From positions 124,001 through 188,000 of the forward strand of contig JALBWU010000002.1 in NCBI GenBank assembly GCA_022678445.1: a stretch of DNA of 64,000 nucleotides, written 5' to 3'. Made by a program: the position numbers and the translations under genes. Origin of the DNA: Candidatus Aramenus sp. CH1 (GTDB taxonomy: Archaea > Thermoproteota > Thermoprotei_A > Sulfolobales > Sulfolobaceae). How positions within the stretch are numbered: position 1 is the stretch's first letter; every line of letters begins with the position of its first letter. Below are positions 1 through 64,000 of the stretch, one piece after another. The notes beneath the pieces were generated by a model. The model ran no database searches. It had not been told where the DNA came from and saw nothing but the letters and a program-made list of their open reading frames with translations.

Positions 1-459
1 CGCCTCCACTAAACTGGGATTCTCCACTAGGTTCATCCTCGTGACGGACATCTTCACGTAGATGGGGTAGGTAGCGTTCCTGGACTCGACTAGCTTCTCC
101 TCGTGGATCACTTTCTGGACAGTGACGTTACCGCAACTCAAGGACTCTGTGACGTTTATAACTTTGGTTACGTTCATGGAGTACAGTTCCTGGTAAGGTA
201 ATATGACCCATTCCCCGGGCGTCAATGGGATCACGGAGTCCAGCTTCACTATCGACTTTTCCCCGTTATGTACTACCTCGACGTAGGCGGAGACGTTAGT
301 GGCGTTCTCTATAAGCTCAAGTTCCCCATAGACAGTTGGAGGAACGTTTAAGGACAGTTCCTTTGACAGGACTTGCGTGTTCATCACGTGAGCGTTAATG
401 GAGGCTAAACCCAAGGAGAGGAGGGCAATGCCAAAGGCAAAGGCTAAACTCCCCTTCAT
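1..459 (-). CDS. Secreted protein, partial (C-terminus beyond window)
   Basis: The reading frame opens with ATG at 459 and runs off the left edge, so only about 153 residues are seen. The N-terminus is a hydrophobic signal-peptide-like segment ([17 protein letters not shown]), followed by a polar beta-rich region with many Asn-X-Thr/Ser sites, typical of exported glycosylated archaeal proteins. Its ATG overlaps the TGA of the permease gene by four bases (ATGA), so it is translationally coupled to an ABC-2 exporter. It may be an extracytoplasmic partner of that transporter. I recognise no domain. Confidence 0.75.
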   Translation of the reverse strand, partial: MKGSLAFAFGIALLSLGLASINAHVMNTQVLSKELSLNVPPTVYGELELIENATNVSAYVEVVHNGEKSIVKLDSVIPLTPGEWVILPYQELYSMNVTKVINVTESLSCGNVTVQKVIHEEKLVESRNATYPIYVKMSVTRMNLVENPSLVEA

Positions 460-1196
460 ACCTCTAACCCCCTGAACTTAAGGAAGGAAAGCACGAAAGC
501 CAATACCGCTACCAACCCGTCCACGGCTACCCCTACCTCCACCTGCTGGTAGAGGTCCTTGCCTAAGGCGGTTATTATCCAAGGTACAAACGGGTTGGTG
601 AAGGAAAGAGCAAAGATCTTCCCGTACTCTCCTTGGAGGGCGTAAAAGTACTCCCCAGCACCGCCGAACACGAAGACCCCACCAAGGACGAAGATGGACA
701 TCAAGGTGGACACTCCTGGGCTCCTGAATATCAAGGTGAGCAGTAGGACTAGGTTTTCGGCGAAGAAATATCCAACTACGAAGGTGAAAGCCAACAGGGG
801 TGGGACTGGGACGCCAGAGAGAAGGGAGTAGAGGGCAGTAGTAAAGGCCCAGAGCAGTATGGGCACCACCACGTCAGAGAAATAGATGAACGCGAAGAGC
901 TCCTCCCTCCTCACGGGGGTCGTAAGGAAGGAGATTATGCTCTCCTTGTACAGATGATCTCCCGTGACAAAGATCACGTTCCTAAGGCCTAGGGAGAAGG
1001 CCAAGGTCTCGGAGACACTGATCACCGGGACCATGGACAGCACAACCCCCAAGAGGGAGAACCCTCCCCTCTCGTAGAAGGCACTCAAGAAGACGTTTGA
1101 TACCAACATAGTTGGCAGTACAAGCTCTAGCGTGGGCTCCCTGTACCTCTCCTTAAAGACCATGTTAAACACTTGAAAACCTCTTGAACGCCTCAT
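456..1196 (-). CDS. ABC-2 type transporter, permease subunit
   Basis: A hydrophobic protein of 246 residues with about six predicted membrane helices. It directly follows an ABC ATPase and is the likely membrane half of an ABC-2 exporter. Two starts are possible. ATG at 1196 overlaps the ATPase end by 32 bases and has a GAGGT Shine-Dalgarno-like sequence about ten bases upstream. ATG at 1163 lies just after the ATPase stop and would remove 11 residues. The 3' end is coupled by ATGA to the secreted protein gene. The substrate cannot be inferred; drugs, lipids or peptides are typical for this class. Confidence 0.8.
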
Positions 1197-2019
1197 CCAA
1201 GGAGTACCTCCTCACGTTTATTACGTTTACCCCTGCGTCGTCTAACTTGTCGACTATCTCCCTCATCCTCCCCCTTACCTTCAAGTATCCCCCTTCCATC
1301 TCCCCTTGGCCAATGACCTTTATCGCTTTCTCCGGGTTGTCGACCAGCAGGTAAACCTCTTCCTCCTCTCCTGCCATTGCGTCGTTTATTCTACCCGCAA
1401 AAGTGATCCTTCCCTCGTTTATGAAGACGGCGTGGGTGATGACCTTCTCCAGCTCGGAGAGTATGTGGGAAGAGATGAAGAACGTCACCTCCCTCCTGTT
1501 TAGCCTCTTCACTGCCTCGTAGAACTCCATCCTAGCGCTTGGGTCCAGGTTGGCCGTAGGTTCGTCTGCGACTATGAGCTCGGGTTCCTTCAAGAGGGCT
1601 GAGGCCAGCTGTACCCTCTGGGCCAGCCCCGAGGAGAGCTGGTTGAGCCTCTTGTTGAGGTGGGGGCCCAAGTTGAATTCCTCTATGACATCCCTTGGGT
1701 CCTTACCGTATATCCTTCCAATGTCGTAGAGGTACTCCTTGACCTTTGCCTCCTGCGGGTGGTGGATAGTGGTGAAGACCACGGAGAACCTCTCGTAAAG
1801 CCTTGGGTTGTTCCAGGGATCCTCCCCAAGCACCTCTACTTTTCCTCCTGACTTCCGCAAGAGCCCTGCGATGACCTTTATGGTAGTGGTCTTGCCGGCG
1901 CCGTTGGGCCCTATAAAACCTGTTATTGACCCTTTCTCTACTCTGAAGGTGACGTTAATCACTTCCCTCCTGCCAAAGACCCTCGCGAGGTTCTCGGCAA
2001 CAATAACAGCAGTGACCAT
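1165..2019 (-). CDS. ABC transporter ATP-binding subunit
   Basis: A 284-residue nucleotide-binding subunit that would power the adjacent permease. It shows a Walker A motif [10 protein letters not shown] near residue 40, an ABC signature [12 protein letters not shown] near 128 (LSSGL instead of the usual LSGGQ), a Walker B segment ending in [10 protein letters not shown], and the H-loop ISSHIL. The C-terminal 70 residues resemble the regulatory tail of the DrrA/CcmA group of ABC-2 ATPases. It is first in a three-gene minus-strand operon with the permease and the secreted protein. An AT-rich TATA-like stretch lies about 26 bases before ATG 2019. Confidence 0.93.
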
Positions 2020-2061
2020 TATATAGAAAAACTTCCCTATGTATTAATTGTTTTTCCCGGA

Positions 2062-2403
2062 TTAGATTTCCATGTGTTCCCTCTCTTCCTCAAGGATCTT
2101 CTTCACCTTAGGGTCGTCGGGGAAGTTCTTAACGTAGAAGTCTATAGCTCCCGTCTCTACCTTCCTTATCACCTTCCTAGTGACGCCCATCCCGAAGAGG
2201 GAAACGACCAAGCCGAAGGCTAGGAGGGCAATGTAGACCGGTCTCTCCAAAGGCGACCTCTTATACTTCCTGAAGAACTCCCAGTGCGACATCTCCTGTA
2301 AGTACGCCTTCCTTAACCTCTCGTCCTTGAACCTCAAGTAAAACGCCTTGGCTAGTCCGGTAGCTCCTGCCTCTCCCAAGAGGCCGAGGAGATACTTGTC
2401 CAT
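2062..2403 (-). CDS. Small ferritin-like (Coq7/rubrerythrin-type) di-iron protein
   Basis: From ATG 2403 this is 113 residues with the spacing of a carboxylate-bridged di-iron four-helix protein: Glu11, Glu37-x-x-His40, Glu83, and Glu107-x-x-His110 at the extreme C-terminus. One hydrophobic segment (residues about 56-74, IALLAFGLVVSLFGMGV) sits between the two half-sites, suggesting a membrane association like Coq7 hydroxylases. An in-frame TTG at 2409 is possible, but the TATA-like CTTTTAACT is centred about 26 bases before ATG 2403, favouring the shorter leaderless start. Function (oxidation, iron handling or peroxide protection) is not shown. It is much shorter than Coq7 or rubrerythrin. 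Confidence 0.65.
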   Translation of the reverse strand: MDKYLLGLLGEAGATGLAKAFYLRFKDERLRKAYLQEMSHWEFFRKYKRSPLERPVYIALLAFGLVVSLFGMGVTRKVIRKVETGAIDFYVKNFPDDPKVKKILEEEREHMEI

Positions 2404-2459
2404 AAACAAGTTAGGTGGCTCAAGTTAAAAGCTCGCGTAAATCCTTATTGAACTAAGAT

Positions 2460-3920
2460 TCACTGGTTTATCCTTATGCCCTTGATCCTTATGTCCCTAG
2501 TCATATCCCCTATAACTGCCATCATCAATCCAGCGATCCCAGATAACAGGAAGGTCAACTGGAAGGCTAGGTCGGAGGGCAACTGGTACACCATGTACGT
2601 CTGGTATTCTCCCATCTGGACAGGGATCACAATACTGGTGTAGTATGTGGAGAGCAACGAGCCTGCAATTGACGGGCCAAAGGCACCACCCATCAGCCTA
2701 AATACGGTATTCATCCCAGTGGCCACTCCAAGTACCCTTCTCTCCACCGAGAAGGTCAAAATGTTTATGAGCACAACGTTGAGCATCGCCGCTCCGAGGG
2801 TTGCTAAAGACGCCAACACCTCGAGGGTGGCAAGCCCCATGGAACTGCCGCCACCAGACGCAAAGGAGAGGACCAAGTAAAACGCTCCCAGAAAAAGGGA
2901 GGAGAGTACTATTACAAACTTGGTCCCCGAGTTGACTATGAGCCTCGAGGCAAAGAGCGCCCCTACCATCTGCGTTAGGGCAACGGGCAACATGGTTATC
3001 CCAGTACTGAGGATGTCCAGCCCAAAACCAGTGGGGTTTGGCAATTCCAGCAGATATGTTATTGCTTGATAAGCCATGAATATCCCGAACCCCGCCACAA
3101 ACGCGGCGAGGTTTGCAGCAAACACGTTTTTCTCCCTCAATAACCCCAAGGATATCAAGGGATACTGTATCCTGGTCTCGTAAGCTGTGAAGGCAACGAA
3201 CAGGGCCAATCCAAGCCCCATGGTAATCGCGAAGTCAGGTGAGGTCCAGCCCCACGTGGGAGCCTCAGAGAACGCCAACGTCATCAGGGCCAACGAGGCG
3301 CCTAGCAGACCGGTGCCCACGAAGTCTATCTTGGTGTTTGGGTTAACGTACCTGCTCTCCCTTACGTACTTGTACGTTAGGAAAGTCAATAGCACTACAA
3401 ATGGTATCACTAAATGGTAGTTGTACTGCCAACCTATGTCTTGGGCCACAGTTCCTCCTATTGGCAGGCTTATTGCGGAGCCTATCCCGAACATGGCGCT
3501 CACTATTCCTTGTGCCCTTGGCACTAGGTTTGGGGGAAACTCCTCCCTAATAAGGCTAAACGCTAATGGGAACATCCCTAACCCAATACCTTGTATCGTC
3601 CTGAACAAGACGAAGAGCGGGAAGTTGGGGGCAAAGCCGTTAAGGGAGACTGCCACAGTGTAGAGAACCATGACATAGACCAAGATCCTCTTTTTTCCGT
3701 ATATGTCGCCCAACTTACCTAGTATCGGGTTGGCAACTACTCCGCTTATTAAGTACGCTGTTAGCACCCAACTCACTGTAGCTGAGTTTACGTTGAAGTC
3801 TTGAGCTATGGTAGGGAGCGACGGTATCAACATTCCCTCAGTGTACATTACTGCAATGGCTATTGGGGCTAGGATAAGGAGGGCTCTACGGGCGTACTTG
3901 AGGTCATACTCCTCGGGCAT
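2460..3920 (-). CDS. MFS transporter, DHA2 (EmrB/QacA-like) family
   Basis: A 486-residue polytopic protein with about 14 predicted helices, the usual size and topology of drug:H+ antiporter family 2. The loop between helices 2 and 3 has the MFS motif A-like GKLGDIYGKKR, and helix 5 carries a motif C-like G-x3-GP-type glycine pattern (GIGSAISLPIGGTVAQ). It probably exports amphipathic compounds or organic acids using the proton gradient. A leaderless promoter is visible: TATA-like CTTTATATG about 28 bases before ATG 3920. It is monocistronic and divergent from the BluB-like gene. Confidence 0.88.
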   Translation of the reverse strand: MPEEYDLKYARRALLILAPIAIAVMYTEGMLIPSLPTIAQDFNVNSATVSWVLTAYLISGVVANPILGKLGDIYGKKRILVYVMVLYTVAVSLNGFAPNFPLFVLFRTIQGIGLGMFPLAFSLIREEFPPNLVPRAQGIVSAMFGIGSAISLPIGGTVAQDIGWQYNYHLVIPFVVLLTFLTYKYVRESRYVNPNTKIDFVGTGLLGASLALMTLAFSEAPTWGWTSPDFAITMGLGLALFVAFTAYETRIQYPLISLGLLREKNVFAANLAAFVAGFGIFMAYQAITYLLELPNPTGFGLDILSTGITMLPVALTQMVGALFASRLIVNSGTKFVIVLSSLFLGAFYLVLSFASGGGSSMGLATLEVLASLATLGAAMLNVVLINILTFSVERRVLGVATGMNTVFRLMGGAFGPSIAGSLLSTYYTSIVIPVQMGEYQTYMVYQLPSDLAFQLTFLLSGIAGLMMAVIGDMTRDIRIKGIRINQ

Positions 3921-3937
3921 TAGATATATCTCTTTTA

Positions 3938-4080
3938 GGGGTACATATAAAGTTGAGCTAAAGGGTTTGCGTCAGTGATATTTTTTAGGGTCTCTCCCGA
4001 CGTGTAAGAAGTCTGGTAATTTCCCAGATCGTGACGGTGTTCTTTCTTGGTAGCAATGGAATCGTAAAGTTAATATCTGG
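3938..4080. promoter_or_regulatory. Divergent promoters of the MFS and BluB-like genes
   Basis: On the minus strand, CTTTATATG at 3944-3952 lies about 28 bases before the MFS start. On the plus strand, AAGTTAATAT at 4067-4076 lies about 26 bases before ATG 4098. Both distances fit crenarchaeal leaderless promoters. The 115 bases between show no clear operator. Confidence 0.55.
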
Positions 4081-4097
4081 ACACTCTATCCAAGAAT

Positions 4098-4778
4098 ATG
4101 GACATCTACGAGGTCATCAAGAAGAGAAGGGACGTAAGGAGCTATTACAGGAAAGACCCAATACCGGACGAAGTTCTGGCTAAGGTCTTGTACTCGGCCC
4201 ACTTGGCTCCGTCAGTCGGTTACTCACAGCCATGGAACTTTATCGTGATTAGGGACGTGGAGACCAGAAAAAAGGTGAAGGCGTTGGTGGAAAAGGAGAG
4301 GGAGAGGTTCAGGGAGATGCTCCCTGAGGACAGGAAGAAGGTGTTCGACAAGATAAAAGTTGAGGCCATACTGGACACTCCCTTAAACTTGGCAGTAACG
4401 TGCGACCCAACGAGGTTCGGGCCCGTAGTTCTGGGGAGAACGACAATGCCAGAGCTCTGCCAGTACAGTACTGTTCTAGCTATCGAGAACTTGTGGCTGT
4501 CTGCGACGGCTGAGGGCATAGGAGTAGGATGGGTAAGCTTCTTCAGAAAGGAAGACGTGAAGGAGATCCTGGGAATACCAAAGCACGTGGAGCTAGTGGC
4601 CTATTTGACCATGGGGTACATCACGGAGTTCCGCGACAAACCAGAACTGGAGGAGAAAGGGTGGCTTACGAGGATCCCCCTTGAGGAGCTTGTGTTCCAG
4701 GAGAGGTGGGGACAGGGTGCTGAAAATGGGATAGTGGAGGGCATAAGGAGGGCTAGGGAGTTCTTCAACGGGCTCTAG
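4098..4778 (+). CDS. bluB: BluB-like 5,6-dimethylbenzimidazole synthase / nitroreductase-fold flavoprotein
   Basis: A 226-residue nitroreductase-fold protein closest to BluB, which breaks down reduced FMN with O2 to make the lower ligand of vitamin B12. BluB-type signatures are RRDVRSYY at residues 9-16, [12 protein letters not shown] near 37-48, [13 protein letters not shown] near 100-112, and IGVGWVSFF near 142-150. Ordinary nitroreductases usually lack the SVG-SQPW and CDPTR elements. It has a leaderless promoter and is convergent with the MBL-fold gene, sharing four bases at the 3' ends. A nitroreductase with another role remains possible; no other cobamide gene is in the window. Confidence 0.75.
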
Positions 4779-5605
4779 AACCTCAGCGTGGTGCCCACTC
4801 CTGCGTCGAGGTACCTTTCGCCCGCCAGTACCTTCGCCAAGTTCCCACTGCAGTGTGCTGGGGCTATCTTCTCCACGTTAAGCGAGGCCATGACCCTTTC
4901 TACTTCTTCCTTAGTTGAGGAAAGGAGGTGGAGCCCACCCACAATAGCGTGCACCTTATCTGCCTTCGTCACCTCAATAGCGTGTCTGGCGATGTTCAAG
5001 ACCCCCGAGTGTCCACAGCCGGTTATTGCCACAACTCCCTTTCCCGCTACGTTCACGTAAAGGGCTACGTCATCTCTGAGCTCGTCAAGGGCAAGCCTGT
5101 CGTCGCTGGACTTGAAAAGCCCCTTGTTGTACCTGGGGAAGCCGTAGTTCTTCACTTCTCCACTGAAGTAAACGCCTTCCGCTATCTCCAGTGGCTCCCT
5201 TGTTGGGAGTAGTCTGAACTCCCTTTCCATCTCCTCCTTAGAGAGGGGGATTCCTATGTACTCGAGCTTGTTCCTCCAGTTCAAGAACTTCCTCTCGAAA
5301 ATACTGGGATGTGCAACTACAATCTTTCCTCTTATCTTTTCCCTGAGCTCCTCGTTTGCTAGTCCCCCAGTGTGGTCCAAGTGGCCGTGGCTGAGAACTA
5401 TGTAGTCCACCTTCGAGAGGTCTATTCCCAGCTGTTCGGTGTTCCTCAGAACGGGGATCCCGGAGTTACCGACGTCGTAAAGCACCTTCACCTTCTCCGT
5501 CTCGACGTATGCTGAGAACCCCCACTCCCCCAACAACGGCGGGATTATGGTAGAGGAGAAATTGTCGCTTAACACAGTTATGGTGAGCCTTGAAACAGAG
5601 CCCAT
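4775..5605 (-). CDS. MBL-fold metallohydrolase (dihydropterin ribofuranosyl-aminobenzene phosphate synthase-like)
   Basis: A 276-residue metallo-beta-lactamase-fold protein with the metal motif [11 protein letters not shown] (His-x-His-x-Asp-His) near residue 73, later ligands around GCGHSG and GGLHLL, and a C-terminal APAHCSG. The order and the LYDVGNSG segment fit the COG1237 branch, annotated as 7,8-dihydropterin-6-methyl-4-(beta-D-ribofuranosyl)aminobenzene 5'-phosphate synthase in methanogens. The exact substrate in Sulfolobales is uncertain, since they make related but different pterins. The family is clear; the reaction is inferred. Confidence 0.82.
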
Positions 5606-5646
5606 GGTATTATTTAGCCTTTTGTGAATAAAGGTATTTCGTTTCT

Positions 5647-6600
5647 CTAAGACGAGTCGTTAAGGCTCTTTAGTGCTTCGCTGACGATCACCTTGAACTC
5701 TTTCACGCCCTCCTCATTCTTCACTGTCAGATTTCCTATCCCCACGTCCTTCGGGATGTCGCCCAAGGAGACGGCAATGAGGGCCTTGGGCTTAAACAAC
5801 CCCATGATCTTGTCTAGGCTGTCCGCCACGTCTATGTTATGTACTACGACTCCCCTGCCTATGCTCATGTTCAAGGAAACTCCTTCTTTCACCACGAGGA
5901 GACTGGGCCTAGTTAAGTAGAGGGGTGGCTCTATCCATACAGAGAACTCACCAAAGGGTGAGGAAAAGCTCAAGTTAGGCTCCTTCCTGTTCTGCTCGAC
6001 CCAAACGCAAGGCCTTCCACCGAACTGGGAAATTATCCTGTCAGAGCCCACCGCTTCCATAATAAGCGACGCCAGCCATAAGCTGAACACCCACCTCTTC
6101 ACTACGCTCAAGCAAGTCTCGCTACCCTTATATTGTATAACGCAACCTATAGGGCACCCAGTCTCTATGGACTCTATGATCCTTTTTCCCTTACCCATGA
6201 GGACTGCCTTGTCCTCGAAAACTCGCTTCACGTAGTCCGCCATGGGCATGTACTTGAAGTAGTACTCGGTGAGGCTCCTAACCGTGGTGTCTTCCACGTA
6301 CACTCTGTTGCAGAACTGTCTGGGATCAGCCTTCTTACCGCTCATGGGCTTTGGCGCTCCCTCCTCGTTGAAGTCCTCGCTGGAGTATACCTTTGCATAT
6401 ACGAAGCCCATGTTTGAGAACGAGAACTCCACTACTTTCTTGCCCTTTAAGTCCCCGTCGTCGAAGAAGTAGTATTCGTAAAATAGGTCCCTTGACCGGG
6501 TCCTGGCAACCGCGTGGAGGGGCCTCAAGTACTCCCCGTCGTCCACGTACAAGTACTGTGGGTTTCCTGTGCTCTCTGAGTTCCTCCTAATTTTTATCAT
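5647..6600 (-). CDS. Uncharacterised protein, possible degenerate PD-(D/E)XK nuclease-like partner of helicase
   Basis: A 317-residue soluble protein that I cannot place firmly. The C-terminal half has the run FSSPFGEFSVWIEPPL near residues 212-227 followed by RPSLLVVKEG, reminiscent of archaeal restriction-endonuclease-like proteins in which a Glu-containing strand is followed by a PD-hydrophobic motif. Here the expected Asp is Ser, so any nuclease site would be altered. The last segment (FKPKALIAVSLGD) also fits a Rossmann-like core strand. It is separated by 204 bases from the large helicase on the same strand, so the two may act together. The nuclease assignment is inference only. Confidence 0.5.
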   Translation of the reverse strand: MIKIRRNSESTGNPQYLYVDDGEYLRPLHAVARTRSRDLFYEYYFFDDGDLKGKKVVEFSFSNMGFVYAKVYSSEDFNEEGAPKPMSGKKADPRQFCNRVYVEDTTVRSLTEYYFKYMPMADYVKRVFEDKAVLMGKGKRIIESIETGCPIGCVIQYKGSETCLSVVKRWVFSLWLASLIMEAVGSDRIISQFGGRPCVWVEQNRKEPNLSFSSPFGEFSVWIEPPLYLTRPSLLVVKEGVSLNMSIGRGVVVHNIDVADSLDKIMGLFKPKALIAVSLGDIPKDVGIGNLTVKNEEGVKEFKVIVSEALKSLNDSS

Positions 6601-6804
6601 AAATTATAATATATTTACTACGAATATAAACGTTTATGAAGGCCTTGAGAGGCGTCTTCTCGACGTGGCTTCGCTAATAAAGGAGGATGTAGCGGGAAAA
6701 AGGAGCGATTGATACAGAACCGAGAGCTAAGAACAGTAGGCCACCGCGAGGTTCTAAGGAGCCTAAAACACGGGGGCGTTAACGCCTTCTCCTCAGCGAC
6801 GCTT

Positions 6805-9627
6805 CTAAAGGAAGTTCCTTAGCCCCTGTAGCACCATAGCCCTTTCCCTAAACATCTCCTTAATTTCCTTATCGCCAACGCTCACGCCAGGGGTGAGCAG
6901 GGCGTTGAGGATCTCCTTTGACCTTGGGGAAAAGTCAGAGGGGGAAACGTCATAGCCATAGTTGTTTTTGATGGAGGCAGGCACGTCTATCTCCGTTATG
7001 AACTGGGCCATGTATTTGTTCATTTGGCTCTTAACGCTTATACCGTTCGTTATTATCTCGTTAATTTCCATTCCCAAGAGCACCGTAAAGACCTTGTCTA
7101 CGAACTCCTTCCTGTCCCTAAACGTTAAGGTAACCGTCTTGCCTAGCTCGCTGAAGTTGTAAGTTAACGAGTAGATGTAGTTACCGTTACCGTCAACAAC
7201 GTAGTCCACGACGAGGGTGGTGGGGCTTATTAAGACCTTCACGTCCCTGAAGAGCACTTTTGCGTAACCGAATAGTTTCATAGCGACGTCGATAGCCCTC
7301 CTCCTAGCTAGGCTGAAGTCGACGCCACCCCTTACAGGGAACACGGTGAAGAACACAGTCTTGAAGATCTCGTCTACCTTGACCGTCTGAAGGAAATTCG
7401 AAAACGTAGGGAAGTCGAGTTTTTTCCCGGAGACTGTGAAGTTCCCCTCCCTCATCTTTGAGAGTAGCCCAATTGGCTCCCTTTCCCAGACCTTCACTAA
7501 GTTTCCGACTATTGAGTAGTTTAGCAGATCTACCTTAATACCATACATGAGCCTGAGGGCTGTGAGGAAGAAGGCGAACCCCTCTTCCAAGTAGTTCACG
7601 TCGCTGAACTCGTGCAAGTAGGCGTATGTGTGGTACTTGTAGCCGTTCCTCCTGGGGAACACCCCGCAGTTTAGGCTTATCACCTTATAGGCGTAGTCGT
7701 TCTTGCCCCCGACGTTGACCATTTTCCTCGACTCCACGAACCACCTCACCTTCTGCGGTACCTCGTTCACTTCCACGAAACCCTCTCCCTGGAAGTAGAT
7801 CGTGGTCTCCACCCTGGACAGTACCTTTGCCAGCTCCACGTCTAGCTCGAAGTTTGGCTGTATTCCCCAGGAGTAGAGAGTCACGGAGTACTCGTCAATG
7901 GCAGTACGAACGCACTGGGGCTTAACCTCACTTGGAGGTACCTCTATGACCTTGTAGTGCCCCCTCTCAGTCCTCTTAACCGACTCCACCAAAGCCCTCT
8001 CCCTAACGTCAATTGCGCCCACTTGGTAGTACTCGATTAAATCCCTGAAGGAGGCCTTTTCCACGCTACTCGGCACCCCTTTCACGACAAGGACCACGTC
8101 GACGTTTTTTGCCCCTACCTCGTAGAACTTGAGCTTTTCAAATTTCTTGCGGGCTTTGTTCACGTCAGCTAGCTGGAAGTGCTCTAGGACCCTCTCTTCG
8201 TCCTTTGTCAGCGGAAGGCTGAGAACCCTCTTGACTACTCCCAAGTAGAGAGTTACGTAAGCTGACTCGGGGTTGAACACGGTAGCCTCAGGAGGTAAGC
8301 TGGACCACGCTAGGAGGGACTTAGCCCCAGATATGAGCCTGGGGTCGAAGCCCAAGGGTATTATAACGCTCTCCGAGTAGCCGAGGTTCAAGTCCCTCCC
8401 TACCCTACCCTCCCTCTGTAGGAATTCCCTAACTAGCCTCGGAATACCCACGTGTATCACCCTTTTTGCCGTTCCCACGTTTATCCCCTGCAACAGCGTT
8501 CTTACGGTGCCTACCATGGTTGGCTTTCCCTCCCTAAGCAGCCTCTCAACTGCCAGCCTCTCACTCTTCTTCCTCCTGGAGTGGTGCAACGGGATGCCCA
8601 AGGGAGTGGCGGTGGCTTCGGCGTCGTTTATGGTTGGGAAGAAGACAATTGTCGTCTCCGGGCACTTCTTTAACTCCCCTAACAGCTCCTCCACTTCCGG
8701 CTTGTCCTTGAGGAAGGCTTCGTACAAGTCCGACTTTAGGTCGTTGAGCCCCGCCTCAACTGAACGGTAGTAGAGGTTGAAAGCCCTCTCCACAAGTTCG
8801 TCAAAGCTACCTACACCAAGGGAGGCAAGCTCTCCCCTGTGCTTTGCGAAAACTTCCCTCAGCTTCTCCTCTTTGCCTACTACTATGTAAGTCCTCCTTT
8901 CAACGCTGAACCCCTTTCCGCTGACCACTACAGCGTTGCCTAGGAAGTTGGCTAAGTCCTGTGGGTTGGAGAGGGTTCCGCTGATTACCACCAGCTGGGC
9001 AAAGGGGAAAAGGGTCTTGACTAGGCTAACTAGGAGGGAAAAGGAGTGGCTCTCGTAGAAGTCAACCTCGTCCAGCACCACGACATCGTATCTGGGCAGG
9101 CTCTCCCTCGCCTTCAGGAGGGAAAAGAGCATCTCGGGGTTGGTTATGGTCACCAACGCCCTATCGAGGCTGTCCTTAACCCCCTTGGACGCACTCGTGT
9201 CGCCGTCGTACCTCACCACGTCGCCGTACACTGCCTCCCCCCTCTCGTGGACGTCGAAGTTGTAGCACTTGTAGTACTTTGCTATCCTGTGGCTCTGATC
9301 GTTGGCTAGGGCCTTCGTGGGATAGAGGGCCAAGACCCTTTTCTTCTTAGCTAGGGCGTAGAGGAGCCAGGCCTCCGTCTTTCCGCTACCGGTGAAGGCC
9401 GTCAAGACCACGTTCTTACCTTGGCTTAAGGCGTTGAAGCACTCAAACTGGTGCTTATATAGCTTGAAGGTTAGACCGCACGCAGAAGGCCTGCCTACTA
9501 CGTCCTCAAAGGTCACGTTCTCCCTGACCGGTGGAACTCCCTTCTGTATATTGGCTATAAACGAAATCTTCAGCTTCCTCAGGACCTCAGCGGTATCGCA
9601 GTTATCCATTGGTTCGTATTTTGCCAT
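6805..9627 (-). CDS. Large SF2 DEAD/DEAH-type helicase
   Basis: A 940-residue superfamily 2 helicase. The N-terminal engine shows a Q-like region (YKHQFECFNAL, residues 57-67), Walker A AFTGSGKTEA (77-86), YPTKALAND (102-110), Walker B LDEVD (185-189), motif III SGTLS (216-220) and motif VI QREGRVGRD near 405. The layout resembles MrfA/YprA or Lhr-like DNA helicases, but the C-terminal 450 residues have no domain I can name. A 12-bp palindrome (GGCGTT-AACGCC, 6775-6786) lies just after the stop. It sits upstream of the possible nuclease-like gene, suggesting a DNA repair or defence pair. Confidence 0.85.
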   Translation of the reverse strand: MAKYEPMDNCDTAEVLRKLKISFIANIQKGVPPVRENVTFEDVVGRPSACGLTFKLYKHQFECFNALSQGKNVVLTAFTGSGKTEAWLLYALAKKKRVLALYPTKALANDQSHRIAKYYKCYNFDVHERGEAVYGDVVRYDGDTSASKGVKDSLDRALVTITNPEMLFSLLKARESLPRYDVVVLDEVDFYESHSFSLLVSLVKTLFPFAQLVVISGTLSNPQDLANFLGNAVVVSGKGFSVERRTYIVVGKEEKLREVFAKHRGELASLGVGSFDELVERAFNLYYRSVEAGLNDLKSDLYEAFLKDKPEVEELLGELKKCPETTIVFFPTINDAEATATPLGIPLHHSRRKKSERLAVERLLREGKPTMVGTVRTLLQGINVGTAKRVIHVGIPRLVREFLQREGRVGRDLNLGYSESVIIPLGFDPRLISGAKSLLAWSSLPPEATVFNPESAYVTLYLGVVKRVLSLPLTKDEERVLEHFQLADVNKARKKFEKLKFYEVGAKNVDVVLVVKGVPSSVEKASFRDLIEYYQVGAIDVRERALVESVKRTERGHYKVIEVPPSEVKPQCVRTAIDEYSVTLYSWGIQPNFELDVELAKVLSRVETTIYFQGEGFVEVNEVPQKVRWFVESRKMVNVGGKNDYAYKVISLNCGVFPRRNGYKYHTYAYLHEFSDVNYLEEGFAFFLTALRLMYGIKVDLLNYSIVGNLVKVWEREPIGLLSKMREGNFTVSGKKLDFPTFSNFLQTVKVDEIFKTVFFTVFPVRGGVDFSLARRRAIDVAMKLFGYAKVLFRDVKVLISPTTLVVDYVVDGNGNYIYSLTYNFSELGKTVTLTFRDRKEFVDKVFTVLLGMEINEIITNGISVKSQMNKYMAQFITEIDVPASIKNNYGYDVSPSDFSPRSKEILNALLTPGVSVGDKEIKEMFRERAMVLQGLRNFL

Positions 9628-9673
9628 AATCAGATAAAAACCTTATATCGAACACTTTTGCGGTGGTAATACG

Positions 9674-10966
9674 TCAGAGGACTACGTTGATTGGGATCGC
9701 TTGTACTTCGCCGTTAACTCCTACTACTACCACGGAGTTGTCGGTCACAAGCAGGTTACCTGCGCCGGGCATTGCCTTAAGTTGGATCTCCTTGATTAGG
9801 GTTCCGTGCTGGGATAAGACAAAGAGCGTCCCAGTCCCGTTTTGGATTAGAACCATCCCGTCCACCACGTCAACGTTGCTGGGAGTAGGTCCAGTGTGGT
9901 ACTTCCAGAGCACAGCCCCGTTGCTGACGTTAATTGCGTAAAGGCACCCGGTTGAGGGTGTGTCGTAGTAAGCAGCACCTCTGTATACGACCAAGGGAGG
10001 AGACTCCATGTTTGGGGGTAAGGGGCCGTAGCCAGCGAAGTTCCGCCATATCACGTTGCCGTCAGTAGCGTTAATGCCGACAACGTAGTTCATAACCTCA
10101 GTGCAGTTGACCACTACCGTGTACCCTGTCACAACTACACCGTCGTAGTAAGCTGGAGACGAGTCGTCAAGCCCATGTATTGTCTCGTTCGGGTACATCA
10201 AGGTAAAGTTTACGTCCCATATTGGTTTCCCAGTGGTTACGTTAAACGACCAGAACACGTAGGGGTTAGCGGAGCCGAAGAAGATCTGGTCTTCAACTAA
10301 AAGCGGGGAGGACATACTGACGTATGAGCCTATGTAGTATTTCCAGACCACTTTCCCGCTCAAGTTCAACGCAAATACACAACCGTTCCCGTTTGCCTCC
10401 ACAATCTCCTTGTCATAATAGGCGGGGGTCGGCATGTCCTCTCCCAATGTAGTGAAGTTCCACAATACCTGTCCGTTGGTGGCGTTCAAGGCTACTATCG
10501 CATTTACCCCAGTGCCCCTGATAGAGGAGTTTAGAAACTGGTTGTTCCCAAGGCCCACTATTACAACGTCTCCTATCACGAGCGGTTGGGTCATTATCTG
10601 GTTTGGGAAGACGTCCTTCCAGACCACCTTCCCGTCCTGGAGGTCTATTGCGTAGACGCAACCCAGGATCTGGCTCAGGCTCCTTGTAGTTACGTTCATA
10701 GGCCCAGACGTGACCACGATCAAGTAGTGCCCAAAGACAGAAGGCGGCACAACTATTGCCCCGTTGACGTTTACGGTAAAGTAACCCGTGTAGACGTTAA
10801 CGGAGTACACGTGACCTGGGTAGCCCTCGAACTCAGTGGTGTCTTCAAAGCAGGCTTGACGTCCTTTGACTTTAGAGAATTCTGCCTCTAACCTCGGATA
10901 AAGTGACGATAGTGATATCAAGAAAATAATCGCAACAATTAAAACGAAAAATATTTTCGATTTCAC
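9674..10966 (-). CDS. Membrane-anchored PQQ-type beta-propeller protein
   Basis: A 430-residue protein with one N-terminal helix (residues 6-24) acting as signal or anchor, then repeated beta-propeller blades. Each blade has the quinoprotein signature Ala-x-Asn-x-x-(Asp/Thr)-Gly-x-(Val/Ile)-x-Trp, seen as GKVVWK, GQVLWN, GKVVWKY, GKPIWD, GNVIWR and GAVLWK. Many Asn-X-Ser/Thr sites support an extracellular place. PQQ-repeat proteins include alcohol/glucose dehydrogenases and BamB-like scaffolds; I do not see a convincing catalytic Cys-Cys pair, so dehydrogenase activity is unproven. The start codon is GTG at 10966, with an A/T-rich TATA-like box about 30 bases upstream. Confidence 0.8.
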   Translation of the reverse strand: MKSKIFFVLIVAIIFLISLSSLYPRLEAEFSKVKGRQACFEDTTEFEGYPGHVYSVNVYTGYFTVNVNGAIVVPPSVFGHYLIVVTSGPMNVTTRSLSQILGCVYAIDLQDGKVVWKDVFPNQIMTQPLVIGDVVIVGLGNNQFLNSSIRGTGVNAIVALNATNGQVLWNFTTLGEDMPTPAYYDKEIVEANGNGCVFALNLSGKVVWKYYIGSYVSMSSPLLVEDQIFFGSANPYVFWSFNVTTGKPIWDVNFTLMYPNETIHGLDDSSPAYYDGVVVTGYTVVVNCTEVMNYVVGINATDGNVIWRNFAGYGPLPPNMESPPLVVYRGAAYYDTPSTGCLYAINVSNGAVLWKYHTGPTPSNVDVVDGMVLIQNGTGTLFVLSQHGTLIKEIQLKAMPGAGNLLVTDNSVVVVGVNGEVQAIPINVVL

Positions 10967-11181
10967 ACTATAGAATCGCTAAATAGGGTTTTTAATTTTT
11001 CTTAGTGGACTTATATAAGAATAGTAATTTCATTCATAGCTATAAAAATTTAATTTCATTACGGCCATACTTTATCTAGGATTAATAAAGACGTCAGTTA
11101 AACTTACGAGCATACGATGTTGTTGACAAAAACAGATCAGTGCAGTAAGTCTTAAAAACATTTTTACTGAATAGTCCGACC
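10967..11181. promoter_or_regulatory. Divergent promoter region
   Basis: This 215-base AT-rich interval separates two divergently transcribed surface-protein genes. CTTAAAAACA at about 11150-11160 sits about 26 bases before ATG 11182 and is a good leaderless TATA box. On the other strand an AATTAAAAACC stretch lies about 30 bases before GTG 10966. No RNA gene or repeat is visible. Confidence 0.5.
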
Positions 11182-12756
11182 ATGGAGAAGTTCAGTAGGC
11201 TTTTGCTGTTGGCTATCCTTTCCATAGCTTTGGTAACTGTGGCAGCAGTAGGCGACTTATCCTTTAAGACAACTAACACGTTATCGGCTATCGGTCAAGT
11301 ATACCAGGCTTCACAGTACAACAACGGTGTAATCCTAGTAACGGTATCTTCTTACTCGACGGCGTCCCACGTCTACTACGTTACGCCCTCTTCTGCGTCT
11401 CAACTACTCTCCTTTACCGCCCCTAGCTCGAAATACGAGGTATTTACAAACGTGATGGTAAACAGTTCTACAGCTGTCGTAAACACGTTCTACGTCCCAG
11501 TGTCCTTCTCGTCCTTATCTCAGTTCTATAACGAAACCACCACTACGGTAACTGTGCTCAGTGGCACCTCAGTAGTTTCGTCCACAAACTTCAAGGGCTT
11601 TACTTTCGCCTATCCAACTTCAGAAGGCCTAGTCTACGTTACTTACGAACCACAAGGCTTTAGCGAGGTTAAGACGCCTTCCGCCACCTACACCTTCCAG
11701 GGGTACGTGGCATACGTCTATACCTATGGAAAAGAGCTCATAGTTGTCAACGCTAGCTCTCCTCCCTCAATACTCCAAGTGGCTACTGGTCTTGGAAACG
11801 AGTTGCCTTCAGCAACTGTGTCAATGGTAGGAGGATGGTCGGTCAACGTCCAAGGGTACCAGGGGTCTTCGATGTATGGGAACTACTTGGTCGTGTCGAA
11901 CAAGTCTTCAACTTTTGTCATAGACGTTCAGGACGGGAAGATAATCTATTCTACTAACGTAAACGGGCTAATAATAGAGGACTCCACGCTGGTAATTGGT
12001 AGCTCCCTATACCAAATAGTTGGAGAGAACGCTGGCAGTACAGGGTCCACTCTAGTAGTGTTCAACTTGACCACCGGGAATTACACGACATTCAAAGCCA
12101 TGTATCCTGGGTATTACCTAGAGGGGACGAACTTCTACAATGATTACATTATAGTTTCGGGCGTCCAGTATTCGTCTCATTCCCTGGCCGTCATAATTCT
12201 AAACTCCTCTGGAGCGATGGTATACGACAACATTACTTCAGAGATCGACGCCCAACAGTTTGGCGCAGTAATAACAAACGGGTACCTATATGAGTTCATT
12301 AGCAAGGAACAGGAAAGCGGGGTCGTAACTAGTATAGAGGTATTGCAACTAGTCCTTCTTACTACCTCCACTTCTTCGACCTCCACAACGACTTCAACAA
12401 CAACTACAACCTCCACCACCTCCACTTCGACCACAGCCACCTCTACAACCACCACTTCAACCACCTCCACGACTTCCACCAGTACTACTACAACGAGCAG
12501 TACTACAACGACGTCAACCTCCACAACATCCACGACTTCCACCAGTACTACTACAACGAGCAGTACTACAACGACGTCAACCTCCACAACATCCACCTCC
12601 ACAACCGTTCCACCGAGCTCCACAACTTTGCCTCCCACTACGGTGCCTAAACCAACCACAACCACGACCTCTTTGAATACCCTGCTTGTAGTAGGGGCAG
12701 TCATCGTAGTGATAATAGTAGTGGTCCTAGTTGCCTTCTTATTGAGGAGAAGATAA
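11182..12756 (+). CDS. Surface protein with Thr-rich stalk and C-terminal membrane anchor
   Basis: A 524-residue protein with an N-terminal signal peptide (LLLLAILSIALVTVAAV), a beta-rich ectodomain to about residue 390 with many N-glycosylation sequons, a stalk of about 90 residues almost wholly Ser/Thr (about 394-485), then a single helix VVGAVIVVIIVVVLVAFLL and a positive RRR tail. This is the classic layout of Sulfolobales cell-surface proteins, with the stalk probably glycosylated and crossing the S-layer. The stalk contains a perfect 63-bp tandem duplication. The ectodomain weakly resembles a beta-propeller. The ligand or role is unknown; the neighbour across the divergent promoter is also a surface propeller. 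Confidence 0.85.
   Translation: MEKFSRLLLLAILSIALVTVAAVGDLSFKTTNTLSAIGQVYQASQYNNGVILVTVSSYSTASHVYYVTPSSASQLLSFTAPSSKYEVFTNVMVNSSTAVVNTFYVPVSFSSLSQFYNETTTTVTVLSGTSVVSSTNFKGFTFAYPTSEGLVYVTYEPQGFSEVKTPSATYTFQGYVAYVYTYGKELIVVNASSPPSILQVATGLGNELPSATVSMVGGWSVNVQGYQGSSMYGNYLVVSNKSSTFVIDVQDGKIIYSTNVNGLIIEDSTLVIGSSLYQIVGENAGSTGSTLVVFNLTTGNYTTFKAMYPGYYLEGTNFYNDYIIVSGVQYSSHSLAVIILNSSGAMVYDNITSEIDAQQFGAVITNGYLYEFISKEQESGVVTSIEVLQLVLLTTSTSSTSTTTSTTTTTSTTSTSTTATSTTTTSTTSTTSTSTTTTSSTTTTSTSTTSTTSTSTTTTSSTTTTSTSTTSTSTTVPPSSTTLPPTTVPKPTTTTTSLNTLLVVGAVIVVIIVVVLVAFLLRRR
12471..12596 (+). repeat. Perfect 63-bp tandem duplication in the Thr-rich stalk
   Basis: Bases 12471-12533 are repeated exactly at 12534-12596. 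The unit is 21 codons of Ser/Thr, so it lengthens the stalk in frame. The lack of any mismatch suggests recent slippage or unequal exchange. Confidence 0.9.
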
Positions 12757-12804
12757 GGGAAAGAGTTTTTAAATTAGGTTCATAAAAAAGGTTGCACTTT
12801 TTCG

Positions 12805-13059
12805 TTACTCCTTTAGAATCCTTACTATGAATTCGTTCTCTCCTCGCTTTATTGAGGTACAAGGATATCCCCTACTTTTACATATGTTTTGAATAGAGGA
12901 GTCAAGAGGTTCCTCGTCGCTTATGACCTCTAGTACTTCACCGCTCTTTAACTGGTTTAGGGCCTTTACGACCTCTATTTGAGGCTCTGGACATGCCTCC
13001 CCCCTTAAGTCAAGCACTTTCGCAGGTTTAGAATTTCTCAACTTGTCCTCTATTGTCAT
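12805..13059 (-). CDS. tusA: TusA family sulfurtransferase
   Basis: An 84-residue SirA/TusA fold protein. The hallmark Cys-Pro-x-Pro motif is present as CPEP, with Cys23 as the sulfur-carrying residue, preceded by LDLRGEA. In Sulfolobales TusA carries persulfide or thiosulfonate sulfur between DsrE proteins and the Hdr-like complex during sulfur oxidation. Here it stands alone, without dsrE or hdr genes, between a surface protein and a transposon remnant, so a role in tRNA thiolation or general sulfur trafficking is equally possible. The ATG gives 16 residues before the first core strand, a normal length. Confidence 0.85.
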   Translation of the reverse strand: MTIEDKLRNSKPAKVLDLRGEACPEPQIEVVKALNQLKSGEVLEVISDEEPLDSSIQNICKSRGYPCTSIKRGENEFIVRILKE

Positions 13060-13123
13060 AATACTACTTCTTTAGAAGCGAGTCTTAAACCTTCTTCATT
13101 TTTAAGAAGTTTTTAAGAATTTC

Positions 13124-14540
13124 TTGATAAAAAAGAACTACAAACCTCGCCTGGCGGGGTTAAGGTTTTAAACAACAAAGACAATTTCCTTTTATGACGC
13201 TTTCTTTGGTGAACTAAAGATGAGGGGCGGGAGCCTATTACCCCCGCAATGAGGGAAGCGTCAAAACCGCAGTTGTGAGGCTCTTCCCTAGTGGGTAAAC
13301 AGAGGAAATTGAGGAAGTTGGCGGACGCAACAGCAAAGCTGTGGAAGGAGACAAACTACGAGAGACAACAATTCTTTCAGCAAAAGAATGTCAACTTTAA
13401 GGAAACGTGGAGGAAGTATTACGAGAAGTACAAGACTTTATTGGAAAACCAACGCTCAAGCTGCTTTCAGAAGAACAACTTGGTCGTCCTTCTTCTCGTC
13501 ATTAAAACAAAAACCGTCATTCGCGAATCACTTCTCACCACCAAGCTATTGGAAGGCGGTAAGAGGAAGTTGATCCTAGTAGTTAGGCAAGATCGTTACG
13601 AAGTTGACGAGGAAAGGCACGTCATCTCTCTGAAGGATTGGGAAATGAAGATGCCCTTTGAAGGTTAAGGTGGTTTGGAGTACAAGGACGTTTAGAAATT
13701 CGCGTTGAAGGCAACAACTTTTACGCCCACATTTCGTTGACGTTGGTAGGACTGTAGCAAAGAAAAGCGTAAGCCGATGAAGGACTCTCTCGTCGTCCAC
13801 GGTTTGAGGAGAGAGATTCAAGTTGAGAGACCTAAAGGTAACAAGGTTGCGTCAATTGACATTGGCCTAAACGCGTTGGCTACTGTTGTTGTTGAGGACG
13901 GTACTGTTCTCTTTTATAGGGGTTCCATCGTTAAGAGCGAACTTCTACTTTTCAGAAAAAGATCGCCGAACTCGACAAGTTAAAAAGCGAGACAGAAAAG
14001 GTTCAAGAAGTGAAAGCTAGGGAAGAAGTGCTGAGGGAAAGGGAAAGAGTATTTGCAAAGTTGTACCGTACGCTTCTTCACTACTACAGAACTTTAGCCT
14101 CTCATCTTGCTAAGTCCTTGTGGAATCTTGGCGTTTCAACAGTGTATTTGGGCTATCCTTACTTCATCTCTCAAGATAAGGGTAACAAGTTTACTGCGAA
14201 CATTTGGTCTTATCGCAAGTTGGTTGATGCTATAGTGAACAAGTTTTACGAATACGGCATAAAGACGTACCTAGTGATTGAGTACAATACTTCGCGGCTC
14301 TGCGCTTACCATGATGTTAAGGTTGATAGAAGGCCTAGGGGAGTCGTAAAATGTCCTTTTGGTCATAAGCTTCACAGCGACGTCAACGGAGCGTTAAACA
14401 TTGTGAAACTTGGAGTGAAGAAGATTGTCGACGCGTTGAAGAAGCCTTTTTCTTTTCTCTTCACATCACGGAGTATCTCCCATAAAGGGGAGTAACGCCT
14501 TAGACCTATGCAGAACCCTCGCATGGCGGGGAGGGGTCAG
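13124..14540 (+). mobile_element. Decayed IS200/IS605-type element encoding TnpB only
   Basis: The element has a left end around 13124-13165 (TTGATAAAAAAGAA, then CAAACCTCGCC in a small hairpin CCTCG-CGGGG) and a right end at about 14515-14540 (ACCCTCGC-ATG-GCGGGG, ending GGTCAG). Between them is a broken tnpB and no tnpA, as in IS1341-like elements. The same ends recur at 29193 and 43091-43140. A TATA-like GGTTTTAAAC follows the left hairpin and could have driven tnpB. Exact boundaries are estimates from the shared end sequences. Confidence 0.75.
13250..14495 (+). pseudogene. tnpB: tnpB pseudogene (RNA-guided nuclease family), frameshifted
   Basis: Pieces in three frames together make most of a TnpB. 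The N-terminal KTAVVRLFPSG is shifted by an extra base against GKQRKLRKLADATAKLWKE. A further break splits LENNAQAAF/WSSFF. RuvC-I is seen as IDIGLNALATVVVEDG (13855-13910). After another stop comes an open stretch 14010-14495 with RuvC-II (IEYNTS), the zinc finger (CAYH ... CPFGH) and RuvC-III Asp in LHSDVNGALNI. The three catalytic acidic positions survive, but the frameshifts make a full protein impossible. The last piece could still be read as a 161-residue fragment. Confidence 0.85.
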
Positions 14541-14575
14541 TTTTTCTAAACTAATCTCGCAGACGTCCTTAGGGT

Positions 14576-15304
14576 CTACCTTAACTTTCTTAACAAGAAA
14601 TCCTGAGTTCTCAGGAACCACCTTGTGTAGAGAACCCTTTTTAACGGCGAGTAGTATACCCTGAGCTTTACCAGGGAGAGAAACATAAGGATTATCACCT
14701 TTATTAAGCTCCTTGATATCTTGCTATCGCTTTCGTCCACTAGGTAGCTTACCTCAACCTCCTTGATCTTGTAGCACCTCCTCCTAAACGCGTAGATCAG
14801 ATTCACGTCAAATACGAGGTCGTTTATTATGAGCTCGTCGAACACCGAAATCGCCTTCTGCCTGTTCAACAGCTTCACCCCGCTCTGAAAATCCGAGAGC
14901 TCCCTTAGGGAGGGAAATAGGAGTTTAGTTAGAAGGATAAACCCATCGTGGAGTAACCTCCTCTTCTTTGACATCCCTACGATTTTCCTCCTAGCCAGTA
15001 CTAGGTCCGCGTCTGTAAGGAGTATCTTCTTTAGATCCTCTCCCTTTACCGGCATATCAGCGTCAATTAGGAGAACTTTCTCCATAGAGGAGCTCGTTAT
15101 ACCCTCCTTCAATGCCCTTCCCTTACCTAGTCTATCCCCGTACTCCAGTACCTTTACTCCGTACTTCCTGGCTATGTATGGCGTGTTGTCTTCGCCGTCA
15201 AAGACCACAATTATCTCCGAATGGGGCAACATCTCCTTTAAGGAAGTTAGAGTTCTGTCAATCCTCTTCTCCTCATTGTACGCTGGGATGACAATAGATA
15301 TCAT
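14576..15304 (-). CDS. Family 2 glycosyltransferase (dolichol-phosphate sugar synthase-like)
   Basis: A 242-residue GT-A fold enzyme. It starts with IVIPAYNEEKRID (residues 4-16), followed by IVVFDGEDNT and the metal-binding DADMPV near residue 81. This matches dolichyl-phosphate mannose/glucose synthases that load a sugar from a nucleotide donor onto a polyprenyl phosphate. I see no strong membrane helices at the C-terminus, though one short hydrophobic run (LIKVIILMFLSLVKL) could attach it to the membrane. It heads a minus-strand set of glycan genes reaching 17497, likely for N-glycosylation or glycolipids. Confidence 0.85.
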   Translation of the reverse strand: MISIVIPAYNEEKRIDRTLTSLKEMLPHSEIIVVFDGEDNTPYIARKYGVKVLEYGDRLGKGRALKEGITSSSMEKVLLIDADMPVKGEDLKKILLTDADLVLARRKIVGMSKKRRLLHDGFILLTKLLFPSLRELSDFQSGVKLLNRQKAISVFDELIINDLVFDVNLIYAFRRRCYKIKEVEVSYLVDESDSKISRSLIKVIILMFLSLVKLRVYYSPLKRVLYTRWFLRTQDFLLRKLR

Positions 15305-15408
15305 TTTATTGGGATTTTTCTATTCTATTAAAAAGGCTTTGCTCTTCCTTCTTCATTTCTTCAGATAATAGTTTGTCCATGGAAAGATTCACGTATATGA
15401 ACTAATAA

Positions 15409-16407
15409 CTACTGAGAACTCTCGTCCTTCCTTTTCGCGCTGATCTCCTCCACTCTTCCCAAGATCTCTGGGCCCAAATAGGCGGCAAGTGCAAGTGACA
15501 CGGCTCCCGTGAGCGAGGTGAGAAGCACTGTAAAGTCCTGCTTAACGATCGAGAGCGCGGATATGGTACCTAGAAAAGCAGCTGCAACCAAGAGCGAGTA
15601 CTTATCGTACTTGGAGGCTATTATTAAGGGGACGATCAGGGGAGGGAACACCGCTATTAGGTACCCAATGCCTATGGAGATGAGCGTTAGCTTTGGCGTA
15701 AGCGATTTCCACACTAACGGAATCACCATGGCTGGTATCAAGAGTAAGGCGTACTTAAACCCCTCAAAGTACAAGGCTATCATAGAGAATGGGAGGACAA
15801 AGGGGTAGAATAACGCAAAGCCTAGCGAGAGGAAAATGGCTGGTATCTGGGAGTAGGGGTAGAGGAGCACGGAAAGGGTAGAAAACGCGGAGAGGTAGCC
15901 CACTTCCTTCAACTTTAGCCTATCCCCAAGTATTGCCCCGAGAACTCCCGAGAGCAAGTAAAAGTAGGTGACGTCGTAGAACTGGGGGTAGAAGCAGCTA
16001 GCTATTAGGAAGGCTAAGGCTGAGATAACTACGCCCCTGTATTCTATGGAGGAAATCAAAACAAGGGTCATAGTTAATACCAAGAACTCTACCAACGGGG
16101 AGTAAGCCATAGATGGAAAAGCGATGCTGGCCGAAAAAAAGGTCGAGGTGGACACCTTGTTGAACTTGACGCTTAACAAGAGGAGTGGATACGAAATTAT
16201 AACAACTAGTGCGTATAACTTATAGGCTGGGTGAACGGCGGTAGCCACCAAGTAGACTGGAATGACTGCAGGGATAGTTCTCCACTCCCTAAACCACGAA
16301 AGCACTCCAAGTAGCGCGAACGTAGAGGAGAGGAACTCCGGGAAGCTCAACAGGATTGACAGAGCTACGCCCGCAGTGGCCAGTATCGACGTAACACTAA
16401 ACTTCAT
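15409..16407 (-). CDS. Polytopic membrane protein in glycosyltransferase cluster
   Basis: A 332-residue, very hydrophobic protein with about ten predicted helices and a short charged tail (RVEEISAKRKDESSQ). I recognise no family. It lies between a GT2 and a GT4 glycosyltransferase on the same strand (104-base and 43-base gaps), so it could be a polyprenyl-linked glycan transferase, flippase or GT-C-like enzyme. No DXD-type motif is evident in the first loop, which argues against a typical GT-C. Confidence 0.7.
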   Translation of the reverse strand: MKFSVTSILATAGVALSILLSFPEFLSSTFALLGVLSWFREWRTIPAVIPVYLVATAVHPAYKLYALVVIISYPLLLLSVKFNKVSTSTFFSASIAFPSMAYSPLVEFLVLTMTLVLISSIEYRGVVISALAFLIASCFYPQFYDVTYFYLLSGVLGAILGDRLKLKEVGYLSAFSTLSVLLYPYSQIPAIFLSLGFALFYPFVLPFSMIALYFEGFKYALLLIPAMVIPLVWKSLTPKLTLISIGIGYLIAVFPPLIVPLIIASKYDKYSLLVAAAFLGTISALSIVKQDFTVLLTSLTGAVSLALAAYLGPEILGRVEEISAKRKDESSQ

Positions 16408-16450
16408 ACAATTGGATGCGAACGCCTAGATATAAGCGTTGGGGACCTCG

Positions 16451-17497
16451 TCATTCCTCGTGCACTTTCCTCAAGTAGCTGTAGTATGCGTCAGAAGTCT
16501 TGTCCCAGTCGTAGTTAAGGGACTCCTCGTAACTGCTCCTCCAGAGCTCCCTCACTTCACCGCTTTCCACGACCTCCTTTACCCTTTTCGCCATACCCTC
16601 TACGTCCTTGTACTCCACGAGGTAACCGTTTACCCCTTCCTTTACTACTTCCGGCAGGGATCCGCGCTTATACGCTATAACGGGAGTCCCGCACGCGTTT
16701 GACTCCACAGTCACCATGCTCCAACCCTCTATGAAAGAGGTGACCAAGGTAATCCAAGCTGACTGATAGAGCTTCACTTTCTCCTCCTCAGATACCCTGC
16801 CTAGGAATACACCTCCTATTTCCTCCACTTCCCTCTTGACTTCGCGCTCGAGCTCCCCGCCTCCTGCTACTACGAGCTTCATCCTAGTCCTCTTGGCTAT
16901 CTCTACTGCGTCCAAGGGGTTCTTGTACTTCTTCATCCTACCTATCCACAATAGGGTAGGCTCTTCTGACTTCTTGCCCGGTCTGAACTTCTGGTGGTCT
17001 ATGCCATTCAATATAGTCGTGATCTTCTCTGGGTCTACGCCCAGCTTCTCTGATAGATCCCTCTTTGTCGTGTTGGACACGGCAATTACTCTGTCGTACT
17101 TCCCGATGTCTCTCTCAAGCGTTGTTACTGTCCACGCCTTGAACTTGTTGAGTTCGTAGTATACCACCTCCTGGTGTACGTGGTGCACCAAGGCTATAGC
17201 CTTCTCGTTGACGAGGAAGGAGTAGAAGGGGACAGCGTGTGCAATGCTGTCCACGACTATCTCGTGATTCATAGCCTCTTTAATGGAGTACAAGTGCAGG
17301 GTTAGAGGGTTTCCCCTTCTCTTTATCCTTATGCCCTCTATCTCGTCTTCCCCCTCCAGCCCCTTGACTCCCTCAGAGAGCCAGGTTACCTTTACACCCT
17401 TCTTCACTAACCTCTTGCCGACTTGGTATAAGACCTCCTCTGCGCCTCCAGCCTTGGGGTGCTTAGGGTCCCTGTGGTTTACTATTAGTAAGTCCAC
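16451..17497 (-). CDS. Family 4 glycosyltransferase (GT-B fold)
   Basis: A 348-residue GT4 enzyme. The N-terminal domain has the acceptor-side AGGAEEVLYQVGKRL (residues 17-31). The C-terminal donor domain has LLWIGRMKKYKNP near 184 and the E-x7-E motif in EGWSMVTVESNACGTPVIAY near 257-276, followed by GSLPEVV. It transfers a sugar from a nucleotide or lipid donor with retention of configuration. The neighbouring membrane protein and GT2 suggest a surface-glycan pathway. Confidence 0.9.
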   Translation of the reverse strand: MDLLIVNHRDPKHPKAGGAEEVLYQVGKRLVKKGVKVTWLSEGVKGLEGEDEIEGIRIKRRGNPLTLHLYSIKEAMNHEIVVDSIAHAVPFYSFLVNEKAIALVHHVHQEVVYYELNKFKAWTVTTLERDIGKYDRVIAVSNTTKRDLSEKLGVDPEKITTILNGIDHQKFRPGKKSEEPTLLWIGRMKKYKNPLDAVEIAKRTRMKLVVAGGGELEREVKREVEEIGGVFLGRVSEEEKVKLYQSAWITLVTSFIEGWSMVTVESNACGTPVIAYKRGSLPEVVKEGVNGYLVEYKDVEGMAKRVKEVVESGEVRELWRSSYEESLNYDWDKTSDAYYSYLRKVHEE

Positions 17498-17592
17498 TTT
17501 CCTCTCTTAGCAGTCTAGCTAAAAACGGTTACAGTAGGTCCAGCTCTTGAATAGCCTTATTAAGTTAACAACATACTTTGGTTGATCTAAAA

Positions 17593-18003
17593 ATGAAAGC
17601 TTCTTCGGCTATCGCAGCCTTAATCGTGGTCGTCGTTTTGCTCGGGGCCGTGTACTACTTATACGAGCAGGGCTACTTCTATACGGTCTCGGTAAGTGGG
17701 ATTAACGTGGAGTACACCAATAACTTCCTCATAAAACACGTTAGCGTCAAGGCAATAAACACCCAGATCTCCACACACGGAGGAGGTACCTTCCAGATCA
17801 CCTTGACCTTCACCGATAACGGCTTCCTCCCTGTCAAGCTGACTTCCGCAAACGTCTCAGCCCCCTTCCAATTGTTGTACACATCGCCCCCATTCCCCAT
17901 ATCCTTAAACCCTGGAAACAACGTCAGTATAACCTTCTCCATTAAGGCCCCAATGGAGAGCTACACCGGTACCCTGACGATATACGTGAACGGTACTGTG
18001 TAA
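17593..18003 (+). CDS. Small membrane-anchored surface protein with Ig-like domain
   Basis: From ATG 17593 the protein has 136 residues. It begins MKASSAIAALIVVVVLLGAV, one N-terminal hydrophobic helix, then a beta-sandwich-like domain with phrases such as GTFQITLTFTDNG and GNNVSITFSIKAP, typical of archaeal CARDB/Ig-like extracellular modules. An in-frame TTG at 17578 would add five residues; the ATG is preferred. The N-terminus could be a class III (pilin-like) signal, because a short polar start precedes the helix, but no clear PibD site is seen. It probably is a pilin-like or anchored S-layer accessory protein. Confidence 0.7.
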   Translation: MKASSAIAALIVVVVLLGAVYYLYEQGYFYTVSVSGINVEYTNNFLIKHVSVKAINTQISTHGGGTFQITLTFTDNGFLPVKLTSANVSAPFQLLYTSPPFPISLNPGNNVSITFSIKAPMESYTGTLTIYVNGTV

Positions 18004-18042
18004 GAACGCCCTTGTATGGGGCCTTCTGAGGGAAAAAGAAAG

Positions 18043-20845
<2,803 letters not shown>

Positions 20846-20932
20846 TCAGTATATAATAGGCGTTTGAGTATTTAAAATATAGATAGAAATAAACAAATGT
20901 TTACTATAAAAGTTTAAACAGGCTATGTGCAG

Positions 20933-21136
20933 TTATGATGAATCCTTGTTTTCTTTTCCCTCTTTTTCCTCCCTTTCTATCCTCTTGACCTCCCCCCACG
21001 TGTAGCGTACCCCTGTACCCACCATAAGCCCAAAGCCAACTATGCCCAAGAATGCGGAGATGGGCCCCCTCGTCTTGAGAGAAGCTATTACCATTACCAG
21101 CCCCATAAGCTCTAGTATTACGTACAAAAACCGCAT
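20933..21136 (-). CDS. Small two-helix membrane protein
   Basis: A 67-residue protein with two predicted helices (FLYVILELMGLVMVIASL and ISAFLGIVGFGLMVGTG) and a strongly charged C-terminal tail (about 49-67, KRIEREEKEGKENKD). No family recognised. It is divergent from the CARF-type gene with only 65 bases between them, and 87 bases downstream of the 2-oxoacid oxidoreductase promoter. It could be a subunit of a respiratory or transport complex, but nothing in the sequence shows this. Confidence 0.6.
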   Translation of the reverse strand: MRFLYVILELMGLVMVIASLKTRGPISAFLGIVGFGLMVGTGVRYTWGEVKRIEREEKEGKENKDSS

Positions 21137-21201
21137 ACTAACAAATGAATTTCCACACCAAATAAATCTAGTTTTAAATACTTAAGTGAACACATACTTG
21201 T
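21137..21201. promoter_or_regulatory. Compact divergent promoter
   Basis: Sixty-five bases separate the small membrane protein and CARF-type gene. GTTTTAAATACTTAAG at about 21171-21186 is a TATA box centred about 26 bases before ATG 21202. The other direction has an A/T-rich stretch with no clear box. Any regulator bound here would affect both genes. Confidence 0.5.
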
Positions 21202-21792
21202 ATGAAGCTGATCTCAACACTGGGGACCAGTCCAGGAGGTATTTTTGAGACCTACGTGAACTTGATGTTAGGGAACTACGATGCGGGAGGGGAAAATGCG
21301 GGCAGAGTGCAGATACAGGAGATATACGTCATCAGGACCAACGACCCTGACGTGGACTTCGCGTGGAAGTTGCTTAAGGCGATCTTCGTCTGTTGTAGGG
21401 CAGAGAAAAACGGCCAGGGGCAGGTGACGCTCGTCGACATACCCTTAAACGTCAACGACATAAACAGCAGGTCGGACTTTCAAACGTTCAACAACGCCGT
21501 TAAGAACAGGATAAACGTCGGCGACTACGTTGACGTGACGGGAGGTAGGAAGTCCATGAGCGTGGCCGCTGCCCTAGCTGCGTTAAGCCAAAGGGCTCAC
21601 GTGGTAAACACCATCATACCCCAAGAGGAATTAAACAGGATTCAAGGGCTTGTGAGGAAACTGAAGGAGAAAAAAGGAGAGATAGAGTCATTGGGCAATA
21701 AAGGACTAACTCAGAGCACAAAAAAGGAGTGCGAAAGCCTAGGTATATGCGAACTGGTCTCAAACAAAGCTAGGACTATTCTCCTTATTTAG
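21202..21792 (+). CDS. Stand-alone CARF-type protein, ring-nuclease-like
   Basis: A 196-residue protein with a Rossmann-like CARF fold pattern. The first strand and loop are [11 protein letters not shown] (residues 3-13) and the second diagnostic motif is DVTGGRKSM (111-119). The Thr-Ser-Pro-Gly loop and the Gly-Gly-Arg-Lys loop are the nucleotide-facing elements in CARF sensors of cyclic oligoadenylate and in Crn1-type ring nucleases, where a Ser and a Lys act. No effector domain follows; the C-terminal 60 residues are a charged helical region. No CRISPR array or other cas gene is in the window. Function as a cyclic-oligoadenylate off-switch is inference. It has a leaderless promoter and its 3' end overlaps the dehydratase by 8 bases. 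Confidence 0.7.
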
Positions 21793-23326
21793 ATTTCTGT
21801 TCCTGCCTTTTTGTAGGTACTTCCTTGACCAGCTTCTCCGTCTCCGAGGGCCTCCACGGCTCCGCGTTAGTGCCAAACTTGGCGTTGTTCTTCATCCCTG
21901 CTAGCCTCTTTGCCACTTCTTCAGCGTAGTTGAGGTCGTAGAGCCTCGAGAACATTATACGCTGTGCTGCAGGGCTCCCAGCGCCGTGTACGGACTCTAT
22001 CATGAATGCTACTCCTAAGCTCACGTTCTCGACCAACCTCACCATCCTTAGCCTATCCTCAGCTGTGAAGCCCTCTATTCCTTGTAAGTACTTAGCCAGC
22101 AACTCCTTTAGCTTGGGGTTCTTGAGGTCCCACTCGCTCGGTGCTGTACCCAAGATGCCTCCTGCGATGTCTATTGCCAGCTGGGTTATCTGGGACGGGA
22201 ACCTCGTCACTAGGTGCTTGGTCACGTTTGCCTGCATCGGGTTTACCCACCAGCAGTTGTGGCAGAGCTGTACCGCGTTCAGACTGGCTGCTATCCCAGC
22301 TGCGTACATGGTCTCGGTCAGGAATATCTCCTCGTTGAGCTTGTCCTGCACGTGGGAGGCCTTCTCTACGCCTATCTGTTTTGCCAAGTTGTACGTTGCA
22401 CCTATTATGACGTCTCCAAGTCCCGCCTTACACCCTCCGTAACCCTGCCTGTGGTAGGCTGCGAATACCTCTACCAGCTGGCTCGTGAACTCCCAGTCCC
22501 TCAGCAAGAACACCCTTTCCATTGGGACGAAAACGTCGTCGAAGATCACTAGTCCCTCGTGGTTGTAGTAGTAAGGCAGGCCGTCTATCTCCCCGTTCTC
22601 GAACCTCCTAGCGTCGTTCAACTGCCTGCCCACGATTATCTTTATCCCCTCAGTGTCCGTGGGTATGGCAAACGCCACTGCGTAGTCCTGGTCCTCTGGT
22701 CCCATTGCCCTAGTAGGAAGTACCACTATTTCCTCGCTCGCTGCAACTCCAGTGATGTTTGCTTTTGCTCCGGACACTATTATTCCGTCGCTCCTCACTT
22801 CCTTGACCCTCACGTAGGCGTCCCTGTTGGGTTGCTGACTAGGCTTCAACGTCCTTATTCCCTTCGCGTCTGTCATTGCCCCAGCCAACGCTAAGTCCTT
22901 CTTCTGTACCGTCTTCAAGTACTCCACGAACTTCTCCTTTGGCTCGGTCTTACCTTTCTGGGCCATTATGTTGGTCATGATCCAGAGCGTGTTCAGTGCG
23001 TCAAACCCCACACACCTCTGGAAGCACGCCCCAACCTTGTGGCTTATTTTCCTCAGTAGCTTTACCTTCGCCGCCAAGTCCTCCGGCGACCTATGGATGT
23101 GGTTAAACCTGTTTACCTCCTCGTTTATGAACGGGCTCCACGCCCTAGCCAACTCCTTGGTGTCCTCATCCCACGCAGCGTCGTACGTGGCCTTAAAGGC
23201 CATTACTGAGGGCTTTAAGAAGGGATTTGTGGTTACGTCCTTTACCTCCTGTCCCATTACGTAAATTTCAGCCTTATGCCTTACCTTGATAGCTTCCAGA
23301 TACTCCTCTGGTCTACGAACTGTCAT
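21785..23326 (-). CDS. abfD: 4-hydroxybutyryl-CoA dehydratase
   Basis: A 513-residue HpaB-superfamily flavoprotein. The [4Fe-4S] ligands of 4-hydroxybutyryl-CoA dehydratase are all in place: Cys101 and Cys105 in [11 protein letters not shown], and His292 and Cys299 in [12 protein letters not shown]. Aromatic-ring hydroxylases of the same superfamily lack this set. The enzyme dehydrates 4-hydroxybutyryl-CoA to crotonyl-CoA, a key step of the 3-hydroxypropionate/4-hydroxybutyrate carbon-fixation cycle of Sulfolobales. It is monocistronic; TTTAAAGTTTTTAAA-like promoter sequence lies just upstream of 23326. It is strong evidence for autotrophic potential, unless this copy is a paralogue. Confidence 0.93.
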
Positions 23327-23464
23327 GTAGACATCTCTGTATTTAAAGTTTTTAAACTTTTGTATAAGCTCTCTTTTTTCTGAAAAAAGTAGGACGAATT
23401 AGGAGTAAATAAGAAAAATATAAAATAATATTATTTTCAAATAATTTTGTTCTTCACGAATAAG

Positions 23465-23474
23465 GTTTATAAAT
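23465..23474 (+). promoter_or_regulatory. Leaderless TATA box of the gamma-glutamyl-type gene cluster
   Basis: GTTTATAAAT is centred about 25 bases before ATG 23495. No Shine-Dalgarno sequence precedes the ATG, so the mRNA is probably leaderless. It likely drives three closely packed genes to 26943. Confidence 0.6.
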
Positions 23475-23494
23475 TTTTCTGACAAAAATAGGCT

Positions 23495-24781
23495 ATGTCA
23501 GTGGAGAGGCGACTCAAAGAGAGCAACGTAAACGTACTGAGGTTCACTTGGGTGGGACTAGACGGCTACATTAGGTCAAAGGGGGCATACGTGTCGCACG
23601 TAGACGAGCTATTGAGGACTGGGATAGGGCTCACAAAGGCCATGTTCAGCTTCACTCCCATGGACACCCTGTCGCCTTACGGCTCCTTTGGCCCCCAAGA
23701 CGAGGACGTCTTCCTCGTCCCTGACTTGTCCACCTTGACAATTTTCCCGCCTTCAGCAATGGTAATAGTCGACGTGTACAGCCAGGGAAAGCCTTGGGAG
23801 CTTGACGCGAGGTCGAGGCTTAAGAGTAAGCTGGAGAAAGTACTGGAGGACTACGGGCTCGCCTTCATGTCGTCGTTTGAGGTGGAGTTCTACTTGGTAA
23901 AGGACAGAAAACCCATGGACGACGCCAAGTGCTTTGACTCGTCAGCCTTCTACCACAACCCAGTGATAGACGAGGTGGTCAAGACGCTCACGAACGTCGG
24001 GATCGACATTTTAAGGGTTATAAAAGAGTACGGGCCAGGACAGTACGAGCTGGACGTGGCCCACAAGGACGCGCTGAGGGCGGCCGACGAGTTCGTCATA
24101 ATCAAGGAGGTGGTCAAGCAGATCGCTACCAAGTACGGGGTGGAAGCGAACTTCATGCCAAAGCCCTTCAACAAGCTTGCGGGCTCCGGGCTCCACTTGA
24201 ATATTAGCGCGTGGAGGGAGGGGAAGAACGCCTTCTACGACCAGAGGGACCCCTATGGGCTGAGCGAACTGGCGTACAACTTCATCGGCGGTCTCATAGA
24301 GCACGCGAAGTCTTTGACGGCAATAGCGGCGCCAACGGTAAACTCGTACAAGAGGCTGGTCCCAGGCTCTTGGGCTCCAACTAAGATCGCGTATGGCTAC
24401 AACAACAAGTCAGCGATGGTCAGGATTCCCACGTCCTATCCATCAATGCAAGCCGTGGACAGAAGGGTGGAGTACAGGGTGCCTGACCCCTCTGTGAATC
24501 CCTACCTCCTCACGCTCGCAGTAATAGAGGCCGGCCTTGACGGAATAGAGAGGAGGATTAACCCGGGGAAGCCCTTGAACGAGAACGCCTACCTGAGGAA
24601 GGACGTGGAGAACATACCGAGGAACTTGAGGGAGGCGTTGAACTCCTTGGAGAAGGATTCCTACCTCATGGAGAGGCTCGGTAGCCTGGCCAGGGAGTTC
24701 ATAAACGTAAAGATGGCCGAAGTGGAGGAGTACGAGTCCCTGGTCACCGACTGGGAGTACGAAGTGTACAGGAAGATCTGA
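23495..24781 (+). CDS. Glutamine synthetase-like ligase (gamma-glutamyl-amine synthetase type)
   Basis: A 428-residue glutamine-synthetase-fold enzyme. Metal and substrate residues are visible as FEVEFYL near residue 130, GPGQYELDVAHKDAL near 180, GSGLHLNIS near 230, NSYKRLVPGSWAP near 284 and EYRVPDPSVNPYL near 327. It lacks the adenylylation tyrosine region of bacterial GlnA and is shorter than true GS. The next genes are an amidohydrolase one base away and an M20 hydrolase, so it more likely joins glutamate to an amine than makes glutamine (compare PuuA or the FluG C-domain). Substrate unknown. Confidence 0.85.
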   Translation: MSVERRLKESNVNVLRFTWVGLDGYIRSKGAYVSHVDELLRTGIGLTKAMFSFTPMDTLSPYGSFGPQDEDVFLVPDLSTLTIFPPSAMVIVDVYSQGKPWELDARSRLKSKLEKVLEDYGLAFMSSFEVEFYLVKDRKPMDDAKCFDSSAFYHNPVIDEVVKTLTNVGIDILRVIKEYGPGQYELDVAHKDALRAADEFVIIKEVVKQIATKYGVEANFMPKPFNKLAGSGLHLNISAWREGKNAFYDQRDPYGLSELAYNFIGGLIEHAKSLTAIAAPTVNSYKRLVPGSWAPTKIAYGYNNKSAMVRIPTSYPSMQAVDRRVEYRVPDPSVNPYLLTLAVIEAGLDGIERRINPGKPLNENAYLRKDVENIPRNLREALNSLEKDSYLMERLGSLAREFINVKMAEVEEYESLVTDWEYEVYRKI

Positions 24782-24782
24782 G

Positions 24783-25835
24783 ATGATAGACTCCCACTGC
24801 CATTGGTTCTTCCCTAGGGTGATGGATGAGAAGGAATTCATCATGGCCTCCGCGGAGTCGTGGAGGGAAGGGGAGGTAAACGCCGACGTCGTGGAGATGA
24901 ACAGGTGGAGGCCATTTTACCTCCTTTTGAGGAGGGAGATGCGGAAGTTCCTGGGGGAGGACTTCATCTCCGAGAGGAACAAGCTCATCAGGGACGACCC
25001 CGTGACCTACTTGAAGAGGTTACTGGACGACGCCAAGGTGACGGGACTTGTGATAGACGAGGGCTTTGGGGAGAAGAGGGGAGAAATCCCGGTGAGGTAT
25101 AAGCTACTGTTCAGGATCGAGAAAGTGGTGAACGAGCTGTTCTCCATGCCCTTTGACAAGGCAATAGAGCGCTTTGAGGAGACCCTCAGGAGGAAGGTGA
25201 GGGAAGAGGGCTACGTCGGCTTCAAGAGCATCATAGCATACAGGACGGGGCTGAAGGTGACGTGCGACGAGGGGAAGGCAATGGAGGACTTCCTGTCGAG
25301 GGAGGAGGATTGGTTCGGGAGGAAGGCCAAGGGCTTTAGGGACTACCTCTTCTGTAAGACCATGGAAATAGCCAAGGAGGAAGGGGTACCCTTCCAAGTG
25401 CACACGGGGGCCGGGGACAGGGACATTAAGCTCGAGCTAGCTAGGCCCTCGTACCTAACGGACCTGGTGAGGAGATACGAGGGGAGGATTGTGTTTGTCC
25501 ACTCCGGCTACCCCTACCATAGGGAGACGAGTTGGATGAGCTATCTCTTCCCCTCGGTCTACCTAGACCTCTCCCAAGTTACCCCCTTTGCCCCCCTCGG
25601 GGGGTTAAACGCTCTGGAGGAAGTCCTCGAGGTCGCCCCATTCAACAAGGTGATGTACGGAAGCGACGCCTTTGACCTCCCCGAGATAGCGTGGTTAGCT
25701 GGGAAGGTCTTTCCCAAGTACCTTAACAAGGTTTTGGACAAGATGGAGGAGCTGGAAATAGTGGACGGCGAGGAAAGGAAGGAGGTAGAGGAAATGATAT
25801 TAACCAAGACCGCCGAGAGGTTATACAAGTTCTGA
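24783..25835 (+). CDS. Amidohydrolase family 2 (TIM-barrel), FluG N-domain-like
   Basis: A 350-residue metal-dependent amidohydrolase. The metal ligands appear as HCHWF at residues 5-9 (His-x-His), QVHTGAGD near 205, FVHSGYPYH near 239 and YGSDAFDLPE near 296. Fungal and bacterial FluG proteins fuse exactly such a domain to a glutamine-synthetase domain; here the two are separate genes one base apart, probably translationally coupled. It may hydrolyse or decarboxylate an amide or aromatic carboxylate linked to the ligase product. It is followed, one base later, by the M20 hydrolase. Confidence 0.82.
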   Translation: MIDSHCHWFFPRVMDEKEFIMASAESWREGEVNADVVEMNRWRPFYLLLRREMRKFLGEDFISERNKLIRDDPVTYLKRLLDDAKVTGLVIDEGFGEKRGEIPVRYKLLFRIEKVVNELFSMPFDKAIERFEETLRRKVREEGYVGFKSIIAYRTGLKVTCDEGKAMEDFLSREEDWFGRKAKGFRDYLFCKTMEIAKEEGVPFQVHTGAGDRDIKLELARPSYLTDLVRRYEGRIVFVHSGYPYHRETSWMSYLFPSVYLDLSQVTPFAPLGGLNALEEVLEVAPFNKVMYGSDAFDLPEIAWLAGKVFPKYLNKVLDKMEELEIVDGEERKEVEEMILTKTAERLYKF

Positions 25836-25836
25836 C

Positions 25837-26943
25837 ATGGAACTCGAAAGGCTAGTATCGGAGCTCGTAAAGTTTAGGACTTACTCAAGTCAAGAGTTGA
25901 GGGAGTGCGCCTCGTTCATAGCCGAGTACTTCAAGGACCACGGCTACAGCCCAAGGATAAAGGAATACGAGCCAGGGTATCCAGTGGTCATAGTGGACAA
26001 CGGGAAGGGAGGTAGGCAAGTCCTACTCAACGGCCACTTTGACGTCGTCCCTCCCGGGGACTTAAATAGGTGGAGCGTTGACCCCTTCTCCGGAGTCGTG
26101 AAGGGAGGGAAGGTGTTCGGCAGGGGCTCTGCGGACATGAAGGGAGGGCTTGCCGTGCTGATGGAGGTATTCGCTGAGGTAGCAGAAAAGGTCGACTACA
26201 GTCTGGTCTTCACGGCAGTACCAGACGAGGAGACCGGGGGACAGAGGGGGGCTAGGCACCTCTCAGAGGAGTTCAGCCCTACCTTTGTGATTGTAGGCGA
26301 GCCGACCCAAGGGATGGTGAACGTCGGGGAGAAGGGGCTGTTCCAAGTAAAGGTAATAGAGAGGGGAAAGAGCGCCCACGGTAGCACCCCTTCTCTGGGG
26401 GAGAACGCCATAATGAAGCTGGTGAAGGATCTGGAGGCACTCGAGGGGGTAACCAAGATCGTCACCGAGTTGCAAGAGGTGTTGGAAGCGTCAAAGGCTT
26501 TGGCCAAGGTGGATCCATTAATAGCAAAGGAGTTGCTCCACGTCTCGTTTAGCCCTGGGGTAATTAAGGGCGGAGCCAAGGTAAACGTGGTCCCAGACTA
26601 CGCTGAGGCAGAGGTGGACGTGAGGGTGCCACCAGGAGTCCCACTAAAGCGGGTAGAGGAGTACGTGAGGGGCTCAGTGAGGGGGGAGGTACAAGTAATC
26701 GACTCCTCAGAGCCTACCATAAGTAGGGGAGAGCTCGTCGAGAAGTTCAAGAGGGCAGTGGGCGGGGAGGCCTACATCTCGACCTACGCTACTGACGGTA
26801 GGTACTTTAGGTTCAAGGGAGTTCCCACGGTCGTTTACGGCCCGGGGGAGCTTAAAGTTTTGCACTCCTACGACGAGTACGTCAGCGTGGAGGAGCTAAG
26901 GCTTACCGAGAAGAGGGTAAAGGAGTTCCTACTGGGCTTCTGA
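25837..26943 (+). CDS. M20 family amidohydrolase/peptidase (ArgE/DapE-like)
   Basis: A 368-residue di-zinc hydrolase. Ligands and catalytic residues are seen in GHFDVVPPG near residue 67, GRGSADMKGG near 93, PDEETGGQRGA near 129, VGEPTQ near 153 and the C-terminal LHSYDEYV. It has the catalytic and lid domains of the ArgE/DapE/carboxypeptidase G2 group. In this operon it would release an amino acid from an N-acyl or gamma-glutamyl intermediate made or consumed by the two upstream enzymes. Its 3' end overlaps the convergent permease gene by 15 bases. Confidence 0.88.
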   Translation: MELERLVSELVKFRTYSSQELRECASFIAEYFKDHGYSPRIKEYEPGYPVVIVDNGKGGRQVLLNGHFDVVPPGDLNRWSVDPFSGVVKGGKVFGRGSADMKGGLAVLMEVFAEVAEKVDYSLVFTAVPDEETGGQRGARHLSEEFSPTFVIVGEPTQGMVNVGEKGLFQVKVIERGKSAHGSTPSLGENAIMKLVKDLEALEGVTKIVTELQEVLEASKALAKVDPLIAKELLHVSFSPGVIKGGAKVNVVPDYAEAEVDVRVPPGVPLKRVEEYVRGSVRGEVQVIDSSEPTISRGELVEKFKRAVGGEAYISTYATDGRYFRFKGVPTVVYGPGELKVLHSYDEYVSVEELRLTEKRVKEFLLGF

Positions 26944-28239
26944 GCCTCTTTTTTCCTCCTCTGGCCCGCTCCTCACCACGTCCAGGGCCTCGGCGTAGAA
27001 GAAGCCCAGTATTATCCAACCGAACATCATATTCTCTATGTAGGGGCTCACGCCACTTACTAAGGATCCCACGAAGACTGCAAGGGATATCAAAGTGGCT
27101 ATTGCTCCCACAGTTACCTCTATAACGTGTTTGACCAGCCTCTTTGACGCTAGCCTTATCAAGGAAAGGTCTGCAGATGAATGGATGAAGATGTTTGAGA
27201 GTCCAGCTAGGGCTCCAAGTGTTACGAACGTGTCGTATATTCCAAAGTACTTGGTCATGAGGGTAAGCACCGAGATAAAAATGACTGAGACAAACAGCTC
27301 TGCCATAAGGGGCTTTCCCTTAACCTCCTTTGCGAGAACCCTAGGGAAGATCCCGTCCTCTGCCATTGCCTTTATCGTCCTGGAGTTGGCCAAGATATAG
27401 CTCACTCCTCCAAGGGTTCCGTCGTTGAGGGAGATGAACGCCATTACTACTAGGCCCCCTAGGCCAAAGCTACCTAATAGGAACTCCACGAGGTTCCCCG
27501 TGAAGTCAATGGCGCCCAACGAGAAGAAGAAGAGAGTTGCTAGCCCTCCTCCGACTAGGAGAACTAGGATCGACGCCTTCCCTATGTCGCTGCTTTTAGC
27601 TTCCCCTCCTAGAGGGGCAATCGAACCGTAGCCCGTGGGTATCCCAAGCCCAAAGAGCACTGCCTCGGGCAAGTTGGGCGAGAACTTGACAGGGTCGTAG
27701 AAGTGCCAGTGAGAAACGAAGAGGAAGTACACCGAGAGTAGTCCCAACGCAGCCATCTCCACTATTGACATTACCATGGCGTACTTGGACGACACTTTTA
27801 CTCCAGCGATGACAATAGCAGAGGCAAGGGCGGATATGACTAGGGCAAGTAAAGCTTGGTTAAAACCCGTAATGGCGTAAAGCACGTATGCCCCTCCAGA
27901 GAGCAAGGTACCTCCGTAGGAAAGGGCGTAAAGAAGGTATATCCACCCGGTCTCTAGTCCCATCCTAGAGGTGAGGCCGTAGTAGGCGTAGACGTAGTAC
28001 CCTCCTCCTCGCCTAAATCTATTGGCGAGGAAGTAAACGACAAGGCCGTTAAATAGGACGACGAAGGTAGCTATTAGCATGGCAAAGGCACCCGCAGTGT
28101 GGACCTCCGATATCATCACAGTGCCGAAAGTTAGCAGAGATATGATTGGGGCTTGGCCTCCAAACGATATGAAGAAGAGGTCGAGGAGGCCAAGCCCCTT
28201 TTCGGTCTTCTTGTTGCTCACCGCTTTTTTGGCTTCCAC
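26929..28239 (-). CDS. APC superfamily amino acid/amine permease
   Basis: A 436-residue transporter with about 12 helices. The first helix has the unwound substrate-binding signature FISFGGQAP after GLGLLDLF, as in APC permeases. Several conserved GG pairs follow. It is convergent with the M20 gene and probably supplies the amine or amino acid for the ligase-amidohydrolase-M20 module. Substrate cannot be read from the sequence. Confidence 0.85.
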   Translation of the reverse strand: MEAKKAVSNKKTEKGLGLLDLFFISFGGQAPIISLLTFGTVMISEVHTAGAFAMLIATFVVLFNGLVVYFLANRFRRGGGYYVYAYYGLTSRMGLETGWIYLLYALSYGGTLLSGGAYVLYAITGFNQALLALVISALASAIVIAGVKVSSKYAMVMSIVEMAALGLLSVYFLFVSHWHFYDPVKFSPNLPEAVLFGLGIPTGYGSIAPLGGEAKSSDIGKASILVLLVGGGLATLFFFSLGAIDFTGNLVEFLLGSFGLGGLVVMAFISLNDGTLGGVSYILANSRTIKAMAEDGIFPRVLAKEVKGKPLMAELFVSVIFISVLTLMTKYFGIYDTFVTLGALAGLSNIFIHSSADLSLIRLASKRLVKHVIEVTVGAIATLISLAVFVGSLVSGVSPYIENMMFGWIILGFFYAEALDVVRSGPEEEKRGSEAQ

Positions 28240-28607
28240 AGTCTAATTCTACGTATAAGGGAAATAAGCGTTTGCAAAAAACGAAAAATGCCTTAGACTA
28301 CAAAATGTCATAAGAAGAGAAGCGACCAGAGCGAGATTTATACTAGGAGACGATATGCAGTTCTCGTTCCCTTTGCAAAAAACGAGCTCGGAAAAGTCCC
28401 CGTCTGCTGGGATTGAATACGCGTAATGTGGTGGAAGGGAGTCTTTTCGAGGAGGGACGAGAAAATTGGTAAAAGCCCACGTTTAGGCCTCCGAGTAGAA
28501 AGTCACGCATCGTTTATGTGTTGACCATGCATCTAGTACGGGAAGACGTCTTAAAGGGTTAAAAATACTTATCCTTATCAGTTAAAAAATAAATACTAAA
28601 TTCAGGA
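28240..28607. other. Gene-free interval before truncated TnpB copy
   Basis: This 368-base stretch has no convincing ORF on either strand. It holds the start-side flank of the permease gene and, near 28556-28595, an AT-rich run (GGGTTAAAAATACTTATC) that looks like a TATA region but has no gene to serve, because the following tnpB is truncated. It may be decayed flanking DNA of the mobile element. Confidence 0.4.
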
Positions 28608-29193
28608 GAGGATCGCGAACTCGACAAGTTGAAGAGCGAGGCTGAGAAGGTTGATGAATTAAACGCTAAGGATGAGGTGTTGAGGGAAAGGAAAAGATTA
28701 TTCACTAAGCTTTACCAGGCTTCTTCACTACTACAGAACTTTAGCATCTCACCTCACCAAGACTTTGTGGTCTCTTGGCGTCTCCACAGTTTACTTGGGC
28801 TATCCTTACTTCATTCCTAGGATAAGTGTAACAAGTTTACTTCAAATTTGGTCTTTTCGCAAGTTGGCGCGTTAGCGAACAAGTTTTACGAGCACGGCGT
28901 AAAGACGTACCTAGTTGTTGAGTACAATACCTCGCGTTTCTGCGCTTACCATAACGTTAAGGTTGGCAGAAATCCCAGGAGTGTCGTTAACTGTCATTTT
29001 GGTCGTAATTGTCCTTTTGGTCGTAAACTTCACAGCGACGTCAACAGTGCGGTAAACATTGTGAAACTTGGAGTGAAGAAGATTGTCAACGCTTTGGCTC
29101 TTTCCTTTCTCTTCACATCACGGGGTATCTCCTTTAAGGGGGAGTAACGCCTTAGACCTAGGCAGAACCCTCGCAGGGAGGGGAGTAGGTCAG
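28608..29193 (+). mobile_element. tnpB: 5'-truncated TnpB element remnant (second copy)
   Basis: Homology to the element at 13124-14540 begins abruptly at about 28608 (GATCGCGAACTCGACAAGTT), corresponding to the middle of tnpB, and continues to the same right end, closing in GTAGGTCAG at 29193. The pseudogene is broken at about 28820. It retains RuvC-II (VEYNTS), the zinc-finger cysteines (CAYH ... CHFG, with a duplicated CPFG insertion) and RuvC-III Asp in LHSDVNSAVNI. The RuvC-I part is gone, so it is inactive. The right end hairpin (CCTCGC-AGGGAGGGG) is decayed. Confidence 0.8.
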
Positions 29194-29230
29194 AGTTGAC
29201 CTTTTTTCCTTCCCCTCATACTTTTCGTTT

Positions 29231-29656
29231 ATGGACGTTCACAAAATTTTACAACACGAAGAACCCTTCTTCAAGTTCTTGGGCCTAAAGGTCCTAGAAG
29301 TGAGGGAGGGCTTCGCGAAGTTGGAGCTGGAGTACAAGGACGAGCTGACCAGGAGAGGGAGGGTGCTCCACGGCGGAGTCATAATGTCGTCCATTGACTA
29401 CGCTGGGGGGATCGCTACAATGACGGTCAACAACGGAGTGGATCAAGTCACGCAGGAGCTCAAGGTGAACTTCTTGGAGCCTATGTACAAGGGGCCCTTT
29501 ACGGTTGAGGCTAACGTAGTGAGGAGGGGCAGGACTGCGGTGGTGGTCGAGATAAGGTTCATGGACTCCGAAGGAAGGCTGGGGGCAATCGCGTTGGGCA
29601 CGTGGTACATCTTGAGGGAAAAGAGAGTCACGGGGAATAGGGAAGGAGAAGCGTAA
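29231..29656 (+). CDS. PaaI/YdiI-type hotdog thioesterase
   Basis: A 141-residue hotdog-fold protein. The family signature [16 protein letters not shown] (residues 48-63) provides the active-site helix, with the Asp/Asn-Gly pattern of acyl-CoA thioesterases, and a later [11 protein letters not shown] strand matches PaaI proteins. It probably hydrolyses aromatic or short-chain acyl-CoA esters. It begins with ATG 29231 straight after the TnpB remnant and stands alone. Confidence 0.85.
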
Positions 29657-29693
29657 AAAGCTTTGACAAAAAAGATTAAGCCTTGAGCGCCCC

Positions 29694-30500
29694 TTAGAAC
29701 AGGAAGATGTATATTAGCCTCGTAAACGCGTGGGCAAGGAGGAACATAGCTTCGTAGCCTGAGTCGCCTAGGCTTACGTTAGTGGAGACCAGGGTCATGG
29801 ACAGAGTTGAAGTGCTCACTACGGTGTGCGTCTTGGTCGTCCCCATGAAGCTGTACGTAGTGGTAGTGGTCTTAGTGGAGTTGCTCGTCAAAGAGTACAG
29901 GATTCCGGTGATGAAAGTCTTGGCTAGGGTTTCCTGATGCCCCTCACTGTCTACTACCAGGCTAGCTCCTAGGAACGACGCGTTAAGTTTTGACGTGTAG
30001 GTCTTGGTCAGTTCGTACTCGTGACCTAAATACGTGTTGTCATTGAAGGATATCATTACTAGGCCCACGGGTCTGTAGTTAACGTGATAGGTTACATTCA
30101 AGAAGCTGGACGTGAAGTTATCGGTGAATGCTTTAGTGAAGTTAAGGAGTTGGGTCAAGTTGAACTTCTCTATTGAGCTGACGAGGCTCTCGTTGCTGTA
30201 GTACGTAAACGTGTAGTTGACGCTGTGGAAAGCCGAGTAGCTGAACATCCCGGACACGTTTACCTCCTTTGTGCCCACTACCTTTATCTCGTTTAGGTAC
30301 TTACCGGAGGACGCCAGCGTTGAGTTTATCAACAAGGTCCCGACCAAGCTAGTGGTGGAGTTGTAGTCTTTGGAGTGGGTTTGCGACACGTAGACTACCT
30401 TGTACTCTAAGTAGGAGTATGCACTCCCCGTCTGGGAGAACGCTAACGGAGCCAGCAACAGAGGTACTATGAATAGCAAGACTAGGAGTGACTTGCTCAT
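29694..30500 (-). CDS. Secreted/anchored protein of unknown function
   Basis: A 268-residue protein with an N-terminal signal peptide (LLVLLFIVPLLLAPLAFS, cleavage likely after SQTGSA), a beta-rich middle with at least ten Asn-X-Ser/Thr sequons, and a mildly hydrophobic C-terminus (FLLAHAFTRLIYIFLF) that may anchor it. No family recognised. It is probably glycosylated and external. The gene is convergent with the thioesterase. Confidence 0.65.
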   Translation of the reverse strand: MSKSLLVLLFIVPLLLAPLAFSQTGSAYSYLEYKVVYVSQTHSKDYNSTTSLVGTLLINSTLASSGKYLNEIKVVGTKEVNVSGMFSYSAFHSVNYTFTYYSNESLVSSIEKFNLTQLLNFTKAFTDNFTSSFLNVTYHVNYRPVGLVMISFNDNTYLGHEYELTKTYTSKLNASFLGASLVVDSEGHQETLAKTFITGILYSLTSNSTKTTTTTYSFMGTTKTHTVVSTSTLSMTLVSTNVSLGDSGYEAMFLLAHAFTRLIYIFLF

Positions 30501-30547
30501 ATCTCTATGTTAAGGGGCACAGGTTATAAACGTTTGCCAAAGACCTC

Positions 30548-31201
30548 TTACATACCGCGTAAGATCTCCACCATCTCCCTAGCGTTCTCTAGCATGAAGT
30601 GGTCGTTGTTGAAGAAAACGTAGATGTCCTTTGGCTTGAGTTCAACGACTTTCTTTGCCACCTCTACTAGTTCCTCCCTCGAGTACTGGTAGTTGTACCA
30701 CTCCTCCCTACCGTGCATCCTCAAGTATACCTTGCCTGTGGTGTTAAACAAGTAAGTCCCCATGGGGGAGTCTATCGACACGACCGTGCAGTCAAGGGGA
30801 GGCATGTTTTGGAACCAGCTCTCGTGTCTGAACTCCACTGCCATCCTTTCCCCAAGAAGGGAGGCGAACTTCTCCACCCTCTTCACGTTCTCCTCGGTCA
30901 TCTTGAAGCTGGGTGGCATCTGGAACAAGTAAAAGTCGGGCTTCAGCTCCTCCATCAGCGAGAAGAACCTATCCCAAGGTTGCGTGTCGCTCAGCCTCTT
31001 GACGTGAGTGATGTACTTGTGGACCTTCACTGCCCACTTTACGTTGTACTTGCTCCATCCCTTAACCTGGTTCTTGAAGGGGAAGCGGTAAAAGCTCATG
31101 TTCAGCTCCACCGCGTTTAGCCCAGAGTTCTTAACGTACCAGTCCAAGCTGTTGCCCTCGTTCCAGTCGTACGTCCAGCCGGAGGTACCTACAAATATCA
31201 T
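30548..31201 (-). CDS. DUF72 family protein
   Basis: From ATG 31201 it is a 217-residue TIM-barrel protein of the DUF72/YecE family, starting MIFVGTSGWTYDW, followed by the family phrases VELNMSFYRFP, WAVKVHKYITH and AVEFRHESW, and ending with VFFNND. An upstream start at 31243 would add 14 residues but breaks the usual GTSGWxY start of the family, so 31201 is preferred. Function of DUF72 is unsettled; a link to nucleic-acid or Fe-S metabolism has been proposed. Confidence 0.88.
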   Translation of the reverse strand: MIFVGTSGWTYDWNEGNSLDWYVKNSGLNAVELNMSFYRFPFKNQVKGWSKYNVKWAVKVHKYITHVKRLSDTQPWDRFFSLMEELKPDFYLFQMPPSFKMTEENVKRVEKFASLLGERMAVEFRHESWFQNMPPLDCTVVSIDSPMGTYLFNTTGKVYLRMHGREEWYNYQYSREELVEVAKKVVELKPKDIYVFFNNDHFMLENAREMVEILRGM

Positions 31202-31275
31202 AGGAGTTATAGGAAAGGGTAGGATAAACGCTTTGTTGACCAAACCGTTATTACCTTTCCCTCGAGTTTAGAACT

Positions 31276-32607
31276 ATGGACTGGGAGAGACTGGGGGAAA
31301 AGTTCTACAGTTACGACGAAGAGGTCAAGGACGCCGTCTACTTTGTGCTCAAGTCCAGCGAGAGGGAGGACAGACAGTCTAACGTGATATCCTTCTTCAC
31401 TGGCGTCGGGAGGGCGCTGGACAAGCTAGACGCCGAGTGGATTAAGAGGTTTGCGAGCGAGTGCGATGACTATCCACCAATATGCGAGGGGATAGCCAGG
31501 GGGATGGCGGGGCTCACGTCTTTAAGCCACGACAGGGTAGACGCGCTCCTTTCCTCTAGAACCAGTGCAGTGTTCGTCCTCTCCAAGGTGGACTTGTCTA
31601 ATCCCTCGTTAAAGGATCTGGTATTGGGGGCAATAGACAGGGTCAAGGACGAGAGGAACCTCGGAGAAGTGGGGAGGAATTTCGGCCAGAACTTCCACAA
31701 GGCGTTGAAGGAGGTGAGGGAAAAGGTGGGCGTCCTCCTCTCAAACCCCTCCTTCGCCTACGAGTTCCTCAAGGTTGTCAACTTCTCCTACTTCTCCGAT
31801 ATCTACAACTTCTCTGGGGAGGTCAACGAAGTACTGGGGGAGAGGATACTACAGCTAACCGACTTCCAGAGGAGGAAGCTGTTGCAGAAGAGCGATAGGT
31901 GGCTGGGAGCTGGCGTGGGGAAGGTCTTTGACTCCCTCCCCTTCGAGCTGAGGAAGGTCGTGATAGAGAAGTTCAGCAACTACAGGGAGTTCGCGTTAGG
32001 ACTCATAAGGTCGCTGGACTTGAACGACCTCTCAGACGAGGAACTGCAGACAGTGATGTCCTCCTGCCTAAAGGACAGCGACCTCTCCTTTCTCTTGGGC
32101 AACAGCCTAGGCAGGAACTTCCCTTCGCTTAACGAGGACTTGAAGTCCCTTGCAGAGGAGCTCTCCTCAAAGAGCGTGGACGTGGCTAGGGGTCTGGGAA
32201 ACGGATTCTCAGTCCTTTTCACGAGGTTCTTCGATTTCTACTTCTCAAGGGACGTGAGCGAGGAGGACGAGGTAAGGGTGATGCAGATAGCTTTGAACAA
32301 CGAAAACGTTGCCAAGGAGATGCTAAGGAACATGAACTTCCTCGCGGTGAGGAGGAAGGACTTGTTGCTTAAGCTTATACTGAAGCACGTGGAGTTCGTG
32401 GACGACTTCTTGAAGGCTGTGGGCAGGAGGATAGGAGAGTTCGAAGTAGAGGACGTCTTTAAGCTGAGGGACCACCTCAGGGTAATAGGGAGGCTCTACT
32501 GCGAGAACATTCCCTCCCTCTCCCCAGAGAAGAGGAGGAAAGTGCTCGAGAAGCTAAATGACCCTGAGTTCTATCAAGGCTTCGTTGAGTGTAACAGACT
32601 CTCTTGA
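31276..32607 (+). CDS. All-alpha repeat (HEAT-like solenoid) protein, unknown
   Basis: A 443-residue protein rich in Leu, Lys and Glu, with no signal peptide. A short glycine motif recurs along it, seen as GVGRAL, GIARGMAGL, EVGRNFGQNF, GAGVGKVF, NSLGRNF, ARGLGNGF and AVGRRIGEF. These lie in predicted helices separated by acidic or polar loops, as in alpha-solenoid (HEAT/ARM-like) scaffolds. It is 60 bases before the Cys-motif protein on the same strand, which suggests one operon. No catalytic motif is evident. A scaffold or adaptor role is inference. Confidence 0.6.
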   Translation: MDWERLGEKFYSYDEEVKDAVYFVLKSSEREDRQSNVISFFTGVGRALDKLDAEWIKRFASECDDYPPICEGIARGMAGLTSLSHDRVDALLSSRTSAVFVLSKVDLSNPSLKDLVLGAIDRVKDERNLGEVGRNFGQNFHKALKEVREKVGVLLSNPSFAYEFLKVVNFSYFSDIYNFSGEVNEVLGERILQLTDFQRRKLLQKSDRWLGAGVGKVFDSLPFELRKVVIEKFSNYREFALGLIRSLDLNDLSDEELQTVMSSCLKDSDLSFLLGNSLGRNFPSLNEDLKSLAEELSSKSVDVARGLGNGFSVLFTRFFDFYFSRDVSEEDEVRVMQIALNNENVAKEMLRNMNFLAVRRKDLLLKLILKHVEFVDDFLKAVGRRIGEFEVEDVFKLRDHLRVIGRLYCENIPSLSPEKRRKVLEKLNDPEFYQGFVECNRLS

Positions 32608-32667
32608 TTTTTATCGCCCTCCAGTCCAACGCTTAAGAGTTATTTTCTACGAAGGGAAATAGATCTT

Positions 32668-33174
32668 ATGTGCGATTACAAGGTCGTGGAGATAGAGAGA
32701 CCTGTGAGGAACGTCAGTAAGGTGGCCCTTATACCCAGGGAGGAGTTCAACAAGTTCTCGCAGGAGAACTACTTGAACGTGCTGAGGTTCACCAAGGAGA
32801 AGCTAAACATGAGCAAGAGCTACTATTATTACATCCTGGAACGCCTTAAGGAGTTGGGACTGATTTTCGAGAACGCCATCAACTTCAAGGCAGTCATACC
32901 CTTCCTAGTGGAGGACGGCTCCCTCAAGGTAGACAAGAGCATGATGTACGTTACCGGTAAGTACTTGATCTTCATGGATTCAGGCTCTTCGCGTTTTTCG
33001 TGTGGTAGCTGTCCAGTGAGGGCCCTCTGCTACTACGGCCTAAAGAGGGTGGCAAGCGAAATAGGGTTTAAGGTAAAGGGGAACTGCACCTTAAGCGTCT
33101 TGTGGGAGAGGGCAATAATCACTGTGTTTAACAACGTGATGTCGAGGGCAAACTCGCTGGCCTTGGACTACTGA
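32668..33174 (+). CDS. Cys-motif protein (C-x2-CP-x5-C), paralogue of 49572-50129
   Basis: A 168-residue protein. The first 95 residues look like a winged-helix or helical DNA/protein-binding module (FSQENYLNVLRF, YYYYILERLKELGLIFENAINFKAV). The C-terminal half has CGSCPVRALC plus a later GNCTLSVLWERA; these four Cys could bind Zn or an Fe-S cluster. A clear paralogue lies at 49572-50129 with the same order of motifs (SYFYYIVGKLRELGLLLDNAISFKAV, CSSCPVVETC, RNECLDRAW). Function unknown. It may form an operon with the solenoid protein and converges, with 1 base between, on the radical SAM gene. A redox- or metal-sensing regulator is one possibility. Confidence 0.65.
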   Translation: MCDYKVVEIERPVRNVSKVALIPREEFNKFSQENYLNVLRFTKEKLNMSKSYYYYILERLKELGLIFENAINFKAVIPFLVEDGSLKVDKSMMYVTGKYLIFMDSGSSRFSCGSCPVRALCYYGLKRVASEIGFKVKGNCTLSVLWERAIITVFNNVMSRANSLALDY

Positions 33175-33175
33175 G

Positions 33176-34369
33176 CTACACGAAGTGCCTTATTAGCTTC
33201 ACTACCTCCTCGTAGCTCTTCCTCCTGCAGTCTATCCCATAGAACCCCTTGCTTTCCAAGACCGAGAAGAACCTACAGCCACCCACGCACATTGGTAGGA
33301 ACTCGCAGTTGTCACACTTCCCCCTCCACACGTTCCTGGCCTCTCTGCCCGTGAACTTTCCGTTGAACTCCACAGTGCCGTCCTCCCTCAGCTTACCCTT
33401 AACGTAAAGGGGGTTCCCAGTGAAGGCCCAGCAGGGGTAGACAAGGCCCTCAGGATCCACTACTATGTCCTCGTCTACGTGGGCTACGCATATCCCCAGC
33501 CTAAACACCTCTTGCGGTATCTCAAAGCCCTCCTCCTTGGCTATCTCCCAAACCCGAGAGAGCACCTTCCCCTCCTCTTCCTTGGGCATGACGTTCTCCC
33601 AGTACTCGTTCCTGAAGACGTTCTCGTGTACTATGTGGGGGTCAACCCTTACCTTGGTAATGCCCTGTTTCTTGAGGTGGGCGAAGAGGTCCCTTACCTC
33701 CTCGACGTTCCTGTAGTCCACGTTCACCCTAAGTACCACGTTGGTGTGGTCTTGGGCGTAGGCTAAGTTCTTGACTATGACGTCGAACGAGCCCTTCCCT
33801 CCGACGAAATACCTCCTCTTGTCGTGTACTTCTCTAGGGCCGTCTAGGGTTATTTGCACGTGGGATAGACCTAGGGAGTTCAACTTGTCCAGTACCCAGG
33901 GCGTCAGGAGGGAGCCATTGGTCACGACGCTAAAGGAGTAGTTCAGGTCTGACAACTGCTTGGAGATCTCCTCTATCCTCCTCATCTCTAGGAGGGGCTC
34001 TCCGCCGAAGTATGTGACCCTTACCCTGCTCTTTGCGTTCTTCCTCACGTAGTTTACGAATCCCCTCACCACCTCGTCCCTCACTCCGCCTTTCCTCCTG
34101 AAAGCCTTCTGGAAGCAGTAGACGCAGTCGAAGTTGCAGTCGTAAGTCAATACTAACGTGGGCTCTAGGACGTCCTTCTTCACTAGCTTTTCTGGGTCAA
34201 AGTCGCCGTCGCTAAAGCCCTCCTCCACTACCTCGCGGAGGTTTGGCGGTATCTCTCCCCTCCTAAGGGCGACCATTTCCTCCTTAGACACCCTGATGGC
34301 GTAACCGGTTAAAGTGTTGAAGACCACGTTATAATCGTAAAGAAAAACGTTGAATTTAGAGAGTTTCAC
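33176..34369 (-). CDS. Radical SAM/SPASM domain peptide-modifying enzyme
   Basis: A 397-residue enzyme. Residues 1-65 form an N-terminal module typical of peptide maturases ([19 protein letters not shown]). The AdoMet cluster motif is CNFDCVYC (Cys78, 82, 85). GGEPLLE follows, then a C-terminal SPASM region: [18 protein letters not shown]-x5-C-x3-C in [14 protein letters not shown], and a last IDC, enough Cys for two auxiliary [4Fe-4S] clusters. Such enzymes make thioether or C-C crosslinks in ribosomal peptides or activate sulfatases; no sulfatase is nearby. Start is GTG 34369, with GAGGTG overlapping the TGA of a 23-codon frame just upstream. Confidence 0.9.
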
Positions 34370-34381
34370 TCCCCTTCCACC

Positions 34382-34453
34382 TCACTGTCCCCATGAAGGG
34401 GAGTAGTTGCACCTTCCCATTTTCCTCTCGATCTTGACTACTTTTCTTTCCAT
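34382..34453 (-). CDS. Candidate 23-residue RiPP precursor peptide
   Basis: ATG 34453 to TGA 34382 encodes a basic N-terminal part MERKVVKIERKMGR and a tail CNYSPSWGQ. The stop lies 12 bases before the GTG of the radical SAM/SPASM gene, and the Shine-Dalgarno-like GAGGTG of that gene overlaps the peptide stop codon, indicating translational coupling. A TTTATCC TATA-like box lies about 24-28 bases upstream of the ATG. Length is in the range of PqqA-like precursors. A leader followed by a short Cys/Tyr/Trp core fits RiPP substrates, but the ORF is short enough to arise by chance, so it needs conservation evidence. Confidence 0.5.
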   Translation of the reverse strand: MERKVVKIERKMGRCNYSPSWGQ

Positions 34454-34684
34454 GGGAAAGAGATACATGCTGTGGATAAAGGCATATCACTAAACAGTCC
34501 AAGGCGAGAAACGTGAAACCTTGTTAAATCTGAGCGAGACGTTAGTTTGACCTTTTAATCGACGCATAGACAGAAGGTGGTGGCCTGAATGCTATGCAGG
34601 GTATCGTAAAGTATCTGGGCTTTTACGTTTGGCTCCGATTTCAAACCCTTCGTATTTAAACCTTCGCTGGTACTATAAAACATA

Positions 34685-35257
34685 ATGTCAAACCCTTACC
34701 TCTACAACGCCGTCTGTAGGCCAGTTGGTTTGGGCTCAAAAATAGTCCAACTGAGGGTAGGCCACCAGCTAGACATGAAAGCGTTGAGCAAGGACCTTAA
34801 GGTGCTCTTTAGATCCCAGGGTTTTACAGTGTACACAATCTACAGTCCTAACGTGTTAGTCCTGCAGATCCACGCTTTTGGGGTGAGGGGGCACTACTAC
34901 ACAGTGAAGGTATGTCAAAGCGGTGGCGTCGTCCTAGTTGAGGCTGGGATAACTAACGGGAGGGTGCTGTTAGAGGAGGCAGGAGTATCTTCCGCAATAG
35001 GGACTATTTCCGACCTACTTCTGCACGACAAGCTGGTAGCGTTAATATCTGGGGCCTTTGCAGGGGTTGACGTGGCAAGCGTGTTGGGAAGTTACCAACA
35101 GGAGGAGGCGATAATACAACAAGTAATTAACACCATATACTCTTATGGTGTTCAGCCAAGTAATGTTCAGGCAAACTCTCCCCGTTGTCCCAACTGCGGT
35201 CAGGAGGTTAAGGAGTACTTCAAGTTCTGTCCAAACTGCGGTTACAGGCTAAAGTAA
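34685..35257 (+). CDS. Zinc-ribbon protein of unknown function
   Basis: A 190-residue protein. The C-terminal 25 residues hold two Cys pairs, CPNCGQEVKEYFKF then CPNCGYRLK, a typical zinc ribbon. The N-terminal 140 residues have alternating beta strands and helices (VLVLQIHAFGVRGHYYTVKV, LISGAFAGVDVASVLG) with no family I can name. Its last 16 bases overlap the convergent next gene. A role in nucleic-acid or protein binding is likely but unproven. Confidence 0.7.
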   Translation: MSNPYLYNAVCRPVGLGSKIVQLRVGHQLDMKALSKDLKVLFRSQGFTVYTIYSPNVLVLQIHAFGVRGHYYTVKVCQSGGVVLVEAGITNGRVLLEEAGVSSAIGTISDLLLHDKLVALISGAFAGVDVASVLGSYQQEEAIIQQVINTIYSYGVQPSNVQANSPRCPNCGQEVKEYFKFCPNCGYRLK

Positions 35258-36366
35258 GAGCGAACAAGCAGGAGAAGGAACTTGAAGAAGTTCCTCCTGA
35301 GGTTTAGCCTCTTTAAGTACTCTCCCTTGGTCTCCGCGTTCTTCCTTAAGACGTAGCCGGCGACCCTTGCAAACTTAAATCGGAGTAACCCCCTGTTATG
35401 GAGCCAGCACTGGTAGAGCACTTCGTAGTACTTAGGGGTACTGGGCAAAGGGATCAAAATAGACTTAAAGCCAATGTACTCAGTCACCTTCTCTTCCTCT
35501 ACGTATATGGTAGGGTAGATGAAGTTCTCGTTGAGCTCCTTAAGTACTTCTCTCTCAATCTCTTCTACCCTGCACGAGCTCCGCTTGCTAAGGAGCGCTG
35601 GAGACCTCCAGTTTCGTTCGTTTAGCCCCAGGATCTTCCTTACCGCCTGGAGGTCCACATTAGCTGAGGACTCCTGGGTTATGTGGGAGAAGTAGACCTC
35701 TCCGTACTCCTTTGCAGTCCTCAGGAGGACTTCGAGTCCCTCGCCGTAAGAGAAGAGGTCGTTGGAGATCAAGTTCACCCTCCCCCTTCTGGACTGAACC
35801 CTCAGCTCTTCCTTCACCACGTTCATTGGTACCCTTCTCTCGCCTCTTATTACCTCTACCTCCGATAGGGAAGAGGGCGACTTTATTGGAAAGAACCTCT
35901 TCGCCTTCTCTCCGTAGACTACTTTGGGGAACTCCCCTTGACGTAATAGCTTTGGAAGGGTCTCCTCAGCCTCTCCCACGAATACCGTGTCCACCCAGTC
36001 TGGAGGGTCTAACGCCAGTTCCCAGCTCCCTGGTCCCCCAACTATAACCTTAAACTTCCTTCTCAACACCCTTAGCCTCTCTGAAAACATCCGGAAAGCC
36101 TCAACGTGGAATGGAGGATCTCCGAAGACCTCCTGAAGCCCCCTGGAGACCTCTGTCATCCCAAGCGGGTCGTTGACGTATACCCCTAGGACTCCGCCAG
36201 GGAGATTCTCTAGGGACTCTGGTCTAACCACTTTAGCTCCTGCTATTGTCTCTATCTTCCTAACTCCGTAGGGCGGGTACTTGTTCTTTCTGTAAAAAGG
36301 TGGAATTAGCCTCCTTGGAAGTGAGGAATACGAGTAAAAGGTGCCCTCGTCAGCTGTGATGAACAC
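35242..36366 (-). CDS. Cobalamin-radical-SAM-like protein lacking cluster cysteines
   Basis: A 374-residue protein with the N-terminal layout of B12-binding radical SAM proteins: opening ITADEGTF, then VIVGGPGSWELAL and VDTVFVGEAEETLPKLL, the usual Rossmann-like cobalamin-binding half. Where the family has a Cys-x3-Cys-x2-Cys motif after (E/S)xxRGC, this protein has VEVIRGERRVPMNVVKEEL. Only two Cys exist in the whole chain, neither able to form the motif. So it probably lost AdoMet-cluster chemistry and may be a decoy, regulator or scaffold. The frame is intact. It overlaps the zinc-ribbon gene 3' end and shares a strand with the YkgJ-type gene. Confidence 0.72.
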   Translation of the reverse strand: MFITADEGTFYSYSSLPRRLIPPFYRKNKYPPYGVRKIETIAGAKVVRPESLENLPGGVLGVYVNDPLGMTEVSRGLQEVFGDPPFHVEAFRMFSERLRVLRRKFKVIVGGPGSWELALDPPDWVDTVFVGEAEETLPKLLRQGEFPKVVYGEKAKRFFPIKSPSSLSEVEVIRGERRVPMNVVKEELRVQSRRGRVNLISNDLFSYGEGLEVLLRTAKEYGEVYFSHITQESSANVDLQAVRKILGLNERNWRSPALLSKRSSCRVEEIEREVLKELNENFIYPTIYVEEEKVTEYIGFKSILIPLPSTPKYYEVLYQCWLHNRGLLRFKFARVAGYVLRKNAETKGEYLKRLNLRRNFFKFLLLLVRSYFSL

Positions 36367-36393
36367 GTCAGTTACCCTATGGGAAACCCTCGT

Positions 36394-36996
36394 TTATTTT
36401 CTTTTCTCTCCGCCGAACCTCTTTACCAGTTCCTCCAGAAGTTCGAGGGGAGAAGGTGCCCTGCCCAGACCTCTTTCCATTTCCCTCGTTACCTCGTCCA
36501 CTACCTCTTTTACCTTCTTACCTGCGATACAGTAGTCGGGGACCATGAACGAAGGTATGCCTCCAGCGTAGTTGTCAATTACCTCCTTTTGCTCGTCTTC
36601 CGTAGAGAAGGGAAAGGAGAGGCAGGCATAGGGCTTGAAGTTGTGTATCTTGCACTTCCAACCGTCTTGGTAAGGGCAAGGTCTAGGCAGAAGGTAAAAC
36701 TCGCCCTGCTTCTTCAGTTCCAGCTTTGGCATCCTAAGTTTCATCTCCTCGTAGTCAAAAGGGAAGACAGGGACTGGGTTCCCCGACCTGCAGCACTTCC
36801 CGCCGCACTTCCTGCAGTACTCACTCACGTCTATCAAGGAGTTCATGGCTATTTGATATACTACAGAGTAAAGGGCGGGCTTCACTTGCGGGATACCTAG
36901 GTAAGGTCTCAGAGCGTCAAGTAAGTCCCGAAAAGCTTTAACATCTCCCTTCAAGGAGGACTTTGTGAGTTTGTTAAGAAAAATGACGTCGATCAT
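36394..36996 (-). CDS. YkgJ family cysteine-cluster protein
   Basis: A 200-residue protein with the CxxCxxxCC-type motif CRKCGGKCCRSG near residue 59, followed by CPYQDGWKCKIH and ACLSFPF, the layout of the YkgJ/DUF zinc- or Fe-S-binding family. It lies upstream of the B12-like protein on the minus strand, 27 bases apart, so they may be one operon. The role of the family is unclear, with suggestions of Zn or Fe-S handling. Confidence 0.85.
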   Translation of the reverse strand: MIDVIFLNKLTKSSLKGDVKAFRDLLDALRPYLGIPQVKPALYSVVYQIAMNSLIDVSEYCRKCGGKCCRSGNPVPVFPFDYEEMKLRMPKLELKKQGEFYLLPRPCPYQDGWKCKIHNFKPYACLSFPFSTEDEQKEVIDNYAGGIPSFMVPDYCIAGKKVKEVVDEVTREMERGLGRAPSPLELLEELVKRFGGEKRK

Positions 36997-37445
36997 AAAG
37001 TGAGAGTAGGATTTTCAAAAAATAAACCTTGTTTCAAAGCTGAAGAGCCAATCGAGTCCACCTATTTCACGATAGTTTTCCGAGACTAGAACCTCGTCTT
37101 GTCAAAGCCTCGATTTGGGAGCTCGTTGTTTAACGTTGTTGTAGATCAACGCCTTCACGATTACCAACCGTGATCATCTAGTTTACCTTCACGGTCAAAG
37201 TAACGTATCTCAGAGTCTCCACGTACCTCCTAACAATTATAGCTGATTATAAATATTTATAAATAAACATAATATCTTTTATTACATAAAAAAGGTTACT
37301 CTGTAAATCGTAAAGTAAACTAGGCATCTCAATTTCATGTTGCAAGAAATTTTCGAAAATTTCTTGAAAATTTAAATAGAAACTCCGCTTTTATCTAAAA
37401 CATTTCTCTTTATCGGCTTAAATCGATACTTCGCAATTACTATAT
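36997..37445. other. 449-base regulatory interval before the molybdenum hydroxylase operon
   Basis: There is no ORF of note. The right half is strongly AT-rich, with several TATA-like runs (ATAAATATTTATAAAT at about 37249-37264 and AAATTTAAATAG at about 37367-37378). The second lies just after a perfect palindrome and fits a promoter with a leader of about 40 bases for the coxM gene at 37446. The left half contains no feature I can name. Confidence 0.5.
37343..37366. promoter_or_regulatory. Perfect 24-bp palindrome, candidate operator
   Basis: CAAGAAATTTTC is followed directly by its reverse complement GAAAATTTCTTG. It abuts the TATA-like AAATTTAAATAG of the downstream operon, so a dimeric regulator bound here would compete with TBP/TFB or recruit them. 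It could also form a hairpin in RNA, but its position upstream of the promoter makes a DNA operator more likely. Confidence 0.55.
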
Positions 37446-38309
37446 ATGTACCCGCCGGAATTTACGTATGTGAGGGCGGACAACTTAAGTGAAGCCCTCG
37501 ACTTTCTCTCTAGCCACGAAAACTCGAGGCCGTTGGCGGGAGGACAGAGCCTTCTTCCAATGCTGAAGCTCAGGGTAATACAGCCAGACTACGTAGTGGA
37601 CATAGGTAGGCTCAACGAGCTGAAGTACGTGAGGAGCGTGGTGGAAGGGTTAAGGATAGGGGCTCTAACAACTTACAACGAGTTGTTGAAGAGCGACCAA
37701 GTAAAGGTATTGGCACCCCTCCTTTACCAAGCCGTGAAGACAGTTGGGGACTTCCAAGTGAGAAACGTGGGGACCCTAGGGGGCTCCGTGTCCCAGGCTG
37801 ACCCCGCCTCCGACGCTCCAGTGGCGTTAACAGCCTTGGAGGCGGAATTCACGTTGTCCTCAAAGGGAGGTAACAGGGTGGTCAAGGCGACGGAGTTCTT
37901 CCAGGGTCCCTTCACCACGTCGTTGAGGAGCGATGAACTGGTGACAGAGATCTCGGTGCCAGCCCTAGACGGCTACGTTGTCAAGTACAGGAAGGTTGTC
38001 AGAAGGGCAGGGGACTACGCGTTGGCTTCAATGGCGTTGGCGGTAAAGCTGAGGGGAGGGGAAGTGGAGGACATGAGGCTTTCCCTTGGAGGCGTGCACG
38101 ACAGGCCTTTTAGGGCGTTTGAGGTGGAGAAGATGGTGATTGGCAAGAAGCTCGACGAGAGTCTGGCAAAGGAGGTAGCGGAAAAGGTATCCTCTCAGAT
38201 CAACCCTCCCTCAGATCACAGGGGTGGCCCATGGTACAGGAGGGAGGTAGTGAAGCTCATGGTCGAGAAGGCCTTAATGGAGGTGAAAGCAGGTGTTGGT
38301 GGTCAATAA
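37446..38309 (+). CDS. coxM: Molybdenum hydroxylase, FAD-binding medium subunit (glyceraldehyde oxidoreductase type)
   Basis: A 287-residue FAD subunit of the xanthine oxidase family. The FAD motifs are AGGQSLLP (residues 32-39) and [16 protein letters not shown] (residues about 113-128). It passes electrons from the Fe-S subunit to an acceptor. In Sulfolobales, homologous three-subunit enzymes oxidise glyceraldehyde in the non-phosphorylative Entner-Doudoroff pathway. It is first in an M-S-L operon, overlapping the small subunit by 17 bases. Confidence 0.93.
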
Positions 38310-38778
38310 GGGGGAGAAGGTCAAGGTAAGGATAAGGGTAAACGGCGTGTGGTACGAGAAGTACGTAAGCCCGAGGATGTTGCTTGTGGACTTCCTGAGG
38401 GACGAGCTCAACTTGACTGGCACTAAAGTGGGTTGTGATACGACAACGTGTGGGGCATGTACCGTCCTCTTGAATGGAAAGTCCGTGAAGTCGTGCACTG
38501 TTCTGGCAGTGCAAGCTGATGGAGGTGAGGTCACTACGATAGAGGGGTTAAGCGTGGACTCCAAGTTACATCCCATACAAAAGGCTTTCGAGGACAACTT
38601 CGCCCTCCAGTGTGGTTTCTGCACTCCCGGGATGATAGTACAGAGCTACGCCCTACTGAAGGAGAACCCGAATCCCACGGAAGAGGAGATAAGGGACGGG
38701 ATACACGGCAACATATGCAGGTGTACTGGTTATCAGAACATAGTTAAGGCAATACAGGACGCCTCTAGGAGGATGTGA
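38293..38778 (+). CDS. coxS: Molybdenum hydroxylase, 2Fe-2S small subunit
   Basis: A 161-residue subunit with two [2Fe-2S] clusters. The plant-ferredoxin-type N-domain has [16 protein letters not shown]; the C-terminal helical domain has CGFCTPGM and CRCTGYQ. It starts with GTG 38293 (TTG 38296 and GTG 38299 are alternatives), inside the end of the medium subunit, and its stop overlaps the ATG of the large subunit by four bases. It links the Mo centre to FAD. Confidence 0.94.
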
Positions 38779-41030
38779 GGATGAGCTACGTAGGTAAGCC
38801 CGTAAAGAGGATGTACGACGACAAGTTCGTCACAGGCAGGAGCACATACGTCGACGACGTGAGGGTGCCGGCGCTCTACGCTGGCTTTGTCAGGAGTCCC
38901 TACCCGCATGCCAGGGTGAAGAGGGTAGACGCAACAGACGCGCTGAAAGTCCCTGGAATAGTCGCGGTGTTCACGTCGAGGGAGATAAACCCCCTATTGA
39001 AGGCAGGAGTTGGTATCCTTACGCCATACTTGAACCCCAGCGCCTTTAGGTTCAAGGAGAGGAAGGCGTTCCCAGAGGACAACAAGGTCAAGTACGTGGG
39101 CGAGCCAGTAGCCGTAGTAGTAGGGGAGGACAAGTACGCGGTAAGGGATGCAATAGACAAGGTAGTGGTAGACTACGAGCCGTTAAAGCCAGTCCTCAAG
39201 ATGGAGGAAGCAGAGAAGGATGAGGTAATAATCCACGAGGAGCTGAAGAGCAACGTTGGTTACAGGATACCCTTTAAGGCGGGGGACGTGGAGAGAGCGT
39301 TCAGTAAGGCCGACAAGGTCATAGACGTGGAGGCGATAAACGACAGGCTAATTCCCAACCCAATGGAACCAAGGGGGATCTTAGCCAACTACGACGGCAC
39401 GACGCTTACGGTGTGGTATTCTACCCAAGTGCCTCACTTCGCCAGAAGCGAGTTCTCCAAGGTCTTTGGCGTCCCTGAGAACAAGATAAGGGTGATAATG
39501 CCCGACGTGGGAGGTGCCTTTGGAAGTAAGGTCCACATAATCCCCGAGGACCTCTCTGTCATTGCCTCCTCAATCCTCCTGAGGAGGCCAGTGAGGTGGA
39601 CTGCCACGAGGAGCGAGGAGATGATCGCCAGCGAGGCGAGGAGCAACGTGTTCAGGGGACAAGTGGCGATCAAGAAGGACGGTACAGTGCTCGGCATTAA
39701 GGGCAAGCTACTTCTCGATCTGGGGGCTTACCTCACCATAACTGCAGGGCTCCAGCCAATGATAATACCCATGATGGTCCCAGGGCCGTACAAGGTGAGG
39801 GACGTAGAGATAGAGAGCGTGGCAGTGTACACTAACACTCCACCCATTACCATGTACAGGGGGGCAAGCAGGCCAGAGGCGACCTATATCATAGAGAGGA
39901 TAATGAGCTACGTGGCTGACGAGCTGGGCCTAGACGACGTTACCGTGAGGGAGAGGAACCTCATCGACCAGCTGCCCTACATGAACCCATTTGGGTTGAA
40001 GTACGATACTGGAGACTACAAGGGGTTGTTAAAGGAGGGATTAGAGAGACTAGGTTACTTCGAGCTGAAGAAGTGGGCCGAGGACGAGAGGAAAAAGGGA
40101 AGGAAAGTAGGGGTCGGAATGGCGTTCTACCTTGAGATATGCAGTTTCGGTCCATGGGAGTTCGCTGACGTAAAGATCAACGAGAAGGGAGAGGTCACTG
40201 TCATCACCGGCATAACCCCACACGGACAGGGAACGGAGACGGCTTTGGCGCAAATAGTGGCTGACGCGTTCCAGATACCCATAGAAAAGGTGAGGGTGAT
40301 ATGGGGAGACACGGTAGTGGTTGAAGGGAGCTTCGGCACTTATGGCTCTAGGTCTGTCACGATTGGCGGTTCAGCAGCGCTAAAGGCGTCGCAGGTGATC
40401 CTGGAGAGGATAAGGAGGGGAGTGGCAAAGCAGATGGGAGTGGACGTGCAAGAGGTTGTTCACGAAGATGGCGGGTTTAGGCTCAGGGACGGCAGGAAAT
40501 TGAGCTGGGAGGAGGCAGTGCAACTAGCGTTGAGGAGCAAGGAGAACTTGACGGAAAAGGTGTACTACGAGAACGACGTGACCTTCCCCTACGGCGTCCA
40601 CGTAGCTGTAGTGGAGGTAAGCGACGAGGGAATAGCCAAAGTCTTGGAGTACAGGGCATACGACGACATAGGGAAAGTCGTGAACCCTGCGTTAGCTGAG
40701 GGACAGATACACGGAGGAGGTACGCAGGCTGTAGGGCAGGCGTTGTACGAGATGGCGGTACTGAACGAGAACGGTGGGCTTTCAATAACCTACGCCGACT
40801 ACTACGTGCCAACTGCCGTGGAGGCACCAAAGTTCACCTCCGTGTTCGCCGAGAAGTACCATGCCTCCACTTACCCCACGGGGACAAAGGGAGTAGGGGA
40901 AGCTGCACTGATAGTTGGCCCCGCCACCATAGTCAGGGCACTGGAGGACGCGGTGAAGGCCAGATTCACCAAGACTCCCGTCACACCAGTGGAGATCTAC
41001 AAGGCTATGAAGGGGATAAGGGAACGTTAA
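38775..41030 (+). CDS. coxL: Molybdenum hydroxylase, molybdopterin large subunit
   Basis: A 751-residue catalytic subunit of the xanthine oxidase family. The active-site loop is [10 protein letters not shown] (residues 360-369), like form II (AYRGAGR), not the AYxCSFR loop of true aerobic CO dehydrogenase. The catalytic glutamate is Glu709 in GVGEA. Q-loop and cofactor glycines ([11 protein letters not shown] near 238) are present. Aldehyde, probably glyceraldehyde, oxidation is the best inference from Sulfolobales relatives. It closes the operon; an AT-rich stretch with T runs follows the stop. Confidence 0.94.
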
Positions 41031-41309
41031 AGGGCTTGACGAGGGTTTATTCCAGGATTTTTTAACCTTTTAAGAGTAAACTGCCTTGACGCCTTATGGA
41101 GCTAACATCATAACTCCTAATACGTTATTCCCCTCCCCACCTCTTTAATGGATGTCTTGTTCTTACGTTCTCTGGCCTCTACAACTGTACTAAAACCTTG
41201 ATATGTCCATTCTTATGGGTTTTCTCGCGCATCATTTTAACCATAATTTTAATGAAAAACATAAAAACCTTACTCAGTATTTAAAGGTGAAGCTTAATAT
41301 TTTTCTGTC
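41031..41309. other. Intergenic interval after coxL
   Basis: No convincing long ORF. A TTTTTTAACC stretch at about 41058-41067 may end the cox transcript. Near 41277-41286 the sequence GTATTTAAAG is a TATA box about 26 bases before the small ORF at 41310. One stretch on the minus strand reads for about 28 codons, but has no start or recognisable family. Confidence 0.4.
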
Positions 41310-41429
41310 ATGAGGCTGTTTGAGTCGAAGAAATACCTCGTGTTATACCACATTCCAGGGATTGAGTTCCTCAGCGTAGTCTGCAACAGCGTCCTAAGTA
41401 CCATATGGGCCATAACTAAACTGTGTTAA
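41310..41429 (+). CDS. 39-residue small ORF with leaderless promoter
   Basis: ATG 41310 to TAA 41429 encodes MRLFESKKYLVLYH followed by a hydrophobic stretch (IPGIEFLSVVCNSVLSTIWAI) and a final Lys-Leu-Cys. The TATA-like GTATTTAAAG is centred about 26 bases upstream, which fits the leaderless promoters of its neighbours. It could be a single-helix membrane peptide or a toxin-like small protein. Coding status is unproven. Confidence 0.4.
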   Translation: MRLFESKKYLVLYHIPGIEFLSVVCNSVLSTIWAITKLC

Positions 41430-41493
41430 AGTTCTCGACGGGATATCTTTATATGCAATTGATAAATAGAAATTAACACGATAATAATTATTA

Positions 41494-42240
41494 ATGATTG
41501 TGTCGACTGTCTTAGGCTCAAAGAACTTATACCCGGCGTTCCAGTGGTTAAGCGACGTCGGCAACGTCATATCAGTAATTCCTAACGTAGTAAAGGTCGA
41601 AGGGAATAAGAGAGTAGAGCTCAAGTTTACTAGATTATTATTCTTCTCTTTCGAGTCCACGTTTGACATTTCTTACAGTGTAGTAGGGGAAAAAATGGTG
41701 GAATACAAGCTGGTCGACCAGAAGGGGAACCAGATTAAGATCTTCTTCGTGGAAAAGGACAATGACAAACTCGAAATCCTCATTTCGTATGACGGGGAAA
41801 AAGCGTGGATAGTGAGGAAGGGCCTTTCCAAGATCTTAGAGGAGATAAAGAAGGGGCTAGAGAATGAGTTATCGAGAGCAGAGATAAGGTCCACTGCAGA
41901 GGATTACTCCCAGAAACTGGGCAAGATATCTAACATCTCCAAGATAATTATGAAGTCCAAGCTAGCTAACACGGAGGTTATCTCAATAAAGGAAGGGGGA
42001 CTTATAAGTTACCTTGAGTCCGTGATCTCCCAGTACTCTAAGTACCCTGTCATATATGTGTCAGGGACAGGAGAAGCAACTTTTAGAGTGCTATTCATAC
42101 AAGGAGAGCTTAAGGGAGTCTACGTAATGATTCACGAGAACGAACACTTCGACGAGGAGTTCCTCAACAGGCTCTCGGGCGAGTTCAAGGTTAACGTATA
42201 CGTTGCCCTGTCGCCGCAAGTTTTAGAGGTGATAAAATGA
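41494..42240 (+). CDS. SRPBCC-like two-domain protein
   Basis: A 248-residue soluble protein. Residues 1-130 have the strand order and C-terminal long helix of the START/SRPBCC (CoxG-like) ligand-binding fold, e.g. FDISYSVVGEKMVEYKLVD and ending in LSKILEEIKKGLENEL. Residues 140-248 form a second alpha/beta domain (VISIKEGGLISYLESVISQY, VIYVSGTGEATFRVLFIQGE). Its TGA overlaps the next ATG (ATGA), so it is coupled to the MBL protein. I recognise no specific family. Confidence 0.6.
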   Translation: MIVSTVLGSKNLYPAFQWLSDVGNVISVIPNVVKVEGNKRVELKFTRLLFFSFESTFDISYSVVGEKMVEYKLVDQKGNQIKIFFVEKDNDKLEILISYDGEKAWIVRKGLSKILEEIKKGLENELSRAEIRSTAEDYSQKLGKISNISKIIMKSKLANTEVISIKEGGLISYLESVISQYSKYPVIYVSGTGEATFRVLFIQGELKGVYVMIHENEHFDEEFLNRLSGEFKVNVYVALSPQVLEVIK

Positions 42241-42995
42241 CCAAGGTGCACCGTCCTTACGTATTATACGAGGAAGGAGACCACAAGTTCGTTTGGTTAG
42301 GCCTTGACGAGTCGGAGTACGAGAAAGGCATCCTAACAAACCAGTACTTGATAGTAGATGGGGACAAGGGCGTTCTCCTGGATCCTGGCGGGTATTTCGT
42401 TTTCGAAAGAGTTTATGAGAACGCAAAAGAGTTCGTCAAGCCGGAGAACGTTGTGGCCATCCTCTACTCTCACCAAGACCCAGACGTCATCGGGTCGCTT
42501 AACCTTTGGTTAGACGTAACCCCTAATGCCAGGATTTACGTCTCGGCCCTCTGGGAGAGGTTCCTCCCCCACTTAGGGACTGACAAGATAAACGTCACGG
42601 ATATACCGGACGAGGGGATGGAGATTCCAATAACTGACGGTTTCAGCGTTACAGCTGTTCCTGCCCACTTCCTCCACTCTCCAGGGAACTTCCACTATTA
42701 CGACAAGAAAGCTAGGATCTACTTCTCTGGAGATGTAGGAGCCGCGGCCTTCCCTCCGGGGAAGTGGTACTTGATAGTTGAGGACTTCGAGGAGCACAAG
42801 AAGCTCATGGAGCCCTTCCACAGACGCTACTTAGCTACTAGGAGAGCGCTGGAGATATGGCTAAAGAAGGCGAAAAAGCTCGACATTGACGTCATAGCTC
42901 CGCAGCACGGCTCTGTCTTCCTCAAGGAGAACGCCAAGAAATTCTTAGATTGGCTGGATAGCCTAGACAAGGTAGGAGTAGATCTCATGAGTTGA
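42237..42995 (+). CDS. MBL-fold di-iron protein (ODP/flavodiiron-like)
   Basis: A 252-residue metallo-beta-lactamase protein of the ODP type. The first metal motif is SHQDPDVIG near residue 79 (His-x-Asp-Pro-Asp, replacing the usual His-x-His-x-Asp-His), as in the oxygen-binding di-iron group related to flavodiiron proteins. Later ligands are PAHFLHSPGNFH (near 141-152), FSGDVGAA and APQHGS. There is no flavodoxin domain. It may reduce or sense O2 or NO, or serve as a redox sensor. It is coupled to the SRPBCC-like gene. Confidence 0.82.
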   Translation: MTKVHRPYVLYEEGDHKFVWLGLDESEYEKGILTNQYLIVDGDKGVLLDPGGYFVFERVYENAKEFVKPENVVAILYSHQDPDVIGSLNLWLDVTPNARIYVSALWERFLPHLGTDKINVTDIPDEGMEIPITDGFSVTAVPAHFLHSPGNFHYYDKKARIYFSGDVGAAAFPPGKWYLIVEDFEEHKKLMEPFHRRYLATRRALEIWLKKAKKLDIDVIAPQHGSVFLKENAKKFLDWLDSLDKVGVDLMS

Positions 42996-43090
42996 CGCCA
43001 TGAGTTTTCATTGACTCTTTAGAATGAATTAGTTTTTTGTTTAACGTGATGAAGCCGCGCTTTACCTACGGGTGAGGAGTCCCTGCACTC

Positions 43091-43140
43091 CTGATAAATA
43101 AGAAGACAAACCTCGCCCTTTAGGGCGGGGAGTAGGTCAG
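43091..43140 (+). mobile_element. Minimal IS200/IS605 end-only remnant (PATE-like)
   Basis: Fifty bases join a left end (CTGATAAATAAGAAGACAAA, like 13124-13145) to a right end (GGGCGGGGAGTAGGTCAG, like 29175-29193) around a hairpin CCTCGCCC-TTTA-GGGCGGGG at 43111-43130. No coding sequence remains. It abuts the stop of the TauE/SafE gene on the other strand, so the hairpin may now work as a terminator for either strand. Confidence 0.6.
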
Positions 43141-43902
43141 CTAGATCACCTTGACCAGTTCACTGATCGACGTTAGTACGAAGACGCTCCCTAGGAATGC
43201 GTAGATTAGGGAGGGCTTTGCCCTGTTGGCGAACTTGGCGAAATAGTACCCGGAAGCCAGTGCCACAACCCCTATTACGACAGACGCGTACAAGTTCACC
43301 CTCCCCGAGAGGGCGTAGGCAATAGTCCCGCTTAACGCTGAGAGGAGCATGGCTAAGGTCGCCGTGCCTATCATCTTTTTGACGTCAATAGAGAAGAGGA
43401 GCATCATCACAGCTATGAACATTATCCCACCGCTAGCTCCAAGCGTCCCAGTGACTATGCCCACCAGGACTGCCAGTACAGGCGCTACAGCGTAAGCAAG
43501 CCTTCCCAAGTCCAGTTTGTTCAAGTTTAGTCTAGGGTTTCTGGACCTTCTAAAGGACATGTATGCCATGACAGAAGTGAAGACAGTAAATGCCCCCTCC
43601 AGTGCTCTCTCCGGCACTACGAAGGCTATCTCGGAGCCCAGTTGTGCCCCCACTACTGCCCCCGCTCCCAAGAGGGCAGAGAGCTTCACGTCAACGTTTT
43701 CGTGTTTAAAGTACACGAAAATGACCGACAGAGTGGTTATGACGTCCACGAGGAGGCTGGAACCAACGGCCTCCTTAAAGCTTAAACCGAGGTATGACAA
43801 CGCTGGGACAACAATTAGCACGCCGCTTGAACCAGTTATCCCAGTAAGGGCACCAACAGCCACGCCTATGAGTATTAAGACGTAAAGGGGTACCATACCC
43901 AA
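43141..43902 (-). CDS. TauE/SafE family sulfite/sulfonate exporter-like permease
   Basis: A 253-residue protein with about eight helices. The two conserved half-repeats are visible as GALTGITGSSGVLIVVPAL near residue 17-35 and TGTLGASGGIMFIAVMMLL near 147-165, a glycine-rich pattern of TauE/SafE (DUF81) permeases. These export sulfite, sulfoacetate or related anions, relevant for an organism that oxidises sulfur. It is next to the IS remnant and is one of two TauE-family genes in the window. Confidence 0.85.
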   Translation of the reverse strand: MGMVPLYVLILIGVAVGALTGITGSSGVLIVVPALSYLGLSFKEAVGSSLLVDVITTLSVIFVYFKHENVDVKLSALLGAGAVVGAQLGSEIAFVVPERALEGAFTVFTSVMAYMSFRRSRNPRLNLNKLDLGRLAYAVAPVLAVLVGIVTGTLGASGGIMFIAVMMLLFSIDVKKMIGTATLAMLLSALSGTIAYALSGRVNLYASVVIGVVALASGYYFAKFANRAKPSLIYAFLGSVFVLTSISELVKVI

Positions 43903-44093
43903 GATGCGTCAATCTCGTCTTTTAGAGTTTTCTTCCCTGTATTGATTACCCAGCGTAGTTAGTCGTAACTTCTACTCTGACAAAGACGTAGTATCTCTCT
44001 TGGGCCTTTCCTCGTCTGTGGAAGGAATCCACAATCTCACCTACAGCCCATTTCTGTGGAAATCTTTTTATTCTAGTTTTACAAGTTTTACAT

Positions 44094-44579
44094 ATGAGTC
44101 AAGACAGCAACGAAAACAAGAAAGAGGAAGAGAAGAAGACAGTCACAATCAGGGGAGTAGATCAAGAACTCTACAACAGGCTGAACGAGTTGGCCAAGAG
44201 GACAGGGAAGACCGTCGGAGAGCTCACCAATCAAGCATACAAGATTTTCTTAGGGGTCACAGATACGGCTAAAAAGGTCGCCATAACTGCTGTAGAGAGC
44301 GGCAAGAGCCTGGTTGAGGGATTCAAGGAGACTGCAGAAATAGTGACGGTCTCTGACGTGGACGAGATAGAGATAACCAAGGACGAGATAAGGGGCCTTG
44401 ATAAACCAGTAGCATTCAGGAACGTAAAAAAGCTAGTATTTGTTGGGATAGACGACAGCGACCTAGAAAAAATAAAGGAGATTGTTGGGGTAGACGAAGT
44501 CGTAATACCCAAAGGAGTAAACAAAATAAAGCTACTGCAGAAGTGCAGAATGGTAAAGAGGGTTACTCAAGCTAGTTAA
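44094..44579 (+). CDS. Ribbon-helix-helix DNA-binding protein with C-terminal domain
   Basis: A 161-residue protein. Residues about 15-55 (KTVTIRGVDQELYNRLNEL and AKRTGKTVGELTNQAYKIFL) are a ribbon-helix-helix (CopG/Arc-like) domain. The remaining part, with DVDEIEITKDEIRGLDKPVA and IPKGVNKIKLLQKC, is an alpha/beta domain I cannot name. The TATA-like CTTTTTATTC lies about 26 bases before ATG 44094 (leaderless). It stands alone before a secreted protein gene and may be an autoregulated repressor. Confidence 0.75.
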   Translation: MSQDSNENKKEEEKKTVTIRGVDQELYNRLNELAKRTGKTVGELTNQAYKIFLGVTDTAKKVAITAVESGKSLVEGFKETAEIVTVSDVDEIEITKDEIRGLDKPVAFRNVKKLVFVGIDDSDLEKIKEIVGVDEVVIPKGVNKIKLLQKCRMVKRVTQAS

Positions 44580-44639
44580 TTTCAATCTATGAAATGATTT
44601 GGGGAAAAAAATTTTAAAAGTGAATTTAGCTTTTTTAAT

Positions 44640-46235
44640 ATGAAGTATAGTAAAAGTATCTTTATAATAGTAATGATAATTTTGATAATAATTGCAGGTA
44701 TTTCGGGATTTTTAGCTGGGAAATATGCTTCTCCTAGTAAGAACTCTGCGACAACTACAGTAGAAAATGTTACCTACGTGAAGCAAGTCTCCTCTAGCGA
44801 CTTCTTTCCTCCAGCTGGAGTGGGTAACACAGAGGACTACTTAATCAACCCTGTGTTTCCAGCCCACACAATAGCGGGGCAATACGCCTATGTCACTCAA
44901 GGTAACGGTAGGGTATTCATAGGCGGGCTCTACTACACAGGAAACGGCTACTTGGCTGGGGCTAAAGGGGCAGCCGTTGTGGCGTCAATGCTAGCCTATC
45001 AACCGTTAACCCAGTACGACTACTACTTGTACATAACCGCGCCTTCTACCATAAACGTAGGGGGAGCCGTGAAAACCGACTCTGCCACGGTGATGTACTT
45101 GGCATCAATGTTGGGACAAGTAGCTAACCTCAACAAGTCCATGTACTTCCTAGGAGACGTCGGACTAGAGGGTTATATGTACTCGACCGGGGTGGTGTAC
45201 CAGAGGATAGTCCAGCTCTACCAAGGGGGTATATACTACCTAGTTGTCCCCCAGATGATGGCGTTAGCGGAGGGGCAGAACTTCCAGATGGCGGAGCATT
45301 TCGCTAAGGAGCACAACATAACCCTTCTCACAGCCGAGTCGATACCGCAGATGTACCAGCTGGAGACCTCCTATTCCCTGTCCCAACCAGTGGGCTACAT
45401 GGACCTCCAGTACAACGCCTCTGTGGGATATCAGTACTTGTCCGCGATATACCACACTCTATTGAACGAGAGTGCTAACCAGACTGCCAAGGAAATGGCG
45501 AAGAAGTACTGGGCTCAGGCAGAGAGTTTGGCAAACGAGGGCAATTACACCGCCTTTTATTTCCTCCCAAACCCCGCAGTGTCAGCGATACAAGTACTAT
45601 ACAACAACAACTACAACCTGTCGATGGAGGTACAGAGGGCAGTTGGCTCTGCCATTTCCTCAATGGATTTGTGGAAGATAGAGACTGCGGCCGAGGCCGA
45701 TTACTTGTTTGGCTCTGGCAACTTGTCAGAGGAAATCTTGGCAGAAGCGTGGGCATCCCTTAGCCTGTCGATAAACGTAGGTCCAACCATAACTCCCTAT
45801 GGTCTTTACCAAGGTCTTTACAACGAGTACGTTACTGACGTGTACGCAGCAGAGTACTACGACGCAGTTACTGGTTCCAACTACGGTAACGTCACTTTGC
45901 TTAACGACGTGTTGAAGGACCCCAACGTGGTTTATGACTACGGCTTCTTCTCTAATTACTACTCCCAGCTGGCGCTGAACTTCAGCTACTACTTCCTAAA
46001 GCAGCTCAACTCCACGTCTCAAAGCGTGGTTAAGTCCTCCATCTATAGCTACATGGTAAACGAGGACAAGGCCTTACAGGACGCTGCAGCCTACTACGAT
46101 GCCCCTTCAATAGTAGGAGAGATAGCGATAGAGTACGGGACCTCCGCACATAACTTAGCCTACCTTTACCTTGCGATGCCCTTCGTTAGGTTCACCATGA
46201 ACACCGAACAGCTAACGTGGTACGCCTCTGTTTAG
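44640..46235 (+). CDS. Secreted Lon-like (S16/COG1750-type) protein with altered catalytic dyad
   Basis: A 531-residue protein with an N-terminal helix (residues 7-26) as signal or anchor, then a region matching the archaeal secreted Lon-like protease family: [10 protein letters not shown] near 90, a nucleophile loop [10 protein letters not shown] (141-150, Ser148), [18 protein letters not shown] (172-189) and ILVVP-like strand. The Ser of the Lon dyad is kept, but the Lys that follows GG-x-x-E in Lon is Gln188. So proteolysis by the Ser-Lys mechanism is doubtful. The C-terminal 300 residues are Tyr/Asn-rich helices unknown to me. TATA ATTTTAAAAG lies about 26 bases before ATG 44640 (leaderless). 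Confidence 0.65.
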
Positions 46236-46271
46236 GAAAAACCTTTTAAATCTTTTTTCTGTATGAATGTA

Positions 46272-47060
46272 ATGAATAAAACGATAATTGCACTGGTTAT
46301 AGTATTAATAGTAGTGTTAGGAGTGGGGCTTTACCTTATTCAGTCCCGCGCCAACTCCCCTAGGATCAACCAGACCCTTATGGGCAAAACTGAAATCCCC
46401 TTCGGGAAGTTCGTCAAGGTGAGCAACCAAGACTATGCTCCTCTAGGGAAGGTGGAGATATTTGAACAGTCGTGGATTGGGTGCCCCGTGGGGGCTGTAG
46501 CGTCTTGGGCGATATTCATAATAATCTCCCATTACGGCAACGTCACCTATTACACCCACTACTCCGACCCCTACGACAAGGTTGCGCCAAACGTTCCAGG
46601 GATAATATTCGAGGGGTTCAAGCCAAACTCCTCCTTGCTGTTTGACGTGGTGTACACTTACAATGAGTACTTGAACGCGACCCCCAATGGCGTCCCAATT
46701 CCTGAGAGCCAACTTGTGCAGGTTGGGGAACAGGAGCTGGTACAACAGTTACCTCCCAACATCTCAAGCCTCATAATAAAGTACGAGACTCAAGTGCCCG
46801 TTCAGGGCTACAACAACGCCTCTGTTTACATAGTCTCTCCTCCACACCTAAACTTCGCCCTAGTAGTCACGGGACCTAACGGCACATACATTTTGACGAC
46901 GCCCCTCATAAGCCCCAAGGCCCTTGAGGGCTACAACGTATCCTACGTCATGAGCCACATGTACAATATAACCGCCCTCGTCCAAGGGGCCCAGTACCTG
47001 CAAGAGGTGATAAACGAGGCGTTCGGTAGCTCAACCCCTGTGGTAAATTGCGTGTCCTGA
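46272..47060 (+). CDS. DUF929 family membrane-anchored protein
   Basis: From ATG 46272 the protein has 262 residues: one N-terminal helix (IIALVIVLIVVLGVGLYLI), then an extracellular domain with the family phrases NQDYAPLGKVEIFEQSWIGCP and VGAVASWA, many N-glycosylation sequons, and a C-terminal NCVS. This is the Sulfolobales-type DUF929 family, a thioredoxin-like fold by some predictions, with the Cys in IGCPVGA. TATA CTTTTAAATC at 46242-46251 lies about 26 bases before ATG 46272, so this internal Met is preferred over ATG 46263. Confidence 0.8.
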   Translation: MNKTIIALVIVLIVVLGVGLYLIQSRANSPRINQTLMGKTEIPFGKFVKVSNQDYAPLGKVEIFEQSWIGCPVGAVASWAIFIIISHYGNVTYYTHYSDPYDKVAPNVPGIIFEGFKPNSSLLFDVVYTYNEYLNATPNGVPIPESQLVQVGEQELVQQLPPNISSLIIKYETQVPVQGYNNASVYIVSPPHLNFALVVTGPNGTYILTTPLISPKALEGYNVSYVMSHMYNITALVQGAQYLQEVINEAFGSSTPVVNCVS

Positions 47061-47154
47061 GATCTGCATAGACCACTATATTTAACTGGGATTAAGCAAA
47101 TAAGGCAATCTTTTTTCTTCCTAAAGTATAAATTGTATTCATGGTTTCGTAAAC

Positions 47155-47970
47155 TAGGAATACCATCAGAGGTACTTGGAGGGGGCAGAAAGGAGGATTT
47201 CCAACAGGGAGTATGAGAGGTCATTGGAGAGGGTAAGGGAGCAGCTGGGGAAGTAGTACCTCCTTTTGATTGGCGGGGAGGAGGTTAAAGTAAACGACAG
47301 GTTTGAGGTCAAGTCTCCTTTCGACGTGACAGCCTTGGTGGGGAAGTTCAGAGGGCGGGAACAGGGGAAATAAGGAGTATAATAGGGGTAGCCAAGGATA
47401 GTTTCAAGCCTTGGGGGAACACGGAGTGGCAGGAGATGGTGGAGCTGGCGTGTAGGGTAGCGGAGCTCATGAGAAGGCAAAAGTTCGAGCTAACCGTTCT
47501 CATTACCTGGGAAACGGGAAGAACAGGCTGAATAGCGTGGCGGAGGTGGCCGAGGACATATACTACTTCTACTACTATGCCTACCTGCCGAGGAGAATAG
47601 AGGATATGTGAGGTCTATGGAGTCCAAGATGTACAAGTGGGAAATGGCCTACAACGTCATGAGGCCCTACGGTGTATGGACAGCAATCTCGCAGTTAAAC
47701 TTCCCCTTAGCCATAACCACTTCCATGATCCTGGGCGTAGTCATCACGGGTAACACCGTTGTGCTCAAAGCCCTCTTCTGACGCTGTGTTATCTTCCTTC
47801 AAGCTAGTAGAGGTCATGAGGAGGGCAGGGTTCCCCAAGGAGGCGGTAAATTACGTTACTTGCCAGGGGAAGTCTTCGGCAAGGAGACTGCGGAGAACAA
47901 GGACGACTTACCACCAGCTCGCTTCCTGCGAGGTTATGACACAAGTTATAAGCTTTTTGGAAGGGGATGA
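47155..47970 (+). pseudogene. Aldehyde dehydrogenase (P5CDH-type) pseudogene, N-terminal part
   Basis: Pieces in several frames spell an ALDH: YLEGAERRISNREYERSLERV up to an in-frame TAG at about 47254, then LLIGGEEVKVNDRFEVKSPFDV, VAKDSFKPWGNTEWQEMVE, LLxWETGKNR, DIYYFYYYA, RPYGVWTAISQLNFPLAI, VITGNTVVLKPSS and NYVT. At least one nonsense codon and several frameshifts break it, and the catalytic Cys half of the enzyme (about 300 residues) is missing. It resembles L-glutamate gamma-semialdehyde (1-pyrroline-5-carboxylate) dehydrogenases. It cannot be functional. Confidence 0.8.
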
Positions 47971-48128
47971 AAGGAAAAGTCCACAGAGGAAGCGACAAGG
48001 ACTTCGTCAACTTTCGGCGTTTATGAAAGAAATTTTTTATTTTTGAACATCTTCTTTTGTACATAATTTTAGAAAAGAGACAGAAATATTTAAATTTCCA
48101 TAAAGAGAGACAATATTAGTGACAATTC

Positions 48129-48545
48129 TTGTACAGGAGGATATTGGTGGGATACGATGGATCTAAGCAGGCCCACAAGGCCCTCGAGACTGCGTTGGCG
48201 TTGGCCAAGTATTTTGGAGCGAAGGTGACCGTAGTGGAGGCTGTCCCACATCCTTTGGACTCCCCAGAGACGTACGTGAAAGAAGACGTTAAGACCAAGG
48301 AGAAGATAATAAGGCATAAGGAGGAAGTGGAGTTGCTTGGCAGGACTCGCGGAGTTAAAGTAGAGTACAAGGTAATCAGGGGTAGCCCTACGCTCGCCTT
48401 GTCCAAGGTAGCCGAGGAAGAGAACGCCGACTTAATAGTAGTAGGGAACAGGGGGATCAAGGGAATAAAGAAGCTCTTCGTGGAGAGCGTGTCATCAAAA
48501 GTAATGGAGAGCTCGAGGAGGTCAGTGCTAGTAGTGAAGGACTAG
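48129..48545 (+). CDS. Universal stress protein (UspA family)
   Basis: A 138-residue alpha/beta protein. It opens [17 protein letters not shown] with the ATP-binding Asp, and ends with the phosphate-binding [18 protein letters not shown] (G-x2-G-x9 type pattern) and LVVKD. It starts with TTG 48129; a TATA-like ATATTTAAAT lies at about 48087-48096. It is likely induced in stress; the target is unknown. It overlaps the convergent riboflavin gene 3' end by four bases. Confidence 0.88.
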
Positions 48546-49162
48546 GCTCTCCTGTACACCAAGTGGATCTCGTTCTTGCACTCGCAAAGCTTAAAGTCGA
48601 CTAGTTTTAGCCTTGGGGCTTCTTCCCCGTTGAACCCCTCCCCTTGTGCAAGGCTTACGCCGTTTCCAAAGACCCTTGGGGAGACCGTCACCCTAATCTC
48701 GTGGTAAAGCCCCTCCTTAACGAGGCTCCATATGAGTTTACCTCCCCCCTCCACCATGACCTTCCTTGCTCCAAGTGCATAGAGGTCCTCAAACACGTCC
48801 TTGAGCTGGGAGAACCGCCTAACCTCAACTCCCCTCTTCACGAACTCCTCTTGGGACTTGTCGGACTTAGTGTATACGACTGTCCTAGGTGGAGTGGAGA
48901 AGACCTTGTATGATGGGTCTAGGTTCAATGACTCGCTCACCACTACTCTTATTGGGTCTTTTTCCTTCTTGGCGTACTTTACAGTCAAGGAGGGATTGTC
49001 GACCCTCACCGTGTTCCCCCCAACCACGATGGCGTCTGCTTCTGCCCTCAACTGGTGTTGCCTCTGCTTGTCGAAGGGACAACTCAACTCGCTGTACCCA
49101 GTCCTTGTGGCGAGCCTGCCGTCGATGCTCACTGTGGAAAATATTATAATATACGGTAGCAC
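48542..49162 (-). CDS. 2,5-diamino-6-ribosylamino-pyrimidinone 5'-phosphate reductase (RibD C-domain-like)
   Basis: A 206-residue NADPH-dependent reductase of the archaeal riboflavin pathway. It has the RibD C-terminal fold: [15 protein letters not shown] (residues 6-20), [15 protein letters not shown] (near 47-61), [18 protein letters not shown] (near 141-158), and the last strand ISP-like VTVSPRVFG. It converts the first open-ring pyrimidine to the ribitylamino form. It is convergent with the Usp gene; nothing else for riboflavin is nearby. Confidence 0.9.
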
Positions 49163-49192
49163 TTGAGAGAGGTGGAAGGGAGGGAAAAAAGT

Positions 49193-49597
49193 TCATCTGT
49201 AGCAGTTTCTGAAGAAGCTGTACAAGTAGCCGACTAGTACAGAGGAGAGGCCGAAGCTCACCTCAAAGGAGGAGAGCATTAGGTACGTCAAAAACTGAAC
49301 CCTAAAGAACAGGAAGAGGAGTCCAGAGGCCCCAGCTAAGGCCACCGCAGATAGGTTCGCTGTGGCCAATGCTTCAGGGAATATGAGGCCTGTCTTCTTG
49401 CTTAAGTGGAATAAGTAGAGGGAAAGTAGCCCCGTCACTAGGGCTAACGCTATATGCATGACGAGGAGTGGAGTGCTCATTTGAGCGTCTATCTTCCCGT
49501 CGTCTGCCAACGCCCTCAAGAGGCCCAGCACGAAAGTCCCGGCTAATGCTACTAGCCCAAAGAAGGAGAGCCTATAGGCCTTGCTTAGCCCATTCAA
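49193..49597 (-). CDS. Four-helix membrane protein
   Basis: A 134-residue hydrophobic protein with about four predicted helices and a short basic C-terminus (FFRNCYR). No family recognised. Its start lies 26 bases inside the end of the upstream Cys-motif gene, so the two are co-transcribed and perhaps translationally coupled. The Cys-motif gene may regulate or partner it. Confidence 0.65.
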   Translation of the reverse strand: MNGLSKAYRLSFFGLVALAGTFVLGLLRALADDGKIDAQMSTPLLVMHIALALVTGLLSLYLFHLSKKTGLIFPEALATANLSAVALAGASGLLFLFFRVQFLTYLMLSSFEVSFGLSSVLVGYLYSFFRNCYR

Positions 49598-50129
49598 GCT
49601 CCATCACCTTGCTCTCCGCGGTTAGGTCTATTCTCGCCCTCATGAACGTTATCCTCGACACAACAAGCCTCCTGACCTCTTCCAAGACGCTGTTCCACGC
49701 CCTGTCTAAACACTCGTTCCTCAACTTAATCCCCGCCTCCCTAGCAAGGGACTTAATACTCTTTAAACACGTCTCAACCACTGGGCAACTACTACAATTA
49801 TACACGTCGAACTTGGGGTTGTAGTACACGAGCCTCCTGTCCTCAGTCAAGTAGAGCAGGCCCTCGCTTACGTGAAACCCTCCCTCGTCTACAGTGAAGG
49901 GCAATACGGCCTTAAACGATATGGCGTTGTCCAAGAGGAGCCCGAGCTCCCTCAGCTTTCCCACAATGTAGTAGAAGTAGCTCTTGCTTATTTCCTCCCA
50001 CTTCTTGTCCGTAGCTAAGACCCTAAAGTAGTTCTCGTCGCTTAACTTCTCGAAGTCTTTCTCGTTAACTAGCAGGACATCTCGGAAGAGCACTGGTCTA
50101 CTTACTTCAGCAGTCCTTATTATGCACAT
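49572..50129 (-). CDS. Cys-motif protein (C-x2-CP-x5-C), paralogue of 32668-33174
   Basis: A 185-residue protein that shares its layout with the protein at 32668-33174: N-terminal VxRPV, a helical segment SKSYFYYIVGKLRELGLLLDNAISFKAV, then CSSCPVVETC and RNECLDRAW. It has an extra C-terminal tail of about 25 residues. The four Cys and the conserved Trp are kept. Start is ATG 50129; the gene is upstream of the four-helix protein. A metal- or redox-sensing regulator is inference. Confidence 0.65.
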   Translation of the reverse strand: MCIIRTAEVSRPVLFRDVLLVNEKDFEKLSDENYFRVLATDKKWEEISKSYFYYIVGKLRELGLLLDNAISFKAVLPFTVDEGGFHVSEGLLYLTEDRRLVYYNPKFDVYNCSSCPVVETCLKSIKSLAREAGIKLRNECLDRAWNSVLEEVRRLVVSRITFMRARIDLTAESKVMELEWAKQGL

Positions 50130-50246
50130 GGATATATTCTCTTTATTCCCAGTTTTTTACTGTTATCAATAATTGGGTTTCTAGCTTGACATTAACTTGG
50201 TTTAATTTTTATTATCTTATTTTTTTATTTAGTTTTTATAACTAGA

Positions 50247-51155
50247 TTAACTTAAGTATTTTGCTGAAATGCCTAGCTTTATTGTCCTCCAAGTGAAGTT
50301 GTCCTTCACTAGGTAGACGAAGTAGAGGACTGCAAACGCCGTAAACGCCGAGGAGAGCTCTAGGTTCAAGAACCTGGTAAAGTAGGACGTGGCCAAGAGG
50401 AGGGGGATCGGGAACGCCTTTTGGTAGTTATACCTTGAAGTGGAGTAAGTTATACAATTGAAGAAGTAGGGCATCATGACGCCCAGGACGAAGGCGTGCA
50501 ACCCTTGGCCTAGGAAAAGGGAGGCGGAAGTGGTGGAGATTGAGGCTGAAAGCGTAGCCATTGCTGTGGCGTTCGCCCTTGGCCTACTGTCGTACAAGAG
50601 CCACGCAACGTAGCCCAATACCGGCACAACGGGGTACTTCACCACTAGGACTGAGAGTAGGAGGAGGGAGACCTGCTTTGCCCCAAACTTTGGTTTAAAG
50701 CCCATAGTTGCTGAGAAGACCCCCACGTTGACCCCGAGGAGGTACAAGGTCAGGGGAAAGAGCAGTACCTCGTAGTTAGTGGGGAACAGCAACCACGCCA
50801 CAAAGGACGCAAACGGGGAAGAGAGCACCAGTACGTTGACGGGAAACTTGGTGCCGTACGACTTCGTGTCCTTAAACCCCCAAAGCTCTGTGACCCCCAA
50901 GGAGGCAGAGGCGAGGGCTTGGAAAGGATAGAGGGGGACTGACAGCAACGCCAGGGTGATGACGTGGCCCAAGATGTACTTCCTCGCGGGAAAGAAGAGC
51001 CTGGAGATCATGCCGAAGAATACCGCGTAGCTCCCAACCATCATGAAGTACGGATGCAGGCCCAAAGATATGGTGGCGCCACCTAGTGCCCAGTACGCTA
51101 GCCCGAGCGCCAAGTAAGGGACGTTAACACCCCAGGGTTCTATTGCTTTTTTCAC
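50247..51155 (-). CDS. Polytopic membrane protein, unknown
   Basis: A 302-residue, very hydrophobic protein with about ten predicted helices. No motif identifies a family. It begins with ATG 51155 and ends after KLGISAKYLS. It stands alone between the Cys-motif operon and the K+ channel gene. The polar positions in helices (e.g. YWALGGATISLGLHPYF) could line a channel or active site, but nothing more can be said. Confidence 0.65.
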   Translation of the reverse strand: MKKAIEPWGVNVPYLALGLAYWALGGATISLGLHPYFMMVGSYAVFFGMISRLFFPARKYILGHVITLALLSVPLYPFQALASASLGVTELWGFKDTKSYGTKFPVNVLVLSSPFASFVAWLLFPTNYEVLLFPLTLYLLGVNVGVFSATMGFKPKFGAKQVSLLLLSVLVVKYPVVPVLGYVAWLLYDSRPRANATAMATLSASISTTSASLFLGQGLHAFVLGVMMPYFFNCITYSTSRYNYQKAFPIPLLLATSYFTRFLNLELSSAFTAFAVLYFVYLVKDNFTWRTIKLGISAKYLS

Positions 51156-51258
51156 GGTTGAAAGTACCAGAGAGACTTTAAAAGCTAGATACCTAAACTT
51201 TTTGCCTCCTTAGCCGCGGTGGGTTGCTCGCTGGTGGCTACCACACTCTGCCCCATGG

Positions 51259-52266
51259 TCACTCCAGTAGGGCAGAGAGCTTCTTGAACTTTGAGGGGTC
51301 TCCTAGGACGAACAACGTCTCCCCAGTATCTACCTCGGTGTCCCTGTCGAAGTAGGGGTCCAGCTTCTCGTTCCTCAGTATAGCTATTGGTATAACGCCG
51401 TCTGGGAGGTCCCTCAGCTTGAACTTGCTCTTTGCCTTAAACACTGCAATGGCGAACTCCCTGTCCTTGCTGGAGAAGATCATCCCAGCCAACTGCTTTG
51501 ATACTGAAGCCGAGGCCATCATCCTCCCAACCACCTCCTCAAACGGGATGATGATGTCAGCGCCAGCAGTCTTCATGACGTCGACCATTGAGGAGTCGTT
51601 TACCACGGTCACCACGGTGAGGGGCGGGTTGAGCTTCTGCACCTTTAGCGTTACGAGGAGGGTCTCCGCGTCATCGTCCATGGCTATAATTGCGGACTCC
51701 GCCCCCATTATCCCCGCGGTGAGGATGTTCTGGTCTTCCTTAGGGTCACCGAGGATGACCTTGTCGTTCTTTATTTGGTTGTAGATGTCCTTATTTCCCG
51801 TCACTACGATGTAATCCTTTCCCAGTTCTTCGAGCTTCTTAACAGCAGAGAGCACGCTCTTGGAGTTTCCCAAGACGACTACGTGTCCCTTCATCAGCTT
51901 TCCTCTCCACCTGGCCCTAGCGTCTATCCAATTGTTTCTATTTAGCAATGTCGAGATTAAAGTTTGCGCCATGCTGGCGAAGAGCCCTACGCTGAAGATA
52001 ATGGTTATGGTGAGGAGGAGCTTCTCCTGTGAGGGCATTTCGTTTATGTTTGGTGCGTAAAGGCCAACAGTGGTTATGACGTTAATTGCGGCGTAGATTG
52101 CTGATACCCAGTCGAGGCCTTGGTAGTAGACGAAAATTAAGGCAATGGAGTAGACGACTACGGAGAGTATGATTAGCTGAGGGTAGATCTTCCTTATCAC
52201 GGAGTAGGGAGCGGCAAAGGTCTCGACAACGGGTATAAACAGCTTATTCCAGAGCTTTTCCTTCAT
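51259..52266 (-). CDS. Two-helix K+-channel-like protein with RCK (TrkA-N) domain
   Basis: A 335-residue protein. Two helices (29-48 and 84-104) flank a pore segment in which the selectivity filter is TTVGLYAP (residues 65-72) rather than the usual TVGYGD. From 130 an RCK domain binds NAD or similar, with GHVVVLGNSKSVLSAV and later VILGDPKEDQNIL and ADIIIPFEE, and a C-terminal TrkA-C-like domain (LRDLPDGVIPIAIL). It resembles MthK-type channels. The altered filter may change ion selectivity. Regulation by a ligand to the RCK domain is expected from the family. Confidence 0.82.
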   Translation of the reverse strand: MKEKLWNKLFIPVVETFAAPYSVIRKIYPQLIILSVVVYSIALIFVYYQGLDWVSAIYAAINVITTVGLYAPNINEMPSQEKLLLTITIIFSVGLFASMAQTLISTLLNRNNWIDARARWRGKLMKGHVVVLGNSKSVLSAVKKLEELGKDYIVVTGNKDIYNQIKNDKVILGDPKEDQNILTAGIMGAESAIIAMDDDAETLLVTLKVQKLNPPLTVVTVVNDSSMVDVMKTAGADIIIPFEEVVGRMMASASVSKQLAGMIFSSKDREFAIAVFKAKSKFKLRDLPDGVIPIAILRNEKLDPYFDRDTEVDTGETLFVLGDPSKFKKLSALLE

Positions 52267-52622
52267 TAAGTAAAGCTCTCCCTTAGCTTTTTAAACCTTC
52301 TTCGTCTACGCTCATAATTTGTGGAGTTCAAGTAGCGAATCCCCCTCTACATAGAGGTCACGTAAGGGTTGCTCATGGCTTTGTCGGTACTACTTTAGGT
52401 ATTAAGTGATGGGTGCTATTGAATCAAACCCTAGGTTCCACTAGCATTACAACAGTTAAGGGCTTAGCACTCCCTAGTATCGCATGAGGACTGTGTGTAC
52501 TACAAAACCCGTGTTAGGTTAACCAGGACAGCCAAGAGGCCCTGACTGTTGTAGTACGTGTTTGCAAGAGAGCTGTGGACTACGTAAATAGTTTTAAAAA
52601 TCATAGTACATATTACTCACCC
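52267..52622. other. Gene-free interval, possible mobile-element debris
   Basis: No convincing ORF in 356 bases. A hairpin CCTCTA-CA-TAGAGG occurs at 52344-52357 and the sequence is fairly GC-balanced, unlike the AT-rich promoters around it. It looks like decayed coding or transposon-end DNA, but I cannot align it to the other IS ends in the window. The right end (GTTTTAAAAATC, 52590-52601) is the TATA region of the next gene. Confidence 0.35.
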
Positions 52623-53483
52623 ATGCTACTATCAATAGAGTTTTTTATACTAATAATACTAATAAGTGCGTTAAGTGGGGTTCTAGGTGCCTTAACGGGT
52701 TTGGGGGGCGCCACTTTCCTTGTACCCATCTACTCACTCTACTTGGGGATCCCCATAGTGTACGCCTCGGGCGCGAGCCTGATCTCCACTATAGCCACAT
52801 CTAGCGGAGCCGCAAGCGCCTACATAAAGGACAGGATAACCAACGTCAGGATAGGCATGGGGCTAGAGATAGCGACTACTACAGGGTCAATTGTTGGCGC
52901 GCTTACAGTAGCCTTCATTTACTCACACCACCTTGAGTATATCATCTACATAGTTTTTGGAGCAGTCCTCCTGTCCCAAGTCTACGTGCAGCTCCAAAGG
53001 TCCAAGTTCGAGCTACCCAGAGGATTCAAGCCGGATTGGACGACAAGGGTCTTCCAGCTCTACGGCAAGTACTACGACATAGTCCTTGGTCAAGAGGTCG
53101 AGTATTTTGGGGTGAGGTGGTGGCTCGGGGAGATAATCATGTTCTTTGCTGGATACATCTCGGGCCTCCTTGGTATAGGGTCTGGGGCATTAAAGGTCTT
53201 AGGCATGGACTGGGCGATGAACCTGCCAATGAAGGTAAGCACCACCACCAGTAACTTCATGATAGGTGTTACTGCGGCTACGGGAAGTTCCATATACTGG
53301 ATCTTCGGGTACATCCAGCCGTTCCTGGCTGCGGGCACTGCAATAGGGGTGTTAATAGGGGCCTTTATTGGCACCAAGATCTTGGTGAGGGTGAGGAACA
53401 AAACCATTAGGTACGTGTTCACTCTCATATTGGTCTTCTTGGGAATCCAGATGATTCTCAGGGGGTTAGGCTATGGATTTTAA
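52623..53483 (+). CDS. TauE/SafE family permease
   Basis: From ATG 52623 the protein has 286 residues and about eight helices. The family repeats are GVLGALTGLGGATFLVPIYSL near residue 20 and SGLLGIGSGALKVLGMDWAM near 180. A TATA-like TTTTAAAAATC lies about 26-30 bases before this ATG, so it is preferred over a start at 52575. It is coupled to a DUF1634 gene, a common partner of TauE/SafE, overlapping by 11 bases. Together they may move sulfite or organosulfonates out of the cell. Confidence 0.85.
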   Translation: MLLSIEFFILIILISALSGVLGALTGLGGATFLVPIYSLYLGIPIVYASGASLISTIATSSGAASAYIKDRITNVRIGMGLEIATTTGSIVGALTVAFIYSHHLEYIIYIVFGAVLLSQVYVQLQRSKFELPRGFKPDWTTRVFQLYGKYYDIVLGQEVEYFGVRWWLGEIIMFFAGYISGLLGIGSGALKVLGMDWAMNLPMKVSTTTSNFMIGVTAATGSSIYWIFGYIQPFLAAGTAIGVLIGAFIGTKILVRVRNKTIRYVFTLILVFLGIQMILRGLGYGF

Positions 53484-53856
53484 CGACTTAATTGGTAACG
53501 CCTTAAGGATAGGAGTGATAATTAGTAGCGCGTTCATTATATTGGGTTCGGTGTTGCTCTTTGTCATGGGCCACTCCAACAGTTACACGCTCTCCCAGAT
53601 ATCGTCTCCTGAGTCCGTAGTCAACACGTCCGAGTTTCCACCAACCCAAGTTATCAAGGGGGTAGAAGACCTCCAGCCCCTGGACGTAATTTTCCTAGGC
53701 CTAATGATCTTGATAGCAACCCCAGTAATCAGAGTGGCCTTAGGGATAGCTCAGTTTGCGTCTGAGAGGAACAAGCTCTACACTGTCATTACGGCAATAG
53801 TGTTCTTCAACTTGATGTTTGCCATATTCATTTTACCACTCCTTATAGGGAAGTGA
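53473..53856 (+). CDS. DUF1634 membrane protein, partner of TauE/SafE
   Basis: A 127-residue protein with three predicted helices (ISSAFIILGSVLLFVMG, FLGLMILIATPVIRVALG, TAIVFFNLMFAIFILPLLI) of the DUF1634 family, which is typically found beside TauE/SafE permeases. Its start lies inside the end of the TauE gene. It probably is a small subunit or regulator of the transporter. Confidence 0.85.
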   Translation: MDFNDLIGNALRIGVIISSAFIILGSVLLFVMGHSNSYTLSQISSPESVVNTSEFPPTQVIKGVEDLQPLDVIFLGLMILIATPVIRVALGIAQFASERNKLYTVITAIVFFNLMFAIFILPLLIGK

Positions 53857-54093
53857 AAAGAAAGGCACAATAAAGCCCTCTTTCTTCTAGTCTCTTTCAC
53901 GGCATAATCTCAAAAAAGTTGAGCTCGCGTGGTTGTGGGCAGTCGCAGTAAATCTTCAAGTTTTCTAAGATATACTTGATGAATATCTATCTCAAAGATT
54001 TTAAATGAGTATTTACTCATCACTTTACGCTCATAATATTATATATCATATTAGATTACTTATCTCCACCTTTACATGCTAAAACACATTTTG

Positions 54094-54107
54094 AAGATTT
54101 AAATCTT
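54094..54107. promoter_or_regulatory. Palindromic TATA region of the sugar MFS gene
   Basis: AAGATTTAAATCTT is a perfect 14-bp palindrome containing an ATTTAAAT core, about 39 bases before GTG 54139. It probably serves as TATA box with a short leader. Confidence 0.45.
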
Positions 54108-54138
54108 TTACCTGACAATTTTAACATGGTGCTTAAAA

Positions 54139-55593
54139 GTGTCGCAGTCCGCCCTTCAAACCATCCTAGACCAAATAGACACTAGGAAGGTAACAAGGTT
54201 CTACTGGATAATTACTGTCCTGGCGGCAATAGGTGGGTTCCTGTTCGGCTACGACACCGCGGTAATCGCGGTAGCCTCAGTGTTCGCCCCTTACCATCTG
54301 ACGGGCTTTGCCTACGGCTACGAGATAGCCAGCACCTCACTAGGAGCGGCAATAGGTGCCATTATAGCTTATTTCTACACAGACAAGTACGGCAGGAAGT
54401 CGCTTCTGATAGCTGACGCGGGGATATACACGGCAGCAGCTATCTTGGCTGCCCTATCCATTAACGGCGTTATGCTCTTAGTAATGAGGACCGTAATAGG
54501 TATCGCGATCGGAGCAGACTCGGCAGTTGCCACTGCCTACATCACAGAGTACGCACCAAAGAACAGGAGAGGAGCCTTAGCTATAATGCAGCAGTGGATG
54601 ATCACTATAGGCATCCTCGGCTCGTACATGGTGGGATCTGCAATCCTACTTATTGTCCCATCGTTGGCTTTCACCGTGGACTGGAGGCTCATGCTAGGCC
54701 TCGCTGCAGTCCCGTCAATAATAGGCTTGGTCTTCAGGTTCATGATGCCCGAGTCCCCAAGGTGGCTACTAGTCTCTGGTCAGACGGGGAGGCTCAAGAA
54801 GGATCTGAGCAGGTTTGGCGTCACGGTGGACGACTCACTCTTACAAAGGGCATTCCAAGAGGCTAGAGCTGAGGTATCTACGAAGTTGGACACTCCCACA
54901 AAGAGGGCGTTACTCGTGGTAGGGCTCTGGATAGTCTTCCAGCAGATCACAGGGATAAACGTGCCTTTCTACTACGGTCCAACTATTATCCTAAACCTCC
55001 ACTTGTTCGGTAGTTCCTCTAGCCCAGTGTATAGCGAGATAGACTCGGTGTTGGCGGCGTCTATCCTTGCCGTGATTAACGTAATAGCGACTTACATAGC
55101 CTTTAGCTACATTGATAGGATAGGCAGGAGGAACCTAGGACTCTCTGCATTCGCGGGGATGTTCCTCTTCGACCTGCTAGGAGGAATACTAGTGATGAAG
55201 GGAATACTTATAGGCGCGTTAATAGCCTTCGCAGGTTTCATAATATTCTTCGCGTATGGAGTTGGAGGTACTGGTTGGCTGATACAGGCCGAGTTCTTCA
55301 AGACTGAAGTAAGGGGTAGGATGGCGGCGATCATAGCGTTAATCGATTGGCTAGCCAACTTCGCAATTATAGAGGTATTCCCAGTCATGTTGTCAAGCAT
55401 TGGACTAGCTGGTTCAATGTTCGTGTTTACGGCGCTTGACGCCATAGCTCTAGTGATTGTCTACTTACTATTGCCGGAGACCAAGGGCTTGTCCCTAGAA
55501 CAAGTTGTCAAGATGTTTAACGACACCCCTCTCCTAAGCCTCAGGAAGGGTAGGCAAGTAGTCTTGAAGAGACAAGAGGCGGAGACAAGGTAA
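54139..55593 (+). CDS. MFS transporter, sugar porter family
   Basis: A 484-residue polytopic protein with about 12 helices. Sugar porter signatures are GGFLFGYDTAVIA near residue 32, a DRxGRR-type motif TDKYGRKSLL near 80, PESPRWLLVSGQ near 203, QQITGINVPFYYGP near 263 and PETKGLSLEQV near 452. It likely imports sugars or related polyols with protons. The start is GTG. A run of T residues follows the stop (55596-55616) as a likely transcription terminator. Confidence 0.9.
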   Translation: MSQSALQTILDQIDTRKVTRFYWIITVLAAIGGFLFGYDTAVIAVASVFAPYHLTGFAYGYEIASTSLGAAIGAIIAYFYTDKYGRKSLLIADAGIYTAAAILAALSINGVMLLVMRTVIGIAIGADSAVATAYITEYAPKNRRGALAIMQQWMITIGILGSYMVGSAILLIVPSLAFTVDWRLMLGLAAVPSIIGLVFRFMMPESPRWLLVSGQTGRLKKDLSRFGVTVDDSLLQRAFQEARAEVSTKLDTPTKRALLVVGLWIVFQQITGINVPFYYGPTIILNLHLFGSSSSPVYSEIDSVLAASILAVINVIATYIAFSYIDRIGRRNLGLSAFAGMFLFDLLGGILVMKGILIGALIAFAGFIIFFAYGVGGTGWLIQAEFFKTEVRGRMAAIIALIDWLANFAIIEVFPVMLSSIGLAGSMFVFTALDAIALVIVYLLLPETKGLSLEQVVKMFNDTPLLSLRKGRQVVLKRQEAETR

Positions 55594-55641
55594 AAACCTT
55601 TTTCCTTTTTTCCTAGGAAAAAGAGGACACTATCTTAGTTA

Positions 55642-57606
55642 TTAGGTGCAACCATCTTTTTTTATCTCCACGAAAGTGTACTTATACCTCGGTGCCTTCG
55701 ACTCATCTAACTCATCGCACACTAAATAGTTGACCCTTTTATCGTGCATATACATTACCACCGTGGAGTTCAGCACCTCTGGAGACACCCTGACTTTAGC
55801 CCTTATGCTTCCGCACTCAGAGGACAACACCACCTCGTCCCCATCCCTTAGCTCCAGTCCTTTCGCATCTGAGGGGTTGATAAGCAGGGGGCTCTCGTAT
55901 GTTCCAAACCCGGGGATCCTGCCGGTCACTACGTCTGTGTTGTACCTAGTCACGTTCCTCACCGTGAGCAACACGTATCCCTTCTTAACCTCCCTTTGTT
56001 CCCTAAACTCGAACTTCCCCTTTCCCGAGGGGGTGTAAAACTTCTCCTCGTAGAGGTAGAGCTCCCCGTTGGGGTAGCGAGAGTTAGCGGAGTAGTCCAT
56101 AACAGAGTCAAGGGTTAGGTTGGAGTAGATTGGGGATACCTTCTTCATCTCCTCAAAGAGGAGCTTGGGGTCGGTAACGAAGTTAAATCCCAGCTCCCTG
56201 GCCAACATCCCGAGGATTTCGTAGTCTGGCTTTACCTCTCCCGGCGGGTCTACTGCCTTAAACCTCCACTTAACCAGTCTGTCCAGGCTGGTAACTGACC
56301 CCTCCTTCTCGGTCCACACTGCTGAGGGCAGAACGTAGTGGGCTAGAGAGGCCGTATCGGTCATAAATGCGTCCATTACTACTAGGAGGTCAAGCTTCCT
56401 GAGCCTCTCCTCGACCTTCCTCCTGTTGGGCATGCTGGCGAGGGGGTTAAAGCCCATGAAGACCATTGCCCTTATCCCGTTGTCCCTCAGGAGGGCCTCG
56501 GATACGGTGAGCCCCGGCTTCGTTGGGGGCTTAAAGCCCCACACCTTTGCCAGCTTCTCGGCATTCTCCTCGTCCATTGGGCCTATTGGGAAAACGTTAG
56601 GCTTCACGAGGTCTCCAGATCCTTGGACGTTTGTCTGTCCCCTGTAAACTATCACTCCACCGTACTTCCCGAAGTTCCCAGTTAAGAGGGCTAGGTCTAT
56701 TAATGCTCTAACTCCATCAACACCGGATGACTGGGTAAGCCCAAGGCCCCAAGAGAATATGACTCCCTTCACGCTGATGAGTTTGGCGAACTCCTCTATC
56801 TTTTCCCTCTCTACGCCGGTTACCTCCTCAGCGTAGTCGAGCGTGTACTTGGACACGCCTTTAGCGTACTCAGTGAAGCCCTCAGTCCTCCTTTCAACGA
56901 ATTCCTTGTCGTAGAGCGAATTCTCTATCAAGTAGTTGGCCACTGCGTTGAATAGCGTCACGTCAGTCCCCGGCCTCACACGTAGGTGTAGATCTGCAAA
57001 CTTAGCCGTTCCTGTCGCCCTTGGGTCAACAACGACTATCTTTATCCCCCTCTGCTTGGCTTCGGTCAAGTACTGCGAGAGGACTGGGTGGCTCTCCGTC
57101 ACGGACTCTCCTACAATCACTAACGTCTTCATGAGGGGAATCATCTCAACCGATATCGAGGAAGCCCCAATGCCCAGCATCTCCTTTAAGGCTATCGCCG
57201 AGGGCTCGTGACAAACCCTGGCGCAGGAGTCCACGTTGTTTGTACCTAATGCCCTGGCTACCTTCTGCATTAAGTATGTTTCCTCCAAGGTGTTTTGGCA
57301 ACCGCCGTAGAACGCTACGGCTTCCGGCCCGTAAGTCTTCGTTATTTCCTTCAGCTTTTCAGCTATTTCCCTAATTGCCTCCTCCCAGCTTGTCCTCACG
57401 AATGTGTCCTTTACCCTCTTGAGGGGGTAGGTGAGCCTGTCCCAGGAGTACGTGGCTTCATAGGAGAGAGTTCCCTTACCGCACAAGTGTCCCCTGCTCA
57501 CTGGGTGTTCCCTAGCAGGGGAAAGTCTCAGCACTCTCGAGTTTACGTAGAGCTCAACTCCGCAGCCCACTCCGCAGAATGGACAAACGCTTTTCACGAT
57601 CTGCAT
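55642..57606 (-). CDS. Molybdopterin oxidoreductase, formate dehydrogenase alpha-like (FdhF type)
   Basis: A 654-residue catalytic subunit. The [4Fe-4S] ligands are Cys8, Cys11, Cys15 and Cys42 in CPFCGVGC and GHLCGKG. The Mo/W ligand is Cys132 in CARVCHEPS, next to the catalytic His of formate dehydrogenases (the E. coli FdhH has selenocysteine here). GAGGTNNVQGSGDL-like residues (TNVQGSGDL) near 320 bind the cofactor. It probably oxidises formate or reduces CO2, but distant arsenite- or sulfur-type reductases share parts of this layout. The small NifX-like gene upstream on the same strand suggests an operon. Confidence 0.88.
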   Translation of the reverse strand: MQIVKSVCPFCGVGCGVELYVNSRVLRLSPAREHPVSRGHLCGKGTLSYEATYSWDRLTYPLKRVKDTFVRTSWEEAIREIAEKLKEITKTYGPEAVAFYGGCQNTLEETYLMQKVARALGTNNVDSCARVCHEPSAIALKEMLGIGASSISVEMIPLMKTLVIVGESVTESHPVLSQYLTEAKQRGIKIVVVDPRATGTAKFADLHLRVRPGTDVTLFNAVANYLIENSLYDKEFVERRTEGFTEYAKGVSKYTLDYAEEVTGVEREKIEEFAKLISVKGVIFSWGLGLTQSSGVDGVRALIDLALLTGNFGKYGGVIVYRGQTNVQGSGDLVKPNVFPIGPMDEENAEKLAKVWGFKPPTKPGLTVSEALLRDNGIRAMVFMGFNPLASMPNRRKVEERLRKLDLLVVMDAFMTDTASLAHYVLPSAVWTEKEGSVTSLDRLVKWRFKAVDPPGEVKPDYEILGMLARELGFNFVTDPKLLFEEMKKVSPIYSNLTLDSVMDYSANSRYPNGELYLYEEKFYTPSGKGKFEFREQREVKKGYVLLTVRNVTRYNTDVVTGRIPGFGTYESPLLINPSDAKGLELRDGDEVVLSSECGSIRAKVRVSPEVLNSTVVMYMHDKRVNYLVCDELDESKAPRYKYTFVEIKKDGCT

Positions 57607-57682
57607 AAAAAATTATTGTTCCATAGCGTAAAATAGGCGAGGTAGAAAGGCCTTAGGAGAGATAGTTTAACTGGGTTAAAGC

Positions 57683-58042
57683 CTATTTCACTAGCCTTAA
57701 CCTCTGCATTATCGCCCTAACGCTAGAGTACCCGACTTCGCCCCAAGTTATCTCCCTGCTCAACGTTGCCTCCCACAAGGGCTTCCCCACTTCCTCTACA
57801 AACACTCTTAGCCCCGCTCTCTTGAACATGGCGTAGGAGGGATAGCAAGCAGACCCGTGGGGGGCGACAACAACCTCAGGTTTCATTGAGATGCATTGCC
57901 TTGCCACCTTAGGCCTCTCGTGGTACTTGTTCTCCGTTTTCTCTAAGATCTCCTTCCTTTGATCGTAGAAGAGTACTATGAACTTGGCTTTAGGGAACTC
58001 TTGTAGCCTCAAGTTCTCGTCCACTGTGGTGCAGACCTTCAT
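57683..58042 (-). CDS. NifX/NafY-like small alpha/beta protein
   Basis: A 119-residue protein, MKVCTTVDENLRLQEFPKA, with a strand-helix pattern and the phrase VVVAPHGSACYPSYAMFKRAGLRVFVEE, as in dinitrogenase iron-molybdenum cofactor family proteins (ribonuclease H-like). No nif gene is visible, and it precedes the Fdh-like gene by 76 bases on the same strand, so it could handle the molybdenum or tungsten cofactor of that enzyme. The assignment is tentative. A CTTATAAACT TATA box lies about 25 bases before ATG 58042. Confidence 0.55.
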   Translation of the reverse strand: MKVCTTVDENLRLQEFPKAKFIVLFYDQRKEILEKTENKYHERPKVARQCISMKPEVVVAPHGSACYPSYAMFKRAGLRVFVEEVGKPLWEATLSREITWGEVGYSSVRAIMQRLRLVK

Positions 58043-58107
58043 GTCTACAAATTTATCACGAGAGTTTATAAGAAAACGTTAATTTTCTCTTGAACCCATG
58101 TGTACGT
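58043..58107. promoter_or_regulatory. Overlapping divergent TATA boxes
   Basis: The sequence AGTTTATAAG at about 58062-58071 can be read in both directions. On the minus strand it is CTTATAAACT, about 25 bases before ATG 58042. On the plus strand it is TTTATAAG, about 22 bases before TTG 58090 and 40 before ATG 58108. The two genes probably compete for one site. Confidence 0.5.
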
Positions 58108-59439
58108 ATGGCTGAAGAGGAGAGGAAGATAAGCGTAGCCTACGCCACTGCCGTGAGCCTAGGGGCAATAATAGGCTCGGGGATATTCGTGTTGAGCGGG
58201 ACAGTGATCTCCCTCGCCGGGGCCCTTTCCTTGGTGGCCTTTGCCTTCGTTGGCTTCATCTCCCTTATCCTAGCCTTCGAGTTAGGGGAGCTCACGAGCG
58301 TGTACCCACAACTGAGGGGCTCTTCGTACTCCTTTGCGTATGAGGCCTTTGGGAGCAACTTGGGCTTTGTCACTGGGGTCTTGATGTACGTCAGCTACGC
58401 AACCAGCGTACCGGCAATAGCCTTGGGCTTCGGCTCCTACTTGAGTGCGTTGCTCGGCTTCGGCTCCCCCTTGGTCTACGCCATAGCCCTCATAGTCGTC
58501 CTCCACGTGGTCAACCTCCTGGGCGTGCAGAAGGCGGCAGAGACGGACTTTTACCTAGTCGCGATAAAGGTGGCGGTACTGGTGTACTTCGTGGTGTTTG
58601 CCTTGATAGTGAGCGAGTTCAACCCCTCCCACTTTACGACACCTCCCAACGTAGGTTACGGCTTCTTTGAGTCCATGCAGGGGATAATATTTGCCTACTC
58701 AGGCTTCCAGAGCGTCTCGACTATTGCCCCGGACGTCAAGGGAGGGGGAAACGGGGCAGCTAAGGCCATAGTGTACTCCGTGCTAATAAGCTTCGTCCTC
58801 TACGTCCTGGTCACGGTCTCCCTAATGTCCCTAGCCCCTGCGTCCTCCTTTAAGATAGCGGCAGATCCCCTTTCCTTTGCCCTAAACTACGTCCACGCGC
58901 CGGACTACGTCTACTTGGTGGTAGACGTTGGGGCGCTTATGGCCACAACCTCCGCCACCTTAGCCACCATCTTGACCTCGGCAAACGTCATCTACCAAGT
59001 TAGCGCAGACGGGCTACTGCCAAAGTTCTTCTCCAACTACGACAAGAAGAGGGACGTCCCAGTTAACGGGGTTTTGCTCACGTTGGCGATCTCAATAGTG
59101 ACCTTGTTTGCCGGGAACGTGTACGTCATAGCTTCAATAAGCAACTTCGGCCTCCTCTTTACTTACTTGATGACTACGCTTGCAATCTTCAAGTTTAGGA
59201 GACAGGGGGTGGTTGGGAGCTTCAAGACCCCTGGATATCCTTATCTGCCAACGGTTTCATTGGTGGGTCTGCTGGTGGTATTTGTTGGGATGCCAAAGGA
59301 GGCCCTGCTGATAGGAGTCATCACTACTTTGGTACTCCTTATGTTTTACGCCATACTAAGGGAAGGGAAGAGGACCTCTCCAGAGAAGGTGAGGCTCTTT
59401 GAGGAGGTCGAAAAATTCTTCGAAGGTCATAAAAGTTAA
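58108..59439 (+). CDS. APC superfamily amino acid permease
   Basis: From ATG 58108 it has 443 residues and about 12 helices. GAIIGSGIFVLSG near residue 18 is the unwound helix 1 substrate-binding motif of APC permeases. GIIFAYSGFQSV near 200 is another conserved segment. An in-frame TTG at 58090 would add six residues (MNPCVR). The substrate is unknown. The AT-rich 3' end overlaps an inverted repeat at 59435-59457. Confidence 0.85.
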   Translation: MAEEERKISVAYATAVSLGAIIGSGIFVLSGTVISLAGALSLVAFAFVGFISLILAFELGELTSVYPQLRGSSYSFAYEAFGSNLGFVTGVLMYVSYATSVPAIALGFGSYLSALLGFGSPLVYAIALIVVLHVVNLLGVQKAAETDFYLVAIKVAVLVYFVVFALIVSEFNPSHFTTPPNVGYGFFESMQGIIFAYSGFQSVSTIAPDVKGGGNGAAKAIVYSVLISFVLYVLVTVSLMSLAPASSFKIAADPLSFALNYVHAPDYVYLVVDVGALMATTSATLATILTSANVIYQVSADGLLPKFFSNYDKKRDVPVNGVLLTLAISIVTLFAGNVYVIASISNFGLLFTYLMTTLAIFKFRRQGVVGSFKTPGYPYLPTVSLVGLLVVFVGMPKEALLIGVITTLVLLMFYAILREGKRTSPEKVRLFEEVEKFFEGHKS

Positions 59440-59457
59440 TTTAATTTCTAAATTAAC
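59435..59457. terminator. AT-rich inverted repeat at permease 3' end
   Basis: GTTAATTT (59435-59442) and AAATTAAC (59450-59457) form an 8-bp perfect stem with a 7-base loop that overlaps the permease stop codon. It lacks a strong T tract, so it may be only a weak terminator or an operator-like site. Confidence 0.35.
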
Positions 59458-59558
59458 AAAATTAAAGATAACATATTAACTTTCTTAAACTAATGTCGTG
59501 ATGAAGTCCATCAGTCCAACGTCTCACGCTTAATACTCAGTCGACGTAGAAATGTAAT

Positions 59559-60971
59559 GTGAGAATAATGAGCCTGAGTCTGAGCTCAAAGGCAACAATA
59601 GGAATAATAGTGGTAGCCTTAATGTCTTTCTCCGTAGTAATGGCGTTTGAAAACGTTACGTTAGCCCAGACCTCTCCACAGATCCCGGTGTACAAGGTAG
59701 TTGGGTCAGCTGACCTCTCAAACCCCGGTAGCGCTAGCTACTGGAACAACATACCTTGGATCAACATCTCCCTGACTGCCAACATCCCTAACGCCCCGAC
59801 CTCTGGGCTGACCCACTACTTATTGGTAAAGGCTGCGTGGAACGGCTCGTGGATATTCGTCTTAGAGGAGTGGCCCTCGTCTAACCCAGCGTACAACGCG
59901 TGGTCTGCCGCAGCGAGTGCTCTATATCCAAATGCCTCTGGTCCAGGACTGTTTAGGATAATCGAGCTGACTCCGGGCACGACCTACACAGTAGAGAGCA
60001 ATTACACCAATTACGTCTCAATAGTGAACGGCAAACAGCTCACAGGGAGGATAGTGCTCAACTACTCTGGGATAACCTTACCCGCTCCAAACGGCACGCA
60101 AATATACGTAATGCCAAATGGCACCATCCTGCTTTACCACTCCCTGAGGCCCATGGAGGATCTCTTGTACAGCGACGGGATGTTCTACGGCTATTACACA
60201 AACTCGACCTGGTACTACCCAGACAGGGCTGCCATTATGTGGTACCTAGGAAGCGGCACCCCCACTAAGGACGGGATGAACATAGGCGCTAAGTACCCTG
60301 GACAGCAGTTTGACGGGGTTACCTTTAAGGTCGCCGGCGGTTCCTTGGCACAACAGGGAGGTTCGGCAAACATATGGATGTGGGTATCTGGAGCCACGTG
60401 GAACAACGCTACCTACGACCCCGCATTTAAGGCCAACTTGTGGGAGAGCGAGTCGCTGACTGGTCTCCCTTACGTTGATCCTGGCGACCACGGTTTCGCG
60501 GTCCCGCTTTACACCAATAACACTAACATGTACGAGGTGGACACGGCAGGCATCTGGTACACACCCGTAGCTTCAAGTGGGCTAAACGGCTCCTTGTTCT
60601 TCATATGGACTGGGGCAAAGTACGTGGACGGAAACTGGGTCGTAGAGTTCGCGAGACCTTTGGCGGTACCACCAGCTTACGAGCCCTACATGCCTAACAT
60701 AACCGTAGGGAAGACGTACTACGTTGCGTTTGCTGTATGGCAAGGACCCTTAGGCGAGACGCTCTTCGACAAGTCCATCACGCCGAGCTTCCTGACTTTA
60801 CAGCTGGTAACTACCCCTCCCACTACCATGACCTCCACTTCAACCACCAGCTCCACTACAGCGCCCTCCGTGTCCTCCTCCATACCCTCGACCACCGTTG
60901 ACGTTACTCTGGTAGGGGTAGTGATAGCCATAGTGGCCTTGATCGCTCTATACGTGGTGTACAGAAGATGA
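59559..60971 (+). CDS. cbsA: CbsA, cytochrome b558/566 subunit A
   Basis: A 470-residue secreted heme protein that is the outward-facing subunit of the archaeal mono-heme cytochrome b558/566. It has a signal peptide ([17 protein letters not shown]), an ectodomain rich in N-glycosylation sequons, and a C-terminal Ser/Thr-rich stretch ([13 protein letters not shown]) before a membrane helix and a final YRR. It is in the order cbsA-cbsB-soxL2-soxN known in Sulfolobales. The start is GTG 59559 (CTTAATACTC about 26 bases upstream); ATG 59568 is an alternative. The 3' end overlaps cbsB by four bases. Confidence 0.9.
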
Positions 60972-61930
60972 GTTTGTTCAAGGAGATCAAAGGTAATTTC
61001 AACGTTTTTTTGGCTATCCTAGGTATCTCGTCTTTTTTCCAGTTTGCCTTTAAGGAGGCGTTCATGTACCCCTCAGTTCTTCCACTTAACGTGCCGTATG
61101 AGTCCCAGCTTGAGGAGATAGGAAACGTGTTCTTCTACCTCTACTTTCTCTCAATGACTTTCGTTTCGTTCATCCTTGGTAACAAGTACAGGGTAATGTA
61201 CCTTGTAGGCTTCTCCCTGGTGGCCTCGTTCTTGGCCTCCGTCGTGCCTGGGTACAACTTGTCCCCGCTTTGGTATTACTTCGAGGTATTCATAGGGGTA
61301 ATAGGGATAGCGCTAGTCTTAGAGAGCCTCCTCAAGTCGTCTATCCGTTCCCTCCTCTTAGTCCCCTCTGCTCTGCTGGTTGTCGCGGGGGTTGTTGCGT
61401 CCATCTCGTTGAACGTCTACCACCAGGCACTCTTCGCCAACTACCTTGCCCTCTACCTCGCGTCCCTAGCGGGGTTTCTCCTGTACGTCGTAATTTGGAG
61501 GAAGATAAAGTCTGTCAGGACTTACGCGGGATTAGGCGTCTTCCTCCTGATCCTAGTCCCTTTTCTTTTCCTGGAGAAACAAGTCGCAGAAAACAGATAC
61601 ATGGAGATGCTAATGAACATGATCCTCCCCTCAGTCCTCGGTATAGACCTCTACAACCCCTTCCAAATAGTCTACCTTGTGTTTGCCATGGGCATGTCGT
61701 TTGCCCTTGTGTTTATGGCGTTGATCAAGGGTAACTACTCTGCAGGCATAGGCTACCTAATGCTCTTCAGCACCGTCTTCTTGGGCATTGAAGGCTACTT
61801 ACTCCTTGTGTACATGTTATCCCCTGTTGTGGGCTTTAGCCTTATGACCTACGCCGACGATGGCGAGCCTTTATGGTACTTAGCCAGGGGAAAATTAGTC
61901 CAACGGGTAAAGGATAAATCAAGCCAATGA
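60968..61930 (+). CDS. cbsB: CbsB, integral membrane subunit of cytochrome b558/566
   Basis: A 320-residue polytopic protein with about nine helices and an ATGA overlap with cbsA. CbsB homologues anchor CbsA and are only known in this cluster. No heme motif is obvious. Function in electron transfer to the Rieske-cytochrome b unit is inferred from synteny. Confidence 0.88.
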
Positions 61931-61954
61931 GATTTTTCTGTTTAGTGGTGCGAG

Positions 61955-62929
61955 TTGATAAAGTTCAAGATAGGAAAAGACGAAAGGGAAGTACTAGACT
62001 ACTCCAACTTGACGTTCTTTAGGAAGCTGGCCAGCAAGATAAGGGATCCAAGGACCAAGTTCGACGTTAAGGAGTTCGCAAAGAGGGGAGACGACTACTT
62101 GTTCAACTACGTTAACAAGAACGTGGGCAGCGTGGACGAGAAGAGGAGGAAGTTCCTCAAGTCGCTGGTATTTGGGATCGCAGCCGCTGCTGTGGTAGGG
62201 ATAATCCCAGGGGTCAGGGTCCTAGTACCGCCAACAATTACCGCCACTTCCGGGTTCCCGAAGTCGCTCTTGGTGGACTCCTCTGGGAACCCCATAAAGG
62301 CATCTTCCTTACCGGTCAACAGCCCCGTGATCGTCCTGTTTGAGTACCCAATGACAGGCGAGCCCAACTTCCTGCTTAATCTGGGGGACTCTAAAGGGAA
62401 CCCCGTGGAGATACCCCCGACGACAGTTACCATACCTCAGACGGGCAAGACGTACCAGTTCCCTGGGGGAGTAGGGCCCAACAAGTCCATAGTGGCCTAC
62501 TCTGCCATCTGTCAGCACTTGGGGTGTACTCCGCCGTATATCCACTTCTACCCTCCACAGTACGTCAGCCCAGCCCAACTTACAGCCTCTGAGCCCGACC
62601 AGCTGAGTGCTGAAGCGTTGCTGGCGGCAAAGCAGAACCACGTCGCCGCCCTAATTCACTGCGACTGTCACGGCTCGACTTACGACCCATACAAGGGGGC
62701 AGCAGTATTAACGGGACCTACGGTTAGACCCCTTCCCTCCGTGCTGTTAGAGTGGGACTCCACAAGTGACTACTTATACGCAATAGGCGCAATAGGCGTC
62801 GCCACCTACCCCAATGGAGCAAACGGCGTCCCCTCTAAGGATCCAACGGACGACTTGAGCAATAGCTACGGGAGGCCAGTAGGGGACAAGAGTACAGTCT
62901 CGGAGACTGAGAACCCGTTCTCCTCATGA
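61955..62929 (+). CDS. soxL2: SoxL2-type Rieske iron-sulfur protein
   Basis: A 324-residue Rieske protein. The [2Fe-2S] box motifs are CQHLGC near residue 186 and CDCHGSTYDP near 229, the usual Cys-x-His ... Cys-x2-His ligands. An N-terminal region of about 70 residues precedes a membrane helix near 70-90 (SLVFGIAAAAVVGIIPGVRVLV). The start is TTG 61955. It is the electron carrier between quinol-oxidising cytochrome b (SoxN) and the extracytoplasmic acceptor. The 24 bases before it lack a clear Shine-Dalgarno. Confidence 0.92.
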   Translation: MIKFKIGKDEREVLDYSNLTFFRKLASKIRDPRTKFDVKEFAKRGDDYLFNYVNKNVGSVDEKRRKFLKSLVFGIAAAAVVGIIPGVRVLVPPTITATSGFPKSLLVDSSGNPIKASSLPVNSPVIVLFEYPMTGEPNFLLNLGDSKGNPVEIPPTTVTIPQTGKTYQFPGGVGPNKSIVAYSAICQHLGCTPPYIHFYPPQYVSPAQLTASEPDQLSAEALLAAKQNHVAALIHCDCHGSTYDPYKGAAVLTGPTVRPLPSVLLEWDSTSDYLYAIGAIGVATYPNGANGVPSKDPTDDLSNSYGRPVGDKSTVSETENPFSS

Positions 62930-62973
62930 GTCTAACGTTTTACCCTTTTATCTGTCCTTGAAGAGGTGATCTT

Positions 62974-64000
62974 ATGGGAGTATCAGAATGGTTTAAGGAG
63001 AGGTTAGGTCTAGATGACCTACCGTTCTTCAGAACGCCGGACTACATGTACAAAGTAGAGTACTGGCTAGGGGCTTTAGTGGCAGCCTCGTTCATCTACA
63101 CTGTGATATCCGGGTTGATCCTCCTCCTATATTATAACCCCGAGGCTGGATACAGTTCTACTGAGACCCTCATACAGAAGGTCCCTTACGGCTCCGTGGT
63201 ATTGTACAGCCACCTGTACGGCGCCTACGCCATGATAATCCTCGCGTACGTCCACATGTTCAGGAACTACTTCGACGGAGCGTACAAGAAGCCCAGGGAA
63301 CTGCTCTGGATCCTTGGAGTCCTCATGTTGGTGTTGACGCTTGGGACTGCGTTCCTCGGGTACAGCTTGATAGGTGACGCTCTGGCGACTAGCGCAGTGG
63401 ACGTGGGAGAGGGGATAATAACCAGCATACCAAGTTTGTCCTTCCTCATACCGATACTCTTCGGCAACTACGACGCTGGAGACTACGGTAGGGTGCTCGC
63501 ATGGCACATAATCCTAGCAGCGCTGATAGGGGTGCTCTTCATGCTCCACTTCTTCATGGCAGAGCACTACGGTATGATGCCCTCAAAGAAGGAAAAGAAC
63601 AAGGCTCCAGCGGTCTACACTAAGGAGGAGTGGCAGAAGTTCAACCCTTGGTGGCCGAGGAACTTCGTGTACATGACGTCCCTTGTTTTCATGACCTGGG
63701 GCTTCATACTGCTCATACCAAACGCCTTGGCATACTTGAACGGACTACCACAAGAGCTTAACCCCTTCCTCAACCCGAAGCCAGCTCCACCGCCCAACAG
63801 CCCAGCTGCGGCCCACATAACCACTTACCCGCCGTGGTTCTTCCTATTCCTCTACAAGATTGCCGACTTCACCAGCGACGTGGTCATATTCCTGCTAATA
63901 GGCGTCATAATACCCCTAGTTTACCTATTGTTAGTGCCATTCATAGACAAGTCGCCTTACTTGGACCTCAAGAAGAGGAGGCTGTTCACTGCCTTTGGGA
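62974..64000 (+). CDS. soxN: SoxN, cytochrome b, partial (runs off window)
   Basis: Starts at ATG 62974 with GAGGTGAT seven bases upstream (62963-62970) and remains open to the end, giving 342 residues so far. It is a bc1-type cytochrome b. The two heme pairs are His80/His94 and His178/His192, each with 13 residues between. The Qo-site PEWY motif of bc1 complexes appears as Pro-Pro-Trp-Phe (286-289). Usual length is about 500. It forms the quinol-oxidising core of the cbs-sox complex. Confidence 0.93.
   Translation, partial: MGVSEWFKERLGLDDLPFFRTPDYMYKVEYWLGALVAASFIYTVISGLILLLYYNPEAGYSSTETLIQKVPYGSVVLYSHLYGAYAMIILAYVHMFRNYFDGAYKKPRELLWILGVLMLVLTLGTAFLGYSLIGDALATSAVDVGEGIITSIPSLSFLIPILFGNYDAGDYGRVLAWHIILAALIGVLFMLHFFMAEHYGMMPSKKEKNKAPAVYTKEEWQKFNPWWPRNFVYMTSLVFMTWGFILLIPNALAYLNGLPQELNPFLNPKPAPPPNSPAAAHITTYPPWFFLFLYKIADFTSDVVIFLLIGVIIPLVYLLLVPFIDKSPYLDLKKRRLFTAFG

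Follow-up and report, generated by a model that had tools for sequence, protein, structure and literature searches.

A short conserved peptide gene before a SPASM radical SAM gene: a candidate precursor and maturase pair of Sulfolobaceae

Introduction

Does a 23-codon frame that lies directly before a radical SAM gene encode the substrate of that enzyme, and what might the two genes make? The question is raised by a locus in the 64,000-nucleotide stretch of Candidatus Aramenus sp. CH1 that was analyzed here (referred to as the window). In the literature searched, haloarchaeal lanthipeptides are the only archaeal RiPPs that have been shown experimentally, and the radical SAM RiPPs of archaea are predicted clusters (PMC12144867). 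The system proposed here would resemble the haloarchaeal lanthipeptides in joining an archaeal ribosomal peptide to a dedicated modifying enzyme but would differ from them in chemistry and phylum.

Results

The precursor peptide gene occupies 34382..34453 on the minus strand, with its ATG at 34453 and its TGA at 34384-34382. Its 23 codons plus TGA correspond to MERKVVKIERKMGRCNYSPSWGQ, which can be divided into a leader-like part, MERKVVKIERKMGR, and a putative core, CNYSPSWGQ. The gene of the putative maturase (33176..34369, minus strand, 397 aa) begins with a GTG at 34369, 12 bases 3' of the peptide stop, and its open reading frame ends at 33176. A Shine-Dalgarno-like GAGGTG (34378..34383, minus strand) overlaps the peptide stop codon, and a TATA-like box, TTTATCC (34474..34480, minus strand), spans bases -27 to -21 relative to the ATG of the peptide. 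This layout, including the spacing, the overlap, and the box, had been described in the first-pass annotation, and the coordinates confirm it. Comparable TATA-like boxes were found at about the same distance from the peptide ATG in four other loci (L032-L034 and L036), a position fitting a leaderless peptide transcript. The assignment of the DNA to Sulfolobales is supported by an archaeal SRP RNA in the window's genome and by its two Sso7d-type genes (PF02294), a family which, among 14 control genomes, was matched only in Sulfolobus acidocaldarius.

A search of 60 relatives recovered an intact or near-intact maturase gene in 16 genomes, all of them from the window's family, Sulfolobaceae. The copy in G019 begins at a contig edge, which leaves 15 full-length orthologues, from six genera, whose upstream DNA could be used; the other 14 full-length orthologues have 60-79% identity to the window copy. 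The first-pass annotation had named an alignment of these upstream regions as its check and the lack of a conserved short frame, or frameshifts in close relatives, as the results that would count against it. The frame was found directly before the maturase gene in 15 of 15 loci, with 1-13 bases between the peptide stop and the maturase start codon in all of them, a bias toward synonymous substitution, and the Cys, Tyr, and Trp kept. When the sequences are anchored at the stop codon, their final 20 codons give (K/R)-(V/I/L)-(V/I/L)-(K/R/V)-I-(E/Q)-R-(K/R)-(M/T/A/Y)-G-R-C-(N/G)-Y-S-P-S-W-G-(Q/E/D). GRCxYSPSWG is invariant across the 15 loci, and only two positions of the core vary, namely, the N/G after the Cys and the final Q/E/D, of which the latter is chemically conserved. 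The conservation of this final residue adds a candidate acceptor that is invisible from one genome.

The pattern of substitution indicates purifying selection in the frame. The pN/pS ratio is 0.20 in frame 0 (pN of 0.16 and pS of 0.78, with synonymous differences near saturation), whereas the two shifted frames give 2.1 and 1.2, and 19 of the 20 aligned codons vary at the third position, compared with eight at the first and six at the second. The codon of the Ser before the Trp even switches between TCN and AGC/AGT, an exchange that needs two base changes, with the Ser retained. Judged from the conservation of the frame, the third-position bias, and the pN/pS ratio, the peptide is therefore a translated and selected product; a chance open reading frame is ruled out by the 15-fold conservation together with the codon bias.

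The enzyme carries the radical SAM motif CNFDCVYC (34115..34138, minus strand; C78-x3-C82-x2-C85), whose three cysteines are invariant in the 15 orthologues, and a SPASM domain (33227..33490, minus strand) with the canonical seven cysteines, C294-x13-G-x4-C313 ... C352-x2-C355-x5-C361-x3-C365-x15-C381, all invariant as well, so that the set of ten cluster cysteines is complete. RiPP maturases lead its NCBIfam ranking, with CefB (227 bits), the geopeptide maturase (220 bits), TIGR04463 (163 bits), PapB (147 bits), and Clo7bot among the first. However, the enzyme stays far below every NCBIfam equivalog cut-off, and no characterized chemistry can therefore be transferred to it. A PDB search with a profile of 15 rows placed CteB first (5wgg, E value of 3e-27, profile positions 11-373), and Foldseek with the predicted model also returned CteB as the top match (E value of 1e-15), with ChlB with its leader and SuiB with SuiA matching too. 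These profile and model comparisons bear out the earlier assignment to the radical SAM/SPASM class and identify the maturase as a genuine member of it, with peptide maturases as its closest relatives.

The N-terminal segment (34184..34369, minus strand) is a putative RRE. CteB binds its leader at an N-terminal RRE (PMC8326336), the RRE is defined by a β3-α3 winged-helix order (PMC12710340), and the alignment with CteB starts at position 11 and so covers most of this domain. In the predicted model the domain shows three strands followed by helices, which is the RRE order, at low to medium pLDDT (blocks of 38-75; mean of the whole model, 69.6). Since the confidence of the model is moderate, the RRE is to be read only as a prediction.

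Among the sampled genomes, the pair is restricted to Sulfolobaceae. The pattern G-(R/S)-C-x-Y-x-P-x-W-G matched 12 of 398 genomes sampled from the phylum, once per genome; ten of these matches are adjacent to the maturase, and the remaining two, in G209 and G068 of another family, represent the same identical site. In the copy examined (L050), this single site runs antisense inside a riboflavin-synthase-like gene, and we regard it as a chance match; six matches on viral contigs were set aside as out of context. Across 197 genomes of the class, the enzyme profile detected maturase orthologues only within the family. Three order-level relatives (G178, G374, and G384) carry a different SPASM family of 440-464 residues, with an ABC transporter gene adjoining at least one of them. 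Plasmid records yielded no close maturase (best identity, 30%), and a contig scan with the maturase, in a sample that may omit the near relatives of the window, matched outgroups with other precursors and no Sulfolobaceae.

Within the family, the pair is present in about half of the sequenced genomes (intact maturase in 16, with 15 others lacking it). The maturase tree contains two fully supported clades (100/100), which correspond to an N-type core (CNYSPSWG) and a G-type core (CGYSPSWG). The genus g5 is split between the two, which suggests that the pair has been transferred horizontally within the family. In G001, a sister species of the window's genus, a single in-place deletion fuses peptide codon 15, after GRC, to maturase residue 287, removing both the peptide core and the catalytic domain; the remnant lies at 5617-5949 on the minus strand of L047 (G001:C19) and represents a natural knock-out of the peptide and maturase system. 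In G018, only a maturase stub of about 35 residues is left. Because of this deletion and this stub, the pair is accessory and dispensable.

No gene for a leader peptidase, an exporter, or immunity is fixed beside the pair in the compared loci. The convergent neighbor (32668..33174, plus strand) encodes 168 aa with C112-x2-C115-x5-C121. It belongs to a family of 168-200 aa with an invariant N-terminal MC and a C-x2-C-x5-C motif, which is present in 30 of 31 genomes of Sulfolobaceae (e.g., G000:C2:173650-174129) and in several of them recurrently adjoins radical SAM genes, including those of the maturase, the U32/MBL clusters, and the AhbC/D-like clusters. This neighbor matched no Pfam or NCBIfam family above the cut-off, and a fold search of the PDB gave no usable match; it is possibly a regulator of radical SAM genes. 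A palindrome-like sequence, CGGTAAACCCCGTTAAAG, occurs upstream of the genes of this family, and it is resembled by CGTGAAACCTTGTTAAAT at 34512..34529, 59-76 bases before the peptide ATG. Sites like CGGTAAACCCCGTTAAAG occupy -77 to -59 from the peptide ATG in most loci, and for 7 of the 15 loci a score as good was reached by no more than 5 of 300 shuffles. The proposal that CGTGAAACCTTGTTAAAT is a candidate operator is suggestive only. Two genes away from the pair, a 374-aa protein (35242-36366, minus strand) gave a very weak match to TIGR04013 (B12-binding/radical SAM; E value of 0.001), and L035 and L037 also have relatives of it close to the maturase.

Discussion

The two genes very probably form a minimal RiPP-type pair of precursor and maturase. 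In the mechanism that we propose, the 23-residue peptide would be the ribosomal precursor and its basic, conserved N-terminal part the leader. The 397-residue radical SAM/SPASM enzyme would bind this leader through its N-terminal domain and modify C-(N/G)-Y-S-P-S-W-G-(Q/E/D), the core at the C terminus. A ring closure with the loss of two hydrogens would be the likeliest reaction, and the product most likely a crosslinked nonapeptide, with either a thioether or a cyclophane. After a presumed cleavage, it might be cofactor-like or secreted. The first-pass annotation had proposed a modified peptide in Sulfolobales with a bond at the Cys, Tyr, or Trp; the gene pair and the enzyme class are supported by the 15 of 15 loci and the CteB-like SPASM architecture, whereas the modification and the residues that it joins are what we infer.

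If the two genes are precursor and maturase, the chances that the single Cys forms a thioether to a non-alpha carbon of an acceptor are about evenly balanced. The first choice of acceptor would be the final Gln/Glu/Asp, giving Cys-X7-(D/E/Q), followed by Ser, Tyr, or Trp; a bond from the Cys to the last residue would leave seven residues between them and close the ring around YSPSW. On the same premise, the main alternative is a C-C or C-O crosslink at Tyr or Trp, which we consider possible but less probable, and some other modification is less probable still. A downstream Asp or Glu as the acceptor is known chemistry, since PapB forms Cys-Xn-Asp/Glu thioethers with n of 0-6 (PMC9413430). The peptide resembles the PapB substrate in having a Cys and a downstream Asp/Glu-type residue, but its Cys-X7 spacing exceeds this range, and it contains one Cys-X7-(D/E/Q) compared with the six Cys-X3-Asp/Glu of that substrate (PMC9413430). 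The enzyme likewise reaches only 147 bits over residues 71-366 with the PapB model, below the cut-off of 340 bits.

The nearest solved relative, both by profile (E value of 3e-27) and by predicted fold, is the thioether-forming maturase of the CteA/CteB system, a SCIFF ranthipeptide system (PDB 5WGG/5WHY), with which the enzyme shares the radical SAM core and the SPASM C terminus and may, going by the prediction, share an N-terminal RRE. However, CteA has six Cys in 45 residues versus a single Cys in 23 residues here, and the score of 94.8 bits with the SCIFF maturase model TIGR03974 (cut-off, 425) places the enzyme outside the SCIFF family. The models for CefB (Cys-every-fifth, NF038107; 227 bits versus a cut-off of 600) and the geopeptide maturase (TIGR04280; 220 bits versus 400) match over nearly the full length, but the scores lie below both cut-offs and the precursors of these two families have no motif in common with CxYSPSWG. 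The peptide itself had no match to NCBIfam models even at an E value of 10, and we found no report of it in the literature searched, subscription papers and preprints being outside that search.

It could also be proposed that the product is an intracellular peptide-derived redox or metal-binding cofactor, in the manner of PQQ and mycofactocin, rather than a secreted natural product, with a metallo-hydrolase and AhbC/AhbD-like radical SAM enzymes completing or using it. We regard this as a tentative and somewhat unlikely possibility. The whole precursor, including the leader, is conserved, and its core is invariant over enzymes that are only 60% identical, unlike in diversifying toxins; the pair is single copy, and the lack of a fixed exporter or immunity gene beside it points the same way. 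PqqB is an MBL-fold protein, and an MBL-fold hydrolase family was found in 16 of 16 genomes with an intact maturase versus 7 of 15 others (Fisher p of 0.0008, uncorrected for kinship). In L044-L046 its gene is the next one downstream of the maturase, and in L033 it is divergent; in L039-L043 it is two genes from the maturase, beyond a U32-like gene, in a divergent cluster where it adjoins two AhbC/AhbD-like radical SAM genes. This co-occurrence and placement keep a cofactor-type role open. However, the MBL and U32 genes occur without the pair too, the U32 gene of the cluster being present in 25 of the 31 Sulfolobaceae genomes, the MBL gene is far from the pair in several genomes, and no enzyme dependent on such a cofactor was identified. 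In addition, about half of the family lacks the pair, which has been lost twice and therefore cannot make a universal cofactor. The cluster itself is conserved (L039 2835-6805 and equivalents such as G000:C6:102883-106291) and comprises a U32-family protein, the MBL-fold hydrolase, and AhbD/TIGR04053-like and AhbC/NirJ1-like radical SAM proteins.

The likeness to PQQ and mycofactocin extends to a very short, strongly conserved, single-copy precursor with a SPASM enzyme, accompanied in the genome by an MBL-fold protein, but the enzyme here is closer to ranthipeptide maturases, and PqqE (TIGR02109) is not among its best 25 NCBIfam matches. PqqA is characterized by a Glu-x-x-x-Tyr motif and MftA by a C-terminal Val-Tyr; both are absent from the peptide, and no equivalents of PqqC, PqqD, PqqF, MftB, or MftE were noticed at the locus. 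The full form of this proposal, by analogy with the origin of PQQ and mycofactocin from PqqA and MftA, is that the pair supplies thermoacidophilic archaea with a new peptide-derived cofactor, a crosslinked C-x-Y-S-P-S-W-G-(Q/E/D) finished or used by the MBL-fold hydrolase and the U32/AhbC-AhbD-like set, and this we consider rather unlikely.

The strict conservation of one Cys and its flanking residues would also fit an unmodified small subunit, e.g., with the Cys as a cluster ligand, of an enzyme acting on another molecule, but the enzyme already has its full set of ten cluster cysteines and relatives of the enzyme class have separate Cys-bearing open reading frames upstream, which makes such a role very unlikely. 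It is highly improbable that the very short frame, although placed immediately upstream for translational coupling, is a regulatory leader peptide acting by coupling or attenuation rather than a substrate, as selection acts on its amino acids with synonymous codons free, including the TCN/AGY swaps of Ser, the coupling distance varies, and it has no run of a single amino acid and the window no Rfam element. A role of the Cys sulfur and the Tyr ring in the precursor chemistry of caldariellaquinone is unlikely, since this quinone is general in the family and the pair is patchy.

The reading as precursor and maturase thus describes a new, lineage-specific form of short radical SAM RiPP, in which the gene pair and the enzyme class are supported by sequence comparison, and a candidate modified-peptide family without a counterpart in the models and literature searched. 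It would be a complete two-gene radical SAM RiPP candidate in archaea, with a precursor that is unusually short, nearly invariant, and limited to a single Cys. The product would be a facultative trait of the family, probably moving horizontally within it. Sulfolobaceae are hot-acid archaea and include genetically tractable species, and natural knock-outs of the pair already exist. Should the product prove to be a cofactor, the archaeal repertoire would gain one derived from a peptide.

Short open reading frames with Cys likewise lie just upstream of the nearest relatives of the enzyme from outside the family; four of these relatives have, for example, ...AQCCAK..VxGCHD. In two relatives from Omnitrophota (L061 and L065), a similar short peptide, MEII..GT(D/E)DV..M..CC(F/W)P.GT, precedes the SPASM gene and may represent another precursor family, and in a relative from Bacteroidales (L062), a Cys-rich open reading frame of 69 residues (..IDEDQSSCKSKCYSWYCVSDC..) lies upstream of the SPASM gene.

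Follow-up and report, generated by a model that had tools for sequence, protein, structure and literature searches.

Background

Transcription regulators of Sulfolobus may act on very few sites. According to the excerpted text of the cited reports, YtrA of S. acidocaldarius (YtrA-Sa) has two targets (PMC6746942) and FadR has four sites (PMC6449355). The locus examined here carries a 24-bp perfect palindrome upstream of an operon in the window, by which we mean the whole 64-kb stretch of DNA that was analysed. The palindrome resembles the YtrA-Sa operator in its layout at a promoter, where additional half-sites flank a dyad core, as that operator is presented in the portion of the report available (PMC6746942). 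The YtrA-Sa regulon is also very small in that account, as that of the palindrome would be. Unlike the palindrome, the YtrA-Sa operator has a 14-bp core spanning the start of transcription, and this core is conserved among species that have the regulator, as far as the excerpt describes it (PMC6746942).

Two other described elements share features with the palindrome. The Ara-box AACATGTT, which is bound by XylR, is palindromic and lies upstream of sugar-catabolic promoters in Sulfolobales, in the passages available (PMC7264815). The 15-bp BarR motif TTGGAAAAATTACAA, similar to that of Ss-LrpB, is an AT-rich semi-palindrome whose binder is Lrp-like, again according to an excerpted text (PMC4977709). 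Compared with the BarR motif, the palindrome is a longer dyad and has no central base. The Ara-box itself was absent from positions 36997-37460, where the best agreement was 6 of 8 positions on either strand. The BarR/Lrp-like motif reached at best 10 of 15 in the region when scored without a matrix. The Csa3a motif TTCNTAACTAAANANGGNNNGAAA was also rejected, with a best agreement of 17 of 24 and six positions being N.

The closest described counterpart of the downstream operon is the molybdenum glyceraldehyde oxidoreductase (GAOR) of S. tokodaii, which belongs to the same enzyme family; the genes for the M and S subunits precede the L gene, as in GAOR1, in the available part of the report (PMC4726530). 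That text reports a promoter-like sequence for one gene pair, and the part at hand describes no operator (PMC4726530).

Identity of the operon and its neighbours

The three genes downstream of the palindrome, all on the plus strand, encode glyceraldehyde dehydrogenase subunit beta, the FAD subunit (37446-38309; NF041019, 399.8 bits against a cutoff of 350; PF00941 and PF03450), subunit gamma, the 2Fe-2S subunit (38293-38778; NF041020, 300.2 bits against a cutoff of 290), and subunit alpha, the Mo subunit (38775-41030; NF041018, 1250.5 bits against a cutoff of 790). All three exceed the NCBIfam equivalog cutoffs, which identifies a glyceraldehyde dehydrogenase (GAOR) operon, and the closest solved chain to the alpha subunit is 4zoh_A, GAOR2 of S. 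tokodaii. An aerobic CO dehydrogenase (cox) was ruled out, as the large subunit scored 422 bits with TIGR02416 against a cutoff of 991 and 518.7 bits with NF040766 against a cutoff of 950. By homology, the operon is the Sulfolobus Mo-GAOR and not a CO dehydrogenase.

The initial annotation had placed the palindrome at a molybdenum hydroxylase promoter with coxM as the following gene. The molybdenum hydroxylase operon stands; the name coxM does not, and glyceraldehyde dehydrogenase subunit beta (NF041019) is the better one. Given the NCBIfam names, the missed CO dehydrogenase cutoffs and the nearest chain, 4zoh_A, this gene encodes the FAD subunit of a glyceraldehyde oxidoreductase.

A Pfam scan of 30 window proteins found no known regulator gene adjoining the palindrome, in agreement with the earlier remark that no regulator gene sits beside it; the flanking gene encodes a CxxCxxCC protein. 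The sole DNA-binding Pfam match among these 30 proteins was a marginal one, to a ribbon-helix-helix protein (44094-44579; 20.9 bits against a cutoff of 20.5) whose gene lies 3 kb beyond the operon. As several neighbours (31276-32607, 32668-33174, 35242-36366 and 41494-42240) had no Pfam match, an undescribed DNA-binding protein may yet be encoded nearby. Elsewhere in the window, an amino-acid permease gene on the minus strand (26929-28239) contains, within its 5' part, a perfect G+C-rich inverted repeat (28148-28198) with arms of 14 bp and a 23-base spacer.

Dyad symmetry at the promoter

The intergenic region at 36997-37445 lies between the minus-strand CxxCxxCC-protein gene (36394-36996) and the plus-strand operon (37446-41030). 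The letters at 37343-37366, CAAGAAATTTTCGAAAATTTCTTG, are identical to their reverse complement, which confirms the 24-bp perfect palindrome (CAAGAAATTTTC/GAAAATTTCTTG, no strand) claimed in the initial annotation. It lies 80-103 bp upstream of the three-gene operon and is the longest perfect palindrome of the window, the runners-up being 16 bp. Around it extends an imperfect wider dyad (37329-37380, no strand), detected as a minus-strand self-match with 81% identity to its own reverse complement; viewed pair by pair, 9 of the 14 next base pairs beyond the perfect core match. A third half-site-like copy, GAAAATTT (37366-37373, plus strand), forms a direct repeat 11 bp after the right-arm copy (37355-37362), a distance of roughly one turn of the helix, and extends into the stronger of two TATA-like boxes. 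The three copies of GAAAATTT/AAATTTTC are thus adjacent, with two of them in direct repeat.

The TATA-box consensus is TTTAWATA. The best TATA-like box of the region, TTTAAATA (37371-37378, plus strand), agrees with it at 8 of 8 positions, lies 75 bases before the ATG and is separated from the palindrome by four bases. It forms part of the TATA-like sequence AAATTTAAATAG at 37368-37379, 67-78 bases ahead of the ATG (37446), and this is the position, about 70 bases before the coxM of the earlier reading, that had been claimed for it. A weaker TATA-like sequence, CTTAAATC (37417-37424, plus strand), is found 29 bases ahead of the ATG. When seven loci from genera g2, g5 and g7 were aligned with the region, this sequence fell opposite AAATAAATA in the six loci from g5 and g7, and the columns of the palindrome showed no conservation. 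The CTTAAATC box, if used, would yield a leaderless transcript. Either box may be the one in use, and with CTTAAATC in use the palindrome would lie about 50 bp above the box. Boxes agreeing at 7 of 8 positions also occur further upstream, at 37248-37265.

The palindrome and the direct half-site repeat at the TATA-like box take the form of an operator for a dimeric regulator at a promoter, and dyad symmetry near a core promoter, one mark of an operator, is present. When the 449-bp intergenic region (36997-37445) was dinucleotide-shuffled 20,000 times, one shuffle held a palindrome of at least 24 bp, and at window composition the expected number of 24-bp palindromes is 0.004 per 64-kb window and 0.115 per 1.93-Mb genome, under composition models that assume independent bases. 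Against base composition, the assertion that the palindrome is unlikely by chance is therefore well founded. Among relatives, the longest perfect palindrome was 22 bp, an isolated case in 95 loci that together comprise 382,254 partly overlapping bases. The palindrome is unusual for one window and not astonishing across a genome collection, and one mutational step could also create such a palindrome.

Further copies and conservation

The initial annotation had looked to further copies of the site in the genome, and to its presence upstream of orthologous operons, for support. No second copy of the 24-mer was found in the source genome at up to 3 mismatches, and none at up to 2 mismatches in 228 other genomes of the class. 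The exact 22-mer was absent from viral contigs. When the 22-mer was searched at up to 3 mismatches in 31 genomes of the source's family, the Sulfolobaceae, source included, it recovered the source site, one match in the congener G001 and one in G007; its reversed control matched once in each of two of the same genomes. The 18-bp core at up to 3 mismatches had three other matches in the source genome, overlapping open reading frames of 217, 86 and 457 codons. Half-sites were not enriched: one pattern occurred 8 times, counting the palindrome, and its reversed control 12 times, and a second occurred 9 times, counting the two arms, and its control 14 times. Across the 31 family genomes, a degenerate pattern built from palindrome-type sites matched 107 places and its control 129. 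The counts were two against none in the source genome and the same in G001, the pattern having been derived from sites of these two genomes.

A search with the beta subunit gave matches in 44 of 60 genomes, source included. We took as loci only the best match of each of 30 of these genomes, 29 of which are genomes other than the source; the matches left aside were mostly paralogues. The palindrome was absent within 500 bases upstream in all 29 homologous loci. The two results that the initial annotation had named as refuting the site, no further copies and no conservation in relatives, were thus both obtained. The best-match sum over the 300 bases upstream of these loci was 400; 300 permuted palindromes averaged 397.9, and 111 of them reached 400. 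Beta-subunit identity, taken as the best match per genus, was 49 to 64% for genera g2-g5 and g7-g10. The best matches in g6 (44%) and g11 (43%) are perhaps paralogues, orthology here being judged by identity rather than from a tree.

G001, the sole congener compared, has no close operon homologue; its two matches are 42% and 38% identical. Its contig is collinear with the window through 37186 and again from 41935, and the segment at 37187-41934 (no strand), which holds the palindrome and the operon, is absent from the corresponding place. About 1.1 kb lies there instead (G001:C19:8721-9814, L148) and encodes a broken Cas12f1-like/TnpB fragment (PF07282, 43.4 bits). Since 8 of the family's 10 other genera have homologues at least 49% identical, loss of the operon in G001 would be the simpler reading. 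The conservation test is weak, as the only congener compared is without the operon. Two further stretches, 33512-34409 and 44735-46004, are unmatched in this otherwise collinear congener contig, and the former spans much of a radical-SAM gene (33176-34369).

The window's best match after the palindrome itself, at 13103-13126 (no strand), agrees at 19 of 24 positions, the next-best match reaching 16 of 24, and its own dyad has 9 of 12 pairs by reading. This look-alike precedes a minus-strand TusA-like gene (12805-13059) by 44-67 bases and lies just upstream of a TATA-like sequence of that gene. The equivalent place in G001 (L043:3000-3023), which is the G001 match of the 22-mer search, agrees at 20 of 24. 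It is located between the stop codon of a glycosyltransferase, whose frame ends 35 bases before the site, and the TusA-like gene, and is crossed by a 68-codon open stretch that shows no evidence of being a gene. In the source genome an IS605-like insertion (13127-14539) starts exactly where the look-alike ends. This insertion is absent there in G001, and as the site is uninterrupted in that genome, the look-alike predates the insertion. Matches of at least 19 of 24 occurred 0 times in 2 Mb of window-like Markov sequence and once in 2 Mb of intergenic-like sequence. The sharing of the look-alike with G001 is not evidence of selection, because site and flanks show much the same similarity between the two species. 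For the TusA-like homologues of other genera, the site was absent from the 14 of 28 loci inspected (L172-L185, the closest), the best agreement being 12 to 16 of 24.

In the source genome the degenerate pattern finds only the palindrome and the 13103 site, a result that is circular as support for them. Taken as a pattern count, this two-site result argues against a wider regulon. The two sites might be operators of one unnamed regulator that, in this genus only, links glyceraldehyde oxidation with the TusA-like sulfur carrier gene. Such a two-site regulon would have arisen after the genus split, with other genera using unrelated dyads, and we regard it as unlikely. Neither recurrence in the genome nor conservation upstream of orthologues thus marks the palindrome as an operator, the look-alike at 13103 being weak and the congener being without the operon. 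These absences are not fatal to the operator idea, since the congener lacks the operon and known Sulfolobus regulators have very few sites.

Candidate operator and alternative explanations

We interpret the palindrome as a local, lineage-specific candidate operator of a regulator encoded elsewhere in the genome, and assign this reading a probability of roughly 45%. From the observed palindrome, its position, the half-site repeat and the identity of the operon, we infer protein binding, the kind of binder and the sign of regulation as follows. A homodimeric regulator whose gene lies elsewhere would occupy the 24-bp palindrome, one subunit on each arm, and would probably also touch the direct GAAAATTT repeat, which extends into the BRE/TATA region. 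With four bases between the site and the best TATA-like box, the bound protein might either block TBP/TFB or recruit them. Blocking would result in repression, relieved by a sugar- or aldehyde-pathway metabolite, and recruitment in activation from an upstream site. Repression would be somewhat likelier than activation because the third half-site overlaps the TATA-like box. The palindrome is placed where an operator would sit, and a function as operator is not supported by either the recurrence or the conservation result. Of the earlier proposal of a site for a dimeric regulator, what holds is a non-random palindrome in a control region beside a good TATA-like box; the binding role, with neither copies nor conservation, is not supported. 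If bound, the palindrome would represent a further case of an archaeal regulator with one or two sites. It would also offer a handle on the switching of a sugar-oxidising Mo enzyme, which is not described in the available texts. The palindrome is ordinary in kind, and the general picture would be unchanged even if it were bound.

A local operator and a non-functional palindrome of mutational origin are about equally likely. In the latter case, to which we give slightly lower odds than to the operator, a single event of templated repair or strand switching would have turned an imperfect AT-rich repeat around the BRE/TATA element into a perfect one. Quasipalindrome correction would be the mechanism. 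Statistics based on independent bases would then be inapplicable, since the palindrome would have been perfected in a single step. This origin would account for the adjacent GAAAATTT/AAATTTTC copies, including the direct repeat, and for the imperfect dyad that flanks the perfect core. It also agrees with the lack of both conservation and further copies (source genome, class genomes and the 29 loci) and with the occurrence of an isolated 22-bp perfect palindrome in relatives. It does not explain why the site falls at an operon promoter, or why a weaker look-alike common to the congener lies at another promoter.

Two further explanations have much less in their favour. As RNA, the palindrome would form a 10-bp stem with a UUCG loop, and it could act as a hairpin in the 5' leader if transcription started upstream of it, for which the 7/8 TATA-like boxes at 37248-37265 would be available. 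Both nearer TATA-like boxes, however, would place the start downstream of the palindrome, and the folding energy is ordinary (z -0.79; 41 of 200 shuffles fold as well). Rfam gave no match up to E 1 in 36900-37500, and no terminator-like site was found in 36990-37460. An RNA family, a terminator and a special RNA fold were rejected on the basis of Rfam, the terminator search and the shuffled folds, and a leader hairpin is very improbable. That the palindrome is the remnant of a mobile element end is suggested by the Cas12f1-like/TnpB domain fragment that G001 has in place of 37187-41934 and by the look-alike at 13103-13126, which ends exactly at the start of the IS605-like insertion. The palindrome, however, lies 157 bp inside the segment junction and is single-copy at up to 3 mismatches, with its 22-mer absent from viral contigs; a repeated mobile element end or MITE was rejected on this single copy. 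The look-alike, being uninterrupted in G001, is older than the insertion, and the operon homologues in most family genera make loss in G001 the simpler account of the segment. We consider a mobile element remnant scarcely credible.

Dyads upstream of the operon in other genera

All six loci of genera g4 and g9 (L016-L021) carry an inverted repeat, AAATATG-N10-CATATTT, whose centre lies 79.5 bases ahead of the homologous FAD-subunit gene; three copies are exact and three have one mismatch. At up to one mismatch, and with these sites included, it occurs 6, 6, 6, 7 and 14 times in five of the six genomes, compared with 1, 2, 2, 3 and 4 times for the control; the exception is G017, with 2 occurrences against 3. 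We consider this repeat a candidate operator of another regulator. Its presence suggests that dyad operators with differing sequences exist upstream of the GAOR operon in the family, and since it occurs in all six loci, a dyad operator ahead of the operon is plausible in this family.

In genus g5 (L005, L008, L009, L010 and L011), inverted GAAATATTT repeats stand some 194 to 202 bases ahead of the gene. The arrangement GAAATATTT-N8-AAATATTTC was rejected as an operator, since in G005 it follows the upstream gene's stop codon by about 12 bases, and the g5 repeats are possibly part of a 3' end signal.
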